Source: Novosphingobium resinovorum
Lineage (GTDB): Bacteria; Pseudomonadota; Alphaproteobacteria; Sphingomonadales; Sphingomonadaceae
DNA: 64,000 nt
NCBI RefSeq assembly: GCF_001742225.1
Contig: NZ_CP017075.1
Location: 1,178,001 to 1,242,000 of the forward strand
Direction: 5' to 3'
In this document: positions 1 through 64,000 of the stretch, piece after piece
Position numbering within the stretch: the stretch's first letter is position 1
Layout of the letters: every line of letters begins with the position of its first letter
Notes under the pieces: model-generated
The model's input: the letters and a program-made list of their open reading frames with translations, nothing else
Database searches by the model: none
What the model was told of the DNA's origin: nothing
Program-made: the position numbers and the translations under genes

Positions 1-2
1 AC

Positions 3-701
3 GCGCATTGCGACCTCCTGCTCGTCGGCGACAGCCTCGGTCAGGTGATCTACGGATTGCCCTCCAGCGTGCCGGTGACATTGGAGATGATGATCGCCCA
101 CGGCGCCGCCGTCGTGCGTGGCAGCTACCATGCCGCCGTCATCGTCGACATGCCCTTTGGCACTTACGAGCAGTCGCCCCAACAGGCCTTCGCCAATGCA
201 TCGAGGCTGCTGAAGGAAACCGGCTGCGCGGGCGTGAAGCTCGAAGGCGGAGCGGCGATGGCGGAAACGGTACGCTTCCTGAACGAGCGCGGCATCCCCG
301 TACAGGGCCACATCGGCCTGACCCCGCAGGCGGTGAACGTGCTCGGCGGCTACAATGCGCGCGGCCGCAGCGAGGCCGAGGCGGCCAAGATCGTCGCCGA
401 TGCCAAGGCGCTCGACGAAGCCGGAGCGTTCTCGATCGTGATCGAGGGCGTCGTCGAGACGATCGCCATCGAAGCCACCCGCGCCATCGCCTGTCCCAGC
501 ATCGGCATCGGCGGCTCGGCACAGTGCGACGGGCAGGTACTGGTTACCGAGGACATGCTCGGCATGTTCGAGCGGGTGCCGCGCTTCGTGAAGAAGTATG
601 CCGACATGGGCTCGGTGGTTTCGGAAGCAGCCGCGCAGTACGCCGCAGAAGTGCGCGATCGCAGCTTCCCCGGCATCGAGCAGACTTACCAGCCGAAGTG
701 A
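3..701 (+). CDS. panB: 3-methyl-2-oxobutanoate hydroxymethyltransferase, 5' end missing
   Basis: PanB transfers a hydroxymethyl group from methylene-tetrahydrofolate to 2-ketoisovalerate, giving ketopantoate, the first step of pantothenate and CoA synthesis in the cytosol. The reading frame is already open at the window edge: the first codons read [18 protein letters not shown], which is the family's metal-binding and active-site segment, so the start lies outside. Further family segments are [23 protein letters not shown] and GIGGS. About 232 codons are present, against roughly 260-290 for whole enzymes, so only the N-terminal strand and helix are missing. The gene ends at TGA 699-701 and is followed by an inverted-repeat element rather than panC. 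Confidence 0.96.
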
Positions 702-760
702 CCGGGTCCGGTGGCCCACGCGAAACCGGCTTTTCCGGTTTCGCCCTTTGCGGTGGTTTA

Positions 761-880
761 TCCTCCCTGTCGCGCAGCGATGGGGAGGGGGACCGCCCGC
801 GCAGCGGGTGGTGGAGGGGTAGAACCCCCTCCGTCAGCCCTGCAGGCTGCCACCTCCCCATTGCTTCGCAACAGGGAGGA
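761..880. repeat. Family A inverted-repeat element, copy 1
   Basis: An intergenic element of about 120 bp. Its two ends are inverted copies: it opens TCCTCCCTGTCGCG and closes with CGCAACAGGGAGGA, and inside each end is a block of the type GCGATGGGGAGG / CCTCCCCATTGC. The centre carries smaller inverted repeats (CCGCCCGCGCAGCGGG). A related copy lies at 19456-19588. No coding function is seen. The form is that of a REP/BIME-like or MITE-like repeat. Together with the hairpin at 909-943 it accounts for the gap between panB and the convergent TPR gene. Confidence 0.8.
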
Positions 881-908
881 TGAACTACCGCTCACCACCC
901 CAATCAGA

Positions 909-943
909 CCACCCACCCCGCTCAGCATGAGCGGGGTGGGTGG
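909..943. terminator. Strong hairpin between convergent genes
   Basis: A perfect 16-bp stem (909-924 paired with 928-943, CCACCCACCCCGCTCA and its complement) with a 3-base loop. It sits between the ends of panB and the leftward TPR gene. There is no clear T run on either side, so it may work as a bidirectional, weakly intrinsic terminator or as an RNA-stabilising hairpin. Confidence 0.55.
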
Positions 944-1014
944 GACAACGTCCATTTCCCACCCACTCAGCTGTAGTCGCCGTCGAAAATACGGCACGGA
1001 AGCATGCCCGGCTC

Positions 1015-2838
1015 CTAGCGTGCCGCCCTGCCCTGCAACCGGCGACGGGCCTCGGCGACGGGCGCGGTATTGCCAAGCAGCGCCTGCGCCTTGTCGAGCA
1101 GCGCCCGCGCTTGTGGGGCATAGTCCCCGCTTGCCGCATAGCTGTATCCCAGGGCCTGCGCCGCAAGCGGATTCGATCGCTGGAGGCGATAGGCCGCGAG
1201 CGCATTCTCCCGCGCAGCGGCAAGGTCACCGGTGCCGGCCTCCGCCATGGCAAGGTCTGCGCGCAGATCCACGTCGCCCTCGCCGCCATTGTTGCGCAGC
1301 CACGCCAGGATCGTCCGGGCGCGCCCGAGATCGCCCGCGCCGACCGCCAGTTCCGCCGCCGCGCGCAAGGCCGGGCGGCTGGTGGGGTTCTGGCCGAGGT
1401 AGGCGGCGACCAGTTCGCGCGCGCCCTTTTGGTCGTGCGCCATCGCATAGGCCGCGAACCGGCGCTCGAAGAGGCTTTCCGGCAGCCGGATCTGCGAAGC
1501 CAGCGCGTAGCGCTCCTGCGCCTCGGCGACGTGACCCATCGCCAGTTGCACGTCGCCTGCGAGGGCCTGCGCATCGTAGAATCCGGGGTCGGACCGGCGC
1601 AGCGCCTCCGCTGCGACTTGCGCCTCGCCGGTCTGGCCGAGATGCAACATCTGGCCGATGCGGCCGCTCTCGCCCAGTACCCGAAGCTGCGCGCCCTGTC
1701 CCCTCGCCGCCCGATCAAGCAACTCCCCTGCATGCTGACGATCGCCGAGAACTTCCCAGGCCCGCGCCACGGTGGTGAGCATGTAGGGCGAGGCGTCACC
1801 GTCGGCGATGTCGTCGGCGAAGCGCAGGATGGCATAGCGGTACTGCCCCGCCATGACGATCGCGCGCAGAAGCAGTTCGCGGGCGTGCATATTGTCCGGG
1901 CGCAGCCGCAGCGCCGCTTCGAGCGCCTCGGCCGCCGCTTCCGGGTTGTCGGCAGCGATCTCGGTGATGCCGCGCAGGATGAGCACGGCAGGCTGGTCGT
2001 CGAGCTTGCCCTTTGTCCGCGCCAGCAGCCCGCGCGCGAGGCCGTAGTTGCCCGCCCTCGCCGCCAGCACCGCCTGCAGGTAGAAGGCGCGCGGGTTCTT
2101 CGGACTGAGTTCGAGCACGCGCCGGGTGATCGTCAGGCACTCGCTCGCGTGGCCCAGTTCGCCCAGCGTCGCGGCATATTCAAGCAGGACCGAGACGTCC
2201 TTGGGATCGTGCGTGATCGCGCTCTCAAACCACGGGATCGCAGCCAGCAGGCCATAGCGATCGCGCACCAGCTGACCCCGGAATTCCAGCGCGCGCACGT
2301 TGCCCTCGTCTAGTTTCAGCGCGCGGTCGGCCGCCTCGATCGCCAGCAGGTGCTCGCCGCCCGCATAGCGCAGGCGCCCGACCTCGACCCAGAGCCCGGC
2401 ATCGTTCGGGGTGATCGCCAGTGCCCGGTCGTAGGCACGTCCGGAAGCCGGAAGGTTGCCGTCGAGCCGCTCCAGCAGCCCCAGTGCGCGCCAGCCCTCG
2501 GCGGCGCTGCCTTGCGTGAACTCGCCGCGGGCAAGATAGGGCCGCGCGCGGTCGCGGCGGCTCTGTGCGAACAATGCCTCGCCCATGTAGGCGTTGACCT
2601 CTGGCGGTGCGGCTCCCTGTTCGAGCGCCGCGCGCAGCTTCATTTCCGCGTCGATGCCGTCACCCCGGGCGATGGCCTTGCGGCCTTGCCCGATGAGCTT
2701 GTCGGCGCGGGAAATCTCGCCGACGGCAACCGGCGTCGCGGTCGTCAGCACCAGCGAGAAGCACACGGCCAGCACCAGCAGCGGCGGTATCACCGCCGCG
2801 CCCCACCTGACAAATCTCCAGAAACGCCCCCCGCGCAT
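1015..2838 (-). CDS. Membrane-anchored TPR protein of the XrtA/PEP-CTERM regulatory operon (PrsT position)
   Basis: A 607-residue protein with one N-terminal membrane segment (about residues 13-33), after which the chain is almost all helical repeats of TPR type (for example GRAYDRALAITPNDAGLW and DNPEAAAEALEAALRLRPD). It starts 6 bases after prsR, so it is the last gene of a four-gene leftward operon with the sugar transferase, prsK and prsR. In exosortase-A systems a TPR protein (PrsT) accompanies PrsK/PrsR. This one is shorter than the roughly 900-residue PrsT lipoproteins and lacks a lipobox, so it is placed by position and architecture rather than by close likeness. It probably scaffolds exopolysaccharide assembly or secretion at the inner membrane; that role is inferred. 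Confidence 0.75.
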   Translation of the reverse strand: MRGGRFWRFVRWGAAVIPPLLVLAVCFSLVLTTATPVAVGEISRADKLIGQGRKAIARGDGIDAEMKLRAALEQGAAPPEVNAYMGEALFAQSRRDRARPYLARGEFTQGSAAEGWRALGLLERLDGNLPASGRAYDRALAITPNDAGLWVEVGRLRYAGGEHLLAIEAADRALKLDEGNVRALEFRGQLVRDRYGLLAAIPWFESAITHDPKDVSVLLEYAATLGELGHASECLTITRRVLELSPKNPRAFYLQAVLAARAGNYGLARGLLARTKGKLDDQPAVLILRGITEIAADNPEAAAEALEAALRLRPDNMHARELLLRAIVMAGQYRYAILRFADDIADGDASPYMLTTVARAWEVLGDRQHAGELLDRAARGQGAQLRVLGESGRIGQMLHLGQTGEAQVAAEALRRSDPGFYDAQALAGDVQLAMGHVAEAQERYALASQIRLPESLFERRFAAYAMAHDQKGARELVAAYLGQNPTSRPALRAAAELAVGAGDLGRARTILAWLRNNGGEGDVDLRADLAMAEAGTGDLAAARENALAAYRLQRSNPLAAQALGYSYAASGDYAPQARALLDKAQALLGNTAPVAEARRRLQGRAAR

Positions 2839-2844
2839 CGAAGA

Positions 2845-4212
2845 TCAGGACGGCTGCAAGTCGTACTGCTTGAGCAGGTCGTACAGCGTCGGCCGGCTGA
2901 TCCCGAGCATCTTGGCAGTGCTGGAAATGTTGCCCTCGCTACGGGCGAGAGCATGGCGGATGACCTTGCGGTCCGCCGCCTCGCGCGCGGTCTTGAGGTT
3001 CAGCGCCGTCGCCACCTGCTCGTCGGGACCGGCCAAGTCGAGGTCGCCGGCACAGACCAGCTTCTCGTCCGCCATGATCACCGCGCGCTTCACGCGGTTC
3101 TCCAGCTCGCGCACGTTGCCGGGCCAGCCCCAGGCATCGATCGCCGCCAGCGCATCGGCGGAAAAGCCCCGCACGCGCGGGTTCATCTCCTTGGCGTAGC
3201 GGGTCAGGAATGCCTTCGCCAGCAGTGTCGGATCGCCCGGCCGCTCGGCGAGGCCGGGGATGCGCACGACGATCTCGGCGAGGCGATAGAACAGGTCTTC
3301 GCGGAACCGCCCTTCGGCGATCATCCCCTCGAGGTTCTGGTGCGTGGCGCAGACGACGCGGGTATCGACCGGGATCGACTGGCGGCTGCCGACGCGCTCG
3401 ATCACGCGCTCCTGCAGAAAGCGCAGCAGCTTGACCTGCAGTTGCAGCGGAATGTCGCCGACTTCGTCGAGGAACAGGGTGCCCCCCGCCGCCTGCTCGA
3501 TCTTGCCCGGCGTGGTCTTCACAGCGCCGGTGAAGGCGCCCTTCTCGTGCCCGAACAGCTCGCTTTCGAGCAGGTTCTCCGGGATCGCCGCGCAGTTGAT
3601 CGCCACGAACTCGCGCTTGGCGCGGCCGCTGGCCTCGTGGAGCCCGCGCGCCAGCAGTTCCTTGCCGGTGCCGCTCGCTCCCAGCAGCATCACCGAGACG
3701 CTGGTATTCGCTACGCGCTCTATGGTGCGCGCCACTTTAACCATTTCCGGTGCAGCGGTGATCATCCGGCCGAGCACTTTCTCGTCCTTCTCCACCTTGC
3801 CGGCGAGGCGGCGGTTCTCTTCCTCGAGCCGGTGCAGGTGGAGCGCGCGGCGCACGATGTGACCCAGCGCATCGATGTCGACCGGCTTCTGGTAGAAGTC
3901 GTAAGCCCCGCGCGCGATCGCCTGCAGCGCGCTTTCCCGCGCCCCGTGGCCCGATGCGACGACGACCTTGGTGTCGGGCTTGAGCGCCATGATCTCGTCG
4001 AGGATCGCAAAGCCCTCGGTGGTGCCGTCCGGGTCCGGCGGCAGGCCGAGGTCGAGCGTCACCACGTCCGGCATCTCCGAGCGCAGCAGCGCTATGGCGC
4101 TGGCGCGATCCCCGGCGACGAAGACCTCGAAATCCTCGTAGGCCCACTTGAGCTGTGCCTGAAGCCCGGCGTCGTCCTCGACGATGAGCAGCTTGGGCAG
4201 AGATTCAGTCAT
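2845..4212 (-). CDS. prsR: PEP-CTERM-box sigma-54 response regulator PrsR
   Basis: A 455-residue NtrC-type activator. The receiver domain covers residues 1-125, with phospho-acceptor Asp54 (VTLDLGLPPD). The AAA+ domain has Walker A GASGTGKE (178-185) and the sigma-54 contact loop GAFTGA (225-230). A C-terminal Fis-type helix-turn-helix ends in SRPTLYDLLKQYDL. In exosortase-A bacteria PrsR, activated by PrsK, switches on sigma-54 promoters of exopolysaccharide and PEP-CTERM protein genes. Its start codon shares one base with the prsK stop, showing tight coupling with its cognate kinase. Confidence 0.93.
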   Translation of the reverse strand: MTESLPKLLIVEDDAGLQAQLKWAYEDFEVFVAGDRASAIALLRSEMPDVVTLDLGLPPDPDGTTEGFAILDEIMALKPDTKVVVASGHGARESALQAIARGAYDFYQKPVDIDALGHIVRRALHLHRLEEENRRLAGKVEKDEKVLGRMITAAPEMVKVARTIERVANTSVSVMLLGASGTGKELLARGLHEASGRAKREFVAINCAAIPENLLESELFGHEKGAFTGAVKTTPGKIEQAAGGTLFLDEVGDIPLQLQVKLLRFLQERVIERVGSRQSIPVDTRVVCATHQNLEGMIAEGRFREDLFYRLAEIVVRIPGLAERPGDPTLLAKAFLTRYAKEMNPRVRGFSADALAAIDAWGWPGNVRELENRVKRAVIMADEKLVCAGDLDLAGPDEQVATALNLKTAREAADRKVIRHALARSEGNISSTAKMLGISRPTLYDLLKQYDLQPS

Positions 4213-6314
4213 CAGGCCACCTTCTCGGCGTAGTTCGGATAGATGTCGGTCGCCGCCGCCAGCGGCAGGCGCACCGTGAAGCGAGAGCCCAGCCCCTCGC
4301 GCGATTCGACGTCGAGACGGCCGCGCATCGCGCGCACCAGCTCGCGCGCCTCGAAGGCGCCGATGCCGAAGCCGCCCGACTTGGTCGAGACGAAGGGCTT
4401 GAACAGGCGGTTGCGCACGAAGTCGGCGCTCATGCCGGTGCCGCTGTCGAGCACCTCGAAGCGGGCGTTGATCCCTTCGACCACGAGCGACAGGAACACC
4501 GGGCTCTCCGGCTCGCTGGCATCGACGGCATTCTGGACGAGGTGGACGAGCACCTGCTCCAGCGAATGCCGACTGGCGGTGACCATGATGTCGCGCGATT
4601 CGGCGAGGACGACCTGCGGGCTGTCCTTGAAGCGTTCCATGACCAGCCCGAGCACCTCGGTCGCGGCCACCTGCTCGACCCGGTCCACGCCGCCCGAACC
4701 GTAGCGCGAGAGCCGCGCCAGCAGGGCATTCAGCTTGTCCGAGGAATTGCGCAGCGTCACCAGCATGTCGGCGCGGAAGGCGGGTTTTTCCGCGTGCAGT
4801 TCGGCATTGCGCGCAAGCAGGCTGAACTGGCTGGCGAGGTTCTTGATGTCGTGCATCACGAAGGCGATGCGACGGTTGAAGTCCTCGAACCGCGCGGATT
4901 CGGCGAGCGCGAGCTGGCTGGCATTCTCCGAGAGATAGCTTGCCACCTGCTGGCCGATGACGCGCAGGAGGTCGAAGTCCTCCCAGTCGAACTTGCGCGC
5001 CAGTTGCGGCCGAGCCAGCACCACCATGCCGACGAGGCGGTCGTAATGGACGAGCGGGATCAGCGCCCAGGCGCGCGGGTGGTCGATCAGCCAGTTCGGG
5101 ATCGTGGTTCCGCTCTCACGACCCGCGCGCACATCGTCGAGATCGGCGATATAGCCGGTGCGCTCGAAATGGGCGATGTCCTGCACCGGCAGCCCGACTG
5201 CGGGCACCTCGATCTCGCGCCAGTTCCAACGGGCGGCAAGGGTCAGTTCGCCGTGCTCGCCAGGGGTAAGGAGCAGGCCCGCCGGGCTCTCGAAGACATC
5301 GGCCATCGACTGGACGACGCGCTCGCCGAGGGCCGCGCTCTGATCGGAGCCGATGGTGCGGGTGAAGCGCAGCCATTCCTCGCGATAGTCGTAGCGGTGC
5401 TGGAAGAAATGCTTGGCGAGGATGACCTTGAACCACGACCGCACCCGCCGCGAGGGCAGCACGACCAGGGCGAAGGCGCTGCCGAGCGTCAGGAAAGCCA
5501 GTTCCACCAGCCGCGCGAAGTTGCCGCCCGCGTAGGACAGCCACTGCGCCACAGCCACCATGGCGACGAGGTAGACGCCGATCACCAGCAGCGAGAACGT
5601 CTGGAACGTGACCGCCCGCGACGGGCGCAGGCGCAGGTCGTTGCGGTTCTTCGCACCGCCGATTGCGATGCAGACGGCCATGGCGATGGCGGCAACGCCT
5701 CGAATGGCCGCAATCTCGTAAGGCCAGTTTCCGGCCAGGTAGGCGATGGTGTAAAGATTGAGGTCGAAGGCCCAGAGCACTGCCAGCCCCATCGCCGGCC
5801 AGCGCAAAGCCGCCCGCGATTCGCGCGGCGCCCCCGCGTAGAGATTGTGCGCAAGGACGAGCCCGCCAACCGTCACCAGCAGGCGGAACATCACGTTGAA
5901 CTGGAATGCGAAGTCGAGGACATCGCGGTCTATCTCCAGCCGCGACAGGCCGGAATTGACGGCAAAGTGAAGGATTTCGACCGCACCGAGCGCGAAGATC
6001 ACCGGGCGGATCGGCGCAACACTGGCATCACGTCCGTCGCTGGCGAAGAGGCGATAGACCACGACCAGCCATGCAAGATTACGCGCACTCTCGGACAGCG
6101 CGGGCAGGAACGTCACTTCCGGCGTGCCGATGCCGAAGGCACAGGCAAGGCTCCACAAGGCCGTGAACAGCAGCGCGACGACCATGGCCGTGCCCGCAGC
6201 GCCGAACCGGTCGCGGCGGGAGAACAGCCAGATTGCGATGCTCGCCAGCGCGATGGCCCCCGTCAGGTCGAGCCCGACGCCCATCGTCGCCCAGACGGCG
6301 GAGGCCTTCATCAT
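4212..6314 (-). CDS. prsK: XrtA/PEP-CTERM system sensor histidine kinase PrsK
   Basis: A 700-residue inner-membrane kinase. About the first 300 residues are hydrophobic helices. A GAF-like region follows, then the phospho-acceptor His488 in FVMHDIKN. The ATPase domain has the N-box Asn595 (LVQNAVDA), the G1 motif DSGTG (623-627) and the G2 motif GFGIG (648-652). The HDIKN variant of the H-box is typical of PrsK. It overlaps the sugar transferase gene by four bases (ATGA) and runs directly into prsR, its expected partner. All catalytic motifs look intact. The signal sensed is unknown. Confidence 0.93.
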   Translation of the reverse strand: MMKASAVWATMGVGLDLTGAIALASIAIWLFSRRDRFGAAGTAMVVALLFTALWSLACAFGIGTPEVTFLPALSESARNLAWLVVVYRLFASDGRDASVAPIRPVIFALGAVEILHFAVNSGLSRLEIDRDVLDFAFQFNVMFRLLVTVGGLVLAHNLYAGAPRESRAALRWPAMGLAVLWAFDLNLYTIAYLAGNWPYEIAAIRGVAAIAMAVCIAIGGAKNRNDLRLRPSRAVTFQTFSLLVIGVYLVAMVAVAQWLSYAGGNFARLVELAFLTLGSAFALVVLPSRRVRSWFKVILAKHFFQHRYDYREEWLRFTRTIGSDQSAALGERVVQSMADVFESPAGLLLTPGEHGELTLAARWNWREIEVPAVGLPVQDIAHFERTGYIADLDDVRAGRESGTTIPNWLIDHPRAWALIPLVHYDRLVGMVVLARPQLARKFDWEDFDLLRVIGQQVASYLSENASQLALAESARFEDFNRRIAFVMHDIKNLASQFSLLARNAELHAEKPAFRADMLVTLRNSSDKLNALLARLSRYGSGGVDRVEQVAATEVLGLVMERFKDSPQVVLAESRDIMVTASRHSLEQVLVHLVQNAVDASEPESPVFLSLVVEGINARFEVLDSGTGMSADFVRNRLFKPFVSTKSGGFGIGAFEARELVRAMRGRLDVESREGLGSRFTVRLPLAAATDIYPNYAEKVA

Positions 6315-7711
6315 CGCGCGCCCTCGCTCCAGAGCACCACGCGCAAGGTCTGGAGGATGATCAGGAAGTCGAGGAAAGGCGTATAGTTCTTGGCGTAATA
6401 GAGGTCGTATTCGAGCTTGTTGCGCGAATCCTCGATCGAGGCGCCGTATGGGTAGTTGATCTGCGCCCAGCCGGTGATGCCCGGCTTCACCATGTGGCGC
6501 TCGGCGTAATAGCGCAGTTGATCCTCAAGATCGGCGACGAACTCCGGGCGCTCGGGGCGCGGGCCGACGAAGCTCATTTCGCCCTTGAGGACGGTCCAGG
6601 CCTGCGGCAGTTCGTCGATGCGGACCTTGCGGATGAACTTGCCGATGCGGGTTACGCGCGGGTCGTCCTTCGATGCCCACTGCGCGCCCGCAGCCTCGGC
6701 ATCGGTACGCATGGAACGCAGCTTGATGACGTCGAAATGCTGGCCGAACAGGCCGACGCGCGGCTGGCGGTAGAAGGCTGGTCCCCGGCTATCGACTTTC
6801 ACCAGGAGCGCGAAGATCAGGATGACCGGTGCGGTAACCGCCAGCAACAGCAGGCTGACGGCGATGTCGAACACGCGCTTGGCCGCGCTGGAAATCGCCC
6901 GGCCGGACGAGAAACCATCGGAAAAGATCAGCCAACTCGGGTTGACGGTGTCGAGATCGACGCGGCCGGTTTCGCGCTCCAGGAAGCTGGAGAACTCGTT
7001 GACGTGGACGCCCGCCGTCTTGATGCGCAGCAGGTCCTTGAGCGGCAGCGCGTTGCGCCGCTCCTCCAGCGCCAGCACCACTTCGCTGACGCCGAGGTTC
7101 TCGACGTAACGGGTCAGGTTGTTGATGGCCGAGCGGGAGATGGCCTCCTCGACCACCGGCACGCTTTCGCTCATGGCGACATAGCCGACGATGACGAAGC
7201 CGCTCTCGGGACGCTCGCCCAGTACGCGCAAGCGCTGCGCACGCTCGCCCGCACCGAGCACGAGCACCCGGCGGCGAAACGCGCTGGTGCCGAGGAAACC
7301 GCCCAGCAGCAGCCGGTTGAAGATCATCAGCACGATCGCGAAGGCCATCGAATAGGCCAGCGTCGAGCGCCAGAAATTCTGCCCGCCGACAAGAAAGTCC
7401 ACGAAGGAAAGCGCAATGACGCCGAGCGAGATCGCCACCAGCAACCGCGCCGCCGCGAACCGCATCGATCGCAGCGCGTCGGCTCCATAGACGCCTACCG
7501 CCACCATCGACAGCGAGATCACCGCGGCAAAGGCGCCGTGCGCGATAAGCCGGTCGGCCAGCGGCGCCGGGTCGATGCCGATCTGCTGCGCGCGCAGCCG
7601 CCACGATGTCTCGTTGGCCGCCGCCAGCAACAGCACGTCGACCAGCCAGAGCAGCACCACGGCATGCGGGATATAGTGTTTGAACAGACGAATCATCGTC
7701 GCTTGCGCCAT
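6311..7711 (-). CDS. Exosortase-system undecaprenyl-phosphate sugar transferase (EpsB/TIGR03013 type)
   Basis: A 466-residue polyprenyl-phosphate sugar-1-phosphate transferase that begins exopolysaccharide repeat-unit assembly on the inner membrane. N-terminal membrane helices (about 15-125) are followed by a nucleotide-binding-like domain (RRRVLVLGAGERAQ). The C-terminal bacterial sugar-transferase domain starts at KRVFDIAVS and contains the signature SFVGPRPERPEF and the conserved VKPGITGWAQIN. It is the promoter-proximal gene of the operon with prsK, prsR and the TPR gene. The 130 bases upstream are AT-richer than the surroundings, but I could not place a convincing sigma-54 -24/-12 site there. 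The exosortase gene itself is not in the window. Confidence 0.92.
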   Translation of the reverse strand: MAQATMIRLFKHYIPHAVVLLWLVDVLLLAAANETSWRLRAQQIGIDPAPLADRLIAHGAFAAVISLSMVAVGVYGADALRSMRFAAARLLVAISLGVIALSFVDFLVGGQNFWRSTLAYSMAFAIVLMIFNRLLLGGFLGTSAFRRRVLVLGAGERAQRLRVLGERPESGFVIVGYVAMSESVPVVEEAISRSAINNLTRYVENLGVSEVVLALEERRNALPLKDLLRIKTAGVHVNEFSSFLERETGRVDLDTVNPSWLIFSDGFSSGRAISSAAKRVFDIAVSLLLLAVTAPVILIFALLVKVDSRGPAFYRQPRVGLFGQHFDVIKLRSMRTDAEAAGAQWASKDDPRVTRIGKFIRKVRIDELPQAWTVLKGEMSFVGPRPERPEFVADLEDQLRYYAERHMVKPGITGWAQINYPYGASIEDSRNKLEYDLYYAKNYTPFLDFLIILQTLRVVLWSEGAR

Positions 7712-7843
7712 CCTTCGTGGCCGAATTCCGGCACTCGAACGATGGCCTAGGCTAAAGGCGTAAAATGTCGGTTACCTTGACAGGTGTGCCGATAAAATCA
7801 GTATTTTTGCCGAAAACCTGGAACGCTGCGCTGTCGGAGCGCC

Positions 7844-9169
7844 TTACATCCCCTGCTTCGCCATAAGGCGCAGCGCCGTCAGCGTGAGGGCCTGTACGCC
7901 CGAGGCGATCACCTTGTCCGCCTGCGGTGCCCAGAACGGGCTGTGCAGCGAAGGCATCGGCGGACCTCCGGCCTTCGCCGCCGCCAGCTTCGCCGGATCG
8001 GCACCGCCGACCCAGAAGATCACCGACTTGATGTGCGCCTCATCGGCGCGGCGGAACTCGCCGAAATCCTCGCCGCCCATCGCCGAAGGGGTGATTACCA
8101 CGTTGTCCGCACCCATTTTCCCCTTGAGGTCGGCAACGGCCTCCTCGGCGAACTCGGGCGTGTTCCAGGTCGCGCGGGTGTGCGGCTCCTTGACCTGGAT
8201 CTGCGGCATCAGGTCGTCCGGCAGGCCCGATGCGATCGCCTCCCCGCGCGCGACGCGGGCGATGCCGTCGAGCAGCCGCTGGCGCGTCTCGTCGGAATAG
8301 CTGCGCACTGTCAGTTCAAGCTTCGCCTGATCGGAAATGATGTTGTGCTTGGTCCCGGCGTGGAACGAGCCGACCGTCACCACCACGGGATCGAGCGGAT
8401 TGGTCTCGCGGCTCACCAGCGTCTGCAGCTTCATCACGATCGCGCTGGCGAGCACGATCGGGTCGCGCGTGGTCTGCGGGTAGGCGCCGTGCCCGCCGAC
8501 CCCGCGCACGAGCATGTCCACGCTGTCCACATTGGCGAGCGCCCAGCCTTTCGCCGCGCCGACGACACCGGCGGCAAGCTCAGGCGTATCGTGGAAGGCC
8601 AGCGTGTAATCCGGCTTGGGAAAGCGCGTGTAGAGCCCGTCCTTGAGCATCTCCAGCGCGCCCAGCCCCATCTCCTCGGCCGGCTGGCCGATCATGACCA
8701 GCGTGCCCGACCACTCCGCCTTGCGCGCGGCCATGAGACGCGCCGTCTCGATCCAGGCGGTCATGTGCGTGTCGTGGCCGCAAGCATGCATGATGCCGCT
8801 TTCCACGCCCGCCGTGGACGTGCCGCGCCTGGTTGACGCGAAGGGCAGCCCGGTCTGCTCGACAACCGGCAGCCCGTCCATGTCCGCGCGGATGAGGACG
8901 GTCTGCCCCGGCCCGTTCTTCAGGACCGCGACTATGCCGGTGCGTCCGACCTTCTCGGTGACCGTGAAACCCGCCTTGCGCGCGGCATCGGCCATGATCT
9001 TCGCACTGCGCGCTTCCTGAAAGCTGAGTTCGGGATTGGCGTGTAGATCGCGATAAGTCTCCATCAGCCCCGGCAGGTCACGCGCCACTGTATCGGCAAC
9101 GGGCTCTGCCATTGCAGGCAGGGAAACGCTCGCAAGAGCGCAGGCGGATGCAAGGAGAACGGCGCGCAT
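7844..9169 (-). CDS. Secreted M20-family amidohydrolase
   Basis: A 441-residue zinc amidohydrolase of the M20D group (hippurate hydrolase, IAA-amino-acid hydrolase, N-acyl amino acid deacetylase). An N-terminal signal peptide (MRAVLLASACALASVSLPAMA) sends it to the periplasm. The metal-binding segment HACGHDTHM is intact, and VMIGQPAEEMGLGALEML supplies the catalytic Glu pair. A dimerisation domain follows around 200-310. Substrate cannot be fixed from sequence; a periplasmic amide or N-acyl amino acid is likely. It stands alone, facing away from the 9413 gene. Confidence 0.9.
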   Translation of the reverse strand: MRAVLLASACALASVSLPAMAEPVADTVARDLPGLMETYRDLHANPELSFQEARSAKIMADAARKAGFTVTEKVGRTGIVAVLKNGPGQTVLIRADMDGLPVVEQTGLPFASTRRGTSTAGVESGIMHACGHDTHMTAWIETARLMAARKAEWSGTLVMIGQPAEEMGLGALEMLKDGLYTRFPKPDYTLAFHDTPELAAGVVGAAKGWALANVDSVDMLVRGVGGHGAYPQTTRDPIVLASAIVMKLQTLVSRETNPLDPVVVTVGSFHAGTKHNIISDQAKLELTVRSYSDETRQRLLDGIARVARGEAIASGLPDDLMPQIQVKEPHTRATWNTPEFAEEAVADLKGKMGADNVVITPSAMGGEDFGEFRRADEAHIKSVIFWVGGADPAKLAAAKAGGPPMPSLHSPFWAPQADKVIASGVQALTLTALRLMAKQGM

Positions 9170-9412
9170 GAGCGAAAGCTACGTCAGCCCCGCCAGCTCC
9201 GCAATCGGCGTGAAGTTTTTCTCATAGGCCCGATAGAAACTCCGTATCGACATTCTCTACCAAATGAATAGATTGAACCTCGAAGCGCAGGGTTCGCCTG
9301 TTCTTCCGCGGCATTTGATGGCTGTCAGCTTGCTCCGCGTCACCAACCGCTAAAGCGCACGAAACCGCAAGGCGACAACGCCGGGCTTCGTGCCTCCCGA
9401 TGGAGATACGAA

Positions 9413-9580
9413 ATGTTCAACTCGATCCCCCGCATCACCTCGCAAGTCCTGCGTGCCCGGCCCAGCACCGACGCACGCCTGCCGCACCCCTCGTGGCGCG
9501 GCGCCGCCGCTTCGCCGCCGGGAGGCGGCGCGGCCACAATCCGCAGCGCGGGCGACTTCTGGTCCCGCCTCGGCCTGTGA
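9413..9580 (+). CDS. Small Arg/Ala-rich protein, unknown
   Basis: A 55-codon frame starting at ATG 9413, with a GGAG element about 8 bases upstream, encoding MFNSIPRITSQVLRAR at the N terminus and ending DFWSRLGL. The start and end look protein-like but the middle is Pro/Ala/Gly-rich and could be chance in GC-rich DNA. I do not recognise a family. The 240 bases before it, back to the peptidase start, hold no other frame I trust. Confidence 0.35.
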   Translation: MFNSIPRITSQVLRARPSTDARLPHPSWRGAAASPPGGGAATIRSAGDFWSRLGL

Positions 9581-9693
9581 CGCTTCTGCAATGACCCCAT
9601 CGGGCGGCATCGGAATCCGCATCTCCCAAGTCTTGTCTCTTCAGGCCGGAGTTCGATGTCGCCCGTTAACATCACTTGTGACACAGTAGGCCC

Positions 9694-10392
9694 GTGAAGA
9701 CCGCGCTCATCATCCGCCACGTTCCCCACGAAGGGGTCGCAGGCTATCGCAAACCCATCGAGGACGCCGGCTACGAAGTCAGCCGGATCGACGTCACCGA
9801 CCCGGAATTCTCAACCCTCGATCTGCGCGAGCCGGACCTGCTCATCATGATGGGCGGGCCGATGGGCGTCTACGAGCAGGACCGTCATCCCTGGATCGGC
9901 TGCCAGCTACGCCGCCTTGCTATGCGACTGGAGGCGGACCGTCCGACGCTGGGCGTGTGCTTCGGCGCGCAGATGATGGCCAGCGCGCTCGGCGCCAGGG
10001 TGTTTCCCGGCCCGGCGAAGGAAGTCGGCTTCCACCCCGTTCAGGTTCACGAGCACGCCGCCGACAGCCCGCTGCGCCATGTGCGCGAAGTGCCGGTGCT
10101 GCACTGGCACGGCGACACGTTCACCAAGCCGGAGGGCGCGGAATTCCTGGCCTCGACCTCGCTTTACGAGCATCAGGCGTTCCGCCGGGGCCGCAATCAG
10201 CTGGCGTTGCAGTTCCATGCCGAAATGGGCGAGGACCCGCGCTTCGACGCCTGGATCGACCAGTGGCCCGAAGCCGTCGTCGAGGCGGGAGGCTGCCCTC
10301 AGGCACTCCGCCAGCGACACGACGAACTCGGCCCCGGCGCGGTTGCGGCGGGGCGCGCGATGATCGCTGACTGGCTGCAGGGCCTGAACTAG
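9694..10392 (+). CDS. Class I glutamine amidotransferase-like protein
   Basis: A 232-residue stand-alone GATase1 domain related to the amidotransferase half of GMP synthase. The nucleophile elbow is GVCFGAQ with Cys89. The partner His175 and Glu177 lie in LQFHAEMGE, completing the Cys-His-Glu triad. The oxyanion segment is MMGGPMGV. It starts with GTG (9694). No synthase partner is adjacent, so it may hydrolyse a gamma-glutamyl or other amide rather than feed ammonia to a partner. Specific substrate unknown. Confidence 0.87.
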   Translation: MKTALIIRHVPHEGVAGYRKPIEDAGYEVSRIDVTDPEFSTLDLREPDLLIMMGGPMGVYEQDRHPWIGCQLRRLAMRLEADRPTLGVCFGAQMMASALGARVFPGPAKEVGFHPVQVHEHAADSPLRHVREVPVLHWHGDTFTKPEGAEFLASTSLYEHQAFRRGRNQLALQFHAEMGEDPRFDAWIDQWPEAVVEAGGCPQALRQRHDELGPGAVAAGRAMIADWLQGLN

Positions 10393-10458
10393 CCGTACCG
10401 CCCGATTCGCGCGACGCTCCGGCTGGCGGCGGGGGCGTAGCAGGATTACTCTGCGGCC

Positions 10459-10743
10459 ATGGCTGACGGCATTCCCACGCGGCGCTCGATGAACTGGCGC
10501 ACCTTGCCCCCCACACTCGCCCGAGCATTGGCGGGATTCTTCCCGGTCGGCGTCTTCGCGCTAGTCCTGCTGTGGATGATGGGCGAGTGGGGCGTCCTTG
10601 GCGGCATGATCGCAGGAACCGTGCTCGGCGCCGTGGCCGCCTGGGCGCTGACGCGGCTGATCGCAGCCTACCCGCTGGTGCAATGGTTAGCGGCCATCGT
10701 CGTCGCGCTGTTGCTGGTCCTCGTCATCGCCTCATTGTTCTGA
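10459..10743 (+). CDS. Small inner-membrane protein
   Basis: A 94-residue protein with a polar N terminus (MADGIPTRRSMNWRTLPPTL) and two or three hydrophobic helices: about 25-42 (LAGFFPVGVFALVLLWMM), 47-65 and 74-94. It ends within the last helix (VALLLVLVIASLF). No family is recognised. It lies 66 bases after the amidotransferase on the same strand and may share its transcript. Confidence 0.7.
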   Translation: MADGIPTRRSMNWRTLPPTLARALAGFFPVGVFALVLLWMMGEWGVLGGMIAGTVLGAVAAWALTRLIAAYPLVQWLAAIVVALLLVLVIASLF

Positions 10744-10759
10744 GGACGATCGAAGGAAG

Positions 10760-10843
10760 TGGTGCCCCTGGCCCGACTCGAACGGGCACGCCTTTCGACA
10801 AACGATTTTGAGTCGTTCGCGTCTACCATTCCGCCACAGGGGC
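10760..10843 (-). tRNA. tRNA-Leu(CAA)
   Basis: An 84-nt tRNA on the minus strand, including an encoded CCA (complement at 10760-10762). The acceptor stem pairs GCCCCTG with CAGGGGC. The anticodon stem AACGA/TCGTT encloses the loop CTCAAAA, giving anticodon CAA, which reads UUG leucine codons. It has the long variable arm expected of class II tRNA-Leu and a T-loop of GTTCGAGTC. Confidence 0.97.
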
Positions 10844-10895
10844 ACGGAAACGAGGCGCGACGCTTAGACGGCACTTCGTCAGGGTTCAAGCCCGT

Positions 10896-11216
10896 TCAGA
10901 AGATCCAGTCCATCGCGACGTGGAGAAGACGCGATTTCATCGCCCCCTTGCGCGATCCGAGCGTCCCGATCTCGAAGCGCGGACCATCATCGTCGGTCTG
11001 ATATGTCAGCTTCAGCCGCGTCTTCTCGGGCTTGAGCAGCTCGATCTCGCCCACCGCCTGCGATCGCAGCGACGTGCGCGCGTTTATCGTCGGCACGGCG
11101 GTCAGGTCGAATTGCCGCTGCTTCGCCAGAGGCACCGGCTGCTCGGCAAATGCAGGCGAAGGCGCCGCCGCAAAAAGCAGCGCAAGGGCGCAACGGCGAG
11201 GGACATGGCGTTCCAT
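10896..11216 (-). CDS. Secreted hypothetical protein
   Basis: A 106-residue protein with a Sec signal peptide (MERHVPRRCALALLFAAAPSPAFA, cleavage likely after AFA near residue 24). The mature part is about 80 residues, mixed-charge, with a beta-rich pattern (KTRLKLTYQTDDDGPRFEIG). I do not recognise the family. Its promoter region shares the gap with the hairpin after suhB. Confidence 0.65.
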   Translation of the reverse strand: MERHVPRRCALALLFAAAPSPAFAEQPVPLAKQRQFDLTAVPTINARTSLRSQAVGEIELLKPEKTRLKLTYQTDDDGPRFEIGTLGSRKGAMKSRLLHVAMDWIF

Positions 11217-11277
11217 GTCCCGGCGTTTTACACCCGTTTGCGGAAAATTCCGCGACGATTTCGTTTCAGTTCAGAGA

Positions 11278-11319
11278 ATCACCCTCCGAGACACGCCGAA
11301 ACGTGCCTCAGAGGGTGAT
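11278..11319 (-). terminator. Long hairpin just after suhB
   Basis: The outer arms ATCACCCTC (11278-11286) and GAGGGTGAT (11311-11319) pair perfectly. Inner arms (CACG/CGTG, plus GAG/CTC and G-T pairs on the minus strand) extend the stem to about 18 bp around a small loop. It begins five bases beyond the suhB stop. There is no T run, so it may be a Rho-assisted terminator or a 3'-end protecting hairpin. Confidence 0.55.
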
Positions 11320-11323
11320 GAAA

Positions 11324-12145
11324 TCATGCCTTGAGGGCGGTCGCAACTATCTTGTGCAGGCGCGAGTGCAGCACGTCGTTGCCCGCGAGGATTTCGGTGT
11401 CGCAGATCGGGTTCGAACGACCCTTCCAGTCCGACACGAAACCACCGGCCTCACGCACGAGCAGGCAACCCGCTGCGGTATCCCACGGCTTGAGGTCCGA
11501 TTCCCAGAATCCCTCGTAGCGGCCCGAGGCGACCCAGGCGAGATCGAGCGCGGCCGATCCGAAGCGGCGAATGCCCGCCACCTGCGGCGCGAGGCCGTGA
11601 TAGATCTTGGTCCAGACGCCGTGATCGCCGTGCCCCGCGAAGGGAATGCCGGTTGCGATCAGGCTCTCGTCGAGATGACGGCGCGAGGAGACGCGCAGGC
11701 GGCGGTCGTGCAGCCACGCACCGCGTGCCTTCTCGGCCCAGTAGCTTTCGTCGGTGACCGGGTTGTAGATCAGGCCGGCGGTGACCTCACCCCAGCCCTT
11801 CCCGTCCAGACGCGGCTCCTGCACCGCGATCGAGATCGCGAAGTGCGGGATGCCGTGAAGGAAGTTGGTCGTGCCGTCGAGCGGATCGACGATGAAGCGC
11901 GGCTTGGTCGGGTCGCCCTCGATCTCGCCGGCTTCCTCGAACAGATAGCCCCAGTCCGGCCGCGCGGCGCGCAGTTCGTCCCAGATGGTGCGCTCGGAAG
12001 CCTGGTCGGCCTTCGACACGAAGTCCGCAGGGCCCTTGCGGCTGACCTGCAGGTGCTCGATTTCGCCGAAGTCGCGACGCAGGCGGTTGCCGGCCTTGCG
12101 GGCGGCCTTCTCGATGACGCGGATGAGACCGGAAATGGCGGCCAT
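11324..12145 (-). CDS. suhB: Inositol monophosphatase family protein SuhB
   Basis: A 273-residue Mg-dependent phosphatase of the IMPase/SuhB family, acting on inositol-1-phosphate or similar sugar phosphates in the cytosol. Metal-site motifs are in place: EEAG (Glu of motif 1), DPLDGTTNFLHGIPHF (motif 2) and PWDTAAGCLLVREAGG (C-terminal motif). Length is normal. It lies leftward, downstream of the secreted 140-residue protein gene and efp. In enterobacteria SuhB also joins the rRNA antitermination complex; whether that holds here is not shown. Confidence 0.93.
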   Translation of the reverse strand: MAAISGLIRVIEKAARKAGNRLRRDFGEIEHLQVSRKGPADFVSKADQASERTIWDELRAARPDWGYLFEEAGEIEGDPTKPRFIVDPLDGTTNFLHGIPHFAISIAVQEPRLDGKGWGEVTAGLIYNPVTDESYWAEKARGAWLHDRRLRVSSRRHLDESLIATGIPFAGHGDHGVWTKIYHGLAPQVAGIRRFGSAALDLAWVASGRYEGFWESDLKPWDTAAGCLLVREAGGFVSDWKGRSNPICDTEILAGNDVLHSRLHKIVATALKA

Positions 12146-12186
12146 GACTGTACTTCACTCCTGTGGGCCGACATCGGCCCCGATTG

Positions 12187-12609
12187 TCAGCGGCCTTGCG
12201 GCGCGGGTTTGGCGGGGGCCGTGCCGGCGGCAGGCGCAGTCGGCTTGTAGCCGCAGATCTGGGCCATGACGCTCAGCAGCTCGCTGGGATTGTCACGGCT
12301 GATCTTGCCCGAATTCTCGGCGATCACCTTGTCCATCGATTCGGTGATCTTGCCGAGCGAATTGTCGTAGATGCAGCCGACGAGCGCGCCCTTGACCGGT
12401 TCCTCGATCTTGTCCGACTGCAACCCGCTGATGAGCACCTTGAGGTAGAGCATCGCGTGCTGCGCCTGCGAGTCGCCGCCTGCGGGTGCCGCAGCGGCAG
12501 GCTTGGCGGCGCTCTTTGCAGCGGCCTTGGGGGCAGCGGCGTAGGCAACGGAGGAAGTTCCCGCGATCGCCAGGGCGGCGGTCGCGACGGTCAGGACGAG
12601 CTTGTTCAT
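12187..12609 (-). CDS. Periplasmic hypothetical protein
   Basis: A 140-residue protein with a signal peptide (MNKLVLTVATAALAIAGTSSVAYA), then a low-complexity Ala/Lys/Pro linker, a helical core of about 75 residues and an Ala/Pro-rich tail. The core has two cysteines (LVGCIYDNSLGK and MAQICGYKP) that could form a disulphide in the periplasm. The start codon abuts the efp stop codon, so it is co-transcribed with efp. Function unknown. Confidence 0.75.
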   Translation of the reverse strand: MNKLVLTVATAALAIAGTSSVAYAAAPKAAAKSAAKPAAAAPAGGDSQAQHAMLYLKVLISGLQSDKIEEPVKGALVGCIYDNSLGKITESMDKVIAENSGKISRDNPSELLSVMAQICGYKPTAPAAGTAPAKPAPQGR

Positions 12610-13173
12610 TCAGTCTGCCTTCTTCACGTAAGTCTTTTCATAGACGTCCACGATGATGCGCGTACCGCTTTCGATGTGCGGCGGCACCATCACGCGCACG
12701 CCGTTGTCGAGCACGGCGGGCTTGTAGCTGGACGAGGCGGTCTGGCCCTTCACCACGGCGTCGGCTTCGACGATGGTGGCTTCGACCTGCTCGGGGAGCT
12801 GGACCGAAATCGGGCGCTCTTCCCACATTTCCAGGCTCACCTGCATGCCGTCCTGAAGGAACGCGGCAGCATCGCCCAGCAGATCGGCGGGAAGCGAGAT
12901 CTGATCGTAGTTCTCGGTATCCATGAATACCAGGTCGTCGCCCTCGGCATAGAGGAACTGGAAGTCCTTGGTGTCCAAACGGACGCGCTCGACGGTGTCG
13001 GCACTGCGGAAGCGCACGTTGGTCTTGCGGCCGTCGATCAGGTTCTTCATCTCGACCTGCATGAAGGCACCGCCCTTGCCGGGCTGCGTGTGCTGCGTCT
13101 TCGCGACCTTCCAGATGCCCTTTTCGTATTCAAGGATGTTACCGGGACGGATATCGACGCCACTGATCTTCAT
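12610..13173 (-). CDS. efp: Translation elongation factor P
   Basis: A 187-residue EF-P, which binds the ribosomal E site and relieves stalling at polyproline stretches. The three-domain length is standard. The N terminus is [16 protein letters not shown], and the tip loop TQPGKGGAF carries Lys33, the position modified in many EF-Ps. The frame is open upstream, but the ATG at 13171-13173 gives the conserved N terminus. It is followed immediately by the 140-residue protein gene and suhB on the same strand. Confidence 0.97.
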
Positions 13174-13302
13174 GGTTCTGGCCTTCAGGATGGGAAAGAG
13201 CTGAATCGCGGGGCCACAGCAGGCGCGACCCTCGAAAGGATGCGCCCTTAGACGAGGTCGCGAGGCATGGCAATTGCTTCGCGCCGATGCTAGCTGAATG
13301 CC

Positions 13303-13680
13303 ATGAAGCGTGCCTCCCTTCCCGTTGTGCTGTTGGCCCTCGTCGCCGGCTGCGCCTCCGCAGAGCCTGCCCCGCCTCCGGTGAGCGGCGGGCTGATCTC
13401 CACCCTGCCCATCGGCACTTACAGCTGCGAGATGGCGGGCGACGCGGGCGGCCTCGTCGGCAAGCCTTTGCCCGACTACGAGTTCCGCGTGGTCAATGCC
13501 TCGGCTTACAAGGCGGGCGGCATCCGCGGCAGCTACCTGCTGACAGGCGACTACGTGACGATGACCGGCGGCAAGCTCAAGGGCCTCAAGCTGCACCGGC
13601 TCAAGGACACGTACTTGCGCAAGGTCGAGGACAACGGCAGCGACGGCGAAATGCGCTGCGTTCGCAGTTCGCGCCGCTGA
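13303..13680 (+). CDS. Small lipoprotein, unknown
   Basis: A 125-residue protein with a lipoprotein signal ([17 protein letters not shown]), so acylation at Cys17 is predicted. The mature part includes a Cys in [12 protein letters not shown] and another in MRCVRSS near the end, possibly disulphide-linked. It is divergent from efp, with about 130 bases between them. No family recognised. Confidence 0.7.
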
Positions 13681-13759
13681 TCGCGGATCATCATCGCCGG
13701 CGCGGTTTGCCCTTGAGGTAGGGCGGCCCTAGCTCTCGGAAAAACTTCGGGAGCGGGCG

Positions 13760-14572
13760 ATGGAACTTCAACTGCAAGGCAAGGTCGCGATCGTCACCGG
13801 CGCGACCGCGAACATCGGCCGCGCCGTTGCGCTGGACCTCGCAGCCGAGGGCGCCCTGCCCGTCCTCGTCGGCAGAGACCACGAGGCAGGCGCAAGGCTG
13901 GTCACCGACTGCAAGGCGCGCGGCGCACCCGAGGCGGTGTTCGTCGCCGCCGACATGCTGGACCCTGTCTCTCCCGCGATAGTGCTGAAGGCCGCCGAAG
14001 CGCTCGGCCCCGCAGCGGTGCTGGTGAACAACGTCGGCGGCAACGTCGACCAGGGCCTCTTCGTCGATTCCGATCCGGCGAAATGGATGGCGGACATCGA
14101 CCTCAACTTCGGCACCGTGCTGCGCATGACCCATGCCGTGCTGCCCGGCATGATCGCCCGCAAGGCCGGGGCGATTGTCAACGTCGGTTCAACCGCCGCA
14201 CTGGTGGGCGACTACATGCTGCCGGTCTATTCGGCCGCCAAGGGGGCGGTGCACAGCTTCACCGTGGTGCTCGCCAAGGAAGTCGGCGCGCATGGGATTC
14301 GCGTCAATGCCGTCGCGCCTTACGCCACGATCCCGACCGACCCGGCCAGCCTCAGCAGCGGCAGCCGCTTCAACCCCGAAACCGGCCTGTTCTCGAAAGG
14401 CACCGCCAGCGTCAGCGAAGAGGACCGCGCGCTGCGCCAACGCCGCACGTTCGTCGGCCGTCCCTTTGCGACGCCTGAGGAAATGGCGGCGATGGTGACT
14501 TTTCTGGCCTCGGCGCGGGCCAGCTTCATCACCGGGCAGGTCTACCCCGTGGACGGCGGCGCCCTGCTCTGA
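13760..14572 (+). CDS. Short-chain dehydrogenase/reductase
   Basis: A 270-residue classical SDR. The nucleotide-binding motif is TGATANIG near residues 14-21, NNVGGN replaces the usual NNAG, and the catalytic Tyr-Lys pair is in YSAAKGAVHS. The C-terminal segment FITGQVYPVDGGALL is typical. It is the first gene of a short rightward run with a SnoaL-like gene 14 bases downstream and a binding-protein-like gene beyond. That setting suggests catabolism of a ketone, alcohol or cyclic compound, but the substrate is not readable from sequence. Confidence 0.88.
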   Translation: MELQLQGKVAIVTGATANIGRAVALDLAAEGALPVLVGRDHEAGARLVTDCKARGAPEAVFVAADMLDPVSPAIVLKAAEALGPAAVLVNNVGGNVDQGLFVDSDPAKWMADIDLNFGTVLRMTHAVLPGMIARKAGAIVNVGSTAALVGDYMLPVYSAAKGAVHSFTVVLAKEVGAHGIRVNAVAPYATIPTDPASLSSGSRFNPETGLFSKGTASVSEEDRALRQRRTFVGRPFATPEEMAAMVTFLASARASFITGQVYPVDGGALL

Positions 14573-14586
14573 CGCGGAGAGAGACG

Positions 14587-15111
14587 ATGATCGATGAGAC
14601 CGCCCTGCAGACCCTTCTCGACAAGGACGCGATCCGCGACCTGGTGCTGCTCTACTGCCGCGCGATCGACCGGCAGGACATCGCCCTGCTGCGCGACCTC
14701 TATACCGATGACGCCACCGACACCCATGGCGACAGCTTCGACGGCCCGGCGGGGGACTACTGCGACTTCATCGCCCGAGCCTTCCCGCACATGCCCTACT
14801 CCGGGCATCACGTATGCAACCACCTGATCGCGGTCGATGGAGACGTGGGCAGCGGCGAGGTCTACGGCCTGGCCTGGCACCTCATCCCAACCCGCGAAGG
14901 CGGGCGCGAGGAGGATTTCATGGCCGTGCGCTACATCGACAACTACCGGCGCTGTGCCGACGGGCGATGGCGCTTCTCAAAACGCGTCGTCACTTACGAC
15001 TTCAAGCTGCGACGGCCGTTCGACGGCGGTGGCCTGCTGGGCCTTGCGGAGCGCGACCCCAGTTATGCCGAATGTCTCCAGCCCCTGTTCCGGCGGGGCG
15101 CTCGCACCTGA
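14587..15111 (+). CDS. SnoaL-like / NTF2-fold protein
   Basis: A 174-residue protein of the SnoaL-like (cone-shaped alpha+beta, scytalone-dehydratase-like) group. The typical opening is DKDAIRDLVLLYCRAIDRQDIA, and the fold continues through DLYTDDATDTHGD, HHVCNHLIAVDGD and FSKRVVTYDF. Members include small dehydratases, isomerases and the small subunits of ring-hydroxylating enzymes. It starts 14 bases after the SDR stop, after a GGAGAGAGACG leader, so the two are an operon. Confidence 0.82.
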   Translation: MIDETALQTLLDKDAIRDLVLLYCRAIDRQDIALLRDLYTDDATDTHGDSFDGPAGDYCDFIARAFPHMPYSGHHVCNHLIAVDGDVGSGEVYGLAWHLIPTREGGREEDFMAVRYIDNYRRCADGRWRFSKRVVTYDFKLRRPFDGGGLLGLAERDPSYAECLQPLFRRGART

Positions 15112-15201
15112 CGCACGATTCCCGCGAGGTGCTGTGCAGCCTTTTCCCGGCTGGCTCATTTTCAGGGCCGACAGGGGTGCTCCGCCCCGCCGGAGGAATC
15201 G

Positions 15202-16284
15202 ATGGCTGCGAGCGTGAAAGTCGGCATTCTCAACGATATGGCTGATTTCACTGGCGGCGATCCGTCCGGGCTGGAGCATGGCCTGCCGGTGCCTGGCGAC
15301 ATCACCGGCTGGATCGAGCGCGAGATCGACGCCTTGCGCGATGCAGGCCGCCTCGACGCCGAGGTGGAATTCGTCCACGCCTATGCGTTAGGCCTCCCCT
15401 CAGGCACCGCCGAGGCAGTCGAGCAGGCCTATCGGCAGCTCGCGAAGGCCGGCGTCAGCCTGATCGTCGGCCCGGCGATCGGCGACAATGCGCTTGTCGC
15501 CACCCCGCTTGCCGAGCAATTGCGCATTCCCACCATCTACTGGGCCGGAGCCGAGCGCGCGCGGGGCCGGTGGATGTTCCAGCACCAGGTGGGCAGCCAC
15601 GAGGACGAGTCGCTCGTCATCGCGCGCCAGATGGCGAGCCTCGGGCGCACGCGCCTCGCGGTGATCTACGATCTCTCGCCGATCGGGACGCGCCATCTCA
15701 AGTATCTCGACGGCGAGGCGCGCGTCCTCGGCATCGAAATCGCGGCGAAGGAGGGCATCTCGCCGCTAGCCGACGATGTCGACGATGCCGTGGCGAGATT
15801 GCTGGAAGCCGCGCCCGACGGCGTCGTCTACCTTGGTCTGGGGCTCTCGGCGCCGCCCGTCTCGAAAGCCCTCGACCGCGCCGGATGGGACGGGCCGCGC
15901 ATCATGAACACCGCAGGATTGCGCGGGTATCACGGTGATTTCGCCCGTGCCTGCAACGGCTGGCTCTATATCGACATGCACTCCGACGCGAACACCACGC
16001 TGCGGGCGGTGATGGACCGGATCGACGCGCCTTGCCGTCAGGCGCTCGCCGTAGCCAAGGGCCACGACATCGGCCGCCTCGTCGCCGAAGGGCTGGCGCG
16101 GGCGAGCGATTTCACCCGCGAGGGCGTTCGGCTCGGATTGGAGCAGGTGAAATGGCTTCCGGCCGCAGAGGGGCACGAAGGCACCCTCCTCGGCTTCGGC
16201 GTGCACGATCGAGGCGCCCTGCACGGGCGGTATCTCGTTGTGCGTCAATGGCTTGGCGGCGAAACCCGAGAGGTCGCCGCATGA
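15202..16284 (+). CDS. Leu/Ile/Val-type periplasmic-binding-fold protein without export signal
   Basis: A 360-residue type I periplasmic binding protein (Peripla_BP_6 group). It shows the ordered segments VKVGILNDMADF, SLIVGPAIGDN, IPTIYWAGAE and TRLAVIYDLSPIG. Unlike transport binding proteins, it starts MAASVKVGILND with no signal peptide and has no ABC permease or ATPase genes nearby. It follows the SDR and SnoaL-like genes and probably shares their transcript. It may act as a cytosolic ligand-sensing protein, or the true start may be missed; upstream in-frame sequence offers no better start. Confidence 0.78.
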   Translation: MAASVKVGILNDMADFTGGDPSGLEHGLPVPGDITGWIEREIDALRDAGRLDAEVEFVHAYALGLPSGTAEAVEQAYRQLAKAGVSLIVGPAIGDNALVATPLAEQLRIPTIYWAGAERARGRWMFQHQVGSHEDESLVIARQMASLGRTRLAVIYDLSPIGTRHLKYLDGEARVLGIEIAAKEGISPLADDVDDAVARLLEAAPDGVVYLGLGLSAPPVSKALDRAGWDGPRIMNTAGLRGYHGDFARACNGWLYIDMHSDANTTLRAVMDRIDAPCRQALAVAKGHDIGRLVAEGLARASDFTREGVRLGLEQVKWLPAAEGHEGTLLGFGVHDRGALHGRYLVVRQWLGGETREVAA

Positions 16285-16332
16285 GTGCACCTCACGGCAC
16301 TCAACGGCACCTAACGCTACCCTAAGGCAGGT

Positions 16333-17010
16333 TCAGGCGCCGACCAGCCCGCGAATCGCGCTTTCGAACAGGCCGCGCCCGTCCGTACCGCCATGCGTGG
16401 TCTCGATCGCGCGCTCGGGGTGGGGCATCATGCCCAGCACGTTGCCCGCATCATTGAGCACGCCCGCGATCGAACGCGCCGATCCGTTGACCTCCTCGGC
16501 ATAGCGGAAGGCAACGCGGCCCTCGCCCTCGAGGCGGTTCAGCGTCTCATCGTCGGCGAAGTAGTTGCCGTCATGATGCGCCACCGGAATGCGTACGACC
16601 TGCCCAGCTTCGTAGGCATTGGTGAACAGCGACTGCGCGTTGACCACTTCGAGCCCGACTTCACGGCACACGAAGTTCAGCCCGGCATTGCGCAGCAGCG
16701 CGCCCGGCAGCAGCCCGCTTTCGGTCAGGACCTGGAAGCCGTTGCACACGCCGAGCACCGGCACGCCCTTGTCCGCCGCCGCGATCACCGCCTGCATGAT
16801 CGGCGAGCGCGAGGCGATCGCGCCGCAGCGCAGATAATCACCGTAGGAGAAGCCGCCCGGAACGGCGATGAAGTCCAGACCCTCGGGCAGTTCGCTGTCG
16901 CCGTGCCAGACACGGTGAGGCGCGGTGCCAGAAACCTTCTCCAGCGCCGTCGCCATGTCGCGGTCGCAGTTCGAGCCCGGGAAGGTGATGACGGCGGAGG
17001 TGAAGGCCAT
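16333..17010 (-). CDS. purQ: Phosphoribosylformylglycinamidine synthase, glutaminase subunit
   Basis: A 225-residue class I glutaminase supplying ammonia to PurL in purine synthesis, step 4. The nucleophile is Cys89 in GVCNGFQ; the His-Glu pair is in MMPHPERA. Opening [13 protein letters not shown] and [14 protein letters not shown] are PurQ-specific. Its start overlaps the purS stop by one base. In this lineage PurL works as a three-part PurSQL complex; purL is not in the window. Confidence 0.97.
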
Positions 17011-17246
17011 CAGGCGGCCACCTTCTCGATGCGGTAGTTCTCGATCACCATGTTGGCGAGGAGCTTGCGGCACATGTCGTCGATCGCCTCGTCGGTGACG
17101 CTCTCGGCAACGTCCAGCTCGAACAGGCGGCCGGCGCGCACGTCGTTGACGCCGGAAAAGCCGAGGCCCTCCAGCGAGTGGTGAATCGCGCGACCCTGAG
17201 GATCGAGGACACCGGGCTTGAGGCTGACGTGGACGCGGACTTTCAT
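17010..17246 (-). CDS. purS: Phosphoribosylformylglycinamidine synthase subunit PurS
   Basis: A 78-residue PurS that bridges PurL and PurQ. It opens [18 protein letters not shown] and has the family's [16 protein letters not shown] segment. The stop overlaps the purQ start (ATGA type), showing coupled translation. No purC is found next to it: a divergent SDR gene starts about 120 bases away. Confidence 0.95.
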
Positions 17247-17368
17247 CTGGCGGGCCTTTCGCAGGATAGCGGGCAGATTCGTTGGATGCGCCTATGACCC
17301 TTCGCAGCCGCCGGGGCAAGGTTGAACGCGCCGTTGAATGGGCCGCTACGACCTGCCATCACTCGGCG

Positions 17369-18283
17369 ATGAGCAGCGCAGCATCCATTTCCTTCACCGA
17401 TCAGGTCGCCATAGTTACCGGAGCAGGCACCGGGCTCGGCCGCGCCTATGCGCTCGAACTGGCACGGCGCGGGGCCAAAGTCATGGTCAACGACCTTGGC
17501 GCGGCGCGGGACGGATCGGGCCAGTCCGACGCGGCGCTGCAGGTCGTCGAGGAAATCCGCGAGATCGGCGGCGAGGCCATGGCCGATGGCGGCGACGTCT
17601 CCGACTACACGCAGATGGAAGCGATGGCCGCCCGCGCGAGGGAAGCCTGGGGCGGCATCCATGTCCTCATCAACAATGCCGGCATCCTGCGCGACCGCAC
17701 GTTCGCCAAGATGGACCCCGCCGATTTCGAGCTGGTCGTGCGTGTCCACCTCCTCGGCAGCGCCTTCGCGACGAAGGCTGTATGGGAGACGATGCGCGAG
17801 CAGAACTACGGCCGCGTGCTGATGACGACCTCCTCTACCGGGCTTGGCGGCAATTTCGGGCAGGCCAATTACGGCGCGGCCAAGGCGGGCGTGCTCGGCC
17901 TCGCCCGGACGCTGCGGCTGGAAGGCGCGAAGTATGGCATCCGCGTCAATACCATCGTGCCGACCGCCGGCACCCGCATGACCGCCGACATCTTTCCCGA
18001 GGAAGCCTACAAGGCGTTCGAGCCCGGCAATGTCGTGCCCGCCGCCGTGTTCCTTGTCTCTCCCGAGGCGCCGACCGACACCATCCTCGCGGCCGGTGGC
18101 GGCGTGTTCCAGGGCACGTGGATCACCATGAACGATGGCGTCCTGCTCCCGGAATCCGCCCGCAGCGCCGAGGACGTCGCCGCCGCATGGCCGCGCATCG
18201 CCGACCGGTCGGGCGACCATCCGTTCGAGACCGGCATGGACCAGGCACATCACGCGCTGTCGATGCTGATGCGGGCGCCTTAA
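17369..18283 (+). CDS. SDR family dehydrogenase, multifunctional beta-oxidation (MFE2) type
   Basis: A 304-residue SDR resembling the dehydrogenase part of type-2 multifunctional enzymes and related 3-hydroxyacyl-CoA dehydrogenases. The cofactor motif is TGAGTGLGRAYALELARRGA, the active-site segment is STGLGGNFGQANYGAAKAG with the catalytic Tyr-Lys, and NNAGILRDR is typical of this subgroup. The frame is open to 17282, but ATG 17369 gives a standard N terminus. It is divergent from purSQ. A role in acyl-CoA or steroid side-chain oxidation is plausible but unproved. Confidence 0.87.
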   Translation: MSSAASISFTDQVAIVTGAGTGLGRAYALELARRGAKVMVNDLGAARDGSGQSDAALQVVEEIREIGGEAMADGGDVSDYTQMEAMAARAREAWGGIHVLINNAGILRDRTFAKMDPADFELVVRVHLLGSAFATKAVWETMREQNYGRVLMTTSSTGLGGNFGQANYGAAKAGVLGLARTLRLEGAKYGIRVNTIVPTAGTRMTADIFPEEAYKAFEPGNVVPAAVFLVSPEAPTDTILAAGGGVFQGTWITMNDGVLLPESARSAEDVAAAWPRIADRSGDHPFETGMDQAHHALSMLMRAP

Positions 18284-18354
18284 CAAGCGGAGGCAATTGC
18301 GATTGACGGTGCCTGCCCACGCGGGCAGCTTCGCAGCCGCTTAAGGGGAACGCC

Positions 18355-19452
18355 TTGTATTCCGAAGACGATCTGCAATCCGCCGTCAGTGCCGGAGCCA
18401 TCAGCGCCGAGGCGGCGGACGCCTTGCGCGCCCATGTGGCTACGACACGCGTGGTGCCGATGGCGGACGAGGAAAACATTCGCCTCGTCACCAGTTTCAA
18501 CGACATCTTCGTGGGCATCGCCTGCCTGCTGGTGATCTTCTCCGGCGTTTACGCGGCGGGCGCCAACGACCAGCGCTGGTGGATGGCCGGCCTGCTCGTC
18601 GCCATGGCCAGCTGGCTCATGGCCGAGATCTTCACGCGCAAGCGCCGCATGGCCCTGCCCTCGATCATCGTGCTCGCCTCGTTCGTCGTCGGCCTCGGGC
18701 TTTTTGCCGGAGCGCTCGTCGCGGAGGCCCTGCCCGAGCATCGGGTGCCGGTCTATTACGAGTTCAACGGCGAGCGGCACACCTGGCACCGGATGGAGCG
18801 CTATCCCTGGCAGGACGCAGCCATCATGCTGAGCGCCGCTGTAGCGGCCGGAGTCGGAGCGCTGCTCCACTGGCTGCGTTTCCACGTGGCGATCACGATT
18901 GCGGCCGGAACCGGCGCCGTCGTGCTGCTCCTGCTTTCGGCGATCGCCTGGGCCACCGGGCAGGCATTGGCGGCCAACCCGGTCCTCGCGCCCGCCGCCT
19001 TCCTGTGCGGGCTGGCGGTCTTCGCCTTCGCCATGCGCTGGGACTTGTCCGACCGGGCTCGGCGGACCCAGCGCGCGGACATCGCGTTCTGGCTCCACCT
19101 GCTCGCCGCGCCGCTGATCGCGCATTCGCTGTTCTACTGGCTGGGCGTGCTGAACGGCGACGACGTGACTCCGGGCCATGCCGCAGGGGTGCTCGTCACC
19201 TATGTGGCATTTGCGCTCGTCGCCCTGCTGGTGGACCGGCGGGCTCTGCTGGTGTCGGCGCTGATCTACGTGCTGGCGGCATTGAACGGCCTCCTGCGCA
19301 ATGCCGGTACGATCGAGATGAACCTGGCGATCTCCACGCTGTTCGTCGGTGCGGCGCTGCTCGCGTTGTCGGTGTTCTGGACTCCACTGCGCCGCGCCCT
19401 GCTGACGCTGGCGCCGGAAAGCTGGCGCGAACGGCTACCCGCTTCGGCTTAA
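18355..19452 (+). CDS. Polytopic membrane protein with DUF2157-like N terminus
   Basis: A 365-residue inner-membrane protein with about ten hydrophobic helices from residue 45 onward. The first 40 residues (YSEDDLQSAVSAGAISAEAADALRAH) resemble the cytoplasmic start of DUF2157-type proteins. The start is TTG at 18355, supported by AAGGGGA six bases upstream; no ATG fits as well. It is followed by two repeat elements. Function unknown. Confidence 0.72.
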   Translation: MYSEDDLQSAVSAGAISAEAADALRAHVATTRVVPMADEENIRLVTSFNDIFVGIACLLVIFSGVYAAGANDQRWWMAGLLVAMASWLMAEIFTRKRRMALPSIIVLASFVVGLGLFAGALVAEALPEHRVPVYYEFNGERHTWHRMERYPWQDAAIMLSAAVAAGVGALLHWLRFHVAITIAAGTGAVVLLLLSAIAWATGQALAANPVLAPAAFLCGLAVFAFAMRWDLSDRARRTQRADIAFWLHLLAAPLIAHSLFYWLGVLNGDDVTPGHAAGVLVTYVAFALVALLVDRRALLVSALIYVLAALNGLLRNAGTIEMNLAISTLFVGAALLALSVFWTPLRRALLTLAPESWRERLPASA

Positions 19453-19455
19453 GCA

Positions 19456-19588
19456 TCCTTCCTGTCGCAAAGCGATGGGGAGGGGGCAGGGACGCAGCCG
19501 CTGACGCAGGGGGTGTTTGCGCCGCTGCCCCCTCCACCACCGACTGCGTCGGCAGTCCCCCTCCCCATTGCTTCGCAACGGGGAGGAT
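19456..19588. repeat. Family A inverted-repeat element, copy 2
   Basis: About 133 bp, related to the element at 761-880: it opens ATCCTTCCTGTCGCAAAGCG and closes CATTGCTTCGCAACGGGGAG, again as inverted ends around GGGGAGG / CCTCCCC blocks. The interior differs from copy 1 and carries its own inverted repeats (GACGCAGCCGCTGACGC). It lies directly beside the family B element at 19598. Confidence 0.78.
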
Positions 19589-19597
19589 ACACTTGCC

Positions 19598-19730
19598 GTC
19601 ATCCCAGCGAAGGCTGGGACCGCTATGGCCATGAAACGCCCTATCGACGGGCCGGTGTAGTTTCGCCGCAGCCTTGCCGAGACCTCGCGATATGACGAAA
19701 GCGGTCCCAGCCTGCGCTGGGATGACGGGC
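19598..19730. repeat. Family B inverted-repeat element, copy 1
   Basis: Opens GTCATCCCAGCGAAGGCTGG and closes with the inverted form GTCCCAGCCTGCGCTGGGAT, with about 90 bases between. The same element recurs at 40627-40759. Such repeats are common between genes in sphingomonads. It ends about 16 bases before the stop of the DUF2794 gene and could act at its 3' end. Confidence 0.85.
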
Positions 19731-19746
19731 TTTCAGCCGAGAACGC

Positions 19747-20106
19747 TCAGTCCTCGACAACCTTGAGCAATTTGCGTTCCAGCGAACTCAGCACATTCGA
19801 GAGTTCGTGCCCGCGCTTGAGCACTTGCCCCGCTTCGCCGAACAGGGTCCACATGCCTTGTTTGCCGCGCAGCGAGGGGCGCTTCTCGATCCGCGCCTGC
19901 GGGCGTTCGGCGGCGCGGCGAAAAGCGCTGAAACTGGCGGCCTCGCGCGCGAAATCCATCGCGTAGTCGCGCCAGAGCCCGGCCGCGACCATCCGGCCGT
20001 AGAGATCGAGAATTCGCTGGAGTTCCAGCCGGTCGAACCCGACCTGCGACGGCTGGACGCCGGGAAACGGGACGACGCTACCTGAGGTAATTCCGCCTGC
20101 CACCAT
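19747..20106 (-). CDS. DUF2794 family protein
   Basis: A 119-residue protein matching the alphaproteobacterial DUF2794 family as I recall it: the core FDRLELQRILDLYGRMVAAG, then WRDYAMDFAREAASFSAFRRAAERP and a C-terminal LKRGHELSNVLSSLERKLLKV. The family has no known function. It starts 8 bases after the cysE stop on the same strand, so the two are co-transcribed. Confidence 0.85.
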   Translation of the reverse strand: MVAGGITSGSVVPFPGVQPSQVGFDRLELQRILDLYGRMVAAGLWRDYAMDFAREAASFSAFRRAAERPQARIEKRPSLRGKQGMWTLFGEAGQVLKRGHELSNVLSSLERKLLKVVED

Positions 20107-20114
20107 TCAGCGGC

Positions 20115-20810
20115 TCACCAGCGCTCGTTTTCGCGCGCGGCGTGCTGACGCTCGGAGATAAGTTCCTCCACCTGAGCGCGCAGCAAGGCCACCTGCTGTT
20201 CGAGATCCTCGACGCGCTGGGCGCCGCCTGTGGGCTCGCAGGGTTCCTTGCAAGGCGTGCCGTAGGGCATGAATTCCTTGGCCCAGGTCTCCGCCTTGAC
20301 CAGCGTGGAGCGGGCCTTGAGGCCGATCATCGTCGCACCCTCGGGCACGTCTTCGGTCACGACCGCGCTGGCGCCGATGCGGGCACGGCGGCCGATGGTG
20401 ACGGGGCCGATGATCTGCGCGCCCGAACCGACGATCACGTTGTCGAGCAGGGTAGGGTGGCGCTTGCCGCCGACGCCGTTGGTGGGGTTGGAACCACCCA
20501 GCGTCACGCACTGGTAGATCGTCACGTTGTCGCCGATCACCGCGGTCTCGCCGATCACGGTGAAGCCGTGGTCGATGAAGAAATTGCGGCCGATCTGCGC
20601 GCCGGGATGGATGTCGATCGCGGTCAGGAAGCGCGCAAGGTGGTTCACCACGCGGGCGAGGAAGAACAGGTCCGCCTGGAACAGGGCATGCGCGATGCGG
20701 TGCCAGAACAGAGCCCATACGCCCGGATAAAGCAGCACTTCCCAACGCGAACGCGGCGCAGGATCGCGTGCGACAACCGAGTCCAGATAGCGGATGATAT
20801 TACCCAGCAT
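20115..20810 (-). CDS. cysE: Serine O-acetyltransferase
   Basis: A 231-residue left-handed beta-helix acetyltransferase that makes O-acetylserine, the cysteine precursor. The N-terminal helices are short (the EpsC/SrpH-type form). The hexapeptide repeats run from IDIHPGAQIGRNFFIDHG through GETAVIGDNVTIYQCVTLGG to GPVTIGRRARIGASAVVTED, with catalytic His in HPGAQIG and DHG. A C-terminal coiled segment (RVEDLEQQVALLRAQVEELI) extends beyond the core. It heads a leftward pair with DUF2794. Confidence 0.92.
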   Translation of the reverse strand: MLGNIIRYLDSVVARDPAPRSRWEVLLYPGVWALFWHRIAHALFQADLFFLARVVNHLARFLTAIDIHPGAQIGRNFFIDHGFTVIGETAVIGDNVTIYQCVTLGGSNPTNGVGGKRHPTLLDNVIVGSGAQIIGPVTIGRRARIGASAVVTEDVPEGATMIGLKARSTLVKAETWAKEFMPYGTPCKEPCEPTGGAQRVEDLEQQVALLRAQVEELISERQHAARENERW

Positions 20811-20880
20811 CGCCGGAAATTCCCATCAATCGTTCCACTTTGCAACTTTTGTCGCAAAGCCGCCCTCACGTTACCGTCTG

Positions 20881-20940
20881 GAAATGCGCGATATGCGCAT
20901 TTCGCGGCACCAGCCGCCCGGAAAATGCAGCGCATTTTCC
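20881..20940. terminator. Twin perfect hairpins after hdaA
   Basis: Two perfect 9-bp hairpins in a row. The first is GAAATGCGC (20881-20889) with GCGCATTTC (20895-20903). The second is GGAAAATGC (20920-20928) with GCATTTTCC (20932-20940). The second begins ten bases beyond the hdaA stop. There is no T run, and a third, looser repeat (CTTTGC/GCAAAG, near 20840-20860) follows before cysE. Probably terminators of hdaA or RNA-processing sites. Confidence 0.5.
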
Positions 20941-20950
20941 AGACAAACCC

Positions 20951-21583
20951 TTAAGTCTGGGCGCCGCCTTTAGTCTCTTCCAGCGCGTCGCGCCAGATGG
21001 CCATTGTGGGGGCCGTCTTGCGCTCCAGACTGAGCCGGTCGATGGCGGCGACCAGACGTTCGACGCCCACATGGCTACGGGTACAACGTCCTACAAGATA
21101 TTGCGTTGCCGAATGATCGAGAACCAGCCCGCGCATCTCGGCATGCACTTCCATCAGCGCGATGAGCATCGCATCGTCCGGCTCGCCGATCGCAAGGTTC
21201 AGCGCGGCACCAAGCCGCGAGGACAAGTCCGGCAGGCGTACCCGCCAGCGTTCGCCATCACTGTCGCCTACGCCCGGTGCGAAAGGCTTGTCGGCGACGA
21301 TCAGCAGCGGACGGCCCAGTTCCTGCGCCCGGTTCCAGCGGTGGAACAGTGCGTCCTCGGGCATGCCTTGCGCATCATCGACAGCATCGCCTGCGCCCGA
21401 TTCGACGAACCAGCGCGCCAGCAGCGACTTGCCGGAGCGCGGCGGGCCGGAGAGGATCGCGGTGCGGAAAGGCCACTGGGCCGGCTCTATCAGCGCATCG
21501 ATCGCAGGCGCGTTGGCCTCACCCACGACAATGCGCGGCGGACTGTCGCTCGCGGCGGACAGCGGAAGGGCGATCTGTCGCAT
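20951..21583 (-). CDS. hdaA: DnaA-related replication regulator HdaA
   Basis: A 210-residue AAA+ protein related to DnaA and Hda. It starts MRQIALPL, in which QIALPL fits the beta-clamp-binding motif that lets Hda proteins act with the clamp to turn ATP-DnaA into ADP-DnaA after initiation. Walker A is GPPRSGKS (46-53). The C-terminal lid helices match the DnaA domain III end, with no DNA-binding domain IV. The frame is open upstream, but ATG 21581-21583 places the clamp motif at the N terminus as expected. Confidence 0.87.
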   Translation of the reverse strand: MRQIALPLSAASDSPPRIVVGEANAPAIDALIEPAQWPFRTAILSGPPRSGKSLLARWFVESGAGDAVDDAQGMPEDALFHRWNRAQELGRPLLIVADKPFAPGVGDSDGERWRVRLPDLSSRLGAALNLAIGEPDDAMLIALMEVHAEMRGLVLDHSATQYLVGRCTRSHVGVERLVAAIDRLSLERKTAPTMAIWRDALEETKGGAQT

Positions 21584-21593
21584 GGCGAGGGTC

Positions 21594-22865
21594 CTAGCGG
21601 CTGATCCTAAGCGAGGTGCCCCCGCCGGAAACCTTCCAACCCTGCCCGCGCAAGGCACCGGTCAGCCGCTCGCCTCCGCCCGATACGGTGACCCGCATGA
21701 CAGAGGTGCCGCCGATCGCGAGGCTTACGGTCGCGGCGCCCTGCACACCCGGCACACCGCGAACGGCGGCGAGCGCAGCGTCTACCGCAGCGGCATCGGG
21801 CGTAGCGAACTGGACCGTAACGGTCTCGACCGGAGCACCGGAGACGTCTTCGGTGCGAATCACCGGGATCGGCGTCGGCACCACCACGGGTGCCTCGCCC
21901 TTGGGCATCAGCTTTTCGCGCAGCTCGGCGAAGGCCCGGTCAAGCGCTTCTCCGCCTGCGTTGATAGAAGGGTCAGGGCGCAGTTCGCCGGTCGCCAGCG
22001 CGTCGCGGTAGAGGCCGTCGACGCGCGTGACGGCCTGCTCCAGCATGCGCGGCAGGTCCTGCTCGCTGGCGGCGTCCATGGTGAAGCCGCCGAGAAACTT
22101 GTTGTCCGGGCCGTAGCGCGCGGTGAAGGTGCCCTTGATCGGGCCGCCGGGCCATTGCCGCTCCAGCCGCGCGACGGGCATCACCACGTCGGAGGCGTCG
22201 AACTGGCCGAGCACCGTACGCCACCACAGGCGGCTGCGGCGCGAGGTCTGTCCGGCGGTGAGAATCAGCGATTCGCCGCCCGAGCCGGTCGGGCGCACGT
22301 AATCGACGGGGCTGGCGGCAGCCTGGAACTCGGCCCAGGCGCGCTGCCACGGCCCGCGCACCTCGAAGACCTGCCTGACACCGCCCGAATCGAGCACCGG
22401 GATCAGCAGCAGCGGCGCCGAACGCGGACCGGAGCCCGCTCCAGCGCCGACATATTGCCCGGCCTTGGCCTTGTCGAAAATGACGCCGAGCGTCGCGATA
22501 TAGCGCTTGGGGCCGACCTGCTCCTGCCCGATGACCACGGAGGTCACCATGGCGTCGATTGATTCGACCGGCATGTCCGGGCCGCCGAGCTTCTTCCAGG
22601 CTTCCTTTTCCGCCAGTTTCCAGCCGTCGATCCGGGCCTGCGCGCCGGTCTTCGCGGTCACGTCGACGCTGATGCCGTTGACCTGGATGTCCTGCGAATT
22701 GGCGAGCGGAGCTATACCGCGATCGCCCTCGATCTGCGCCAGAAGCTGGACGCCGGTGATCGTCGCCACTGCGAGAACGGCCGCGCCGCCCCACCACAAC
22801 ATGGCCCTGGAGGCGGCACCCTTGCGGCTGAACCGCAGGCTTTTGGGGGAAATCGTGATTGCCAT
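21594..22865 (-). CDS. Membrane-anchored periplasmic protein, possibly DUF2066-like
   Basis: A 423-residue protein with one N-terminal membrane segment ([20 protein letters not shown], about 21-40). A long periplasmic part follows, with the helix-rich segment [14 protein letters not shown] and an Ile/Val-rich domain, which together resemble DUF2066 proteins. The last 90 residues ([20 protein letters not shown] onward) form two small alpha/beta repeats that look like heavy-metal-associated or ACT-like folds. It ends 10 bases before the hdaA start and is divergent from purM. In function it is unassigned. Confidence 0.68.
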
Positions 22866-22934
22866 GTCGAAACCGGGGGCCTTGTGCCCAATCGAAGATG
22901 GAAATCCAAGTCACAAAGCGCTAGGCGCGCCCAC

Positions 22935-24038
22935 ATGTCCGACGATAACTCCCAGAAGAGCTATAGCTACGAGCAGGCCGGCGTCTCGATCGCGGCCGGT
23001 AACGCGCTGGTCAAGGCCATCGCCCCGCTCGCGAAATCCACCGCGCGCCCCGGCGCCGACGCGGAACTGGGAGGCTTCGGCGGCTTCTTCGATCCGCGCG
23101 CGGCGGGCTACAAGGACCCGCTGCTGGTCGCCGCCAACGACGGCGTCGGCACCAAGGTCAAGCTGGCGATCGACCACGACCGCCACGACCATATCGGCAT
23201 CGACCTCGTCGCCATGTGCGTCAACGACCTTATCGTGCAGGGCGCCGAGCCGCTGTTCTTCCTCGACTACTTCGCCACCGGCAAGCTGGAGAACGGCGTC
23301 GCCGAGCGCGTCGTCGCGGGCATTGCCGATGGCTGCAAGATTTCCGGCTGCGCCCTCATCGGCGGCGAGACGGCCGAGATGCCGGGCATGTACGCGGCGG
23401 GCGACTACGACCTCGCGGGCTTCTGCGTCGGCGCGGTGGAGCGCGGCGAGCAGCTGACCGGGGACAAGGTCGCGGCCGGCGACGTGCTGCTGGGCCTCGC
23501 GTCCTCGGGCGTCCATTCCAACGGGTATTCGCTGGTGCGCCGTCTGGCCGAGGACAAGGGCTGGAAGCTGAACCGCCCCGCCCTGTTCGATTCGGACACG
23601 CTGCTAATCGACGCGCTGATCGCGCCGACCCGCATCTACGTGAAGAGCCTGCTGCCGTTCATCCGCGCGGGCCGTATCCACGCCCTCGCCCACATCACCG
23701 GCGGTGGCCTTCTCGAGAACATCCCGCGCGTGCTGCCCAAGGGCCTGCACGCCCGCATCGACGCCGATGCCTGGCCGCAGCCGCGCCTGATGGCGTTCCT
23801 GCAGGCGCAGGGCAACATCGAGCCGGGCGAGATGGCGCGCACCTTCAACTGCGGCGTCGGCATGGTACTGGCCGTCGCGGCTGACGAAGCCGAAGCGCTC
23901 AAGGCGGAACTGGAAGCCGTGGGCGAGACCGTCTTCACCATCGGCGCGATCGAGCCGGGCGAAAAGGGCTGCACCGTGGCAGGATCGGCCGAGGCGTGGT
24001 CCGCGCGCGAGCCGTGGGAAGCCGTTCATCTTGGCTGA
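22935..24038 (+). CDS. purM: Phosphoribosylformylglycinamidine cyclo-ligase (AIR synthetase)
   Basis: A 367-residue PurM that closes the imidazole ring of AIR in purine synthesis, step 5. Conserved segments: [46 protein letters not shown] and [15 protein letters not shown]. The ATG at 22935 gives the expected N terminus ([20 protein letters not shown]); the frame is open further upstream without homology. Its last eight bases overlap the start of purN. Confidence 0.97.
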
Positions 24039-24984
24039 GAGAGCCAAAGTCGCCGTCCTGATCTCGGGCAGCGGCACCAACATGGCCGCCCTGCTCTATG
24101 CGAGCCGCGCGGTCGACTGTCCTTACGAGATCGTACTGGTCGCCGCCAACGATCCCGAGGCCAAGGGGCTGCGCCTTGCCGAAGCGGAAGGCGTGAAAAC
24201 CTTCGCGCTCAGTCACAAGGGCATGAAGCGGCCAGAACACGACGCGGGGATGGACGCGGCGATTCGCGCCAGCGGCGCGCAGTGGGTCGCGCTGGCGGGC
24301 TATATGCGCATCCTGACGCCGGAATTCGTGGGCAGCTGGGAAGGCCGGATGGTCAATATCCATCCCTCGCTGCTGCCCAAGTACACCGGCCTGCACACCC
24401 ATGACCGCGCGATCGAGGCAGGCGACAGCCACGGCGGCGTTACCGTCCACCTCGTCACCGCGCAGCTCGACGACGGCCCGATCCTCGGCCAGACCCCGGT
24501 TGCGATCCTGCCAGGAGATACGGCCGACACGCTCGCCGCGCGCGTATTGATTGCCGAGCACCAGCTCTACTCGCGCTGCCTCGCCGACCTCGTGACGCGC
24601 GAGACGCGGCCCGAATGGCTGCTCGAGCAAGTGCGCGAACGCGCCCTCGCCTTGCCCGAGAGCGATGAGACGGTCAGCCACGGCATGGCCTGCTTCGGCG
24701 TGATAAAGGGCAAGAAGTTCGCCTACTTCAGCGCCGACCATCACGGGGACGGCCGCGTCGCGCTGCTGATCAAGATCAGCGGCGCAGACGAACAGGCGAT
24801 GCTGATCGAGCAGGACGACGACCTATACTTCCGCCCCGCCTACTTCGGTGACGGCTGGCTCGGCATTCGGCTCGATCGCGGCGACACCGACTGGGAGGCG
24901 ATCGCCGACTGGCTCTGGCTGTCGTGGCGGGCAGTGGCGCCCAAGCGGCTTACCGCGCTGATGGATGCGGCCGGACAGTTCTAA
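24031..24984 (+). CDS. purN: Glycinamide ribonucleotide formyltransferase fused to a YjbR/MmcQ-like domain
   Basis: A 317-residue protein. Residues 1-195 are PurN (formyl transfer to GAR): [46 protein letters not shown] signature with Asn-His-Asp catalytic set, and GGVTVHLV. Residues about 205-310 match the small YjbR/MmcQ fold ([20 protein letters not shown] and [20 protein letters not shown], then [11 protein letters not shown]). The start is TTG at 24031 inside the end of purM; the first ATG lies past the phosphate loop, so TTG is required. Ordinary PurN is about 190-220 residues, so the fusion is the odd point. Confidence 0.92.
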
Positions 24985-25655
24985 AAGGTATAGCCCACCG
25001 AAAGCTGGACGATCGGGTAGACCTTGTAGTTGTCCACCTCGTTCTCGATTTCGCCGCGTTCGCGGGCGAGATCTTCCTGGAATAACGGGTTGCTCGCCAA
25101 TTCACCCGTGGCGACGACGTCTTCGGTCCGGGGCCTGCCGTGGAGCATCACGCCTGCATCGAGGCTCCACGCAAAGCCGTTCTCCCGGTTCTTCGCGAAG
25201 CCCACGGTGAACGTCGGCACGAACCGTCGGGCGCGGACCTTGCCCTCGATGGTGCCGATTTCCTCGGGCGTGTAGACCCGCTGGCCGACCGTCACCGCCT
25301 CACTCGGGGTGGCGACAAGGTCGATGCGGTTGCTGCTGACACGGAATCCCGCCGAAAGCCGAAAGCAATTGCGGAAGGGATAGAGGTCCGCATTCGCGCC
25401 CCATGAGCGCAGCTTGAGGTCGCCATGGTAATTGATGTCATCGACATCGACATTGTGCCCGAGGCCAAGGAAAGTCGCGGAAGCCCGGACTCCGACGATC
25501 TCGGAAAGCCGAAACCCCACTTCCGGGCCGATACCCAGCGAGCCGCCGGCTGCGGCGATGGTGACGCCCCCGCGCGTATCCTGCGCATGACAGACGGCCG
25601 GCGGCCACGATGCCATGAGCAGGCCGGCAATCCATGCGATTTGCTTCAACGTCAT
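24981..25655 (-). CDS. Outer-membrane beta-barrel protein
   Basis: A 224-residue protein with a signal peptide (MTLKQIAWIAGLLMASWPPAVCHA). Alternating hydrophobic strands follow (GVTIAAAGGSLGIGPEVGF, VGVRASATFLGLG, RLSAGFRVSSNRIDL), and it closes with [12 protein letters not shown]; the terminal Phe is the outer-membrane barrel signature. It converges with purN, sharing four bases at their 3' ends. It resembles small OmpW/OprF-like barrels; ligand unknown. Confidence 0.8.
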   Translation of the reverse strand: MTLKQIAWIAGLLMASWPPAVCHAQDTRGGVTIAAAGGSLGIGPEVGFRLSEIVGVRASATFLGLGHNVDVDDINYHGDLKLRSWGANADLYPFRNCFRLSAGFRVSSNRIDLVATPSEAVTVGQRVYTPEEIGTIEGKVRARRFVPTFTVGFAKNRENGFAWSLDAGVMLHGRPRTEDVVATGELASNPLFQEDLARERGEIENEVDNYKVYPIVQLSVGYTF

Positions 25656-25747
25656 GCGGTCTCCTCAGGCCGCCCCGCATGACCGATCCTCGCCCTCGAT
25701 GGTAAACAGAGGCTTGCTCCGCCCCTCCGTGAACCTACGCGGCCGAG

Positions 25748-25993
25748 TCAGATTTCAGTGTAATCTACCTGCGGCCTGCTCTCGCGCGTGCCGCGATAGC
25801 GCTTGTCGGGGTCCTGCGGGTCTCCGGCGATGAGGACGTAATCCTCGTGCACTTCCGTCAGCGTGCCCGCGAAAGGGAAGCCTTCGAGGCTGCCGTTGAC
25901 GCGGAAGCTGACCGTGTCGCCAACCTTGAAGGTCTTTTCGTCGAAATTGAATTCGAAGGGGCAGGTTTCACCCCCCTCACCCATTCCCTGCAT
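25748..25993 (-). CDS. Small acidic protein, unknown
   Basis: An 81-residue cytosolic protein (MQGMGEGGETCPFEFNFDEK onward) with a beta-rich middle (KVGDTVSFRVNGSLEGFPFAG) that reads like a small barrel with a Lys/Gly-rich loop, then a charged tail (RYRGTRESRPQVDYTEI). AGGAGA lies about 6 bases before ATG 25991-25993, which supports this start over the longer open frame upstream. No family recognised. Confidence 0.65.
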   Translation of the reverse strand: MQGMGEGGETCPFEFNFDEKTFKVGDTVSFRVNGSLEGFPFAGTLTEVHEDYVLIAGDPQDPDKRYRGTRESRPQVDYTEI

Positions 25994-26088
25994 CACGGTT
26001 CTCCTCTGCTGCAAGCGTACAGCAGTGAGCCGCGATGGATCAAATCGAAACTCGGCGCGCGCGCAGCGCCGTGCCGATGGATAGGCGG

Positions 26089-26220
26089 TCAGCGATGAGG
26101 TGTCGCCGCCCGTGCCTCGATTCCCGTGCCTGCTTTCGCGGGATCGGTATTGGCTGCATGCGACATCAGCACCGCTGCGCAGAACGACAGGGATGCCGCA
26201 ATGAGGATCGTCTTGGCCAT
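26089..26220 (-). CDS. Small secreted peptide
   Basis: A 43-residue frame: MAKTILIAASLSFCAAVLMS is a good Sec signal peptide, leaving a mature peptide of about 20 residues (AANTDPAKAGTGIEARAATP and three more). A GGAAA element lies 5 bases before the ATG. The sequence around it is AT-richer than average, fitting a promoter before it. Function unknown. Confidence 0.5.
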   Translation of the reverse strand: MAKTILIAASLSFCAAVLMSHAANTDPAKAGTGIEARAATPHR

Positions 26221-26275
26221 CAAAGTTTCCGATATAAAGAATTAACCTTAGACTAAGCCCCCATTCCACAAGCGC

Positions 26276-26306
26276 CAAAAGAAAAAGGCCGCCGAAACCG
26301 GCGACC
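26276..26306 (-). terminator. Intrinsic terminator of ndk
   Basis: On the minus strand a GGTCGCC / GGCGGCC-type stem (one G-U pair) with a GGTTTC loop is followed by CTTTTTCTTTT. It lies about 35 bases after the ndk stop and is a standard Rho-independent terminator. Confidence 0.8.
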
Positions 26307-26339
26307 CTCTCCCGAATTACGAAGATTTAACCGTCAGCT

Positions 26340-26762
26340 TCAGCCGACGATCTCTTCCGGCTTGAAGAAGTAGGCGATCTCGATCGCCGCGTTCTCTTCC
26401 GAATCCGAACCGTGGACCGAGTTGGCTTCGATCGATTCGGCCAGTTCCTTGCGGATGGTGCCGGCGTCGGCGTTCTCGGGGTTGGTGGCGCCCATGATGT
26501 CACGGTTGCGCTTCACGGCGTCTTCGCCTTCGAGCACCTGGACGACGACGGGGCCGGAAATCATGAACGAAACCAGGTCGTTGAAGAACGGACGCTCGGC
26601 GTGGACGGCGTAGAAGCCCTCAGCCTGTTCCTTCGACATCTGGATGCGCTTGGATGCGACGACGCGCAGGCCGGCTTCCTCGAGCATCTTGGTGACGGCG
26701 CCGGTCAGGTTGCGGCGGGTGGCGTCGGGCTTGATGATCGAAAAGGTGCGGGTAACCGCCAT
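26340..26762 (-). CDS. ndk: Nucleoside diphosphate kinase
   Basis: A 140-residue NDK that moves the gamma phosphate between nucleoside triphosphates and diphosphates through His117 in ANSVHGSDS. The opening [17 protein letters not shown] is diagnostic, and the length is standard. It is the last gene of a leftward pepA-holC-ndk group, separated from holC by an inverted-repeat element. Confidence 0.98.
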
Positions 26763-26856
26763 GGGACTATTCCTTGGACAAGGGCGTTATTGTTGGGCGC
26801 GCCCCTAGCCGGGAATGGGGTTGTCCGCAAGGTGGGCATTGCGGCCCGGTTCGGGG

Positions 26857-26970
26857 CCCACCCCGTACGGCTAGGCGATAAATCGCCAAGCCTTCCGGCC
26901 CTCCCGCAAGCGGGAGGGCGATCGCGCCTTCTTCTCCCCTCCCGCTTGCGGGAGGGGCCGGGGGTGGACC
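26857..26970. repeat. Family C inverted-repeat element, copy 1
   Basis: A 114-bp element with an outer CCCACCCCG... / ...GGGGGTGG pair, a GGCGATAAATCGCC hairpin and an inner pair CCCTCCCGCAAGCGGGAGGG and CCCTCCCGCTTGCGGGAGGG. It matches, in reverse orientation, the element at 33902-34016. It separates holC from ndk. Confidence 0.85.
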
Positions 26971-26984
26971 TGACGCCTTGGCCC

Positions 26985-27428
26985 TTACTCTTCCGCCTTC
27001 TTGGCCCAGCGGCCGTCTTCCTGCGCCCAGTATTCCTTCTTAACCCCTTCGCGCCCGCGCAAGTCACGCCAGACCTCGCGGGCCTGCGGCTTGGTCTCGT
27101 CGTCGAAGAGGTAGAACGTGCGCTCGAACGGCTCCTCGCCCTCGCACCACACGCCGTCGGCGATGACGAGGAAACGGGCGCCGTTCACCGGGTCGGGAAT
27201 GTCGGACAGGAGGATCGGCTGACGCTCCTCGCCGCCCTCGCCCATCTGGCCGTTGGCGAGGAAGCCGTCCGGCCGGTGCGACCACAGCGCCGCCGAGATC
27301 CGGCCGCGCTGCTGCTCGTCGGCGGAGACCACGAGCACGCGCCCCCCGCCCTCGACGATGCGCCGGGCCAGCAACGGCACGACCGCATGGGCCGGGTCGC
27401 GGCTGAGTTCATAGAACATGACCTGCAC
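26985..27428 (-). CDS. holC: DNA polymerase III chi subunit
   Basis: A 147-residue chi subunit, which ties the clamp loader to SSB. It has the family's FYELSRDPAHAVVPLLARRI opening, RVLVVSADEQQRGRIS, and LWSHRPDGFLANGQ. The start is GTG at 27426-27428, with an AGAAGG element 10 bases upstream. It lies 21 bases after pepA, as in many proteobacteria. Confidence 0.93.
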   Translation of the reverse strand: MQVMFYELSRDPAHAVVPLLARRIVEGGGRVLVVSADEQQRGRISAALWSHRPDGFLANGQMGEGGEERQPILLSDIPDPVNGARFLVIADGVWCEGEEPFERTFYLFDDETKPQAREVWRDLRGREGVKKEYWAQEDGRWAKKAEE

Positions 27429-27449
27429 TCAACCGCGTCCTTCTCTGGC

Positions 27450-28913
27450 TCAGACTTCGATCGTGTCGCGCACGAAGCGATCGAGCAGGCGCACGCCGAA
27501 GCCGGTCGCGCCCTTGTCCCAGGTAGCGCCGGGCTTGTCGGTCCACACCGTGCCCGCGATGTCGAGATGCGCCCAGGGGGTGTCGTTCTCGATGAAGCGC
27601 AACAGGAACTGCGCCGCCGTGATCGAGCCGCCGAAGCGGGGGCCGACGTTCTTCATGTCGGCGATCGGGCTGTCGATCATCTTGTCGTATGCCGGCCCCA
27701 TCGGCATGCGCCACAGGCGATCGCCGGAGGCATCGCCCGCCGCGTTCAACTCGGCCGCAAGACCGTCGTTGTTCGAGAACAGGCCCGCATATTCGTGCGA
27801 GAGGCTGAGGATGATCGCGCCGGTCAGGGTCGCGAGGTCGATCACCTTGGCGGGCGCATATTCGCGCTGAACCCAGGTCAGTGCGTCGCACAGGACGAGG
27901 CGGCCTTCGGCGTCGGTGTTGATGACCTCGATGGTCTGGCCCGACATGGAGGTCACCACGTCGCCCGGGCGCTGGGCATTGCCGTCAGGCATGTTCTCGA
28001 CAAGGCCGCACACGCCGATGACGTTGGCCTTCGCCTTGCGCAGCGCGAGGGCGAGCATGGTGCCGGCCACCGCACCGGCGCCGCCCATGTCCCACTTCAT
28101 GTCTTCCATGCCTGCGGGCGGCTTGAGGCTGATGCCGCCGGTGTCGAAAGTCACGCCCTTGCCGACGAAGGCGACTGGCTTCGCACCCTCTTCGCCGCCC
28201 AGCCACTCCATAACCAGCAGGCGCGCAGGCCGAACCGAACCCTGCGCAACACCGAGCAGCGAGCCCATGCCGAGCGCCGCCATCTCCTTGTCGTCGAGCA
28301 CGCGAATCTTGAGGCCAGAGCCCTCCATGCGCGCCTTGCAGCGCTCCACGAAGCTCTCGGGATAGATCACGTTCGCGGGCTCGGTGACGAGTTCGCGGGT
28401 GAAGGAAACGCCCTGCGCGATCGCCTGCTCGATCTCCCAAACCGCCTCGGTGCCTTCGGGCGCGCCGACGAGCGAGACTTCGGCGAGGCTCGGCTTCGCA
28501 TCGGCGGCCAGCTTGGTGCGATAGACGTCATGGCGCCACGAACGCAGCTGCGCGCCGAGCAGCGCCCCTGCCGCTTCCTCCGCCGAGAGACCCGCGCCGG
28601 TGACGTCGAGCGTCAGCGCGGTCTCGCCGCTGGTGAGGTACTTGGCGACGACAGCCGCGCCGGCCTTTTCCACCGCAGCCTTGCGGTCTTTCGCCGAAGC
28701 CTCGCCGATTCCCGCCAGCGCCACGCGCACGGCTTTACCGCTGCGCTCGACGAAACCTTCGAAGACCTGGCCCGCCTTGCCCGTGAAACGCGCACGCTTC
28801 GCGCCTTCCGCCAGCACCGCTTCGAGGTCTGCAGGCACGGCGTCCTGATTGACGAGACGCGCGATGACGCCTGAAGCCGACTCATCCGCCGCGCCAAGGA
28901 ACTGGATTTTCAT
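27450..28913 (-). CDS. pepA: Leucyl aminopeptidase
   Basis: A 487-residue M17 aminopeptidase of two parts: an N-terminal domain of about 170 residues and a catalytic domain with the signature NTDAEGRL and the metal ligands in FVGKGVTFDTGGISLKPP and MKWDMGGAGAV. It releases N-terminal amino acids from peptides in the cytosol. The ATG at 28911-28913 gives a normal N terminus (MKIQFLGA). It faces away from lptD. Confidence 0.97.
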   Translation of the reverse strand: MKIQFLGAADESASGVIARLVNQDAVPADLEAVLAEGAKRARFTGKAGQVFEGFVERSGKAVRVALAGIGEASAKDRKAAVEKAGAAVVAKYLTSGETALTLDVTGAGLSAEEAAGALLGAQLRSWRHDVYRTKLAADAKPSLAEVSLVGAPEGTEAVWEIEQAIAQGVSFTRELVTEPANVIYPESFVERCKARMEGSGLKIRVLDDKEMAALGMGSLLGVAQGSVRPARLLVMEWLGGEEGAKPVAFVGKGVTFDTGGISLKPPAGMEDMKWDMGGAGAVAGTMLALALRKAKANVIGVCGLVENMPDGNAQRPGDVVTSMSGQTIEVINTDAEGRLVLCDALTWVQREYAPAKVIDLATLTGAIILSLSHEYAGLFSNNDGLAAELNAAGDASGDRLWRMPMGPAYDKMIDSPIADMKNVGPRFGGSITAAQFLLRFIENDTPWAHLDIAGTVWTDKPGATWDKGATGFGVRLLDRFVRDTIEV

Positions 28914-29008
28914 GGATTCTCCTGGATTTCCCCGGTGAAACGCCGATCTTGTGCGCTTCACCGCATGACTGGATTGCAGTTAGGCACAGGCGATGCGATA
29001 GGCAACCC

Positions 29009-31336
29009 ATGCTCCCAGCCGTGCAGACTTCGCTGCAAGCCCCGTTCCGCCGCTTGCGTCCGCTTTCGCTGCACGCGCTCGCCCTCGGAATCGCGACGCT
29101 TTGCGCGCCCCACGCCGCTTTTGCGCAGGACGTGGCCCGCCCCGTTGATACCGGCCCGATCGCCGGCGCGCCCGCCGCCCCGCCGGTGTCCACCGGCGAG
29201 ACCGAGCCCGTCGCCTTCGAGGCCGACGACGTCCAGTACGAGCAGAACAGCGAAGTCGTCACCGCGACCGGCAACGTCGTCCTGCGCCGCCGTGATCCCC
29301 AGGGACAGGTCCAGTCGGTCCGCGCCGACAAGGTCACCTGGAACCGCCAGAGCGGCAAGATCCTTGCCGACGGCAATGTCCGCATGGTCGATCAGGACGG
29401 CAACCAGCTCTATACCGGACAAGTCGAGCTGACCGACGAACTCAAGACCGGCATGATGGAGAACCTGCTCCTCGTCATGCGCGAAGGCGGCCGCCTCGCC
29501 GCACTCAAGGGCGAGCGGATCGCCAACGGCGACGTCATTCTCCACAAGGCGGCCTACACCGGCTGCGACGTCACCGACGATGACGGCTGCCCTAAGAAGC
29601 CCAGCTGGCGCATCGTCGCCAAGCAGGTCATCTATTCCGACACGCAGAAGCGCGTGCGCTTCAAGGACGCCCGGATCGAGCTGTTCAGCGCGGTGCAACT
29701 GCCGCTGTTCGGCCTGACGATCAGCACCGACGGCCACGCCGTCTCCGGCTTCCTGATGCCCGACCTCAAGTCGAGCCCGTCGAACGGCATCGAGATCGCG
29801 CAGTCGTACTACTGGAAGCTCGCGGAGAACCGCGACCTCACCGGCACGGTCTCGGCCTTCACCAAGGCCGCGCCGATGGCATCGCTGCAGTACCGCGCGC
29901 TGACCGACAAGGGCGCCTACCAGATCACCGGCCTCGCCACCGCCAGCAGCAGCATCCCGATCTACAGCGGCACGGGTGAGGAGATCACCAGCGGAAACCG
30001 TTCGTTCCGCGGCTACATCTTCGCCAACGGCAAGTTCCAGCTGGACGACAACTGGAGCGTCACCGCCTCGATCCGGCGCGCGACCGACCGCACCTTCCTG
30101 CGCCGCTACGACAACAACCGCGACGACCGCCTGCGCTCGATGGTCGAAGTGGAGCGGATCGACCAGGACAGCTACTTCTCGATCGCGGGCTACGCCACGC
30201 AGACCCTGGTAGCCAGCCGCCAGCAGGGCCTGATCCCGGTGGCGCTGCCGATGATCGACTATCGCCGGCGCATCGACGACCCGCTCCTCGGCGGCAAATT
30301 CGAGATTCAGGCCAATTCGCTTAACATCAGCCGGACCGACGGGCAGGACACCCAGCGTGCCTTTGCCAGTGCGCAATGGTCACTGCGCCAGTTGACCCGC
30401 ATGGGCCAGGAAATCACCGTTACCGGGCTCGTGCGCGGTGACGTCTACCACTCCTCCGACAACGCCCTGACCACGGAAGACCTGTATCGCGGGCTCGCCG
30501 GCTGGCAGGAGCGCGGCATCGCGACGGCGGCGGTGGATGTAAAGTGGCCGCTGGTAGGGCAGGCATTCGGCGGCACGCAGGTGCTGACCCCGCGCGTCCA
30601 GTTGGTCGCCTCGCCCCACTTCCGGAACCTCGCGATCCCCAACGAGGATTCGCGCGCGGTCGATCTCGACACCGGCAACCTCTTCGCTCTCAACCGCTTC
30701 CCGGGCTACGACCGGGTCGAGGACGGCGTGCGCTTCACCTACGGCTTCGACTGGCAGTTCGAGCGGCCGCGCTGGAAGATCAAGACCACGGTGGGCCAGT
30801 CGGTGCGCCTGAGCAACCAGAACACCGTTCTGCCCGATGGCACCGGTCTGTCGAACAAGACCTCCGACATCGTCGGCCGCACCGAGATCCGCTACCGGGA
30901 CTTCCTGAACTTTATCCACCGCTTCAGGCTGGACAAGGACACGATGGCCGTGCGCCGCAACGAATTCGATGCGGTGATCGGCAATACCCAGAGCTACCTC
31001 GAACTGGGTTACACCCGCCTTAATCGCAACATCGTCAACAGCGTCGAAGACTTGCAGGACAGGGAGGAACTGCGCGCTGCAGGGCGTATCGCGTTTGCCC
31101 GCTACTGGTCGATGTTCGGCTCGGCCGTCGTCAACATGACCAGCCGCAAGGACAACCTGCAATACGGCTCCAACGGTTTCCAGCCGCTGCGCACGCGCTT
31201 CGGCGCGGCCTACGAAGACGACTGCGTCCAGATTTCGCTGACCTGGCGCCGCGATTACGTGGCGCTCGGCGACGTGAAGCGCGGCGACTCTTTCCAGCTG
31301 GGCTTCGCGCTGAAGAACATCGGCGGCGGCATCTAG
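29009..31336 (+). CDS. lptD: LPS-assembly protein LptD
   Basis: A 775-residue outer-membrane protein that places lipopolysaccharide in the outer leaflet with LptE. A signal peptide (ending CAPHAAFAQ) precedes an OstA/jellyroll domain (ADDVQYEQNSEVVTATGNVV to VELTDELKTG, about 60-160). A large beta-barrel follows (YGFDWQFERPRWKIKTTVG and so on), ending QLGFALKNIGGGI. The frame is open to 28949, but ATG 29009 gives the best signal peptide. It heads the lptD-surA-pdxA-rsmA operon, the same order as in E. coli. Confidence 0.95.
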   Translation: MLPAVQTSLQAPFRRLRPLSLHALALGIATLCAPHAAFAQDVARPVDTGPIAGAPAAPPVSTGETEPVAFEADDVQYEQNSEVVTATGNVVLRRRDPQGQVQSVRADKVTWNRQSGKILADGNVRMVDQDGNQLYTGQVELTDELKTGMMENLLLVMREGGRLAALKGERIANGDVILHKAAYTGCDVTDDDGCPKKPSWRIVAKQVIYSDTQKRVRFKDARIELFSAVQLPLFGLTISTDGHAVSGFLMPDLKSSPSNGIEIAQSYYWKLAENRDLTGTVSAFTKAAPMASLQYRALTDKGAYQITGLATASSSIPIYSGTGEEITSGNRSFRGYIFANGKFQLDDNWSVTASIRRATDRTFLRRYDNNRDDRLRSMVEVERIDQDSYFSIAGYATQTLVASRQQGLIPVALPMIDYRRRIDDPLLGGKFEIQANSLNISRTDGQDTQRAFASAQWSLRQLTRMGQEITVTGLVRGDVYHSSDNALTTEDLYRGLAGWQERGIATAAVDVKWPLVGQAFGGTQVLTPRVQLVASPHFRNLAIPNEDSRAVDLDTGNLFALNRFPGYDRVEDGVRFTYGFDWQFERPRWKIKTTVGQSVRLSNQNTVLPDGTGLSNKTSDIVGRTEIRYRDFLNFIHRFRLDKDTMAVRRNEFDAVIGNTQSYLELGYTRLNRNIVNSVEDLQDREELRAAGRIAFARYWSMFGSAVVNMTSRKDNLQYGSNGFQPLRTRFGAAYEDDCVQISLTWRRDYVALGDVKRGDSFQLGFALKNIGGGI

Positions 31337-31532
31337 GTTCGCCTTCGCCCGATACGCACGAGCAAAGATTGGCACATTCCGGCAAAGCCGCTATCGGGTG
31401 TGCTCATTTTCAGTTAAGCCGCCTCCCGGCAGGTGTGACTTGGATAAATGCGGCGGCAATTCCCGGCTTCGGGACTTCCCGCCGTTGATGCACCGGCCCC
31501 ACGGGTCGGTCGAAAACGGGATTGATACAACG

Positions 31533-32879
31533 GTGCAAGCAGTTAACCGCAAGTTCCTCAAGCGCGCCCTCCTTTGCGTCGGCGGCCTCGCTGCGATGTC
31601 TTCCGCGCTGACCGTTCATGCTCAATCCGCTCCGCAGGGCGAGATTTCGATCCCCGACGACGTGAAGATTTTCGGCAACGACAACCCGAACATGCGCCGC
31701 GCCACTGCGGTCGTGAATGGCGACGTCATCACCGGCACCGACGTCGACCAGCGCCTTGCCCTCATCGTCGCGGCCAACCAGGGCAAGATCGACGAGGAAG
31801 AACTCAAGCGCCTGCGCCTGCAGGTCCTGCGCAACCTCATCGACGAGACGCTGCAGATCCAGGAGGCCAAGGCCGCCGACGTCTCGGTAGACGAGGCCGA
31901 GATCAACCAGTCCTATGCCCGCGTCGCGCAGCAGAACTTCGGCCAGAACACCTCCGCCATGGACGCTTACCTCAAGCGCGTCGGTTCCTCGGCGGACTCG
32001 CTCAAGCGCCAGATTCGCGGCGAGCTTTCGTGGCAGCGCCTGCTCCAGCGCAACGTCCAGCCCTTCATCAACGTTTCCGACGACGAAGTGAACGACGTGC
32101 TGGCCCGCCTCAAGGCCGCCAAGGGCACCGACGAGTACCGCCTCGGTGAAATCTACCTCGCCGCCTCGCCCGAGGCGCGCGATCAGGTCTACCAGAACGC
32201 CACGCAGATCGTGCAGCAGCTCAAGGGTGGCGGCAGCTTCGTCGCCTATGCCCGCCAGTATTCGCAGGCGAGCACTGCCTCGGTCGGCGGCGACCTGGGC
32301 TGGGTGCGCCTTGCGCAGTTGCCCACCGAACTGCAGGCCGTCGCCCGCGACATGGAATCCGGCCAGCTGGTCGGCCCGATCGAGGTGCCCGGCGGTTTCG
32401 ACATCCTTTACCTGATCGACAAGCGCCAGGTCCTCACCGCCGATCCGCGCGACGCGGTTCTCGCGCTGAAGCAGATCTCGCTGCCCTTCCCCAAGGGCGT
32501 GAGCGAGGCCGAGGCCGGCAAGCGCGCCGAGGCGTTCCAGACCGCGATGAAGGCGGCCAAGGGCTGCGGCGACGTCGATGGCGTGGCCAAGGGTCTCGGC
32601 GCGCAAGTCGTCACCAACGACCAGGTCAAGGCGCGCGACCTTCCGGCGCAGATCCAGAACTCGATCCTGCAGCTTTCACCCGGCGAAACACTGCCGCCGT
32701 TCGGCTCGCTCGAAGACGGCGTGCGTATCCTCATGCTGTGCGGCCGCGACGACCCGCAGACCGAGAGCGGCCCGAGCTTCGAACAGCTTCAGGCCCAGCT
32801 CGAGGACGACCGCGTCAACAAGCGCGCGCAGACCTACTTGCGCGACCTGCGCCGTGATGCCGTCATCGAATACAACTGA
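31533..32879 (+). CDS. surA: Periplasmic chaperone/peptidyl-prolyl isomerase SurA
   Basis: A 448-residue SurA-type protein that folds outer-membrane proteins, LptD among them. Signal peptide QAVNRKFLKRALLCVGGLAA then SALTVHA; N-terminal SurA domain about 45-195 (AVVNGDVITGTDVDQRLALI); one parvulin domain about 210-310 (YRLGEIYLAASPEARDQVYQ, FVAYARQYSQASTASVGGDL, GWVRLAQLP); C-terminal segment around 340-448 with a weak second parvulin-like part. The start is uncertain: GTG 31533 gives the cleanest signal peptide, ATG 31488 would add 15 residues. It lies 196 bases after lptD. Confidence 0.9.
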   Translation: MQAVNRKFLKRALLCVGGLAAMSSALTVHAQSAPQGEISIPDDVKIFGNDNPNMRRATAVVNGDVITGTDVDQRLALIVAANQGKIDEEELKRLRLQVLRNLIDETLQIQEAKAADVSVDEAEINQSYARVAQQNFGQNTSAMDAYLKRVGSSADSLKRQIRGELSWQRLLQRNVQPFINVSDDEVNDVLARLKAAKGTDEYRLGEIYLAASPEARDQVYQNATQIVQQLKGGGSFVAYARQYSQASTASVGGDLGWVRLAQLPTELQAVARDMESGQLVGPIEVPGGFDILYLIDKRQVLTADPRDAVLALKQISLPFPKGVSEAEAGKRAEAFQTAMKAAKGCGDVDGVAKGLGAQVVTNDQVKARDLPAQIQNSILQLSPGETLPPFGSLEDGVRILMLCGRDDPQTESGPSFEQLQAQLEDDRVNKRAQTYLRDLRRDAVIEYN

Positions 32880-32886
32880 TCGGACT

Positions 32887-33885
32887 ATGACGGCCCCACT
32901 CGCCGTGTCTTTGGGCGATCCCGCCGGGATCGCCCCCGAAGTGATTGCCGAAAGCTGGGTGCGGCGCAGGGAAATGGCCCTCCCGCCGTTCTTCGTCGTA
33001 GGCGGCGCGGCTGTCCTGCGCGCAGCAGCGGCGACGCGCGGGATCGACCTGCCTGTCGCGTCGATCTCTGCAGCCAGTGAAGCGGCAAGCGTATTCGGCT
33101 CGGCCCTGCCGGTGCTGGGCGGCGAGGACTGCGCTCCCGCATTCGGTGAACCGACCATCGAGGGCGCAGCGCTCGCCCTGCACTCGCTGACCAAGGCCAC
33201 CGCGCTCGCGCTGTCGGGCGAGGCGGGCGGCGTGGTCACCGGCCCGATCGCCAAGTCGAAACTGGCCGCAGTCGGCTTCACCCAGCCCGGGCAAACCGAA
33301 TTCCTCGCCGACGCCTGCGGCTTGCCCCACGAGGCAGCCGTTATGATGCTCGCCGGGCCGTCCTTGCGCACCGTGCCGCTGACCGTCCACGAAGCACTGG
33401 CGGCAGTGCCGGGCCTCGTCACCCGCGACCTCATCGAGAGCAAGGCCCGCATCGTCGCCCGCGCCCTCGCCCGCGATTTCGGCCTGCCGTCGGCGCGCAT
33501 CGCGATCACCGGCCTCAACCCGCACGCGGGCGAGGACGGCCGCATGGGCACCGAGGACCGCGACGTCATCGTCCCCGCCATCGCCGCCCTGCAGGCCGAG
33601 GGGCTGGCCGTCACCGGCCCGCATCCCGCCGACGCCCTGTTCGCCGCCCACGCGCGCGAGGGCTACGACGTGGCGCTATGCATGTACCACGATCAGGCGC
33701 TGATCCCGATCAAGACGCTCGACTTCGATCAGGGCGTGAACGTGACGCTCGGCCTGCCGATTGTGCGCACCTCGCCCGACCACGGCACCGCCTTCGCCAT
33801 CGCCGGCAAGGGCATGGCGAGCGCCGGCGCGATGATCGCCGCGATCCGCATGGCCGGCGAATGCGCCGCGCGGAGGGCCGCATGA
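32887..33885 (+). CDS. pdxA: 4-hydroxythreonine-4-phosphate dehydrogenase
   Basis: A 332-residue PdxA of the pyridoxal phosphate pathway, an NAD- and metal-dependent dehydrogenase. Opening LAVSLGDPAGIAPEVIAESW, metal-site segment MYHDQALIPIKTLDFDQGVN, and TSPDHGTAFAIAGKG are diagnostic. It starts seven bases after the surA stop. The frame is open far upstream but that part overlaps surA. Confidence 0.96.
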   Translation: MTAPLAVSLGDPAGIAPEVIAESWVRRREMALPPFFVVGGAAVLRAAAATRGIDLPVASISAASEAASVFGSALPVLGGEDCAPAFGEPTIEGAALALHSLTKATALALSGEAGGVVTGPIAKSKLAAVGFTQPGQTEFLADACGLPHEAAVMMLAGPSLRTVPLTVHEALAAVPGLVTRDLIESKARIVARALARDFGLPSARIAITGLNPHAGEDGRMGTEDRDVIVPAIAALQAEGLAVTGPHPADALFAAHAREGYDVALCMYHDQALIPIKTLDFDQGVNVTLGLPIVRTSPDHGTAFAIAGKGMASAGAMIAAIRMAGECAARRAA

Positions 33886-33901
33886 AGACGAATCCACTAG
33901 T

Positions 33902-34016
33902 AGGCCCACCCCCCGCCCCTTCCGCAAGCGGGAGGGGAGCAGCACCGTTCAGCCCTCCCGCTTGCGGGAGGGCCGGTAGGCTTGGCGGTTTACCGCCTAG
34001 CCGGACGGGGTGGGCA
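33902..34016. repeat. Family C inverted-repeat element, copy 2
   Basis: A 115-bp element that is the reverse complement, with differences, of 26857-26970: outer CCCACCCCCCGCCCC / GGGGTGGGC, inner CCGCAAGCGGGAGGG and CCCTCCCGCTTGCGGGAGGG, then a GGCGGTTTACCGCC hairpin. It lies within the operon, between pdxA and rsmA, and ends eight bases before the rsmA start codon, so its hairpins may affect rsmA translation. Confidence 0.87.
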
Positions 34017-34024
34017 CTTACGCA

Positions 34025-34849
34025 ATGACCACCCTCCCCCCCTTACGCGAAGTTATCGCCCGCCACGGCCTTTCGGCCTCCAAGGCGCTCGGCCAGAACT
34101 TCCTGTTCGATGAGCAACTGCTCGACCGCATCGCCGCGATTCCCGGATCGCTGGACGGCAAGGACGTGCTCGAAGTCGGCCCCGGCCCCGGCGGCCTGAC
34201 CCGCGCCCTGCTGCGTGCGGGCGCCAACGTCACCGCGATTGAGATGGACCGCCGCTGCCTGCCCGCCCTCGCCGAACTGGCGGAGGCATTCCCCGGCAAG
34301 CTCAAGGTCATCGAGGGCGACGCGCTCAAGATCGATCCGAAGACGCTGTTCGCGGGCGAGTATCACATCCTCTCCAACCTGCCCTACAACGTCGGCACGG
34401 CGCTGTTCACCGGCTGGCTATCGGGAGAGGCATGGCCGCCGCAGTGGGCCTCGCTGACGCTGATGTTCCAGGAGGAAGTCGCCCGCCGCATCGTCGCCGA
34501 GCCGGATACTTCCGCCTATGGCCGCCTTGCGGTGCTGGCGCAGTGGCGCTCGAAGGCGAAGCTGGCGATGAAGGTCCACCGCAGCGCCTTCACCCCGCCG
34601 CCCAAGGTCATGTCGGCGATCGTCCACGTCGTGCCCCGCGAAGCGCCCGAGGGCGTTTCCATGCGCGTGCTGGAGCGCGTGACCGAGGGCGCCTTCGGCC
34701 AGCGCCGCAAGATGCTGCGCCAGAGCCTCAAGGGCGTGCCCGGCGCACTGGATGCGCTGGAAGCCCTCGGTATCGACGCCCAGCGCCGGGCCGAAACGCT
34801 GTCGGTCGCGGAGTTCGTGAGCGTGGCCAAGGCTTTGACGAAAGCCTGA
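34025..34849 (+). CDS. rsmA: 16S rRNA dimethyladenosine transferase
   Basis: A 274-residue KsgA/RsmA that dimethylates two adjacent adenines in helix 45 of 16S rRNA during small-subunit assembly. SAM-binding segment [17 protein letters not shown], catalytic NLPYNV, and [14 protein letters not shown] at the N terminus. ATG 34025 is preferred to an upstream GTG at 34010, which falls inside the repeat element. Last gene of the lptD operon. Confidence 0.97.
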
Positions 34850-34867
34850 TCGCCCGCCGCGCCGCGC

Positions 34868-35227
34868 TCACTGATATCGCAGCGTCTTTTCGAACCCTTC
34901 GTTCGCCTTGGTCATCTTGGCCAGCTTGCGTAGCTGGCCGCGGACGTTCCGCTGGAAGCGCGCATCGTCATAGATGCCCGTCACCCGGTATTCGTCCTCA
35001 GCGATCAGTTCCTTGATCCGCGCGGCGAAGGCGGTCTGGTCGTCCACGCAGTCCGCCGCCTTCAGCGTCCGGCAGACCCATTCCTCGGCCGCCGCCTTGT
35101 CGTAGTCGTCCTGCGCCTCGTAGCCGCGCCTGTCGGCGTCCGCCTGGTCGAGTTTCGCCGCTTCGAACCGGCGCTCCAGCCATTTGCGCACTTGCGGGGC
35201 GTCCCACGCCTTCGACGGATTGCTCAT
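34868..35227 (-). CDS. Charged cytosolic protein, unknown
   Basis: A 119-residue, strongly helical and charged protein starting MSNPSKAWDAPQVRKWLERR with a GGAG element nine bases before ATG 35225-35227. It contains Cys residues in EEWVCRTLKAADCVDD and ends LAKMTKANEGFEKTLRYQ. I do not recognise a family. It converges with rsmA and follows the secDF terminator. Confidence 0.65.
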   Translation of the reverse strand: MSNPSKAWDAPQVRKWLERRFEAAKLDQADADRRGYEAQDDYDKAAAEEWVCRTLKAADCVDDQTAFAARIKELIAEDEYRVTGIYDDARFQRNVRGQLRKLAKMTKANEGFEKTLRYQ

Positions 35228-35267
35228 CGTATTCTCCAAACCTGAGCCGCTATAGCGCGCGCCAGCG

Positions 35268-35305
35268 AAAAGGCCCGCCCCGCATCGCGCGGGACGGGCC
35301 TTTTT
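35268..35305 (-). terminator. Intrinsic terminator of the secDF operon
   Basis: A 16-bp stem with one mismatch (35268-35283 with 35289-35304, AAAAGGCCCGCCCCGC and its complement) around a 5-base loop, flanked by A and T runs. It lies about 20 bases beyond the secF stop on the minus strand; the symmetric A/T runs let it work in both directions. Confidence 0.88.
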
Positions 35306-35324
35306 CTCTAGCCGCCGAGGAAGA

Positions 35325-36314
35325 TCAGGGCTGCGGCTGACCACGCTCGCGGGCCAGACGCTCCTGACGGTCGATCGCCGATTCGGTCTGCACGAAGCTG
35401 TCCGACTTCACGCCCAGCCAGATCAGGATCGGCGCGGACATGAAGATCGAGCTGTACGTACCGATGAAGATGCCCAGCGTGATCGCGGCGGTGAAGCCGA
35501 AGATCACGTCCGGACCCAGCAGCAGCAGCGCCACCAGCATGATCAGGATCGACAGCGAGGTCACGACCGTGCGCGACAGCGTCTCGTTCACCGACAGGTC
35601 GAGCAGTTCGGCCATCGGCATGCGGCGGTGCTTCTTGAGGTTCTCGCGGATGCGGTCGTAGACCACGATCTTGTCGTTCAGCGAATAACCCAGCAGCGTC
35701 AGCAGCGCCGCCACGATGTTGAGGTCGAACTCCATCTGCGTCAGCGAGAACATGCCCACGGTCAGCAGAATGTCCTGGATCAGCGCGAACAAGGCCCCTG
35801 CGGCGAACTGCCATTCGAAACGCACCCAGATGTAGATCGAGATGCACAGCATCGCCAGGCTCAGCGCCAGCACGCCGGTCTTGAGCAGTTCGCCCGAGAC
35901 CTTGCCCGAGACCGAATCGACGCCGTCGATGCGCGCATCCGGGAATGCCTGCTTGACCGTGGTGGTGATCTTCTGCGCCATCGCGTCGGCCAACTGCGGA
36001 TGCGCCTCGGTGCCCTCGGGCAGGCGCATGCGCAGCGAGACTTCGTTGGGCTTGCCGAAGTTCTGCACGACCGGCTCGCCGTAGCCGAGCTTGTCGACGG
36101 TCTTGGTCAGCGCGTCCACCGGCGCGACCGCGCTGCGCTCGAAGGTCACGCGGATCATCTGGCCGCCGACGAAGTCGACGCCCAGGTTCAACCCGTGGGT
36201 GAACAGCAGCACCACCGAGGCGACCATCAGCACGATGTTGCTGATGAAGAACGGCCACTGCCACTTGAGAAAGTGGATGTTGGTGTTGTCGGGAATGAGC
36301 TTGAGGAGCTTCAT
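35325..36314 (-). CDS. secF: Protein translocase subunit SecF
   Basis: A 329-residue inner-membrane protein with six membrane helices: the first at about 22-41, a periplasmic domain, then helices packed from about 150 to 300. The signature NLGVDFVGGQMIRV opens the periplasmic part and YSLNDKIVVYDRIREN lies in the helix 4-5 region. With SecD it uses proton flow to pull exported proteins out of SecYEG. It follows secD by 15 bases. Confidence 0.96.
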   Translation of the reverse strand: MKLLKLIPDNTNIHFLKWQWPFFISNIVLMVASVVLLFTHGLNLGVDFVGGQMIRVTFERSAVAPVDALTKTVDKLGYGEPVVQNFGKPNEVSLRMRLPEGTEAHPQLADAMAQKITTTVKQAFPDARIDGVDSVSGKVSGELLKTGVLALSLAMLCISIYIWVRFEWQFAAGALFALIQDILLTVGMFSLTQMEFDLNIVAALLTLLGYSLNDKIVVYDRIRENLKKHRRMPMAELLDLSVNETLSRTVVTSLSILIMLVALLLLGPDVIFGFTAAITLGIFIGTYSSIFMSAPILIWLGVKSDSFVQTESAIDRQERLARERGQPQP

Positions 36315-36329
36315 TGTCTCTCTCCGCGC

Positions 36330-37940
36330 TTACAGGTTGAGGTCCGAAGGGCGCGCCTTGCGCAGCCATCCGGCAACCCACATGCGGGTCAGGGTCACGG
36401 CGGTGAACACCGAGGTGACGATACCGATCATCAGCACGACCGCGAAGCCGCGCACCGGACCCGAACCGAACGCGAACATCAGCAGCGCCGCGATCGAGTT
36501 GGTGATGTTGGCGTCGAAGATCGCGCGGCTCGCTTCCTTGTAGCCCAGTTCCACCGACTGCACCACGCGGCGGCCCTTGGACCGTTCCTCGCGGATGCGT
36601 TCGTTGATGAGCACGTTGGCGTCCACCGCCGCGCCCAGCGTCAGCACGAAGCCGGCGATGCCCGGCAGCGTCAGAGTGGTGCCGAACACCGCCATCACGC
36701 CCAGGATCATCAGGATGTTGATCGCAAGGGCGCAGATGCAGGCATAGATGCCGAAACGGCCGTAAGTCAGGATGATGAAGAGCACGAGCGCCAGCGTGCC
36801 GACGCCCATCGCGACGGCACCCTTATGGATCGCCTCGGCGCCGAGGTCGGGACCGACGGTGCGTTCCTCGACGACCTTGAGGTCCACCGGCAGTGCGCCC
36901 GAACGCAGCGCGATCGCCAGCTGAGTGGCCGACTTCGTGGTAAAGCTGCCCGAGATCTGCGCGCTGCCGCCCAGGATCGCCTCGTTGATCGAGGGCGCCG
37001 AGAGCACCTTGCCGTCGAGGATGATGGCGAAGCGCTTGCCGACGTTGGCGCTGGTCAGCGCCGCGAACTTCTCGCCGCCCTGCTGGTTGAAGGTGATGTT
37101 CACCACCGCGCGGTTGTTCTGCTGGTCGAAGCCCTGCTTGGCGTTCGTCAGCTGGTCGCCGGTGATGCCGCCGAGGCGCTTGACCGCGATGACCGGGCTC
37201 GGCCCTTCAGCCATGCCCTCGGCATAAGGCGCGATCTCGTCACCCGGAGGCGCGATGCCCTGTGCGAGGTCGGCGGGCGATGCGGTCTCGTCCACCATCT
37301 TGAATTCGAGCTTGGCGGTCTGGCCGAGCAGCGCCTTGAGCGCCGCCGGATCCTGCAGACCGGGCACCTGCACGTCGATGCGGGTGCCGCCGAGACGGCG
37401 GATGTCGGGCTCCTTGGTGCCCAGCGCGTCGATACGCTTGCGGACGACCTCGACGGCGGTTTCCATCGCGTTGCTGACTTCGAGGTCGATGCCCGCCGAA
37501 GTCGGCGCCAGCACGAACTGGTTGCCGTTGACGACCGAGATGTCCCAGTCACGCTGGCCGGTCAGGCCCGCACCATTGGTCAGCGGCAGCAGCGCCTCGC
37601 GCGCGGCGTCCACCTGCGACGTGTCGCGTACGGTGAAGGTCAGACGGCCGCCCCGGCTCGATACGTCGCCGATGCCGATGGCGGGCTCGGCCGCGCCCAG
37701 CTTGGTGCGGACCGATTCCTCCATGCCCTGCAGGCGCTGCTGAACGACCTGATTGCGGTCGGCTTCCAGCAGCAGGCGCGAGCCGCCCGCAAGATCGAGG
37801 CCGAGGTTGACCTTGGGCGCGGGCACGCCTGCGGGCAGGTGGATATTGGTGAAGGTCAGCAGCGTGGGTACGGACAGCAGGCAGAGCACCGCCGCTATCC
37901 CCCAGTACCAGACCTTCTTGAAGATCGAGAATTCAAGCAT
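36330..37940 (-). CDS. secD: Protein translocase subunit SecD
   Basis: A 536-residue SecD. One N-terminal helix, then a large periplasmic region (P1 with NLGLDLAGGSRLLLEAD, base and head), then five membrane helices from about 360 onward with the conserved GAAVDANVLINERIREE and SIAALLMFAFGSGPVRGFAV. It works with SecF at the translocon. Second gene of the yajC-secD-secF operon. Confidence 0.97.
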   Translation of the reverse strand: MLEFSIFKKVWYWGIAAVLCLLSVPTLLTFTNIHLPAGVPAPKVNLGLDLAGGSRLLLEADRNQVVQQRLQGMEESVRTKLGAAEPAIGIGDVSSRGGRLTFTVRDTSQVDAAREALLPLTNGAGLTGQRDWDISVVNGNQFVLAPTSAGIDLEVSNAMETAVEVVRKRIDALGTKEPDIRRLGGTRIDVQVPGLQDPAALKALLGQTAKLEFKMVDETASPADLAQGIAPPGDEIAPYAEGMAEGPSPVIAVKRLGGITGDQLTNAKQGFDQQNNRAVVNITFNQQGGEKFAALTSANVGKRFAIILDGKVLSAPSINEAILGGSAQISGSFTTKSATQLAIALRSGALPVDLKVVEERTVGPDLGAEAIHKGAVAMGVGTLALVLFIILTYGRFGIYACICALAINILMILGVMAVFGTTLTLPGIAGFVLTLGAAVDANVLINERIREERSKGRRVVQSVELGYKEASRAIFDANITNSIAALLMFAFGSGPVRGFAVVLMIGIVTSVFTAVTLTRMWVAGWLRKARPSDLNL

Positions 37941-37976
37941 CGCCTAATCGCTTTCCCAAAGGAGCGTCCGGTCGGT

Positions 37977-38312
37977 TCAGTCGTTCGCGGGCTTCGAGCC
38001 TGCGGGTGGGATCACGTCGACGATCGTGGACTTGAGCGCCTTGACCTTCACGCCCTGCGCCAGTTCGATCTCGGCGTAGTTGTCGTCGACCTTGACGATC
38101 TTGCCGATCAGGCCGCCACCGGTCAGCACCTCGTCACCCTTCTTGAGCGCCGCGAGCTTGTTCTTCTGCTCCTTCTGCTGCTTCATCTGCGGGCGCAGGA
38201 TGAGGAACCAGAAGATCGCGGCCATCGCCACGAACGGCAGGTAAGTCATCCAGGCCGGCGGCGCACCGGCGGGGGCGGCTGCGGCAAGCTGGGCGAGGAT
38301 CGAGGTCTGCAT
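37977..38312 (-). CDS. yajC: Preprotein translocase subunit YajC
   Basis: A 111-residue single-helix membrane protein: MTYLPFVAMAAIFWFLILRP is the membrane segment at about 22-41, followed by QMKQQKEQKNKLAALKKGDE and a small cytosolic beta domain (LTGGGLIGKIVKVDDNYAEI). It associates with SecDF. ATG 38310-38312 gives the usual short N terminus (MQTSILAQLA). First gene of the operon; about 280 bases without another protein gene separate it from tRNA-Pro and should hold the promoter. Confidence 0.95.
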   Translation of the reverse strand: MQTSILAQLAAAAPAGAPPAWMTYLPFVAMAAIFWFLILRPQMKQQKEQKNKLAALKKGDEVLTGGGLIGKIVKVDDNYAEIELAQGVKVKALKSTIVDVIPPAGSKPAND

Positions 38313-38593
38313 GAAAATGATGGGCCTTCTCGTGTCGCGTGTCGGACGGCGAATCGTGTGCCGGCCGGGCCTGACGCGCATGACGGTATGATCCGCAGCC
38401 TGCGCGCAGGCGGATGCGGGCGGTTAGCAATAAAGCGAAGCGCTGGCAACGCGGGCTTCCCGCGCCTCCCCCACTGTGTCTGGGCCAGATAGGGCGCGCA
38501 CGCCTTCGTTCAAGCGAGTGGACAACGCGATGAAAAACTATGCCGGAGGTGCTTGCGCATCCGAAAAGACCTGCCTATAGGCCGCGCTCCGGT

Positions 38594-38670
38594 CGGGACG
38601 TAGCGCAGCCTGGTAGCGCATCACACTGGGGGTGTGGGGGTCGGAGGTTCGAATCCTCTCGTCCCGACCA
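38594..38670 (+). tRNA. tRNA-Pro(GGG)
   Basis: A 77-nt tRNA with encoded CCA. The acceptor stem pairs CGGGACG with CGTCCCG. The anticodon loop CTGGGGG gives anticodon GGG between TCACA and TGTGG. The T arm is GGAGG-TTCGAAT-CCTCT. A strong terminator follows at once. Confidence 0.98.
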
Positions 38671-38673
38671 ATC

Positions 38674-38714
38674 AAAAACGCCGTCTCCTGCTTCATGCGG
38701 GAGACGGCGTTTTT
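38674..38714 (+). terminator. Intrinsic terminator of tRNA-Pro(GGG)
   Basis: A perfect 15-bp stem, AAAAACGCCGTCTCC (38674-38688) with GGAGACGGCGTTTTT (38700-38714), around an 11-base loop, ending in a T run. It begins four bases after the tRNA 3' end. Confidence 0.95.
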
Positions 38715-38832
38715 CGTTCCGGCGACGATGATGGGGCCATGACATTGGCCGTCATCGGCTCCCCGGACTTGACCAGATAGCCTTGCGCAGCCATCCCGGA
38801 CACCTTCCATGGTCTGACATGTCGGGGTGAAC

Positions 38833-39189
38833 ATGAAGCTCTCACTTGCAGTCGCTGCCTTCGGGCTGGGCACCTTCGCGACCTATCCTGCGATGGCGCA
38901 GACCGCGTCGTGCTATCGCCTCGGCAATGTCGCATCGTGCACGGCCACCCAGACCATGGGCGACAATCCGGCCCAGCAGCGATACTCGGGCTTTCAGGAA
39001 GTCGAGCGCCTGCGCGACAAGAACGAGGAACGGGAGGCGGTCCGTCAGGAGCAGGGTCTTCGCGAAGAAGTCGGCACGCTGATCGCTGACGGCAAGTGCG
39101 CGGATGCGCGCAAGGCGGCGCTCAGGGCCGGAGATTTCGCGCTGGCGAAAGAAGCCGGTTCGATGTGCCAGCCTGCGCAGCGGCGCTAA
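38833..39189 (+). CDS. Secreted hypothetical protein
   Basis: A 118-residue protein with a signal peptide (MKLSLAVAAFGLGTFATYPA then MA). The mature part has four Cys (SCYRLGNVASC at its start, KCAD and SMCQP near the end) and a highly charged helix (RLRDKNEEREAVRQEQGLRE). A GGGG element lies four bases before ATG 38833. No family recognised; a periplasmic location is likely. Confidence 0.68.
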   Translation: MKLSLAVAAFGLGTFATYPAMAQTASCYRLGNVASCTATQTMGDNPAQQRYSGFQEVERLRDKNEEREAVRQEQGLREEVGTLIADGKCADARKAALRAGDFALAKEAGSMCQPAQRR

Positions 39190-39275
39190 CCCAGCGGCCG
39201 CGCGCAAGAATTCATTTTCCTACACGAACCGATATGGTCATTTGAAAGCGGGTCACTTTCGCAAAGGATCCTGCC

Positions 39276-39689
39276 ATGGCCCTCCTCGATTCGCTGCTCG
39301 GCCCCGTTACCCGCATCATCGACAAGGTCGTCCCCGACCCCGAGGCGCGCGACCGCGCCAAGCTGGAACTGCTCAAGCTCGAGAACACCCAGGAACTCGA
39401 AATGCTGCAGGCCAGCCTTTCGGCCATCGTCGCCGAGGCGAACAGCGCCGACCCCTGGACCAGCCGCGCGCGGCCGAGCTTTCTCTACGTGATGTACCTC
39501 GTGATCCTCTGGGCCTTGCCGATGGGCGTGGTCGCGGCGTTCAATCCGGGGCTCGCCAAGGCCATCGGCGCGGGGATGAACGGCTATCTCGCGGGGATTC
39601 CGGAGCCGCTCTATGCGCTCTTCGGCACAGGCTACCTCGGCTATTCGGCGATGCGCCAGTGGGGCAAGACCAAGGGCTCCGACCGGTAA
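39276..39689 (+). CDS. GTA-type 3TM holin family protein
   Basis: A 137-residue protein resembling the 3TM holins of gene transfer agents. It has an amphipathic coiled N terminus (PDPEARDRAKLELLKLENTQ), a W-rich turn (ADPWTSRARPSFLYVMYLVI) leading into the first strong membrane helix at about 70-88, and two further helices to about 128. Holins make pores that let endolysins reach the wall. No endolysin or GTA structural gene is beside it. Confidence 0.78.
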   Translation: MALLDSLLGPVTRIIDKVVPDPEARDRAKLELLKLENTQELEMLQASLSAIVAEANSADPWTSRARPSFLYVMYLVILWALPMGVVAAFNPGLAKAIGAGMNGYLAGIPEPLYALFGTGYLGYSAMRQWGKTKGSDR

Positions 39690-39724
39690 GCGAAACGCTA
39701 ACGCTTTCGCGCTATCCTGCTCGC

Positions 39725-40063
39725 ATGATCGCGCTCTCCCTCCTTCACCGTCCGCTCGGCAAAGCCTTGATTGGCCTTGCCGGGCTTTTTTCGCTGGCGG
39801 GCTGCAGCCAGCCTCCCGCACCTGCCCCGACCGAGAGCACCGCCGAGGACGCGGCCGCAGAAGCCAAGGCCCGCGCCAAGGCCGAGCGCGAAGCGAAGCT
39901 CGCGGCGTTCTACGGCGGCGATGCCCCCGCAAGCGAACAGGCCTCGAAAAAGGACGACGGACCGGGCAATTCCCCGCCGCCGCCCGCAGCGCCGCCACCC
40001 TCGGCGCCCAGCATCGGCAGCGCGCTCGCCGCGCCCGATCCCGGCATCGGCAAGGTTGAATGA
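39725..40063 (+). CDS. Proline-rich lipoprotein, unknown
   Basis: A 112-residue lipoprotein: signal MIALSLLHRPLGKALIGLAG then LFSLAGC, with the lipidated Cys at about residue 27. The rest is low-complexity (Ala/Lys/Glu helix, then Pro/Ser run PPPPAAPPPSAPS). The frame runs further upstream, but that part overlaps other genes. Only the lipobox and low-complexity pattern support it. Confidence 0.6.
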   Translation: MIALSLLHRPLGKALIGLAGLFSLAGCSQPPAPAPTESTAEDAAAEAKARAKAEREAKLAAFYGGDAPASEQASKKDDGPGNSPPPPAAPPPSAPSIGSALAAPDPGIGKVE

Positions 40064-40174
40064 CACGCCAAGGTCGAATGACACTGCGCCGCCGTCCAGC
40101 TTGCACCCTGCGCCCGGCCCGCTAAACCTCGCGTCCCACAACTCGCGCTGCTTTGGCGGAAGGTATTCAAGTCC

Positions 40175-40612
40175 ATGACGGAAAAGCTGGTCTACGTGCT
40201 CAACGGCCCCAACCTCAACCGGCTGGGCAAGCGCGAACCGGCGATCTACGGATCGCAGACCCTCGACGACATCGGCGCGATGCTGGAAGAACGCGGCAAG
40301 ACGCTGGGCATCAGTGTCCTGCTCTTCCAGTCCAACCACGAAGGCGACCTCGTCGACTGGCTGCACGAGGCCGAGGACGCGGGCGCCCACGCGGTGCTGC
40401 TGAACGCCGGGGCCTATACGCATACATCGGTGGCGCTGCTCGACGCGATCCGTTCTATCACCGCGCCGGTGATCGAGGTCCATCTCTCCAACCCGCACAC
40501 GCGCGAGGACTTCCGGCACAAGTCGTGGGTCGGCATGGCGGCGAAGGGCACGATCGCCGGGTTCGGCGCGCAAAGCTACATGCTGGCGCTGGAGGCTGCC
40601 GCGGGGCTTTGA
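40175..40612 (+). CDS. aroQ: Type II 3-dehydroquinate dehydratase
   Basis: A 145-residue type II dehydroquinase of the shikimate pathway. The flexible lid segment GPNLNRLGKREPAIYG contains catalytic Tyr25 and Arg20; FQSNHEGDLVDWLHEA, NAGAYTHTSVALLDA and EVHLSNPHTREDFRHKS are all canonical. Length is normal. It is not followed by accBC, which often lie after aroQ in proteobacteria; a repeat element comes next. Confidence 0.97.
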   Translation: MTEKLVYVLNGPNLNRLGKREPAIYGSQTLDDIGAMLEERGKTLGISVLLFQSNHEGDLVDWLHEAEDAGAHAVLLNAGAYTHTSVALLDAIRSITAPVIEVHLSNPHTREDFRHKSWVGMAAKGTIAGFGAQSYMLALEAAAGL

Positions 40613-40626
40613 ACGGCAGCACGATC

Positions 40627-40759
40627 GTCATCCCAGCGAAGGCTGGGACCGCTATGACCATGTTACACCCTATCGGCAGGTCAGCGCGGATTTTGCGGGG
40701 GTCTTGCAGATAGCGCAGCTCTGACGAGAGCGGTCCCAGCCTTCGCTGGGATGACGGGC
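40627..40759. repeat. Family B inverted-repeat element, copy 2
   Basis: Opens GTCATCCCAGCGAAGGCTGG and closes CAGCCTTCGCTGGGATGACG, a near-perfect inverted pair of about 23 bases with about 85 bases between. It matches 19598-19730, including GACCGCTATG after the first arm and AGAGCGGTCC or AAAGCGGTCC before the second. It sits between aroQ and a convergent gene. Confidence 0.9.
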
Positions 40760-40782
40760 GCTATGAAGGCGACTTCGGTACG

Positions 40783-41268
40783 TCACCCCTTGCAGTGACG
40801 CAGTTCCCCCCGGTCATCGCGAACCGCAACGATCCGGTGCACCGACACGCCCTGCGGATCGACCGCATCGGGCAGCGCAACAAGGCAGATACCCTGCCCG
40901 GTCAGATTGAGGAGCGCCTTGCGCACATCCTCGGTGGTTGCCTGCTGCGCCAATCCCGCGATGACGAAACCCGGACGCTTGCCGCGCGGTTCTGCTGGCA
41001 ACATATGCCCGTGAAGATCGGCAATCGGCTTGCCCTGCACCAACCAGCGGTCGGCAGCGGCGTCATAGAACGACGCGGCGTCAATGTCCGCACGCGTGAT
41101 GCCTGCCGCTACTGAACCTCGCCCGTAGTCGCTGCTGTCGGCGAGTTGGAAAGCCGCTGTATTCTGCGCATCGCCGCGCGGCCAGAACCACCAGGCGTTC
41201 GCCGCCACCAGCAACGCCACCGCCGCAACGAGCAAAGGCGTACGCTTCGACCGTCCCGTCACGCGCAT
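40783..41268 (-). CDS. Membrane-anchored hypothetical protein
   Basis: A 161-residue protein with one N-terminal membrane helix (LLVAAVALLVAANAWWFWP, about 12-30) and a periplasmic domain. It has Cys near the end (GQGICLVALPD and LRHCKG) that could pair. Its start is 10 bases after the end of the Lrp gene on the same strand. No family recognised. Confidence 0.65.
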   Translation of the reverse strand: MRVTGRSKRTPLLVAAVALLVAANAWWFWPRGDAQNTAAFQLADSSDYGRGSVAAGITRADIDAASFYDAAADRWLVQGKPIADLHGHMLPAEPRGKRPGFVIAGLAQQATTEDVRKALLNLTGQGICLVALPDAVDPQGVSVHRIVAVRDDRGELRHCKG

Positions 41269-41278
41269 CGCTCCAACC

Positions 41279-41743
41279 TCAGCCCAGCGGAACGCCCGGG
41301 ATGCTCTTGGCGGTGCGGATCGTCAGCGAGGTCTTGACGCTGTCCACGTTGGGCGCGGGCGTCAGCTTGCTGGTGAGGAATTCCTGGAAGCTCTGCAGAT
41401 CGCGGCTGACGATCTTCAGGATGAAGTCGATCTCGCCGTTGAGCATGTGGCACTCGCGCACTTCGGGCAGGCCCTTCATGTGGTCCTCGAAGGCGCGCAG
41501 CGATTCCTCGGCCTGGCTCTTGAGGCTGACCAGCGCGAAGACGGTGATCGTGAAGCCCAGCTTCGACGCGTCGAGATCGGCATGATAGCCCTGGATCACG
41601 CCCGCTTCCTCGAGGCTGCGCACGCGGCGCAGGCACGGCGGCGCGGTCAGGCCCACGCGCTGGGCGAGTTCGACATTGGTGATGCGACCTTCCGCCTGCA
41701 ATTCCGCCAGCAGGCGACGGTCGATTTCATCGAGATTGATCAT
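41279..41743 (-). CDS. Lrp/AsnC family transcriptional regulator
   Basis: A 154-residue Lrp-type regulator. The N-terminal winged helix is canonical (LDEIDRRLLAELQAEGRITN, VELAQRVGLTAPPCLRRVRS), and the C-terminal RAM ligand-binding domain follows (VRECHMLNGEIDFILKIVSR). It probably responds to an amino acid. The 250 bases upstream, shared with the divergent kinase-like gene, contain no further frame I trust and should hold both promoters. Confidence 0.93.
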   Translation of the reverse strand: MINLDEIDRRLLAELQAEGRITNVELAQRVGLTAPPCLRRVRSLEEAGVIQGYHADLDASKLGFTITVFALVSLKSQAEESLRAFEDHMKGLPEVRECHMLNGEIDFILKIVSRDLQSFQEFLTSKLTPAPNVDSVKTSLTIRTAKSIPGVPLG

Positions 41744-41996
41744 TCAAATTCCCCAGGCACACGCCTCTCGCTTCGCCTTGTTGCAACATCTACATCGAAA
41801 ATGCGAGCGCGCCGTAATATTATTAGCCCATAGCGTAATCGTCCCGCTTTGCAACGGCCGAAACTCGGCTCTTTCGATCCCGACGCACTTTGCTACGAAA
41901 AAGCGACCCGGTGTTTTCCTTATGGTAAACATCACGCGGGCATAGGACCGAATCTGCCACGTAACCCGAGGCGCGCCTTTCGCGTCTGGAGATGGA

Positions 41997-43880
41997 ATGC
42001 ATTTCGACGATCGCCTTGCCACGGTCCTGCGCCTCCCGTCCTCGGGGGACAGTCTCGCGCGGATCCAGTTCAGGCAGCTCATCGACATTCTCGGACGTGC
42101 GACTGATTCGCAGGAGACGGGCGAGATGGTGGAGGCGGCCTATGCCCGGCTGGGCCAGCTCGGCCGCGAAATCCCCGCCGCGGATCGCGCGCGGTTGCTG
42201 CGCCAGCCCCTGCAGCCGATGGCCAATCCGCGCCTGCTGACCTGGCTGGCCGAGGCCGAACCCGACGTCGCCTGCGCCGGGATTGCAGCCGCTCATCTAG
42301 ACGACGCGGCATGGCTGGCGCTGATCCCGCGCCTGCCGGTGCGCGCGCGCGGCATCCTACGCCACCGCCGAGATCTGTCGCCGCGCGTCGAGGCGCTATT
42401 GGAACAGCTTGGCGTGCACGACCGCGGGCTTCCCTCCGGCCCCGCCGACCCGCTGCCCGAAGACCCGCTGCCCGAGATACCGGTCCGCTTCCAGCGCCCC
42501 ACCGGTGACATCGCCATCGACCAGGACATGTCGGATGACGTGCTCGAACTGCTCGACATGGCAGACGACCCGCCGCCGCCGACGTCGCTCAGCGAATGGG
42601 CGCGCGCCCGCGCGGCGCAGCAGCACAAGGACCTGCAGCACAAGGTCGCGGCCGACCCTGCTTCCGGCCCCTCCCCTGGCCAACGCGACGCGGGGATCGG
42701 CGCGATCGTTCGCCGCATCGAGGAATTCCGCAAGGCACGCGAGGCCAAGGGACCGCCCGAAGCGCAGGCCGATTCGCCGCGCCTGCCGCTCGGCGATACC
42801 GCTGCGCCCGCCCCGCATCGCCTGGCCGCCGCCATCGACTTCACCACCGGCGTCGAAGGCCGCATCGACTGGGCCGACGGCCCTTATGCGTCCTCAGTGG
42901 TCGGCCTCGCCCTCGGCACGCATGATCCGCAAGCGCAGCCGGTCGCCCGGGCCATGCTGCAACACCTGCCGCTGCGCGCCGCCCGTATCGTCGTCACCGG
43001 CGCCCCTGCCGTGAGCGGGCTCTGGCAAGTCGACGCCGCTCCCCGGTTCGACCATGGCCGCTTCGCCGGATATTGCGGCCGCCTGCGCCGCCTTGCTGCG
43101 CCTGTCGAGGTCGCCGCCGTGCCGGCAGCGCCGCATGCCGAGGCCGACCGCATGCGCGAAGTGCTGCACGAGTTGCGCACCCCCGCCAACGCGATCCAGG
43201 TCGCCGCCGAGATCATCCAGCAGCAGCTTTACGGCCCTGCCCCGCACGAATACCGCGCGCTGGCCGCCGCCATCGCCGGCGACTGCGCGCACATCCTCGC
43301 CGGGTTCGAGGAACTGGACCGGCTGGTGAAGCTCGAATCGGGCGCGATGCCGCTGGAAGACGGCGAGTGCGATCTCGCCCGCGTCCTCGCGCAGACCATC
43401 GTGCGCCTGCGCGCCTGGACCGAGCCGCGCGGCAGCGGCTTCTCGATGCTCGCCGACCCGTCCGCCACCACCCTGCCGCTGCGCATCGCCCGGCCGGAGG
43501 TCGAACGGCTGGTCTGGCGCCTGTTCGCCGCCCTCGCCGGATCGACCGCGCCGGGCGAAACGCTTGAACTGCGCTGGAGCCGCCGACCCGCCGCCCAGGG
43601 CGCGATCATCGAACTGGCCGTCCAGCTTCCCGCAATCCTTGCCGAGCGGGATCCCGAGGCCCTCTTCGATCCGGTCGCCAGCGAGCGTGGCCAGTCGCTG
43701 GCGGCGGGCATGTTCGGGATCGGCTTCACCTTGCGCCTCGCTGCAGCAGAGGCCGCTGCTGCAGGCGGCGCGCTGCAGCGCATCGCAAACAGCCTCCATC
43801 TGTCGCTGCCTGCCTTGACCGGCTCCGCATCGACCGGCATGGACGCAAACGATAGCATTTCGGCAACTTTTTCGCAGTAA
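41997..43880 (+). CDS. Histidine-kinase-like sensor with degenerate ATPase domain
   Basis: A 627-residue cytosolic protein. The first 270 residues are helical and Pro-rich with no recognised domain; a PAS-like segment lies around 282-360; the H-box VLHELRTPANAIQ places the phospho-acceptor at His391. The following ATPase region lacks a normal N-box (ERLVWRLFAALAGS in place of the Asn-containing helix) and a DxGxG G1 motif, keeping only a G2-like GMFGIGFTLR. It may be a phospho-relay or dimerisation partner rather than an active kinase. The deacetylase gene follows four bases later. Confidence 0.75.
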   Translation: MHFDDRLATVLRLPSSGDSLARIQFRQLIDILGRATDSQETGEMVEAAYARLGQLGREIPAADRARLLRQPLQPMANPRLLTWLAEAEPDVACAGIAAAHLDDAAWLALIPRLPVRARGILRHRRDLSPRVEALLEQLGVHDRGLPSGPADPLPEDPLPEIPVRFQRPTGDIAIDQDMSDDVLELLDMADDPPPPTSLSEWARARAAQQHKDLQHKVAADPASGPSPGQRDAGIGAIVRRIEEFRKAREAKGPPEAQADSPRLPLGDTAAPAPHRLAAAIDFTTGVEGRIDWADGPYASSVVGLALGTHDPQAQPVARAMLQHLPLRAARIVVTGAPAVSGLWQVDAAPRFDHGRFAGYCGRLRRLAAPVEVAAVPAAPHAEADRMREVLHELRTPANAIQVAAEIIQQQLYGPAPHEYRALAAAIAGDCAHILAGFEELDRLVKLESGAMPLEDGECDLARVLAQTIVRLRAWTEPRGSGFSMLADPSATTLPLRIARPEVERLVWRLFAALAGSTAPGETLELRWSRRPAAQGAIIELAVQLPAILAERDPEALFDPVASERGQSLAAGMFGIGFTLRLAAAEAAAAGGALQRIANSLHLSLPALTGSASTGMDANDSISATFSQ

Positions 43881-43884
43881 TCCC

Positions 43885-44922
43885 GTGTGGATGCGACCCG
43901 CAGAGGGAAAAAATTCCTTGCCAGCCCCGAACCTTCTGCAGCCCCCCGGCAAGCAGGCCCATGCCACCTTCCGACCGGAATTCGGCCAGCGCTTCATCGT
44001 CACCGTCGATACCGAGGAAGAATTCGATTGGTCGGCCCCGCTCGACCGCGAGGCGCACAGCGTCGTCACGGTCCCGGCGCTCCGCAAGTTCCAACAGTTC
44101 TGCGAGGGTTTCGGCGTCGTCCCGTCCTACCTCATCGACTGGCCGGTCGCCGATTCGGCCTGTGCCCCCGAAGCGATCGGCGATGCCGTCTCCGCCGGGC
44201 GCGCCGAAGTGGGCGTGCAGCTTCACCCCTGGGTCAGCCCGCCCTTCGTCGAGGACGTCAACGAACTCAACAGCTACGCAGGCAACCTCCCGTTCGAACT
44301 GGAACGCGAGAAGCTGCTCACCTTGCGCGACCGCATAGAAAGCGCCTTCGGCACGCCCCCGCGCATCTACCGCGCCGGACGCTACGGACTTGGCCCGCGC
44401 ACGGCGGAAATCCTGATGGAATGCGGCATCGCCGTCGATACCTCGGTGCGGGCGCGGTTCGACTATAGCGGCACCGGCGGCCCCAATTACCGTGAGCACC
44501 CGCTCCACCCCTACTGGACCGACGAAGCGCGCCAGCTTCTCGAGCTGCCCTTGACCACCGTATACTGGGGGCCACTGCGGCAAGTGGGCAACGTCATCTA
44601 TCCGCACTTGTGGCGCGCACCGACGATGCGCGGCGTCCTCGCGCGGACGGGACTGCTCGAACGCATCCCCCTCACGCCCGAGGGAATCACCGCCGAAGAA
44701 GCCCTGCGCGGCGTCGATATCGCCATCGACGAAGGGCTGCCGGTGCTGGTCTTCTCCTTCCACAGCCCTTCGCTGGCGACCGGCCACACGCCTTACGTGC
44801 GCAGCGAAGCGGACCTCGACGGTCTTTACGACTGGTGGCGCACCCTGTTCACCCACCTCGCCCGGCGCGGAGTGAAGCCGACAAGTGTGCATGAAATCAT
44901 GAAGAGCGTGCAACACGGGTAG
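43885..44922 (+). CDS. Polysaccharide deacetylase family protein (WalW-like)
   Basis: A 345-residue NodB-fold protein. RFIVTVDTEEEFDW supplies the catalytic Asp pair, LHPW the first metal His region, and VFSFHSPSLATGHTPYVRSE the C-terminal His. The pattern matches the WalW-type deacetylases linked to surface polysaccharide. The start is GTG 43885 or ATG 43891. No signal peptide is seen. It follows the kinase-like gene by four bases, suggesting regulated polysaccharide modification; the exopolysaccharide operon at 1-7.7 kb is a possible partner, but this is inferred. Confidence 0.82.
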   Translation: MWMRPAEGKNSLPAPNLLQPPGKQAHATFRPEFGQRFIVTVDTEEEFDWSAPLDREAHSVVTVPALRKFQQFCEGFGVVPSYLIDWPVADSACAPEAIGDAVSAGRAEVGVQLHPWVSPPFVEDVNELNSYAGNLPFELEREKLLTLRDRIESAFGTPPRIYRAGRYGLGPRTAEILMECGIAVDTSVRARFDYSGTGGPNYREHPLHPYWTDEARQLLELPLTTVYWGPLRQVGNVIYPHLWRAPTMRGVLARTGLLERIPLTPEGITAEEALRGVDIAIDEGLPVLVFSFHSPSLATGHTPYVRSEADLDGLYDWWRTLFTHLARRGVKPTSVHEIMKSVQHG

Positions 44923-45002
44923 AACCCCGCTTGCGTCATGCCGATTGCCAAGCTAACGGGCATGGCATCCGGCCATCGTCGATGGGGCCGGGTCCGGCAC
45001 GG

Positions 45003-45078
45003 GGGCCTGTAGCTCAGCGGTTAGAGCTGGCCGCTCATAACGGCTAGGTCGCGGGTTCGAATCCTGCCGGGCCCACCA
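45003..45078 (+). tRNA. tRNA with CAU anticodon, probably tRNA-Ile2
   Basis: A 76-nt tRNA with encoded CCA. The acceptor stem pairs GGGCCTG with CGGGCCC (one G-T). The anticodon loop CTCATAA gives CAU. The body (TAGCTCAGCGGTTAGAGC, GGTCGCGGGTTCGAATCC) and acceptor are like the lysidine-modified tRNA-Ile2 that reads AUA, rather than elongator or initiator tRNA-Met. The call between Ile2 and Met rests on recollection of tRNA families. Confidence 0.85.
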
Positions 45079-45125
45079 TTCGCCGGTTGCTGCCTTCGCG
45101 GGCAGCAGCATCGACAACCCCAGGT

Positions 45126-45167
45126 CGGGGAGTGGCGCAGCCCGGTAGCGCGCTTGCTTTGGGAGCA
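45126..45167 (+). pseudogene. 5' half of tRNA-Pro(TGG): left attachment junction
   Basis: CGGGGAGTGGCGCAGCCCGG and the following 22 bases are the first 42 bases of a tRNA-Pro, through the anticodon loop TTTGGGA (anticodon TGG) and the first three bases of the 3' anticodon stem (GCA). An intact gene would continue AGAGGTC; here the sequence changes to GTCTTATTTG and the integrase stop codon follows at 45171-45173. No 3' half is found in the window. This is the left junction of the integrated element; the core is likely CTTTGGGAGCA or nearby. Confidence 0.85.
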
Positions 45168-45170
45168 GTC

Positions 45171-46334
45171 TTATTTGATCCTCCTAATGTAAGGTTTTCT
45201 GCGGGTTTCAGTGCTTTTCTCCCCGACCAGTTCGGGACTATTTCGGGACTGCTGAACAGCATCCATTGCACGGCGGATATCGTCGTCGCCGACATGGGCG
45301 TAACGCGCTGTCGTCTCGATCCGAGTATGTCCCAACAGCTTCTGCGTCACCTTAAGATTAGATGCTCGCGTGATTCGGCTGGCGGCCGTGTGTCGCAGGT
45401 CATGGAACCTGAAGTCGGTGATGCCCGCCTCGTCGAGCGCTCGATACCATTTGCGGTTCCACCCCTCCTTACTGAATGGATATCGCTCGCCCTTGATCCT
45501 GCGCGGACGATCGGCGCGCGCGGGCGCAGGACGCTCGCACACGTAGGTGAACACGAAGGGCCCGACGCGGGGGCGGTTCGCGATGATCTCCTTCATGCGA
45601 TCGGTCAGCGGGAATTCATGCCAGACATCGCCCTTGGTGTGGACCGAGGCCGTACCTCTCCGCTGATCGACCTTGGACCACAGCAGCTTGACCACGGCCG
45701 TGCGGCGAGCACCAGAGAGCAGTGCGAACTCGACGAGATCGGCCATGTCGGGATACCGCTCCGTCAGCACCGCGAACAACGCAGCTTCCTCCTCCGGAGA
45801 CGCTTCGCGGACGCGCTCTTTCGGCTCCTTCAGAAGGTGGCTTCCCCATTCGATGGGATCGTCGGCGATTTTGTATTTCTTCGCCAGGAAGCGATGGGCG
45901 CGGCGCAGCAGTTCCGTCTCGCGGTTCACGGTGGCAGCGGACACGGCCGGGCGGACCTCGCCACGCTTGATACGGCGATTCGGAAAGCTGGGCTCGATCC
46001 GGCGCAGGGCGACCATGCGAGCGACCTCGATGTCGCCTATGTCCTGCAGCAACGTTTTCGGCCCAATCAGGCGCAGGACATTGCCCAACTGGTACTCAGT
46101 CACCTTGGCGTTCCGGTCGAACTTGCCCTTGGCATCCCAGTAGATGCCGATACCTTCATCCAGGGTGACAGAGGGCTTGCCCTTTTTACCGGTAGCGACC
46201 TCAGTGCGATGATCTCGCTCGAATCGCTCGGCATCGCGCTTGGATTTGCAGTTGGTGGATCCGTGATAGCGGACACCGCGGTACTGGTAATCGAAGTGGT
46301 AGTAGGGACTGGCCTTCGGCTTGTAGACCGTCAT
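45171..46334 (-). CDS. Tyrosine site-specific integrase
   Basis: A 387-residue phage integrase that recombines the element with the tRNA-Pro gene. N-terminal arm-binding and SAM-like domain (to about 170), then the catalytic domain with Arg210 (LLSGARRTA), His311 and Arg314 (RFHDLRHTAAS), His336 and nucleophile Tyr345 (LLGHTRIETTARYAH). All catalytic residues are present. Its stop codon is three bases from the tRNA fragment and its start overlaps the preceding xis-like gene (ATGA). Confidence 0.95.
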   Translation of the reverse strand: MTVYKPKASPYYHFDYQYRGVRYHGSTNCKSKRDAERFERDHRTEVATGKKGKPSVTLDEGIGIYWDAKGKFDRNAKVTEYQLGNVLRLIGPKTLLQDIGDIEVARMVALRRIEPSFPNRRIKRGEVRPAVSAATVNRETELLRRAHRFLAKKYKIADDPIEWGSHLLKEPKERVREASPEEEAALFAVLTERYPDMADLVEFALLSGARRTAVVKLLWSKVDQRRGTASVHTKGDVWHEFPLTDRMKEIIANRPRVGPFVFTYVCERPAPARADRPRRIKGERYPFSKEGWNRKWYRALDEAGITDFRFHDLRHTAASRITRASNLKVTQKLLGHTRIETTARYAHVGDDDIRRAMDAVQQSRNSPELVGEKSTETRRKPYIRRIK

Positions 46335-46606
46335 CGCTTATTCCGCTGGCTGAAGGGCACGATCTCGCCGCCAGCAGCCGGGCCACGTACGACGCGGCGC
46401 CGGCCGCCTGCGAGAGGATCGGCGACCAGCTGCTGCCGCTGGATGCACAGGGCAACATACTCGTCGCAGTCCTCGGGACGGTAGGCGATATTGCGCGCCG
46501 TCAGCTTGACGTAGGTGATCTTGCCCTTGCTGCGCAGTTCGCGGAGCGTGCGCGGGGCCAAGCGGAGGCGTTCGGCCGCTTCGGCTTCTGTGAGCAGCGC
46601 GGTCAT
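46331..46606 (-). CDS. Excisionase-like helix-turn-helix protein
   Basis: A 91-residue protein with a MerR/Xis-type winged helix at its N terminus (TEAEAAERLRLAPRTLRELR, SKGKITYVKLTARNIAYRPE), the form typical of phage excisionases and directionality factors. A basic, Gly/Arg-rich tail follows. Overlaps the ThiF-like gene before it and the integrase after it by four bases each. Recombination direction control is inferred from fold and position. Confidence 0.8.
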   Translation of the reverse strand: MTALLTEAEAAERLRLAPRTLRELRSKGKITYVKLTARNIAYRPEDCDEYVALCIQRQQLVADPLAGGRRRVVRGPAAGGEIVPFSQRNKR

Positions 46607-47376
46607 ACCGCTTTCCTTTCGGGTTTGGGGTGAGGCAGTGCAATCGGGGCCGTGTGGCCGCTCACCAGATTGATGAAGGCGCCGGCGTGCCCGATCGATC
46701 CCCGGCCGAGCAGATCGAACAGCAGGGCTAGGGCGTGGCTGGCGAGCACGCGGTTGATGAACAGGGACTGCCGCTCGAGGGCTTCGGCGACGGAGCACGA
46801 AGGCGCGTCGTCCTCCGGCATCCCTTCGTCGGCCAGTTCGGGAAAGCTCTCCAGCACGGTCGGCAGACGCACATAGCCTTTGCGATCGTAAAGCCGTGCC
46901 GGAGTGCCGAGCAGCAGCTGGCCATCCATGGCGCGGTTGCCGAGATCCAGCCAATAGGCAGGCACCCGACTAGTACTCGCGTCCATGGCCGCGCCCAGCG
47001 CGCGGCGGGCCGAGGCCGTGTCGACACAGCTGATGAGCATGTCGACATTATCCAGACCGATTGCTTCGGGCGCGCGGCCGTGAACCGCCTGCCAGCGCAA
47101 ACCATGCGCGAGATTGATCCGCTCCGTCAGGGTGCGGGCCTTCGAGCTTCCGACGTCGCAGCGATAGAACGGCTGGCGGCCGAGGTTCGCCTCGGTAACG
47201 ACATCGTCGTCGACGACGGTAACGTCCAGCCAACGCGACGAGATTTCACGCAGCGCCGCGTCGAGCGAGGCAAGGCCCATCAGCATCTGCGCGCCGTTGC
47301 CACCGCATCCGACCAGCAGGACCTTGATACCGCGCTGGCCGAAGTTGGCCGGTAGAAGGTGCCGTTCAGGCGTCAT
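46603..47376 (-). CDS. PRTRC system ThiF/E1-like adenylating enzyme
   Basis: A 257-residue ThiF-fold protein. Nucleotide loop VLLVGCGGNG (19-28); Asp-rich strand TVVDDDVV (53-60); the adenylation set N64, R67, Q68 in ANLGRQPFY; and ISCVDTASARRA with Cys117. A second conserved region SCSVAEALERQ has Cys194, a candidate thiolate. E1-like enzymes activate the C terminus of a ubiquitin-like protein with ATP; the likely substrate is PRTRC protein C encoded in this operon. The ATG at 47376 is chosen because GGAG lies six bases before it. It overlaps PRTRC A by 11 bases. Confidence 0.9.
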   Translation of the reverse strand: MTPERHLLPANFGQRGIKVLLVGCGGNGAQMLMGLASLDAALREISSRWLDVTVVDDDVVTEANLGRQPFYRCDVGSSKARTLTERINLAHGLRWQAVHGRAPEAIGLDNVDMLISCVDTASARRALGAAMDASTSRVPAYWLDLGNRAMDGQLLLGTPARLYDRKGYVRLPTVLESFPELADEGMPEDDAPSCSVAEALERQSLFINRVLASHALALLFDLLGRGSIGHAGAFINLVSGHTAPIALPHPKPERKAV

Positions 47377-48025
47377 GGTCATCTCCAGTGAAGGGGCTGC
47401 GCGGCATCGGCAGGAACATGCCGCCGGCACACAGACGCGCCGCAGCGGTCGGGCCGGCGGGATGATCGAGGCGACCGAAGACTATCGCTATCTTGGTGGA
47501 ATGCGCGTCATCGGCATCGTCGGTCGCGCTGAAGAATGCTGCGCCGTTGCCATGGCTGTGGATGTCGCAGACGATGTGCGAGCCTTGCGCCAGAGTCGGC
47601 GTGCGATAAACGAGCCGCGACGGCGTCGCCGCTTCGATCTCCGGATACGCAATGGTGAACTGGGCGGTGTGCTCGTCCCAGATCACGAACGCTGCGGCCT
47701 CGTTCGGCAGCGCCGCCTCGAAGTGCTGCAGAATATGGCGGAGCAACTCGCGCGGGATAAGCCCGCAACGCAGTTCGGCCATCGGATCGCCGACCTTCCC
47801 ATAGGGCACGTGTCCGTCGAGTGTCGGGGCAATGTGCGCGTCGAGGGCAAGCCAAGGGCGCCGCAAGATCAACATCACGCCATCGGCGCCTACCAACAGG
47901 CCCTGCCCCGCTCGTACGGATCGCAATTCCTCGATCGCCGGCGTCTGCCCGCTTGGGGGCACCGGGTAGCAAGGGAAAGCAGCCAGCACCGCGGCGGCCG
48001 TCAGGAAGTCGTTGGGCGACGTCAT
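47366..48025 (-). CDS. PRTRC system protein A, JAMM-motif peptidase-like
   Basis: A 219-residue protein with a JAB/MPN fold in its second half: Glu109 (LPNEAAAF), then the metal motif CDIHSHGNGAAFFSATDDAD with His156, His158, Ser166 and Asp169 in the H-x-H...S-x-x-D pattern. JAMM proteins remove or process ubiquitin-like proteins. All metal-site residues look intact, so an active protease is plausible. Translation is coupled to PRTRC B before it (ATGA overlap). Confidence 0.9.
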   Translation of the reverse strand: MTSPNDFLTAAAVLAAFPCYPVPPSGQTPAIEELRSVRAGQGLLVGADGVMLILRRPWLALDAHIAPTLDGHVPYGKVGDPMAELRCGLIPRELLRHILQHFEAALPNEAAAFVIWDEHTAQFTIAYPEIEAATPSRLVYRTPTLAQGSHIVCDIHSHGNGAAFFSATDDADDAHSTKIAIVFGRLDHPAGPTAAARLCAGGMFLPMPRSPFTGDDHDA

Positions 48026-48801
48026 GCGTGGGTACTCCGCGCTATCAAGCTTCCCACCGTCACCGGCGCGCCCTCGTTTCGCGTGCTGCGACTGAAAACA
48101 AATGGGCGTAGGCGCTTGACCGGGAACCGCTTCGTGCCCCGCGCTGCCAGATTGTCCCACAGCCTGACCAGGCCACCCTTTCCGCTAACGGTCTTTTCCT
48201 GCCCCGGGTTGGGATGGGTCGACCACGAATCGAAAACGGCGCGCTCGTACTCAGCGATGCTGGCGATCGTCAGCGTCTTAGGCTGCGGGATGTTTCCCCA
48301 GCACAAGCGGCCATCGATGAACACGTTCAGTACCGGAGAAAAAAGTACGAGCGTTTCCGCGCCTGGTCGCTTGCTTTCCGGGAGGGCGTAGACGCCAAGG
48401 CCCTTTCGGGTCGCGACCAGCAAATGGGCCGGGTACGGCAGATCCACAGTGGTGCGCTGCCGAAGGGCGCGCAGATCCGCTGCCGGTGATGACAGGGCGA
48501 AGTAGGCGGTGCGAACCTGCTCTGGAACCCACCATGCGAGCACGTCCGGATGCGATACCAGCACGTTGTCCGGAAGTATCTCCGGCGGCGCCGCGCGTCC
48601 CAGCGCTGCGGTCCACTGCCGCAAGTGAGCCCGGGTTAGCGGAGCACCGGCGGCGATCGTCGGTTGCCCCTCGCCATGCTCGACCGCGTGCATGCTGGCG
48701 AACGCGGCGGTGCGCTGCGGCCCGTTTCTATAAAGGAGAATGGCGTTCGTCAGCGTCAGGCCGCGGTCGGTTGCCTCGAACTCGGTGGAATGCTGGCTCA
48801 C
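48022..48801 (-). CDS. PRTRC system protein B, E2-like candidate
   Basis: A 259-residue protein matching PRTRC protein B. The central part (LPYPAHLLVATRKGLGVYAL, PESKRPGAETLVLF, SPVLNVFIDGRLCWGNIP) follows the strand order of ubiquitin-conjugating enzymes, and Cys167, in the place of the E2 active-site cysteine, is the only Cys in the protein. The start is GTG at 48799-48801. It overlaps both neighbours by four bases. The E2 role is an inference from pattern; comparative-genomics literature has linked PRTRC genes with ubiquitin-like pathways. Confidence 0.85.
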   Translation of the reverse strand: MSQHSTEFEATDRGLTLTNAILLYRNGPQRTAAFASMHAVEHGEGQPTIAAGAPLTRAHLRQWTAALGRAAPPEILPDNVLVSHPDVLAWWVPEQVRTAYFALSSPAADLRALRQRTTVDLPYPAHLLVATRKGLGVYALPESKRPGAETLVLFSPVLNVFIDGRLCWGNIPQPKTLTIASIAEYERAVFDSWSTHPNPGQEKTVSGKGGLVRLWDNLAARGTKRFPVKRLRPFVFSRSTRNEGAPVTVGSLIARSTHA

Positions 48802-49989
48802 CGACGGTCCTTCCCGCTGGTGGGGTCGATCGCGATCAGATCCTGTGCGGCGCGCATGAACTCCACGCCGACCTTGAGGCTCTGGAACCACGCATCGATG
48901 TCGGCCGCATCGGTGACCGTCGCCATACCGACGACGTCCATGAAGCCTATCTCCATGCCGTGCCTTCCGACGTCGTCGAGCTCGCGCGCGAAAGCCTCGG
49001 CGCAGACAAGCGTCATGGGTGCAAGAAACGCCCGTTCCTCATATTCGGGCAGGCATTCGATCGCGAGATCGCTCTCGTAGTTCCACGCCCCGGCGGCGCT
49101 ACGCTGCGCGATGACCGTGTCGGCAGCCGATCGCACAGCGCGTATCCGGCTCCTCAGGCCCTTGGGCAGTTTCGACAGTGGCGCCGCGTTCTCCGTCAGC
49201 ATCCACTCGGGTCGCCGCCCCCTGATGGCTGACGGCAACATCTCCTCGTCGATGTCCTCCAGTGCGTGGCCCTGCCACTGCATCAGGCTTGCTATCGCTT
49301 CCCTGTCTTCCGTCTCGCCGTCCCAGTAGTAGGCGGAAAGCTCCTCCATCAGATCCTCGAAGCCGAACACAGGCAGCACGGAAGGGATCGTCTCGGTCAG
49401 GGCCTTGTATGCGGCAGCCCGCCAGCCCAACGGGGCGACTGGACCAAGCATCGTCTGCGAGAGCACGTTGCACTTCTCGATCCAGCCCAGTTCGACCTGG
49501 CCAACGCTGTCGCAGATGAGCGCGATTGCTGGCGGATGATCGTCATTGCCATTGATTACGATGGCCCGCAGATCGAGCATGTCGACGCAGCCCACGATAT
49601 CCAGCACGGCACGGTCAAAGGTACGCTCGATGTGCTTGCGTGCCTCGTGGCGCGTGAAGCACTGGCCCGCCTCGCCCTGCGCCGCCACCCATTGTCCGAT
49701 TGCGCGGTAGTGAGGCTCCAGCGGAGCGTCGAAGATGGCGGGAATGGTTGCCGCCAGCGCGACAGACCGTCCAGCCAGGTCACCCGAGGGGCGCGAGCCG
49801 GAGGCCGGGCGGAGGCGTGATGGGCTCGCGCACGTCGTCCGCCGGGGCGACGACGGCCGCGTGAAGCGCTTTGAGGCGGTCGCTGATGACTGGTTGGGTA
49901 GCAGAGGGCGAGTGGCCATCGTCGGATTCGATCCATTCGAGGAGAGGTTTGCGCAGGACGGGCGGGATGCCCGCGCCATCCGTCGTCAT
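48798..49989 (-). CDS. PRTRC system protein F, split by an apparent +1 frameshift
   Basis: The main frame (48798 upward) encodes ALAATIPAIFDAPLEPHYRA through to SLKVGVEFMRAAQDLIAIDP, matching PRTRC protein F. Its expected N terminus lies in a different frame: ATG 49987-49989, two bases after the PRTRC C stop, opens MTTDGAGIPPVLRKPLLEWI and runs 69 codons with GC-rich third positions to TGA 49780-49782. Joining the frames by skipping one base at GGG-TGA-C gives about 396 residues. This is either a sequence error, a real mutation, or a programmed +1 shift of the RF2 type. The upstream part of the main frame (MARASRPSCANL...) is Ser/Arg/Pro-rich and looks non-coding. Function unknown. Confidence 0.75.
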
Positions 49990-49991
49990 CG

Positions 49992-50198
49992 TCAGCCCTT
50001 CGTGCCAACAGCGCGGCGGTACTCGGTGACGTGCGCCGTGCCGGAAACGCCGAGATCGACCGCCTCGGCATTGAGGATCGCGGGGTAAAGCGTGGCGTGA
50101 TAGGCGCGCAGGCCCTGCGCATCGCCCGCAAGATGCGACGGCACGGGCAAGTCCATGCCGTCATAGCGGTACACGCGGGTCAGTTGATTGATTTCCAT
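49992..50198 (-). CDS. PRTRC system protein C, ubiquitin-like
   Basis: A 68-residue protein: MEINQLTRVYRYDGMDLPVP, a helix AQGLRAYHATLYPAILNAEA, and a final strand ending YRRAVGTKG. Size, strand-helix-strand pattern and a C-terminal Gly after a flexible tail fit a ubiquitin-like modifier that needs no trimming before activation. The ATG at 50196-50198 is preferred to a longer open frame. It lies 44 bases after PRTRC E and just before PRTRC F. Confidence 0.9.
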   Translation of the reverse strand: MEINQLTRVYRYDGMDLPVPSHLAGDAQGLRAYHATLYPAILNAEAVDLGVSGTAHVTEYRRAVGTKG

Positions 50199-50242
50199 AG
50201 ATGCCTCCGGCCGATGATCGTGGGTGTTGAAAGGGTTGGGGC

Positions 50243-50650
50243 TCACCAGAGGCTGGCGGGTTCGCCTGGCTTCGGGTCTGGCACAGGCGCTGGCGTCGCG
50301 GCGGGTTCCGGCTTGGCGGGCGTGGTTGCCGCCTTCGTCGTGGCCGGTTTGACCTTCGCCTTCGCAGCTTCGGTCGCCTGCTTCTGCTCGGCAAGCTGGT
50401 CGCCCAGGGCCTTGCGTGAGGCGATCAGTTGCCCGAGCGCGCCAGCCTCTCCGAGCGCCAGTTCCGCGTCGATCTCCGCCGCAGTAGCGGTGATCGAGAT
50501 CGGGCGGATTTCTTCGGCGCCCGGCGCGTTCTTCACGCCTTCAGCCTTGCGCGGCATGATGATGAGCGTGACCGTCTCGTCCGGTCCTGCAGCGAGGTCG
50601 AGGCCGAGCGAGTAACGCGACAGCAGCGGGAGAAGGCTGGTGATCAGCAC
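50243..50650 (-). CDS. PRTRC system protein E
   Basis: A 135-residue protein with the PRTRC E core (TVTLIIMPRKAEGVKNAPGA, IRPISITATAAEIDAELALG, IASRKALGDQLAEQK), then a low-complexity Lys/Ala/Pro tail of about 45 residues (AKVKPATTKAATTPAKPEPA) like those of DNA-associated proteins. The start is GTG 50648-50650, overlapping the ParB-like gene. Function unknown. Confidence 0.88.
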   Translation of the reverse strand: MLITSLLPLLSRYSLGLDLAAGPDETVTLIIMPRKAEGVKNAPGAEEIRPISITATAAEIDAELALGEAGALGQLIASRKALGDQLAEQKQATEAAKAKVKPATTKAATTPAKPEPAATPAPVPDPKPGEPASLW

Positions 50651-51957
50651 GGCAAGGAATCCTTTTCAGTGGTGGAGGGGGCGTTGACGCTCGCGTCGAC
50701 AGCGGGCGGCGAATATTTTCCGTCGAGCGTGAGCGCGCCGGGGAGGCGGCCGGACCAGTCGAACCCAGTGGCGTTGAGCATTCCGGCGACGATAGCGTCG
50801 GTCTTCGCCTGCATGAGCTTGGCGAAGGCTTTCGTGCCCATGTGATCGATCAGGCCGCATTCCTTGGCGATGAACTTGAGCTCATCCTTGCCGAAACGGC
50901 CAAGGAATACCGCGTCCACCTTCCACGTGTCGCGGAGGATAGATTCGAAGGCACGCAGGATTTCCGGATCGCCCTCACCGGCCTGGATCAGTGCCGCACG
51001 CCAAGCGGATTCACGAACATCAGCGGCGCGGCTCGCGATCATTGCGGCATTCACGGTCTGCTTCGGCGCTTCGGTGGGGCTCGCCTTCTTGGGAACGATC
51101 GCCGATCGCGGTGCCGAACTGGAGACGTCAGGCTCCGCCGGGGCCGCGTCAGGTGCCGGCACGGCATTCTTTTCATCAGCCACCGGTTCCGCCGATTCGG
51201 TCTTCAATTGGAAGCAGCCGGGGTTGGTGCAGTGACCGTCTTCAACATGCGTCGCAAAAAGGGCGCGCTGCGCTGCGGAATTGAAGGGGCAGGCCGTGCA
51301 TTCGGCCTTGTCGAAGCGAGCAGCAGCGAGGCTCTGCGTCACGCGCATGAGCAACTCGCGCGTCTTGTTTACGTCCAGCCCGGCAGTCAGGATCGTGTCG
51401 AGAGCCTTTTCCTGCTTGTCGCCGGGCACCGCGGCCAAGAGTTCGGCGTGGCCGACCTTGATGCGGCGTTCGTCGAGCGCGAGCTTCACGGGTTCGGACA
51501 AGTTGGCCAGCGCCAGGCGTCGATCGAGCTTGGCCGGGGACCAGCCAAGCCGACGTGCGGCTTCAGCTCGATCGTTCTGGCTGGCCGCCAGAACGCGCAC
51601 GGCGGCGTCTGCCTGCTCCGTTTCGGAGGCATCATCGCGGACATCGTTCTCGTCGATCGCAGCCTCGACCGCTTCGTCATCGGTCATATCGCGAATCAGG
51701 ACCGGGGCATTGCCGTCCCTGCCAAACGCTTCGAGCGCAGCCCTGTACCGGCGACCGCCAGCGACGAGGAGATAGCCCTCACCGCCATCGGGAGCGGGTC
51801 TGACCAGCATCGGCTGCAGCATGCCGCGCAATTGGAGCGAAGCCACGAGCTCCTCATGGGCCTTGCTGTCGAAATATCGGCGCGGGTTATAACCTGGCGT
51901 TATGCTAGACAGCGGCAATACGACCGCCCGCTGCTGACCTTTGGTGTCGAGTGTCAT
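50644..51957 (-). CDS. PRTRC system ParB-family protein
   Basis: A 437-residue ParB/Srx-fold protein. ParB N-terminal domain: LPLSSITPGYNPRRYFDSKA, LVASLQLRGMLQPMLVRPAP, YLLVAGGRRYRAALEAFG (the GERR-like CTP/ATP motif here is GGRR). The central HTH region is NDRAEAARRLGWSPAKLDRR. A Cys/His cluster (ECTACPFNS, EDGHCTNPGC) may bind zinc. The C-terminal part is Pro/Ala-rich, then helical. It may bind DNA or act as a nuclease like some plasmid ParB-like proteins. ATG 51955-51957 is chosen; the frame runs on upstream without homology. Confidence 0.88.
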   Translation of the reverse strand: MTLDTKGQQRAVVLPLSSITPGYNPRRYFDSKAHEELVASLQLRGMLQPMLVRPAPDGGEGYLLVAGGRRYRAALEAFGRDGNAPVLIRDMTDDEAVEAAIDENDVRDDASETEQADAAVRVLAASQNDRAEAARRLGWSPAKLDRRLALANLSEPVKLALDERRIKVGHAELLAAVPGDKQEKALDTILTAGLDVNKTRELLMRVTQSLAAARFDKAECTACPFNSAAQRALFATHVEDGHCTNPGCFQLKTESAEPVADEKNAVPAPDAAPAEPDVSSSAPRSAIVPKKASPTEAPKQTVNAAMIASRAADVRESAWRAALIQAGEGDPEILRAFESILRDTWKVDAVFLGRFGKDELKFIAKECGLIDHMGTKAFAKLMQAKTDAIVAGMLNATGFDWSGRLPGALTLDGKYSPPAVDASVNAPSTTEKDSLPC

Positions 51958-52310
51958 GCTGCTACGCTCCTGAAATAGCTGGCGTGGATCGCGCGCTCGG
52001 CGGCATCGATCTGCGCGGTGTGTTCGAAAATGCGGGGAAGGAAGGCGCTGGCGTCGGCGAGGTCGCCCGCGAGGACGGAAGCGAAGCAAGCCTCGATCGC
52101 GGTCAGTTGATCTGGCGTGTATCCGGGGACTTCGCGACTAAGAGCCGAACGCAGCTGATCGACCGACGCCTCTTCCAATGCCTCATCGAGGCTGACCTCG
52201 GCGGACACCGAAACGTAATCGACTGAGAAGCCGTTGCGACGAGCTTCGTTCACCGCACTTTCGAAATCGCCAGCGCTGACATGAACGTCCATGGTGACCC
52301 TATCGCTCAT
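51954..52310 (-). CDS. Phage protein of unknown function
   Basis: A 118-residue acidic protein (MSDRVTMDVHVSAGDFESAV ... AIHASYFRSVAA), mainly helical. It overlaps both the ParB-like gene and the helicase gene by four bases, so it is surely translated as part of the operon. No family recognised; it may be a PRTRC accessory. Confidence 0.72.
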   Translation of the reverse strand: MSDRVTMDVHVSAGDFESAVNEARRNGFSVDYVSVSAEVSLDEALEEASVDQLRSALSREVPGYTPDQLTAIEACFASVLAGDLADASAFLPRIFEHTAQIDAAERAIHASYFRSVAA

Positions 52311-53425
52311 ACGATCACCGTGACCTGTTCGGCAGCGCGCGTAACCGCCGTGTACAGCCAGTTCCGCTTCGCATCCCGGAACGACCCGCTTTCATCGAAG
52401 ATGATGACGTTGTCCCACTGCGAGCCCTGCGATTTGTGGCAGGTGATCGCCCACCCGAAGGTGAACTCCTGCGTTCCGCGCTTGGCCTTCCAGTCGATGG
52501 TCTGCTCGGTGCCGTTGAAGAAGTGCTCGAACACCTCGACCTTGATCGGGTCGCGCTTCTCGTCGAGCGAGGCGACGCGGAGCGCCAGCTTGCCGTCGCC
52601 AAGCTCCTCGATCTTCTGAGCGTCCCAGAGGCCACCGTTGAAGATGTGCTTCTCCTTGTCGTTCCGGAGGCAGATCAGGCGGTCGCCTGCGGTCGGATGC
52701 CACGCCTGCGCCGCGCCCTGCAGGCCCTTCATCGCCCGGATGCGCTGGTTGTAGGAGACGCGGGTGCGGTTGAGGCCGCAGAGCAGCTGATCGGCCCCAA
52801 GGACGAGTTCGCCCAGGCGGTCCCGGCCGAGCGCGCTGCTGCGCGTCACGAGGCTACTGCCGTGCGTGCCGACCTGCAGCGGCTTCCCCTGCCGAATGTC
52901 CATCGACATGCGGATGATGGGGTTGTCCTGTGCTTGGCGGTGGACCTCAGTGAGCATCACATCTGGCTCGCCGTTGATGAAGAAGCCTTCGCCCTTCACC
53001 GGCGGCAGCTGCGCGGGATCGCCCAGGACAAGGATGCGCTTGCCGAAGCTGAGCAGGTCGCGCGCCAGATCCTCGCCGACCATGGACACCTCGTCCACGA
53101 TCAGCAGCGCGGCATCGGACAGGTCGCTCTGCTCGTTGAGCTTGAACGCGGCGATGCCGGTGACCTCGTCGATCTCCACGCTGTAAATAAGCGAGTGGAT
53201 CGTCGAGGCGTCCTTGCAGCCCTTTTTGCGCAGGACGAGCGCGGCCTTGCCGGTGAAGGTGGCGTAGAGCACCTTGCCCTTGACCTTCGCTGCCAGTTCC
53301 TTCGCCAGCGTCGTCTTGCCCGTCCCAGCGTAGCCGAACAGGCGGAACACCTGCTGGCCGTTGGGATCACCGAGCCAAGTCGACACGCTGCGGATGGCCG
53401 CGTCCTGTTGCGGGGACCAACTCAT
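52307..53425 (-). CDS. RecD/Dda-like 5'-3' DNA helicase
   Basis: A 372-residue SF1 helicase. Walker A GYAGTGKTTLAKEL (motif I), Walker B ALLIVDEVSM (motif II), LGDPAQLPPVKG (motif III), then a C-terminal UvrD-like domain with FGWAITCHKSQGSQWDNVII and NWLYTAVTRAAEQVTVIV (motifs V and VI). Its size and layout resemble T4 Dda and RecD2 cores. It probably acts in phage recombination or replication. The ATG at 53423-53425 starts the protein (MSWSPQQDAAI). Confidence 0.92.
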   Translation of the reverse strand: MSWSPQQDAAIRSVSTWLGDPNGQQVFRLFGYAGTGKTTLAKELAAKVKGKVLYATFTGKAALVLRKKGCKDASTIHSLIYSVEIDEVTGIAAFKLNEQSDLSDAALLIVDEVSMVGEDLARDLLSFGKRILVLGDPAQLPPVKGEGFFINGEPDVMLTEVHRQAQDNPIIRMSMDIRQGKPLQVGTHGSSLVTRSSALGRDRLGELVLGADQLLCGLNRTRVSYNQRIRAMKGLQGAAQAWHPTAGDRLICLRNDKEKHIFNGGLWDAQKIEELGDGKLALRVASLDEKRDPIKVEVFEHFFNGTEQTIDWKAKRGTQEFTFGWAITCHKSQGSQWDNVIIFDESGSFRDAKRNWLYTAVTRAAEQVTVIV

Positions 53426-53790
53426 GCCGACACCTGCGCGCGTAGCGCTTCCGCCTGCTCCTTGCTGGCGATGACGAACATCGGATGGCTTTTGCCTTCG
53501 TGCTCGACTTCCAACTGGTGCAGCCGGAAAAGGCCGCCCAACGTCCAGTTGCATCCCGGCTTGTCGGCGTTCGCGGGTTTGCCGTCGCGGGCAGGCCCGG
53601 CATCGTTCCAGCGTCCGACGCACGAAAAGCCGATCTGAGTATCCAGCTTGTCCTCGGGGACACCTTCGATACGCAGCAGAGCCATGGATTGCACAGTGCT
53701 GCAGATCGGGCAGACGAAAGCCGAGTGCTCGCGATCCATGCCCTGCTCTTTCAGGCGAGCGCGGAACTCGTTGTGGGTGATCTTTTCCAT
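53422..53790 (-). CDS. VVA0879-like four-cysteine phage protein
   Basis: A 122-residue protein with Cys27 and Cys30 (AFVCPICSTVQS), Cys57 (GFSCVGRW) and Cys80 (DKPGCNWTLGGLFRLHQL), a probable zinc site. The pattern CPICxxVQ...FSCVGRW...GGLFRL matches the phage VVA0879 family as I recall it; no function is known for it. Four-base overlap with the helicase gene. Confidence 0.75.
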   Translation of the reverse strand: MEKITHNEFRARLKEQGMDREHSAFVCPICSTVQSMALLRIEGVPEDKLDTQIGFSCVGRWNDAGPARDGKPANADKPGCNWTLGGLFRLHQLEVEHEGKSHPMFVIASKEQAEALRAQVSA

Positions 53791-53792
53791 GA

Positions 53793-54200
53793 TCAGGCTG
53801 CCTTTCGTTCGACAGGGTCGGTCCAGACCACGCCATGCTCGGCGCCGAATGCGTAGATGCACTCGATCAGGTCGCTGAACTCGGACTTGGAGAGGCGGCT
53901 GGACTTGAAGCCGAGCGGGACAACGCCCTTGCCATCCAACGTGGGTTCGAAGGTGCACGAGAAGCCGGCGGCGTTCATGAAGAGCGCCTTCCAGACCTCG
54001 GTCGACAGCACCCGGCCTTCGGGCTTCGCGCGCGAGATGTCGGACAGCATGGCCCACATCTTCGCGTTCTGATCGCTGGTGCGCGCCGCTTCCTTGATGT
54101 TGAGCACCGCGCCCATCGGCGCCCTCTCGATCAACTGGTGGGCCAACGCCCGCACCGACGGGTTGACGAGCGTGAGGGTCTGTCCGCCTTGCTTAGCCAT
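53793..54200 (-). CDS. ninB: NinB-family recombination protein
   Basis: A 135-residue protein matching lambda NinB (Orf), a single-strand-binding recombination mediator that helps load annealing proteins. Core: LIERAPMGAVLNIKEAARTS, QNAKMWAMLSDISRA, EVWKALFMNAAGF, FKSSRLSKSEFSDLIECIYA. It lies with ERF, SSB and a helicase, a full phage recombination set. Two bases separate it from the VVA0879-like gene. Confidence 0.9.
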   Translation of the reverse strand: MAKQGGQTLTLVNPSVRALAHQLIERAPMGAVLNIKEAARTSDQNAKMWAMLSDISRAKPEGRVLSTEVWKALFMNAAGFSCTFEPTLDGKGVVPLGFKSSRLSKSEFSDLIECIYAFGAEHGVVWTDPVERKAA

Positions 54201-54579
54201 TGCGATGTTCCCTGATTTCCTTGCGGCGCGGCGAGGCGTCGCACAGGCTGTCGATCAGCTTTTCCACCGACTGCCCCGAGGCGGCCTGATAGGCGCGCCA
54301 GAAGGACTGCTCACCGATGGCATGCTGCTGGGCATGGTGGCCCATGAAGTCGAGGTCGGAGCCGCAGAGCGGGACCGCGCGGTAGTCGTCAGGCTTCTGG
54401 CCCATGCCCGCCCCGCTGCCGATCCGGACGTGAGCCGCCTCGATCGGCGCGCGCTGGCAACCGGGCCAGGCACAGTGGAAGGAGCGAACGAAGCTCAGGT
54501 GAGCCTGAGACTTCCAGCGGCCTTCTCTGCGCGGTTTGCGGGTGGCGCGCTCTCTGACCTTGCGGGGCGGGAGTGCCAT
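54193..54579 (-). CDS. DUF968-like His/Cys nuclease-type protein
   Basis: A 128-residue protein with a basic N terminus and a Cys/His pattern: FHCAWPGCQRAPIEAAHVRI, SGAGMGQKPDDYRAVPLCGS, MGHHAQQHAIGEQSFW. This resembles DUF968 and other treble-clef HNH-type folds in phage recombination regions. It overlaps ninB by eight bases. Nuclease activity is inferred. Confidence 0.75.
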   Translation of the reverse strand: MALPPRKVRERATRKPRREGRWKSQAHLSFVRSFHCAWPGCQRAPIEAAHVRIGSGAGMGQKPDDYRAVPLCGSDLDFMGHHAQQHAIGEQSFWRAYQAASGQSVEKLIDSLCDASPRRKEIREHRNG

Positions 54580-54582
54580 GTC

Positions 54583-55074
54583 TCAGGCCTCCGCTTTAAA
54601 GGAAGCCGACACGGCACAAAATCCGCCATTCGTGCCAACTCCGTTGCGCGGTATAGCCGATGCTCGGGCTGACACGGTCTCTCTGTACTTCGGCATACTG
54701 AGGTTCTCTTTCTGGGTGCCCCAAGAGAGGTTGCCGGGACGGTTGTTCAGACCGTCTTCGTCGTCGTGGAGGGTGACGGCTGCTGGAAATGGTTTGGGGC
54801 CGTGGAACGCTTCGCACACCAGCTGGTGAACCTTTCGAGGCTTCTGACGACCACCTTCACCATCATGGCGCTTAAGCATCACGAGGCGATATTCGTGGAC
54901 GGCGCCCTTCCTGGCCTTTGTCACTAGGCCATGCGTGGGCTCGGGAAGGTATGTGCGGTAGCCGCCATTTGGCAGCGGGGCGTAGCTCGGCGGCTGTAGG
55001 ATACGGCCCCAGCTGCTGGCGAGAACGCCGGGCTCGCTGGGAACGGGCTTCCAGATTTCAGTGCTATCCTTCAT
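54583..55074 (-). CDS. NUMOD4/HNH-type homing-endonuclease-like protein
   Basis: A 163-residue protein: an N-terminal NUMOD4-like segment (EIWKPVPSEPGVLASSWGRI), then an HNH_3-like core (VHQLVCEAFHGPKPFPAAVT, LHDDEDGLNNRPGNLSWGTQ, KENL). Free-standing HNH enzymes of this form are common in phages. The ATG at 55072-55074 lies eight bases after the ssb stop. Confidence 0.83.
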   Translation of the reverse strand: MKDSTEIWKPVPSEPGVLASSWGRILQPPSYAPLPNGGYRTYLPEPTHGLVTKARKGAVHEYRLVMLKRHDGEGGRQKPRKVHQLVCEAFHGPKPFPAAVTLHDDEDGLNNRPGNLSWGTQKENLSMPKYRETVSARASAIPRNGVGTNGGFCAVSASFKAEA

Positions 55075-55082
55075 GGGGCACC

Positions 55083-55679
55083 TCAAAATGGAATGTCGTC
55101 GTCAAGGTCGTCACCGAACCCGCCGCCGCCATTGCTGTTGCCCCAGCCATCGTTGGCGGAGCCGTTACGACCATCACGGCCGTTGTCTTGCCAGCCACCA
55201 CGATTGTCATCGTAGACCTTGCGGTCGCCACGGCCGCCATCAGCCCAGCGCCCGCCGCCCTGCCCGCCGCGATCGTTCGACCGGCTGCGCTGATCGCCGC
55301 CCCAGTCGCCGCCGCGCTGATCGTCCGGCTTATTATCGAGCATGGTCATGACCCCGCCGTGCCCGCCGACGCTGACCTCGGTGGTGTAACGGTCGTTGCC
55401 GTTCTGATCCTGCCACTTGCGGGTGCGCAGCTGGCCCTCGATGTAGACCTTCGAGCCCTTGCGCAGGAAGCGCTCGGCGACACTAACAAGGCCGTCGCTG
55501 CCGATGGTGACGCTGTGCCACTCGGTGCGCTCCTTGCGGTCGCCGGTCTGGCGGTCCTTCCAGCTTTCCGAGGTGGCGACACGGAAGGTCGCGATACGCC
55601 CGCCGTTCTGGAACGACTTGATCTCCGGATCCGCGCCCAAGTGGCCGAGGATGATGACCTTGTTGACTGAGCCCGCCAT
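55083..55679 (-). CDS. ssb: Single-stranded DNA-binding protein
   Basis: A 198-residue SSB: an OB fold over residues 1-112 ([59 protein letters not shown]), a long Gly/Asp/Arg/Asn-rich linker, and the acidic tip DDDIPF that recruits partner proteins. ATG 55677-55679 gives the usual start (MAGSVNKV). Part of the phage recombination block. Confidence 0.96.
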
Positions 55680-55680
55680 G

Positions 55681-56043
55681 TCAGAAGGGCTCCGCGTCGA
55701 GAGCGGCATCGCTCAGAAAGGCAGGAGGCACCGGGCTTTCAGCGCGCTCGATCTCCGGAGGCGCAGGCGGAGGAAGGTCGATCGCGGGCGCCGGGGGCGT
55801 GCGCAACGGGTCGAAGCGGGTGCCGACGATTTCGGTACTCGTGCCGATCGTGGCGAGCACGACCAACACGTGAAATTCCGTGCCAGGGTTGAGCGCCGCG
55901 AGGCGCGCCGCCTCCTGCTCTGCTGAGGTGGGGGTCGAATGCTTGAACTTCGGAGCGAAGCCCGCTTCGTTCCAGACGAGCCAGAACGGTGCGGTCGGGG
56001 CATAGCCGTAGTTGAGGGCGAACTTGATATTCGTGTCGGTCAT
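55681..56043 (-). CDS. Phage protein of unknown function
   Basis: A 120-residue protein ([20 protein letters not shown]) with a compact N-terminal half containing [40 protein letters not shown], then a Pro-rich acidic tail. It resembles the group of small phage proteins with an 'FWLVWNPxGxxPxxxHxT' opening. No activity is known. Two bases separate it from the gene before it. Confidence 0.72.
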
Positions 56044-56045
56044 GA

Positions 56046-57008
56046 TCAGGCGACCTTTCGATCTTCGATGATGTTGACGCCGGGGATCGAGCGGACACCT
56101 GCCGCAACATCCTCATCGACAAGGACCTTGAGAGCAGCGCGGAAGCGATCGGGATGACGTTCGATGTAATGCCGAACGACGGCGCCCCCCTGCCCCTCGA
56201 TCATCTCCGCGCGCCAGTACGAGCGCATGGAGACGGCGCGAACTTCGCCGTGGGCCTGCACCTTTTCGCGCTCGACGCGGCGGGCAGCGGCTGCGGCATC
56301 TTCCGCGTGCTGCATGAGCTCGGCAGCTTCTTCGATCGCGCCGAGGTCGCTGGAGCCTGCGGCTTCCTTGTGCGCCTCAAGCGCTGCGGCAGTGGCCTTA
56401 TCGGCCTCCGCGCGCGCCAGACGCTCGCGCTTGAGCTTCTCCGCCTCCTGCTTCTGCAGCCACGGGGTCAGAAGGTTTCCAAGGGCGTATGCGGCCTTCA
56501 CCACGGAACCAGGCTTCCGGTTCTTCATCGGCGCGATGTAGGCGTTGTAGCGATCCTGGATCTCGGTGACCTTGAGGTCGATCGGAGCCTTTTCGATCTT
56601 GCGAGCATCGTCAGCGAGGCTCGTCGCCTCCTGCAGACGCTGGCGGAGCGATGCGACGGCATCGGCCTGCGCCTGATTCTCGATGGCGACGCCGTCTGCC
56701 CAGTTTTTCGCTTCGACGAGCAGGTCATCCATGTGGATCTGGACGGCTTCCCACTTGGGCTCGATGGTCACCTGCTCCTCGGCAGGCGGGTTGTTGTCGC
56801 CCATGACGGCCCGGGGGTTCGTATCATCGCCACCGGCGAGCGCAGCGGCTTCGAACTCGGCCGTCAGCTTGTCGACATGCGCCTGCAGCGCCTCTATCTC
56901 AGCGGTGCGGCCCGGCTCGGTGCGGCTGAGCTTGTTGAGGGCGTTCTTCGCGTAGGAGAGCGGCATAGTCGAGATTTCGACCGCGCCCTTGCTGGACTGG
57001 TACTGCAT
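56046..57008 (-). CDS. Coiled-coil phage protein, unknown
   Basis: A 320-residue, mostly helical protein: MPLSYAKNALNKLSRTEPGR, a long central coiled coil (VASLRQRLQEATSLADDARK, KQEAEKLKRERLARAEADKA), and a C-terminal folded part (MRSYWRAEMIEGQGGAVVRH ... VRSIPGVNIIEDRKVA) suggestive of a small DNA-associated domain. It lies between ERF and the 120-residue gene. No family recognised. Confidence 0.75.
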   Translation of the reverse strand: MQYQSSKGAVEISTMPLSYAKNALNKLSRTEPGRTAEIEALQAHVDKLTAEFEAAALAGGDDTNPRAVMGDNNPPAEEQVTIEPKWEAVQIHMDDLLVEAKNWADGVAIENQAQADAVASLRQRLQEATSLADDARKIEKAPIDLKVTEIQDRYNAYIAPMKNRKPGSVVKAAYALGNLLTPWLQKQEAEKLKRERLARAEADKATAAALEAHKEAAGSSDLGAIEEAAELMQHAEDAAAAARRVEREKVQAHGEVRAVSMRSYWRAEMIEGQGGAVVRHYIERHPDRFRAALKVLVDEDVAAGVRSIPGVNIIEDRKVA

Positions 57009-57019
57009 GGTTGGGCCTT

Positions 57020-57829
57020 TCAGAAGGGGACGTCGCTGTCGTCGATGTCGCCGAACTCGGAGCCGCCACGGGCGCCCTCGTTCCGACCGCCACGGCGCGT
57101 GTCGTTGTTGGAGTTGCCGTCGGTTTCACCGGCACGGTTCGTTTCGGACTTCGCCATCTCAGCCAGCTTGTCTTCCAGCTGGTTTATGACCTTGATGGCC
57201 TGGCGATCGGTCAGGTCCTGCAAGTCCGCGATATCGTAGTGATCTAGGATCACCTTCGTCTTCGCACCGGTGACCTTGAGCAGATCGGTGATCTTGGCCC
57301 ACTGCGGGCGAGAAATCAGCGGTTCGCCGCGCTGCTGGTGGGACTGCTGACGCGGCGCCACGGTATGCGTCGTGGCGTCGGCGTCGTTGTCGCCCTCGGT
57401 CGGGATTTGGAAGACCTGCAGTTCGGCGTATTTCATGGCGGCCGATTGCGCTTTATTGGCGCTCTTATCGGCGGTATCCATCGCCTCTCCGACAGTCCGC
57501 ACGTAATCAAACGAGCCGTCGATTGCTGACACCAGCTTGAAGCGGACCGTCAGAATCGTGTAGGTGATGACGCCGCCCTTTTGGGTCTGACGTTCTTCAC
57601 GCTCCATCTTCTCGACGTCGGGAAGGATAACGAGCCTGTTCTCAGCGAGAATGCCGCACAGCAGGTTGTAGACGTCATCGATGCCGCGGAACTGGTAGTT
57701 CTGCTGCTGGTTCTTCCTGTCCTTCGACAGGCCTTCCTTGGAACAAGCGAGCATCACGTCAGATATTGCCGTGTAGACAGCCGGGACTGCAGTTGCGGCC
57801 GCTGGTTCGATTTTGGTCTGCGCGTTCAC
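57020..57829 (-). CDS. ERF-family single-strand annealing protein with SSB-like tail
   Basis: A 269-residue recombinase. The ERF core is residues 15-150: VYTAISDVMLACSKEGLSKD, NYQFRGIDDVYNLLCGILAE, KGGVITYTILTVRFKLVSAI, DKSANKAQSAAMKYAELQVF. A helical segment follows (around 180-225), then a disordered Asn/Arg/Gly-rich stretch ending FGDIDDSDVPF, close to the SSB acidic tip. ERF proteins anneal complementary strands during phage recombination. Start codon ATG 57827-57829 overlaps the gene before it. Confidence 0.92.
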   Translation of the reverse strand: MNAQTKIEPAAATAVPAVYTAISDVMLACSKEGLSKDRKNQQQNYQFRGIDDVYNLLCGILAENRLVILPDVEKMEREERQTQKGGVITYTILTVRFKLVSAIDGSFDYVRTVGEAMDTADKSANKAQSAAMKYAELQVFQIPTEGDNDADATTHTVAPRQQSHQQRGEPLISRPQWAKITDLLKVTGAKTKVILDHYDIADLQDLTDRQAIKVINQLEDKLAEMAKSETNRAGETDGNSNNDTRRGGRNEGARGGSEFGDIDDSDVPF

Positions 57830-58056
57830 AGGGCGCCTCCGGTAGCGATGTAGAAGAGGGTTCCGGTGACGATCAGGATGCCGGACAGACCAGCGAAGAT
57901 GATCGCGCCGAACAGCGGGTGGGGCTCATCCTCGGGCCGGTTGTCGATGATCGACTGAACCTTGGAGAGGGTCGTCTCGCGCTGGAGCGGGCCGTAGATG
58001 TGCTGGCGTCGCGCCTCCGACATGGCCGGGCGGCCGTTAAGAGTGACGTCCTTCAC
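57826..58056 (-). CDS. Small single-helix membrane protein
   Basis: A 76-residue protein with a charged N-terminal part (MSEARRQHIYGPLQRETTLS) and one C-terminal membrane helix (PLFGAIIFAGLSGILIVTGT then LFYIATGG). It overlaps both neighbours by four bases. Location at the inner membrane in an early phage operon suggests exclusion or host interference, but that is a guess. Confidence 0.65.
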   Translation of the reverse strand: MKDVTLNGRPAMSEARRQHIYGPLQRETTLSKVQSIIDNRPEDEPHPLFGAIIFAGLSGILIVTGTLFYIATGGAL

Positions 58057-58445
58057 GCTGCACCGCCACGGGTCAAAGCCCAGGCCGCGCGCTCTAGTTT
58101 GCCACCGTCCTCGTCGAGATAGTTGTCGAGGTCGGAAGCAGCGATCTCGAGATAGAGGCTGTCGTGGGCCTCGGGCTCGAGCAGCGTGTTCGCGGCGCTG
58201 ACGATGCCCGCGAGCCGGTCGTGCTCGCGGCGGCGATCGTCGATGTACTTCTGGAAGAACGACTGCGAGCCAGCAGTGCTGACCGGGTTGGCCTTGAGCC
58301 AGCCCTTACGCTCGGCAGCGACTTCGAGCAGCGCCTCCAGAAAACGGCGCGTCAGGGTTTCGGGAAGGAAGATGCTCACGGCGCTGCCGACAATCAGGGC
58401 GGCCGGAGCCTCGCTTGCAGCAACGATCTTGGTGTGGATGCCCAT
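58053..58445 (-). CDS. Phage protein of unknown function
   Basis: A 130-residue protein (MGIHTKIVAASEAPAALIVG, FLPETLTRRFLEALLEVAAE, RREHDRLAGIVSAANTLLEP), helical and acidic toward the end. Overlaps the next gene by four bases and lies three bases after the one before. No family recognised. Confidence 0.68.
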   Translation of the reverse strand: MGIHTKIVAASEAPAALIVGSAVSIFLPETLTRRFLEALLEVAAERKGWLKANPVSTAGSQSFFQKYIDDRRREHDRLAGIVSAANTLLEPEAHDSLYLEIAASDLDNYLDEDGGKLERAAWALTRGGAA

Positions 58446-58448
58446 GGT

Positions 58449-58760
58449 TCAGGCCTCCCCGCGTGCTTTGGCGAGAGCGGCGCTCAAGTCAGCCATGAGC
58501 CGCTGCGCCGCCGGAACATCGCCCAGCATCGGCAGCAGAGTTTCCGCACGGATGGCGAGAGCGTAAAGCTCAGGCGCGGCGGCGAGTAGGCGGGCGTTCG
58601 CCTCCGTCATCCATCCGGAGGCTTCGAGAAATTGGGCGCCAGCGCAGAACTTTTCCGGCTTGATGCCCCAGAACCGATTGCCGTCATCGTTGAACCTGGG
58701 TTCGCAATCCCATTCAACCGCAACGAACGGCCCCGGTGTGAATTTCGTGGTGGTGGACAC
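58449..58760 (-). CDS. Phage protein of unknown function, first gene of the leftward operon
   Basis: A 103-residue protein starting GTG 58758-58760, chosen because GGAG lies nine bases upstream; a TTG six codons earlier is also possible. It has FTPGPFVAVEWD and the segment MTEANARLLAAAPELYALAI, common in small phage proteins of unknown role. First gene after the operator-promoter region. Confidence 0.7.
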   Translation of the reverse strand: MSTTTKFTPGPFVAVEWDCEPRFNDDGNRFWGIKPEKFCAGAQFLEASGWMTEANARLLAAAPELYALAIRAETLLPMLGDVPAAQRLMADLSAALAKARGEA

Positions 58761-58835
58761 TGGCGTGATCTCCAACAAAGGTCCCGGCAGGTCTGCGCTT
58801 GCGGCTCACTGCTGGGCTGTTGAGATCATGACTAA

Positions 58836-58895
58836 ATGCGCATACGCATATCGTCAAGCGTCAAAATATGCGCAGACGCATTTTAATGCGCGACT
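58836..58895 (-). promoter_or_regulatory. Left operator-promoter region of the element
   Basis: Two 14-bp operators and a half site. On the leftward (transcribed) strand they read ATGCGTATGCGCAT (58836-58849) and ATGCGTCTGCGCAT (58868-58881); ATGCGCGAC (58886-58894, plus strand) is a half site. The full sites are 32 bp apart, about three helical turns. A candidate -35 TTGACG (complement of 58852-58857, in the context CGCTTGAC) lies directly upstream of the first operator, which would fall between -35 and -10. The same arrangement occurs at the repressor/cro promoter. Confidence 0.75.
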
Positions 58896-58963
58896 GAGCT
58901 CCACGCAAAAATCCCCGCCGAAGCGGGGCCTGCGGGTTATCTATGGCGCGACCGACGAAGTTC

Positions 58964-59335
58964 CTATGGTCGCCTCGCGCACGATGGGATTTCCCTCGTG
59001 TCATGATGGGGCGTCATAGCCCTCACTTTAGCTTTCGTGAGGGTATCAATTCTGGCTCTTAATGCGCCGCCCATAGCGATATCGCGTGGAGGCGGGCCGC
59101 CGTATAATCCAAAGAGCTCGCGCCTACGCTGGCGATCTAGCGCAGCCATGCTCTCATTGTAGTCACGGAAAGAGATTTCCTGGCAAATCATATCGACGTT
59201 CAGCGACACCATTTTGCGAACAAAAACGTTGTCGATCGCCGCCAAAGTCGGCGCAGCAGAGGCACCTGCGAGCGAGAAAATGGCCAACGCCCCACCTATG
59301 ACCGTAGGAAAAATCCTAGACACCATCACCCCCAT
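58964..59335 (-). CDS. Secreted hypothetical protein, possible moron
   Basis: A 123-residue protein with a signal peptide (MVSRIFPTVIGGALAIFSLA then GASA). The mature part holds ICQEISFRDYNESMAALDRQ and GLYGGPPPRDIAMGGALRAR and ends with a short basic tail. It lies between the left operators and the repressor, in the place where lysogenic-conversion genes are often found, and is AT-richer than its neighbours. The start is MGVMVSR (59333-59335) or the internal Met three codons later. No family recognised. Confidence 0.6.
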   Translation of the reverse strand: MGVMVSRIFPTVIGGALAIFSLAGASAAPTLAAIDNVFVRKMVSLNVDMICQEISFRDYNESMAALDRQRRRELFGLYGGPPPRDIAMGGALRARIDTLTKAKVRAMTPHHDTREIPSCARRP

Positions 59336-59450
59336 ATGAGAACAGAAAGAGAACAAGGAGTCGAGTCGATGTGGAGCAGTCGGACATACATTCTCGGCGA
59401 GCCCGCATGCGAAGCTGGCTGCCAGCGATGCTCCCTGCGCTGCGCTACCG

Positions 59451-59930
59451 TCATGGCTTCAGTTGTTGATCTAAGCCGCCAACACGAGGCGGCCCTTCGG
59501 GATCTATCGGCTTATCGGACCCCGGAAGCTCTTGAAGAAATAAGGTTGCTTGAAAAGCACTTGGAAAGCTCATTGCGAGCCGCTGAGCGCGTTCGTCCTC
59601 ATCAGGGTCTACATCAATCGCGGCCAGCAAGCCCGCGAACATCTCGGCCAATGCGCTTGCATTAGGAAGAAGAACGGGAACATTTATCGCGGCTTGCGGT
59701 GATGACGGTCCGCTGAGTGAGATACCGAGGTCCTCGGTGCCAAGCAGGCGTTGTACCGTTGTGTTCGCCATGGCGGCGATCGCGTGCAACAAGTCGCCGG
59801 CCGGGATTGACCCTTTTTCCCACCTGCCGGCGGTCGACTGCGACACGCCTAGTCGCTCAGCGAATTCCGCCTGGCTTAAACCTAAGGTCGTACGAATCGC
59901 GCTAATTTTGCGGGCTAGTTGCTTGGTCAT
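59451..59930 (-). CDS. XRE-family phage repressor (CI-type)
   Basis: A 159-residue protein. The N-terminal helix-turn-helix (residues 5-60) is ISAIRTTLGLSQAEFAERLG, VSQSTAGRWEKGSIPAGDLL. The C-terminal 90 residues show no Ser-Lys S24/LexA protease motif (no Ala-Gly cleavage site with Ser and Lys), so RecA-driven self-cleavage is not expected. It diverges from the Cro-like gene across an 84-base region packed with operators, one of which overlaps its start codon. Confidence 0.88.
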   Translation of the reverse strand: MTKQLARKISAIRTTLGLSQAEFAERLGVSQSTAGRWEKGSIPAGDLLHAIAAMANTTVQRLLGTEDLGISLSGPSSPQAAINVPVLLPNASALAEMFAGLLAAIDVDPDEDERAQRLAMSFPSAFQATLFLQELPGSDKPIDPEGPPRVGGLDQQLKP

Positions 59931-60023
59931 GCGTGACGCATAATCTCAAAGCGCCGCTGGGTAAAAAGCGCGGACGCATAATCACGCTTGACCGCATAAT
60001 GCGTATGCGCATAAATGCGCGAC
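59929..60023. promoter_or_regulatory. Right operator-promoter region between repressor and cro
   Basis: Sites on the plus strand: ATGCGTGACGCAT (59929-59941, a 13-bp perfect palindrome overlapping the repressor start), AAGCGCGGACGCAT (59966-59979, 12 of 14 matches to the left site at 58868-58881), ATGCGTATGCGCAT (59999-60012, identical to a left operator) and half site ATGCGCGAC (60015-60023). A -35 candidate TTGACC (59988-59993, in CGCTTGAC) precedes the exact-match operator, as on the left. Rightward transcription should begin near 60020. Confidence 0.8.
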
Positions 60024-60209
60024 ATGGACAGCATCCTTGAAATCAGGAAAGCGCTGAACATCTCGCAGGCCGAGATGGCAGATCGGCTTGGCCTGCACCA
60101 GTCGTCGATCTCCCGCCTAGAGCGCAACGAGATTGTTCCTGACAAGCGTACAATGATCGCGGCGCAAGCTCTGCTTTCGGCATCACGCACGCAGAGCGCG
60201 AACGCGTGA
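60024..60209 (+). CDS. Cro-like helix-turn-helix protein
   Basis: A 61-residue XRE protein, essentially a single helix-turn-helix domain: MDSILEIRKALNISQAEMAD, RLGLHQSSISRLERNEIVPD. Its size and its place beside an operator cluster, divergent from the repressor, mark it as Cro. An ATG at 60015 would add three residues (MRD) but lies in the operator half site. The next gene's GTG overlaps its stop. Confidence 0.85.
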   Translation: MDSILEIRKALNISQAEMADRLGLHQSSISRLERNEIVPDKRTMIAAQALLSASRTQSANA

Positions 60210-60949
60210 GCGCGGCGCGCCAGGTCGCTTACGGCGGCCCTCTCCACCGGATCGCGAACAAGCCCGTTAAGGGCGGCGGCGCGCGCATCGCGCTGATGCC
60301 GGACCATCCTGCGATCCGCGAGGGGCGGACCCTGTTCCGGTCGCGCGTCGTCCACCCCGACGTTAGCCCCCGCCTGCTCGTCTCCGGCGAGAACCAGCGC
60401 AAGATCGGCAAGCGCATCACGAAAGGCCGCTGGAAGGGCTTTCCGCTCTACACCCTGACCTTGGAAGAGCGCGCGACCTGCCCCCGCACCTGTGGCGAGT
60501 GGTCGACCTGCTACGGCAACAATATGAATTGGTCGCGTCGGCACGTAGCCGGGATCGACCTCGAGGTTCGCCTGATCGCCGAAGCGCTCTCTCTTGCCGA
60601 GCGTCATCCCAACGGCTTCGCGGTCCGTCTGCATATCCTGGGCGACTTCTACAGTCTTGCTTATGTCGACCTGTGGGCGAACCTGCTGGCCGAAGTGCCG
60701 CAGCTGCACGTGTTCGGTTTCACCGCGCGTGATCCCGAGGACGACATCGGATCGGCCGTCGCGGCGCTGAACTACGATTGGCCCGACCGGTGGGTAGTAC
60801 GGTTTTCCGGGATCGACAGTCTCGTGATCGACACCGCTGCCGACAGCCAGCATGTCCTGTGCCCGGTCCAGACCGGCAAGACCGACTGCTGCGGCACCTG
60901 CGGCCTGTGCTGGACGATGGACCGCCCCGTAGAATTCGTGAGGCACTGA
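60206..60949 (+). CDS. Cysteine-rich phage protein, gp88-like
   Basis: A 247-residue protein with a conserved opening (PRLLVSGENQRKIGKRITKG, WKGFPLYTLTLEERATCPRT) and two Cys groups: CPRTCGEWSTCYGN (three Cys) and CPVQTGKTDCCGTCGLCW (five Cys). The middle (FAVRLHILGDFYSLAYVDLW, LHVFGFTARD) is alpha/beta. The first part resembles the gp88 family of phages, which have a similar Cys-based loop, but the match is from memory and partial. The Cys groups may hold zinc or an iron-sulphur centre. Starts with GTG overlapping cro. Confidence 0.7.
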   Translation: MSAARQVAYGGPLHRIANKPVKGGGARIALMPDHPAIREGRTLFRSRVVHPDVSPRLLVSGENQRKIGKRITKGRWKGFPLYTLTLEERATCPRTCGEWSTCYGNNMNWSRRHVAGIDLEVRLIAEALSLAERHPNGFAVRLHILGDFYSLAYVDLWANLLAEVPQLHVFGFTARDPEDDIGSAVAALNYDWPDRWVVRFSGIDSLVIDTAADSQHVLCPVQTGKTDCCGTCGLCWTMDRPVEFVRH

Positions 60950-60952
60950 CCC

Positions 60953-61162
60953 ATGGTCCGCCTCGCCTTCGGATACCTGCTTCTCGCGGCCGGCATGATG
61001 CTGTGCCTGTACCTGGCGCTCGTGAAGATCGCACCCCTCGACCTCCCGACGGCCGGGCATCCCCCGGCCGCGCCCGAGCCGCTGTCCATCTACCCCCTGC
61101 CCAGCGGCTCGGGCGATTCTGTTCACATGTCCACTCATGCCGCCGAGGTATCCCAACTGTGA
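60953..61162 (+). CDS. Small membrane protein
   Basis: A 69-residue protein: MVRLAFGYLLLAAGMMLCLY is a membrane helix or signal anchor, followed by a short Pro/Ala/Ser-rich part. It lies three bases after the Cys-rich gene, and its stop overlaps the next gene's GTG. No family recognised. Confidence 0.62.
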   Translation: MVRLAFGYLLLAAGMMLCLYLALVKIAPLDLPTAGHPPAAPEPLSIYPLPSGSGDSVHMSTHAAEVSQL

Positions 61163-61605
61163 CCCGACAATCTACGCCGCAGCGCAGCATATTTTCCGCA
61201 TCAAACGCCCGTGAGGTGATCGCCGCCTCGCTGCAGGCGATCAAGGAAGAGAACGGCTACACCGACGAGGATCTCGGTCGCATTCTCGGCAAGAGCGAGG
61301 ACATGGCCGGGAACTACCGCAAGGGCCTGAGCGGCATGGACGCTTTCAGCCTGCTCGCGGCATGGCGTGAGTGGAACGGACACTTCATCGGCCCGATCCG
61401 CCGCTTCGTCGAGGGTAGCCGTCCGGTCCCGACCGACGACCGTGCGTCTGCCCATGCGATTCTGCAGGCGGCGGTCACAATGTCCGATGCTCTGACGACC
61501 TGCGACGAGATCGACCTCGAAGCCGTGCGCGCGAACCGTAAGCAGCTGGAGAAGGCGCGCGACGCGATCGACGAGCAGCTGGCGAAACTACGGCCGACGG
61601 CCTGA
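61159..61605 (+). CDS. Phage HTH-like regulatory protein, unknown
   Basis: A 148-residue protein starting GTG 61159. The N-terminal half (AREVIAASLQAIKEENGYTD, EDLGRILGKSEDMAGNYRKG, LSGMDAFSLLAAWREWNGHF) reads as an XRE-like helix bundle. The C-terminal half is a coiled helix (RANRKQLEKARDAIDEQLAK). The GTG overlaps the previous stop. DNA binding is likely but unproved. Confidence 0.72.
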   Translation: MTRQSTPQRSIFSASNAREVIAASLQAIKEENGYTDEDLGRILGKSEDMAGNYRKGLSGMDAFSLLAAWREWNGHFIGPIRRFVEGSRPVPTDDRASAHAILQAAVTMSDALTTCDEIDLEAVRANRKQLEKARDAIDEQLAKLRPTA

Positions 61606-61609
61606 TGCC

Positions 61610-61855
61610 ATGGAAGCGGGGGTAGCGGAAGCCGAGAAGCTCATGGCCGCAATGCCGGTCGTGGCTCCAACGCTCGATAGCTTGGAGGCGGTGGTCCGCA
61701 TTGCCGAGAACCGCGTCCGCCGCGCCGCCATCAAGCGTGCTGCTGCCGATGCCGAAGAGGCCGATGCCCTCCGCGATTTGCACGCGGCCCGCAAGGCTCG
61801 CGCCGACTGGATCGCTGGCAGCGCCGATCGCGACGACCAAATGTTGATGCTCTGA
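61610..61855 (+). CDS. Small helical phage protein
   Basis: An 81-residue, almost fully helical protein (VAEAEKLMAAMPVVAPTLDS, LEAVVRIAENRVRRAAIKRA), Ala/Arg-rich, probably a short coiled coil. It begins four bases after the previous stop. No family recognised. Confidence 0.65.
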   Translation: MEAGVAEAEKLMAAMPVVAPTLDSLEAVVRIAENRVRRAAIKRAAADAEEADALRDLHAARKARADWIAGSADRDDQMLML

Positions 61856-61865
61856 AGGACCTGTT

Positions 61866-62102
61866 ATGGCCGAAACCACTGACGATCGCCTCCGCCTTCT
61901 GATCGAGCGCATCGAGCGCCTGGAAGAAGAGAAGAAGGGCGTCGGCGACGATATCCGCGACGTCTACAACGAGGGCAAGGCCGTTGGCTACGACACGCGC
62001 ATGATGCGCATGGTTGTCCAGCTTCGGAAGATGAAGCCCGACGACCGCCGCGAAATGGAGATGCTCCTCGACACCTACAAGGCCGCGTTGGGGATCGACT
62101 GA
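61866..62102 (+). CDS. GapR/DUF2312-family nucleoid protein homologue
   Basis: A 78-residue protein matching DUF2312/GapR: DRLRLLIERIERLEEEKKGV, GDDIRDVYNEGKAVGYDTRM, MRMVVQLRKMKPDDRREMEM. GapR is an alphaproteobacterial protein that clamps overtwisted DNA ahead of replication and transcription forks. A phage copy could act on host or phage DNA during replication. Its stop overlaps the next ATG (TGATG). Confidence 0.93.
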   Translation: MAETTDDRLRLLIERIERLEEEKKGVGDDIRDVYNEGKAVGYDTRMMRMVVQLRKMKPDDRREMEMLLDTYKAALGID

Positions 62103-62929
62103 TGGCTACGGCTCTAGCCCCTTGGGGGCATGACGCCCTTGCCGCAGATCTCGCGCGCAAGCTGCGCAACGACGGCAAGTGCTGGACATGGCTCAATGCG
62201 ACCATCGGCGCATGGTCCGGGCCGCGCCCCGATATCATGGCGTTTCCGCGCTACCGCTACGACTGCCCGCAAATCCTTGCCTACGAGATCAAGGTTTCGC
62301 GCTCGGACCTGCTGAGCGACCTCAACAGCGGCAAGTGGCGCAAGTACCAGGAACACTGCCAGTCGGTGACGTTCGCGATGCCCCACGGTATCGCCAAGGC
62401 CGACGAGATCCCGGCTGAGTGCGGCGTCATGTTCCGCACCGGTCGCGGCTGGCGCACCGAGCGTCGGGCGACCAACATCGGCTCCGCCTGCTCGATCCAG
62501 GCGATGGCGAAGCTGCTGACCTGCCATCCGTCGCAGGAGCCCCGGCCGGAGCTACCGAAGTACGAGCAGGATGGTCTCGCCCGCCACGCCCGCGACCGGT
62601 TCACCAGGGCGCGCGGCAACGAGATCGGATATGCGCTCGCCCGGCTTGCCGCCGACATGGCGGAGGGCATCGACCCGGCGAAGCACGCGCGGGAGAAGGC
62701 CGAGAAGATCCTTGTCGACGCGCATGCCGAAGCCGAGGAGCTTCGCAAGCAGCTGGTGCCCCTGCTGTCCGCCCTCGGTCTGCCGGAGAAGGCTGATTCG
62801 TGGACCGTGCGGGAACGTGTGCGCCGCGCCATCGCCGAGCTCGCGGCCGACGAGCATGTTTCCCGCGCGCGCAATGCGCTCGCCGAGGTCACGCTCGCCG
62901 TTGAACGCGCACAGGCGGTGCTCTCGTGA
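62102..62929 (+). CDS. MmcB-like DNA repair / PD-(D/E)xK-type protein
   Basis: A 275-residue protein. Residues 1-155 resemble MmcB: GPRPDIMAFPRYRYDCPQIL with Asp, then YEIKVSRSDLLSDLNSGKWR with the E-x-K of a PD-(D/E)xK nuclease fold. The second half is a helical, coiled region (AREKAEKILVDAHAEAEELR). MmcB has been linked with translesion polymerase work in alphaproteobacteria. Nuclease activity is inferred from the motif. Confidence 0.82.
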   Translation: MATALAPWGHDALAADLARKLRNDGKCWTWLNATIGAWSGPRPDIMAFPRYRYDCPQILAYEIKVSRSDLLSDLNSGKWRKYQEHCQSVTFAMPHGIAKADEIPAECGVMFRTGRGWRTERRATNIGSACSIQAMAKLLTCHPSQEPRPELPKYEQDGLARHARDRFTRARGNEIGYALARLAADMAEGIDPAKHAREKAEKILVDAHAEAEELRKQLVPLLSALGLPEKADSWTVRERVRRAIAELAADEHVSRARNALAEVTLAVERAQAVLS

Positions 62930-63066
62930 CGCCGAAACAGGAATACGAGCGTCGGAAGTACCTGCCCGGGCAGATCGAGGCGACGCGCCGCAAGTTGGCC
63001 ATGCTGGAGCGCAAGGCTGTACGGTACGGCATGCGCGACCTGCTGCGTACGGAGCGCCGCGCGTGA
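62926..63066 (+). CDS. Very small basic phage protein
   Basis: A 46-residue frame starting GTG 62926 (overlapping the MmcB-like stop) and ending at TGA 63064-63066, where it overlaps the next gene's GTG. It encodes MTPKQEYERRKYLPGQIEAT, RRKLAMLERKAVRYGMRDLL and a short end, a basic helical peptide. The two coupled overlaps make it a real gene rather than chance. Confidence 0.7.
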   Translation: MTPKQEYERRKYLPGQIEATRRKLAMLERKAVRYGMRDLLRTERRA

Positions 63067-63428
63067 TCGAGGTCGATCTCCCCTATCCCCATGCCTACCT
63101 GTGGCCGAACCGACGCCCTGCGACGAAGCAGGCGGCATCGGCCCGGGTAAGCCAACACCGGACGTGGGCGTTTCACGCCACCATGGCGGATCCCGCCTGG
63201 CGCAGCTTCGTGCCCGGCGCCAGTGTGCCCGTGCACATCATCGTCAGCCGCAAGGCCGCTGGCGTCTACCCCGACCGTGACAACACGGTTGCTGCCGCCA
63301 AGGCCTACCTCGACGGGATCGCTGACCGCCTCGGCTTCAACGACCGCTTGTTCGCTGCGCCGACGGTAGAGTTCATTCCGCTTATCAACGGCCGGTTCCT
63401 CTTCCAGATCGGTGGCGCCCCTCGGTGA
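63063..63428 (+). CDS. RusA-like Holliday junction resolvase
   Basis: A 121-residue protein from GTG 63063: IEVDLPYPHAYLWPNRRPAT opens the RusA fold, and VYPDRDNTVAAAKAYLDGIA carries the Asp-Asn-Lys set of the RusA active site (D-x-DN...K...LD). RusA cuts four-way junctions made during phage recombination. It overlaps the next gene by four bases. Confidence 0.85.
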   Translation: MIEVDLPYPHAYLWPNRRPATKQAASARVSQHRTWAFHATMADPAWRSFVPGASVPVHIIVSRKAAGVYPDRDNTVAAAKAYLDGIADRLGFNDRLFAAPTVEFIPLINGRFLFQIGGAPR

Positions 63429-64000
63429 AGATCTCTGAACTCATGCAGGCCATGAGCGATGCCGGTGCCCCCATGGAGGCGATCCTCATCGCCGTCCGCG
63501 CCATTGAAGAGCGTGAGGCGCAGATTGCTGCGCGTGATGAAGCCTTGGACGGGAAGAAGGCGAAGGATGCAGCCCGCAAGCGCGCCGAACGCCAAGCCGC
63601 GCGCTTTGTGTCCGACAATGTCCAAGGACAGTCCACGGACAATCCACGGACGGTCCAAGGACAATCCACGGACGGTCCCGGGATTGTCCAGGACGAACCC
63701 TCCCTTCCCCTCCTCCCCAATGAAAATAATTCTAACCCCACCACCCCTACCCACCCGGAAAACCCAACCCCGCCCGCGCGTAAGGGAACCCGGCTTCCGG
63801 CAGCCTGGGAGCCCGCCGCTCTGGATGGCCCGACAGCCGACGAGGTTTCGGCATGGCCGGTGGGTGCGATCGAGCGGGAACTCTCGAAATTCCGGGATTG
63901 GGCCAAGGGCGCGCCCGGCGTGAAGGGCGTGAAGTCCGATTGGGACGCAACCTGGCGGAACTGGCTCCGCCGAGCACAAGAGGAAGGACGGTACGGCAAT
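63425..64000 (+). CDS. Phage replication protein, 3' end outside the window
   Basis: From GTG 63425, 192 codons are present. The N-terminal part is helical (MQAMSDAGAPMEAILIAVRA, DAARKRAERQAARF); a low-complexity part follows, made by 11-bp DNA repeats (VQGQSTDNPRT, VQGQSTDGPGI), with a Pro/Asn-rich linker. The last part WDATWRNWLRRAQEEGRYGN with KGVKSDW is typical of phage replication-initiator or helicase-loader proteins. Position at the end of the early rightward operon agrees with lambda O/P. Confidence 0.78.
   Translation, partial: MKISELMQAMSDAGAPMEAILIAVRAIEEREAQIAARDEALDGKKAKDAARKRAERQAARFVSDNVQGQSTDNPRTVQGQSTDGPGIVQDEPSLPLLPNENNSNPTTPTHPENPTPPARKGTRLPAAWEPAALDGPTADEVSAWPVGAIERELSKFRDWAKGAPGVKGVKSDWDATWRNWLRRAQEEGRYGN
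63611..63735 (+). repeat. Tandem 11-bp iterons and A/T-rich patch: candidate phage origin
   Basis: From 63621 the sequence repeats in 11-bp units: TCCAAGGACAG, TCCACGGACAA, TCCACGGACGG, TCCAAGGACAA, TCCACGGACGG, then a degenerate TCCCGGGATTG and a partial TCCAGGACG. One repeat per helical turn would put all sites on one face. A short A/T-rich patch (AATGAAAATAATTCTAA, 63719-63735) follows about 25 bases later. Iterons inside the replication gene followed by A/T-rich DNA is the layout of the lambda origin. Confidence 0.65.

Follow-up and report, generated by a model that had tools for sequence, protein, structure and literature searches.

A PRTRC ubiquitin-like cassette in the early operon of an intact-looking Novosphingobium prophage, and its recurrence in a second phage lineage

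We analyzed a 64,000-nucleotide stretch of Novosphingobium resinovorum contig NZ_CP017075.1 (positions 1,178,001 to 1,242,000; here called the window), in which the seven PRTRC genes ParB-E-C-F-B-A-ThiF occupy positions 46603 to 51957, all at the place and on the strand given by an earlier sequence-only reading. In leftward order on the reverse strand, these encode ParB, with ParB N-terminal and HTH domains (50644..51957; TIGR03734, 328 bits against a cutoff of 279); E (50243..50650; TIGR03741, 74 against 38); C, a ubiquitin-like putative modifier (49992..50198; TIGR03738, 33 against 46); F, of unknown role (48798..49919; TIGR03742, 17.5 against 58.4); B, an E2-like protein (48022..48801; TIGR03737, 155 against 131); A, a JAMM peptidase with a DUF2016 domain (47366..48025; TIGR03735, 167 against 102); and ThiF, an E1-like protein (46603..47376, alternative start 47430; TIGR03736, 264 against 145). 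Five genes thus exceed their NCBIfam cutoffs, and C, at 68 amino acids with a single Prok_Ub match, exceeds the Pfam cutoff (PF14454, 57 against 25 bits), as do A for Prok-JAB and DUF2016 and B for Prok-E2_D. This bears out the PRTRC identity that had been proposed for the set, with F assigned from its position and its weak 17.5-bit match. A profile built from window-type F proteins matches the protein annotated as PRTRC F in Paraburkholderia sprentiae (9.4e-5) and gave no match to F of pMOL28 or BgVeeders33.

Candidate catalytic residues are conserved. The ThiF cysteine, in a PSCS motif, is present in 61 of 61 sequences, as is Cys167 of B, which is joined by His196 in 60 of 61; the JAMM residues of A (E109, H156, H158, S166, and D169) are found in 60 of 60, and its R56 and W58 are invariant among 15 sequences. 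The E1 cysteine, E2 cysteine, JAMM residues, and tail glycine are shared by sphingomonad phage copies, plasmid copies, and two outgroups. In profile comparisons with solved structures, the best matches of ThiF are the NEDD8 and UBA6 E1 enzymes, and ParB resembles Spo0J (1vz0, 5.7e-25) and Noc. Profiles of B, C, and F found no credible match among solved structures, A found a marginal one, and E found one at chance level; the E2 fold of B is a prediction from its Pfam match. The actin-like PRTRC D, noted earlier as absent, had no match in the IMG/VR record of this prophage in a search that detected it in plasmid pMOL28 (353 bits), and none in the host genome in a search run without a positive control. 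It was missing from 19 of 19 phage records and from both sphingomonad plasmids searched, and it registered below the cutoff in pAcX50f. PRTRC D is an associated gene outside the contiguous cassette, and we do not take it as defining, because PRTRC-annotated sphingomonad plasmids also lack it.

Between C and F lies an additional small gene, here called X (49780..49989, reverse strand), which the earlier gene list did not include. It encodes a 69-amino-acid protein ending in GLRLAPLG, overlaps F in the +1 frame, shows a wobble pattern of conservation, and is present in all 80 loci that have a complete C. The most probable start of F is an ATG at 49919, inside X. Of 57 distinct sequences, 56 have this ATG (36.1 expected, SD 3.6) and all 57 keep the F frame open as far as the junction (43.7 expected, SD 2.8), both expectations coming from synonymous shuffles that ignore relatedness. 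The deposited annotation of pDC04 likewise starts F at this ATG. A programmed +1 frameshift from X into F would suit the conservation of the F frame, which begins exactly at the X stop, but given the excess of ATGs and open frames it is less likely than a start inside X. X also occurs in sphingomonad plasmids, where it is labeled hypothetical in pSH2; it has no Pfam match and a weak PADLOC match to DpdF (18 bits). An X-like open reading frame in BgVeeders33-type phages agrees with sphingomonad X in size and place alone (hhalign probability, 0.1%), and we do not group the two as one family.

The cassette is packed within a run of 23 leftward genes whose largest gap is 44 bp and which also contains recombination genes and xis-int, so that the gene map agrees with the proposed location between these two groups in a prophage early operon. 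Leftward of ThiF are an excisionase-like HTH protein (46331..46606; phrog_66, 3.5e-6; PF12728, 29.7 bits) and a tyrosine integrase (45171..46334; PF00589, 76 bits; phrog_1, 7.5e-52). On the other side are a 112-amino-acid protein of unknown function with no family match above the cutoff (orf112, 51954..52292), a Dda-like helicase (52307..53425; phrog_325, 3.2e-101), a NinB/Orf recombination mediator (53793..54200; phrog_72, 1.6e-24), SSB (55083..55679; phrog_44, 2.8e-42), an exonuclease-like protein (56046..57008; phrog_10477, 2.1e-45), an Erf-like annealing protein (57020..57829; phrog_155, 4.8e-31), and a repressor-like HTH regulator (59451..59930; phrog_8, phrog_4), all on the reverse strand. 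The earlier statement that most genes overlap by four bases does not apply within the seven-gene set, where only F/B and B/A do so (2 of 6 junctions), and it is correct for orf112/ParB, ThiF/Xis, and Xis/Int; A and ThiF overlap by 11 bases, ParB and E overlap by 7, and E and C are separated by 44. No sigma-70-type promoter was found, and it is therefore the packing of the genes that suggests co-expression of the cassette.

The element is a 48.6-kb prophage inserted at a tRNA-Pro(TGG) gene and flanked by 44-bp att repeats. The left copy (45124..45167) is a direct repeat forming the 5′ part of the split tRNA-Pro(TGG), and the second copy lies 48,585 bp rightward (L004:13709-13752), where the tRNA is intact. 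Plasmid or ICE transfer genes at the right end would have contradicted the phage assignment; the 20 proteins tested there instead reveal a myovirus-type structural module and include terminase, portal, head protease, major head protein, sheath, baseplate, endolysin, holin, and spanin; 2 of the 20 have no match. TrwC, the relaxase type searched, was absent from all 21 sphingomonad-type viral records, this prophage included, and present in 2 of 2 plasmids; Terminase_6N had no match above the cutoff in 21 records. With att repeats, int/xis, terminase, portal, capsid, contractile tail, and lysis genes all present, the prophage is apparently an intact tailed phage as judged from gene content.

The same block is found in other phages, as the search suggested earlier revealed. 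A ThiF relative occurs on 73 IMG/VR contigs, nearly always with the cassette, and Burkholderia phage BgVeeders33 also carries it; the cassette recurs in a second phage lineage. BgVeeders33-type phages keep E-C-F-B-A-ThiF, mostly with an extended C, and PRTRC ParB fell below the cutoff in all 31 records of this type (BgVeeders33 and 30 from IMG/VR), five of which show a weak ParB-domain match. ParB leads the cassette in the 19 uncut sphingomonad viral loci and in most plasmids examined. Among plasmids, ThiF relatives are present in 373 of 72,556 records, and the two nearest share 74 to 77% ThiF identity with the window. Aligned from start to stop, ParB measures 425 to 524 amino acids in 15 phage-type loci versus 519 to 565 in 16 plasmid-type loci.

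Ratios of dN/dS between 0.00 and 0.42 (11 pairs of phage-type loci, 5 genes) indicate purifying selection. In the sphingomonad clade, the tree requires one change between phage and plasmid context among 61 distinct copies, where 19 would be expected, and a second tree requires two; the phage cassettes of this clade look long-resident. The earlier description of the cassette as built into the operon is apt as to where it sits and less so in the sense of a recent guest, given the single context change and the second phage lineage. An IQ-TREE tree nests plasmid copies within phage copies with low support (47); as to the direction of transfer, a phage clade (p 0.77) and a plasmid clade (p 0.80) were both compatible with the data in an AU test.

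The PRTRC sets of plasmids and ICEs, such as Sphingobium pSH2 and Cupriavidus pMOL28, have the same genes in the same order; the carriers described here differ in being phages, among which the BgVeeders33 type drops ParB and mostly extends C. Row 6d of Iyer 2006 (PMC1779556), in the parts consulted, combines a ubiquitin-like protein, an E1-like protein, a JAB protein with an N-terminal Arg/Trp domain, a helical protein, and an E2-like protein in which a His follows the Cys, with carriers including Ralstonia metallidurans. Judged from the genes alone, C167/H196 of B, R56/W58 of A, ubiquitin-like C, and E1-like ThiF share these features. The parts consulted name no phage carrier of 6d, and the word ParB is absent from the text. 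In the sections seen of literature naming PRTRC and prophage together, PRTRC lies each time on plasmids or an ICE; "PRTRC" in one Rhizobium tropici paper, as far as consulted, is the plasmid name pRtrCIAT899. The Bil operon (BilABCD), as described in the parts seen of PMC11354881, also unites ubiquitin-like, E1, E2, and JAMM proteins, but BilA has two ubiquitin-like domains and the Bil E2 a CEHH motif, whereas PRTRC C is a one-domain protein with a tail that finishes in a single glycine. Type II CBASS also has E1/E2 and JAB enzymes, Cap2 and Cap3 (PMC10097602, consulted in part), but there a single protein joins the E1 domain to the E2 domain and conjugates cGAS itself, whereas the PRTRC modifier is separate. 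Phages such as lambda and T1 also pair a ubiquitin-like domain (tail assembly protein I) with a JAB peptidase (TAPK), but among tail genes and with no E1 or E2 listed alongside.

We consider it probable that this locus is a temperate tailed phage with an apparently intact PRTRC (Iyer row 6d) conjugation module resident in its early recombination-excision operon. What is directly observed is the content and order of the genes, their setting in a prophage, the conservation of candidate catalytic residues, purifying selection, and the constant GTKG tail, and from these we infer protein conjugation by the cassette; the literature searched contained no PRTRC biochemistry. By the chemistry familiar from E1, E2, and JAMM families, ThiF would adenylate the C-terminal glycine of C and then hold C as a thioester, and B would take C onto Cys167 and transfer it to target-protein lysines, F, E, and X possibly acting as helpers or specificity factors. 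In BgVeeders33-type phages, peptidase A may trim longer C precursors after GTKG; in sphingomonad phages, in which most C is produced already mature, A may take C off its targets. As to timing, targets, and role, we infer that host or rival-element proteins are most likely tagged soon after entry or induction, because the module serves plasmids as well as phages, lies tightly among genes of early function, and can dispense with ParB.

The best-studied role of bacterial ubiquitin-like conjugation is anti-phage defense, a direction that whole cassettes under purifying selection in phages reverse. Phage-borne defense, in which a lysogen tags proteins of incoming phages in a Bil-like capping of tail fibers and thereby excludes superinfection, would suit prophages, which frequently bear exclusion genes. 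A bacterial ISG15-like system is also reported, in the parts consulted, to put ubiquitin-like proteins on the central tail fiber (PMC11364771). We nevertheless regard this as unlikely, since the cassette is packed in the early/excision unit rather than in a separate cargo slot and PADLOC has no model for its proteins beyond weak matches of ThiF (E1-E2) and X (DpdF). It also seems improbable that C-tagging regulates ParB or its partners in a DNA-maintenance module that stabilizes the element. The position of ParB at the head of so many cassettes and its likeness to Spo0J and Noc fit such a role, but an integrated prophage does not need partition, PRTRC D is absent from the 19 phage records, and no repeated perfect 14-base palindrome, the sole form of parS-like site tested, was present. 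Stability through ParB alone is weakened further because BgVeeders33-type phages keep the other six genes without PRTRC ParB, and these phages separate tagging from partition. Sulfur-carrier chemistry of the ThiS/MoaD kind is very doubtful: ThiF-family enzymes do serve thiamine and molybdopterin synthesis, which appear among the lower-scoring profile matches, but here ThiF is accompanied by a JAMM peptidase and by an E2-like protein whose Cys is conserved, and its closest structural matches are E1s. That the cassette is passing plasmid cargo of no use to the phage is strongly disfavored, despite the many plasmid ThiF relatives, by purifying selection, separate phage lineages, conserved order, and the single context change.

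GTKG or GAKG is present in 128 of 128 C copies (phage, sphingomonad clade, and pMOL28), followed by 0 to 100 residues, and GTKG is present in all 47 BgVeeders33-type C proteins irrespective of the following sequence. Mature C probably ends in a single glycine, and from the conserved tail RRAVGTKG trypsin would leave one glycine on the target instead of the GG-like mass-spectrometry adduct expected earlier. The mass of this mark equals that of carbamidomethylation, so it would be easily overlooked in proteomics; it would explain conjugates possibly having been missed and points to how they could be detected. Finding complete-looking tagging machinery, best known from plasmids, inside an intact-looking prophage and many related phages makes the targets of phage tagging directly testable, and the phage cassette offers a genetically removable setting for finding PRTRC substrates. 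More tentatively, two temperate phage lineages may tag host or rival proteins, with BgVeeders33-type C being a precursor whose exchangeable tails of 60 to 100 residues, sometimes equivalent to a small partner protein, are cut off by the JAMM enzyme after GTKG, and with a single-glycine mark overlooked in ordinary proteomics. Among 10 plasmids of the 373, all 6 that lack a recognizable A in the stretch examined have a C ending in Lys/Arg/Asn-Gly, and A accompanies C in each of the 3 plasmids where C is extended; the rule runs one way, as Azospira has A and no extension.

The PRTRC cassette occupies positions 46603-51957 of the minus strand in the order ParB-E-C-F-B-A-ThiF, and profile searches with NCBIfam and Pfam found all seven genes of the set recognized by the sequence-only reading. 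When searched with the PRTRC models, as that reading had advised, five of the seven window proteins (ThiF, A, B, E, and ParB) exceed the NCBIfam cut-offs; C and F match the expected models at scores below cut-off, and C passes the cut-off of Pfam Prok_Ub. ParB shows structural likeness to Spo0J and Noc in comparisons of profiles with structures. At E 0.001, PHROGs gave no match for A, B, F, C, or E.

We examined the setting of the cassette in the genome around the window (the window being 1178001-1242000 of contig C1). A 44-bp repeat lies at 45124-45167 and again at 93709 (extrapolated); tRNA-Pro(TGG) is intact at the second copy. Forty proteins of the element were compared with PHROGs. The left part between the repeats carries int, xis, helicase, NinB, HNH, SSB, exonuclease, and Erf genes and a repressor-like gene; the right part carries head genes (terminase, portal, head morphogenesis, head protease, major head protein, and connector), tail genes (sheath, tape-measure/lytic tail protein, baseplate, and tail fibre), and lysis genes (endolysin, holin, and spanin). 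Given the repeats at tRNA-Pro(TGG) and the phage gene content between them, the element is a 48.6-kb myovirus-type prophage, apparently intact. The claimed placement of the cassette within a phage-like left operon holds: orf103 through int form a leftward unit of 23 genes, including X, a small gene between C and F, with no gap larger than 44 bp (gene calls partly made in this analysis), and the right end has phage structural and lysis genes in place of the transfer genes that would speak against a phage. The prophage portal protein (632 aa, L003:9921-11819, in a genome stretch to the right of the window) is a portal-Nudix fusion whose C-terminal stretch matches MutT/Nudix (phrog_1198, 3.6e-14). 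A repeat with GTTCGGGACTATTTCGGGACTG lies near both prophage ends (45230-45251 and extrapolated 93593), outside the att core, and possibly marks integrase arm sites.

A search of IMG/VR with the window ThiF gave 22 loci on 21 contigs, including L006, which is the window's own prophage (100%). The block that the sequence-only reading proposed to seek in other prophages is there: the full order ParB-E-C-F-B-A-ThiF occurs in 19 of the 22 loci, and contig ends interrupt the remaining three. Phage hallmarks (terminase, portal, or tail models) were detected in 15 of the 21 records, in G018 and G021 by weak matches only and with the 4-kb record G005 left out of part of the model searches. The matching portal and terminase models differ between records, and the cassette therefore resides in different phages. 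A MOBF relaxase model, positive in both sphingomonad PRTRC plasmids (pSH2 and pDC04), matched none of the 21 viral records. Twenty of 155 selected flanking ORFs were scanned; 6 had no match, and the matched ones include thymidylate synthase, helicases, methyltransferases, integrases, and one terminase. In two loci, L022 and L008, A lies ∼600 bases farther from B than in other phages, and ∼5.5 kb separates ThiF from xis-int in L022.

A match covering at least 80% of the window ThiF occurs in a single one of 50,697 annotated phage records, that of Burkholderia phage BgVeeders33, which came from sewage. This phage is described as a myovirus in PMC9658991, in whose text the terms ThiF and ubiquitin do not occur. 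The six cassette proteins of BgVeeders33 (E, C, F, B, A, and ThiF) exceed NCBIfam cut-offs, and all except ThiF are annotated as hypothetical; its F matches Pfam alpha-hel2 slightly below cut-off (23.7 versus 25). BgVeeders33 ThiF as query yielded 47 additional IMG/VR contigs (the BgVeeders33-type set) and a wider profile 5 more, bringing IMG/VR contigs with a ThiF relative to 73. Counting BgVeeders33 itself, B, A, and ThiF are present in 48/48 BgVeeders33-type loci and E, C, and F in 47 (the exception begins at a contig end), and a portal was found in 21 of the 30 records tested. PRTRC ParB falls below cut-off in all 31 BgVeeders33-type records searched (BgVeeders33 and 30 of the 47 IMG/VR loci), five of which give weak ParB-domain matches of 53 to 56 bits (control plasmid, 405 bits), and the actin-like protein D is missing from all 19 phage records searched; neither therefore seems to be needed for the module in phages. 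On a 139-kb viral contig (L207), signals of ThiF, B, C, and E mark a more divergent cassette, in whose stretch A was not found. We found no report of PRTRC in phages in the literature searched, which left subscription papers and preprints mostly outside, and by term counts PRTRC, ThiF, and JAB are missing from the text of a jumbo-phage survey (PMC7824862).

PRTRC ThiF exceeds cut-off in 13 of 397 genomes of the host family, the window's genome included, and in none of 9 other listed members of the host genus; 373 of 72,556 plasmid records have a ThiF match. The names attached to 63 related loci are mostly Sphingomonadales, with a few others (e.g., Bacillus sp. 2B10 and Microbacterium or Micrococcales bins). 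When flanking genes were compared across 86 loci, 20 of them viral, 55 loci grouped with pSH2 and pDC04 in one component that contained no viral locus. A ThiF+A+B tree, built from the 83 loci that have the complete trio (63 distinct, including 2 outgroups), has 37 plasmid-type and 24 phage-type ingroup rows, the latter comprising 18 IMG/VR loci, five genome contigs labelled phage through flanking genes common with viral contigs, and L086, an unlinked single labelled phage by default. This tree requires one context change, whereas 1000 shuffles of the labels gave 19.1 on average and never fewer than 14; a second tree requires two. Across five genes and 11 pairs of phage-type loci, dN/dS is 0.00 to 0.42.

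Residue conservation was read from alignments of distinct proteins (ThiF, 61; A, 60; B, 61) from the sphingomonad clade, pMOL28 (a Cupriavidus PRTRC plasmid), and BgVeeders33 as the only locus of its type. ThiF keeps its nucleotide-binding glycines in 60/61 and the Cys of its PSCS motif in 61/61; A keeps Glu109, His156, His158, Ser166, and Asp169 in 60/60; and B keeps Cys167 in 61/61 and His196 in 60/61. By what is known of these families, we take the conserved motifs of ThiF, A, and B to be E1, JAMM, and E2 sites, respectively. The best structure matches of ThiF are the NEDD8 and UBA6 E1 enzymes, A has a single marginal one, and profile searches of B, C, and F against solved structures gave no match of value. 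PRTRC conjugation chemistry is probable in the phage cassette. The same protein set, with a conserved His after the Cys of the E2-like protein, appears in row 6d of Iyer et al. 2006 (PMC1779556).

The ubiquitin-like modifier C ends exactly in GTKG at 73 of 80 loci in the sphingomonad clade and in GTKGR at the other 7. GTKG also lies within C of all 47 BgVeeders33-type phages, where two proteins end there, three add 1 to 3 residues, and 42 run on for 60 to 100 residues. Of these 42, 33 have C-termini that are related and look helical, 8 are fusions to an X-like protein, and 1 stands alone; these extensions appear exchangeable after the constant GTKG (L097-L143 and L028). With BgVeeders33 counted once, GTKG or, in pMOL28, GAKG is found in 128/128 C proteins. 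A constant GTKG followed by variable sequence looks like a processing site, and we infer that A is a candidate protease cutting C after it. In ten plasmids picked from the 373 for spread, C has a short extension in three of the four with A, Azospira having A without extension; in the six without recognizable A in the fetched stretch (L096, L211, L212, L213, L215, and L216), C ends in Lys/Arg/Asn-Gly, so that its final glycine is, as encoded, already exposed. The Vibrio fluvialis and Flagellatimonas C proteins, which the C profile does not match, were assigned by position or annotation only. In sphingomonad phages C mostly needs no trimming and A is kept all the same, which favours a role in which A would remove C from its targets. 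As the role of the whole cassette we favour an early effect on proteins of the host or of rival elements, with superinfection exclusion and element maintenance as the alternatives. In work cited through PMC11364771, an ISG15-like system is reported to cap tail fibres.

X (49780-49989, minus strand) encodes 69 aa with the C-terminus GLRLAPLG and is present in 80/80 loci with complete C (57 distinct sequences; 8 loci without complete C excluded). Across 51 distinct windows, third-position variation follows the X frame until its stop, where the F frame (+1 to X) takes over; an F-frame ATG within X is retained more often than under synonymous shuffles, and F is open from that ATG onward. We infer that F starts at this ATG (49919), which would give a 140-base +1 X/F overlap; a programmed frameshift at the junction is a possible alternative. 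A different small ORF fills the X slot in 47/47 BgVeeders33-type phages, fused to C in 8, and its homology to X was unsupported. A search for relatives of X returned 5 unnamed short proteins.
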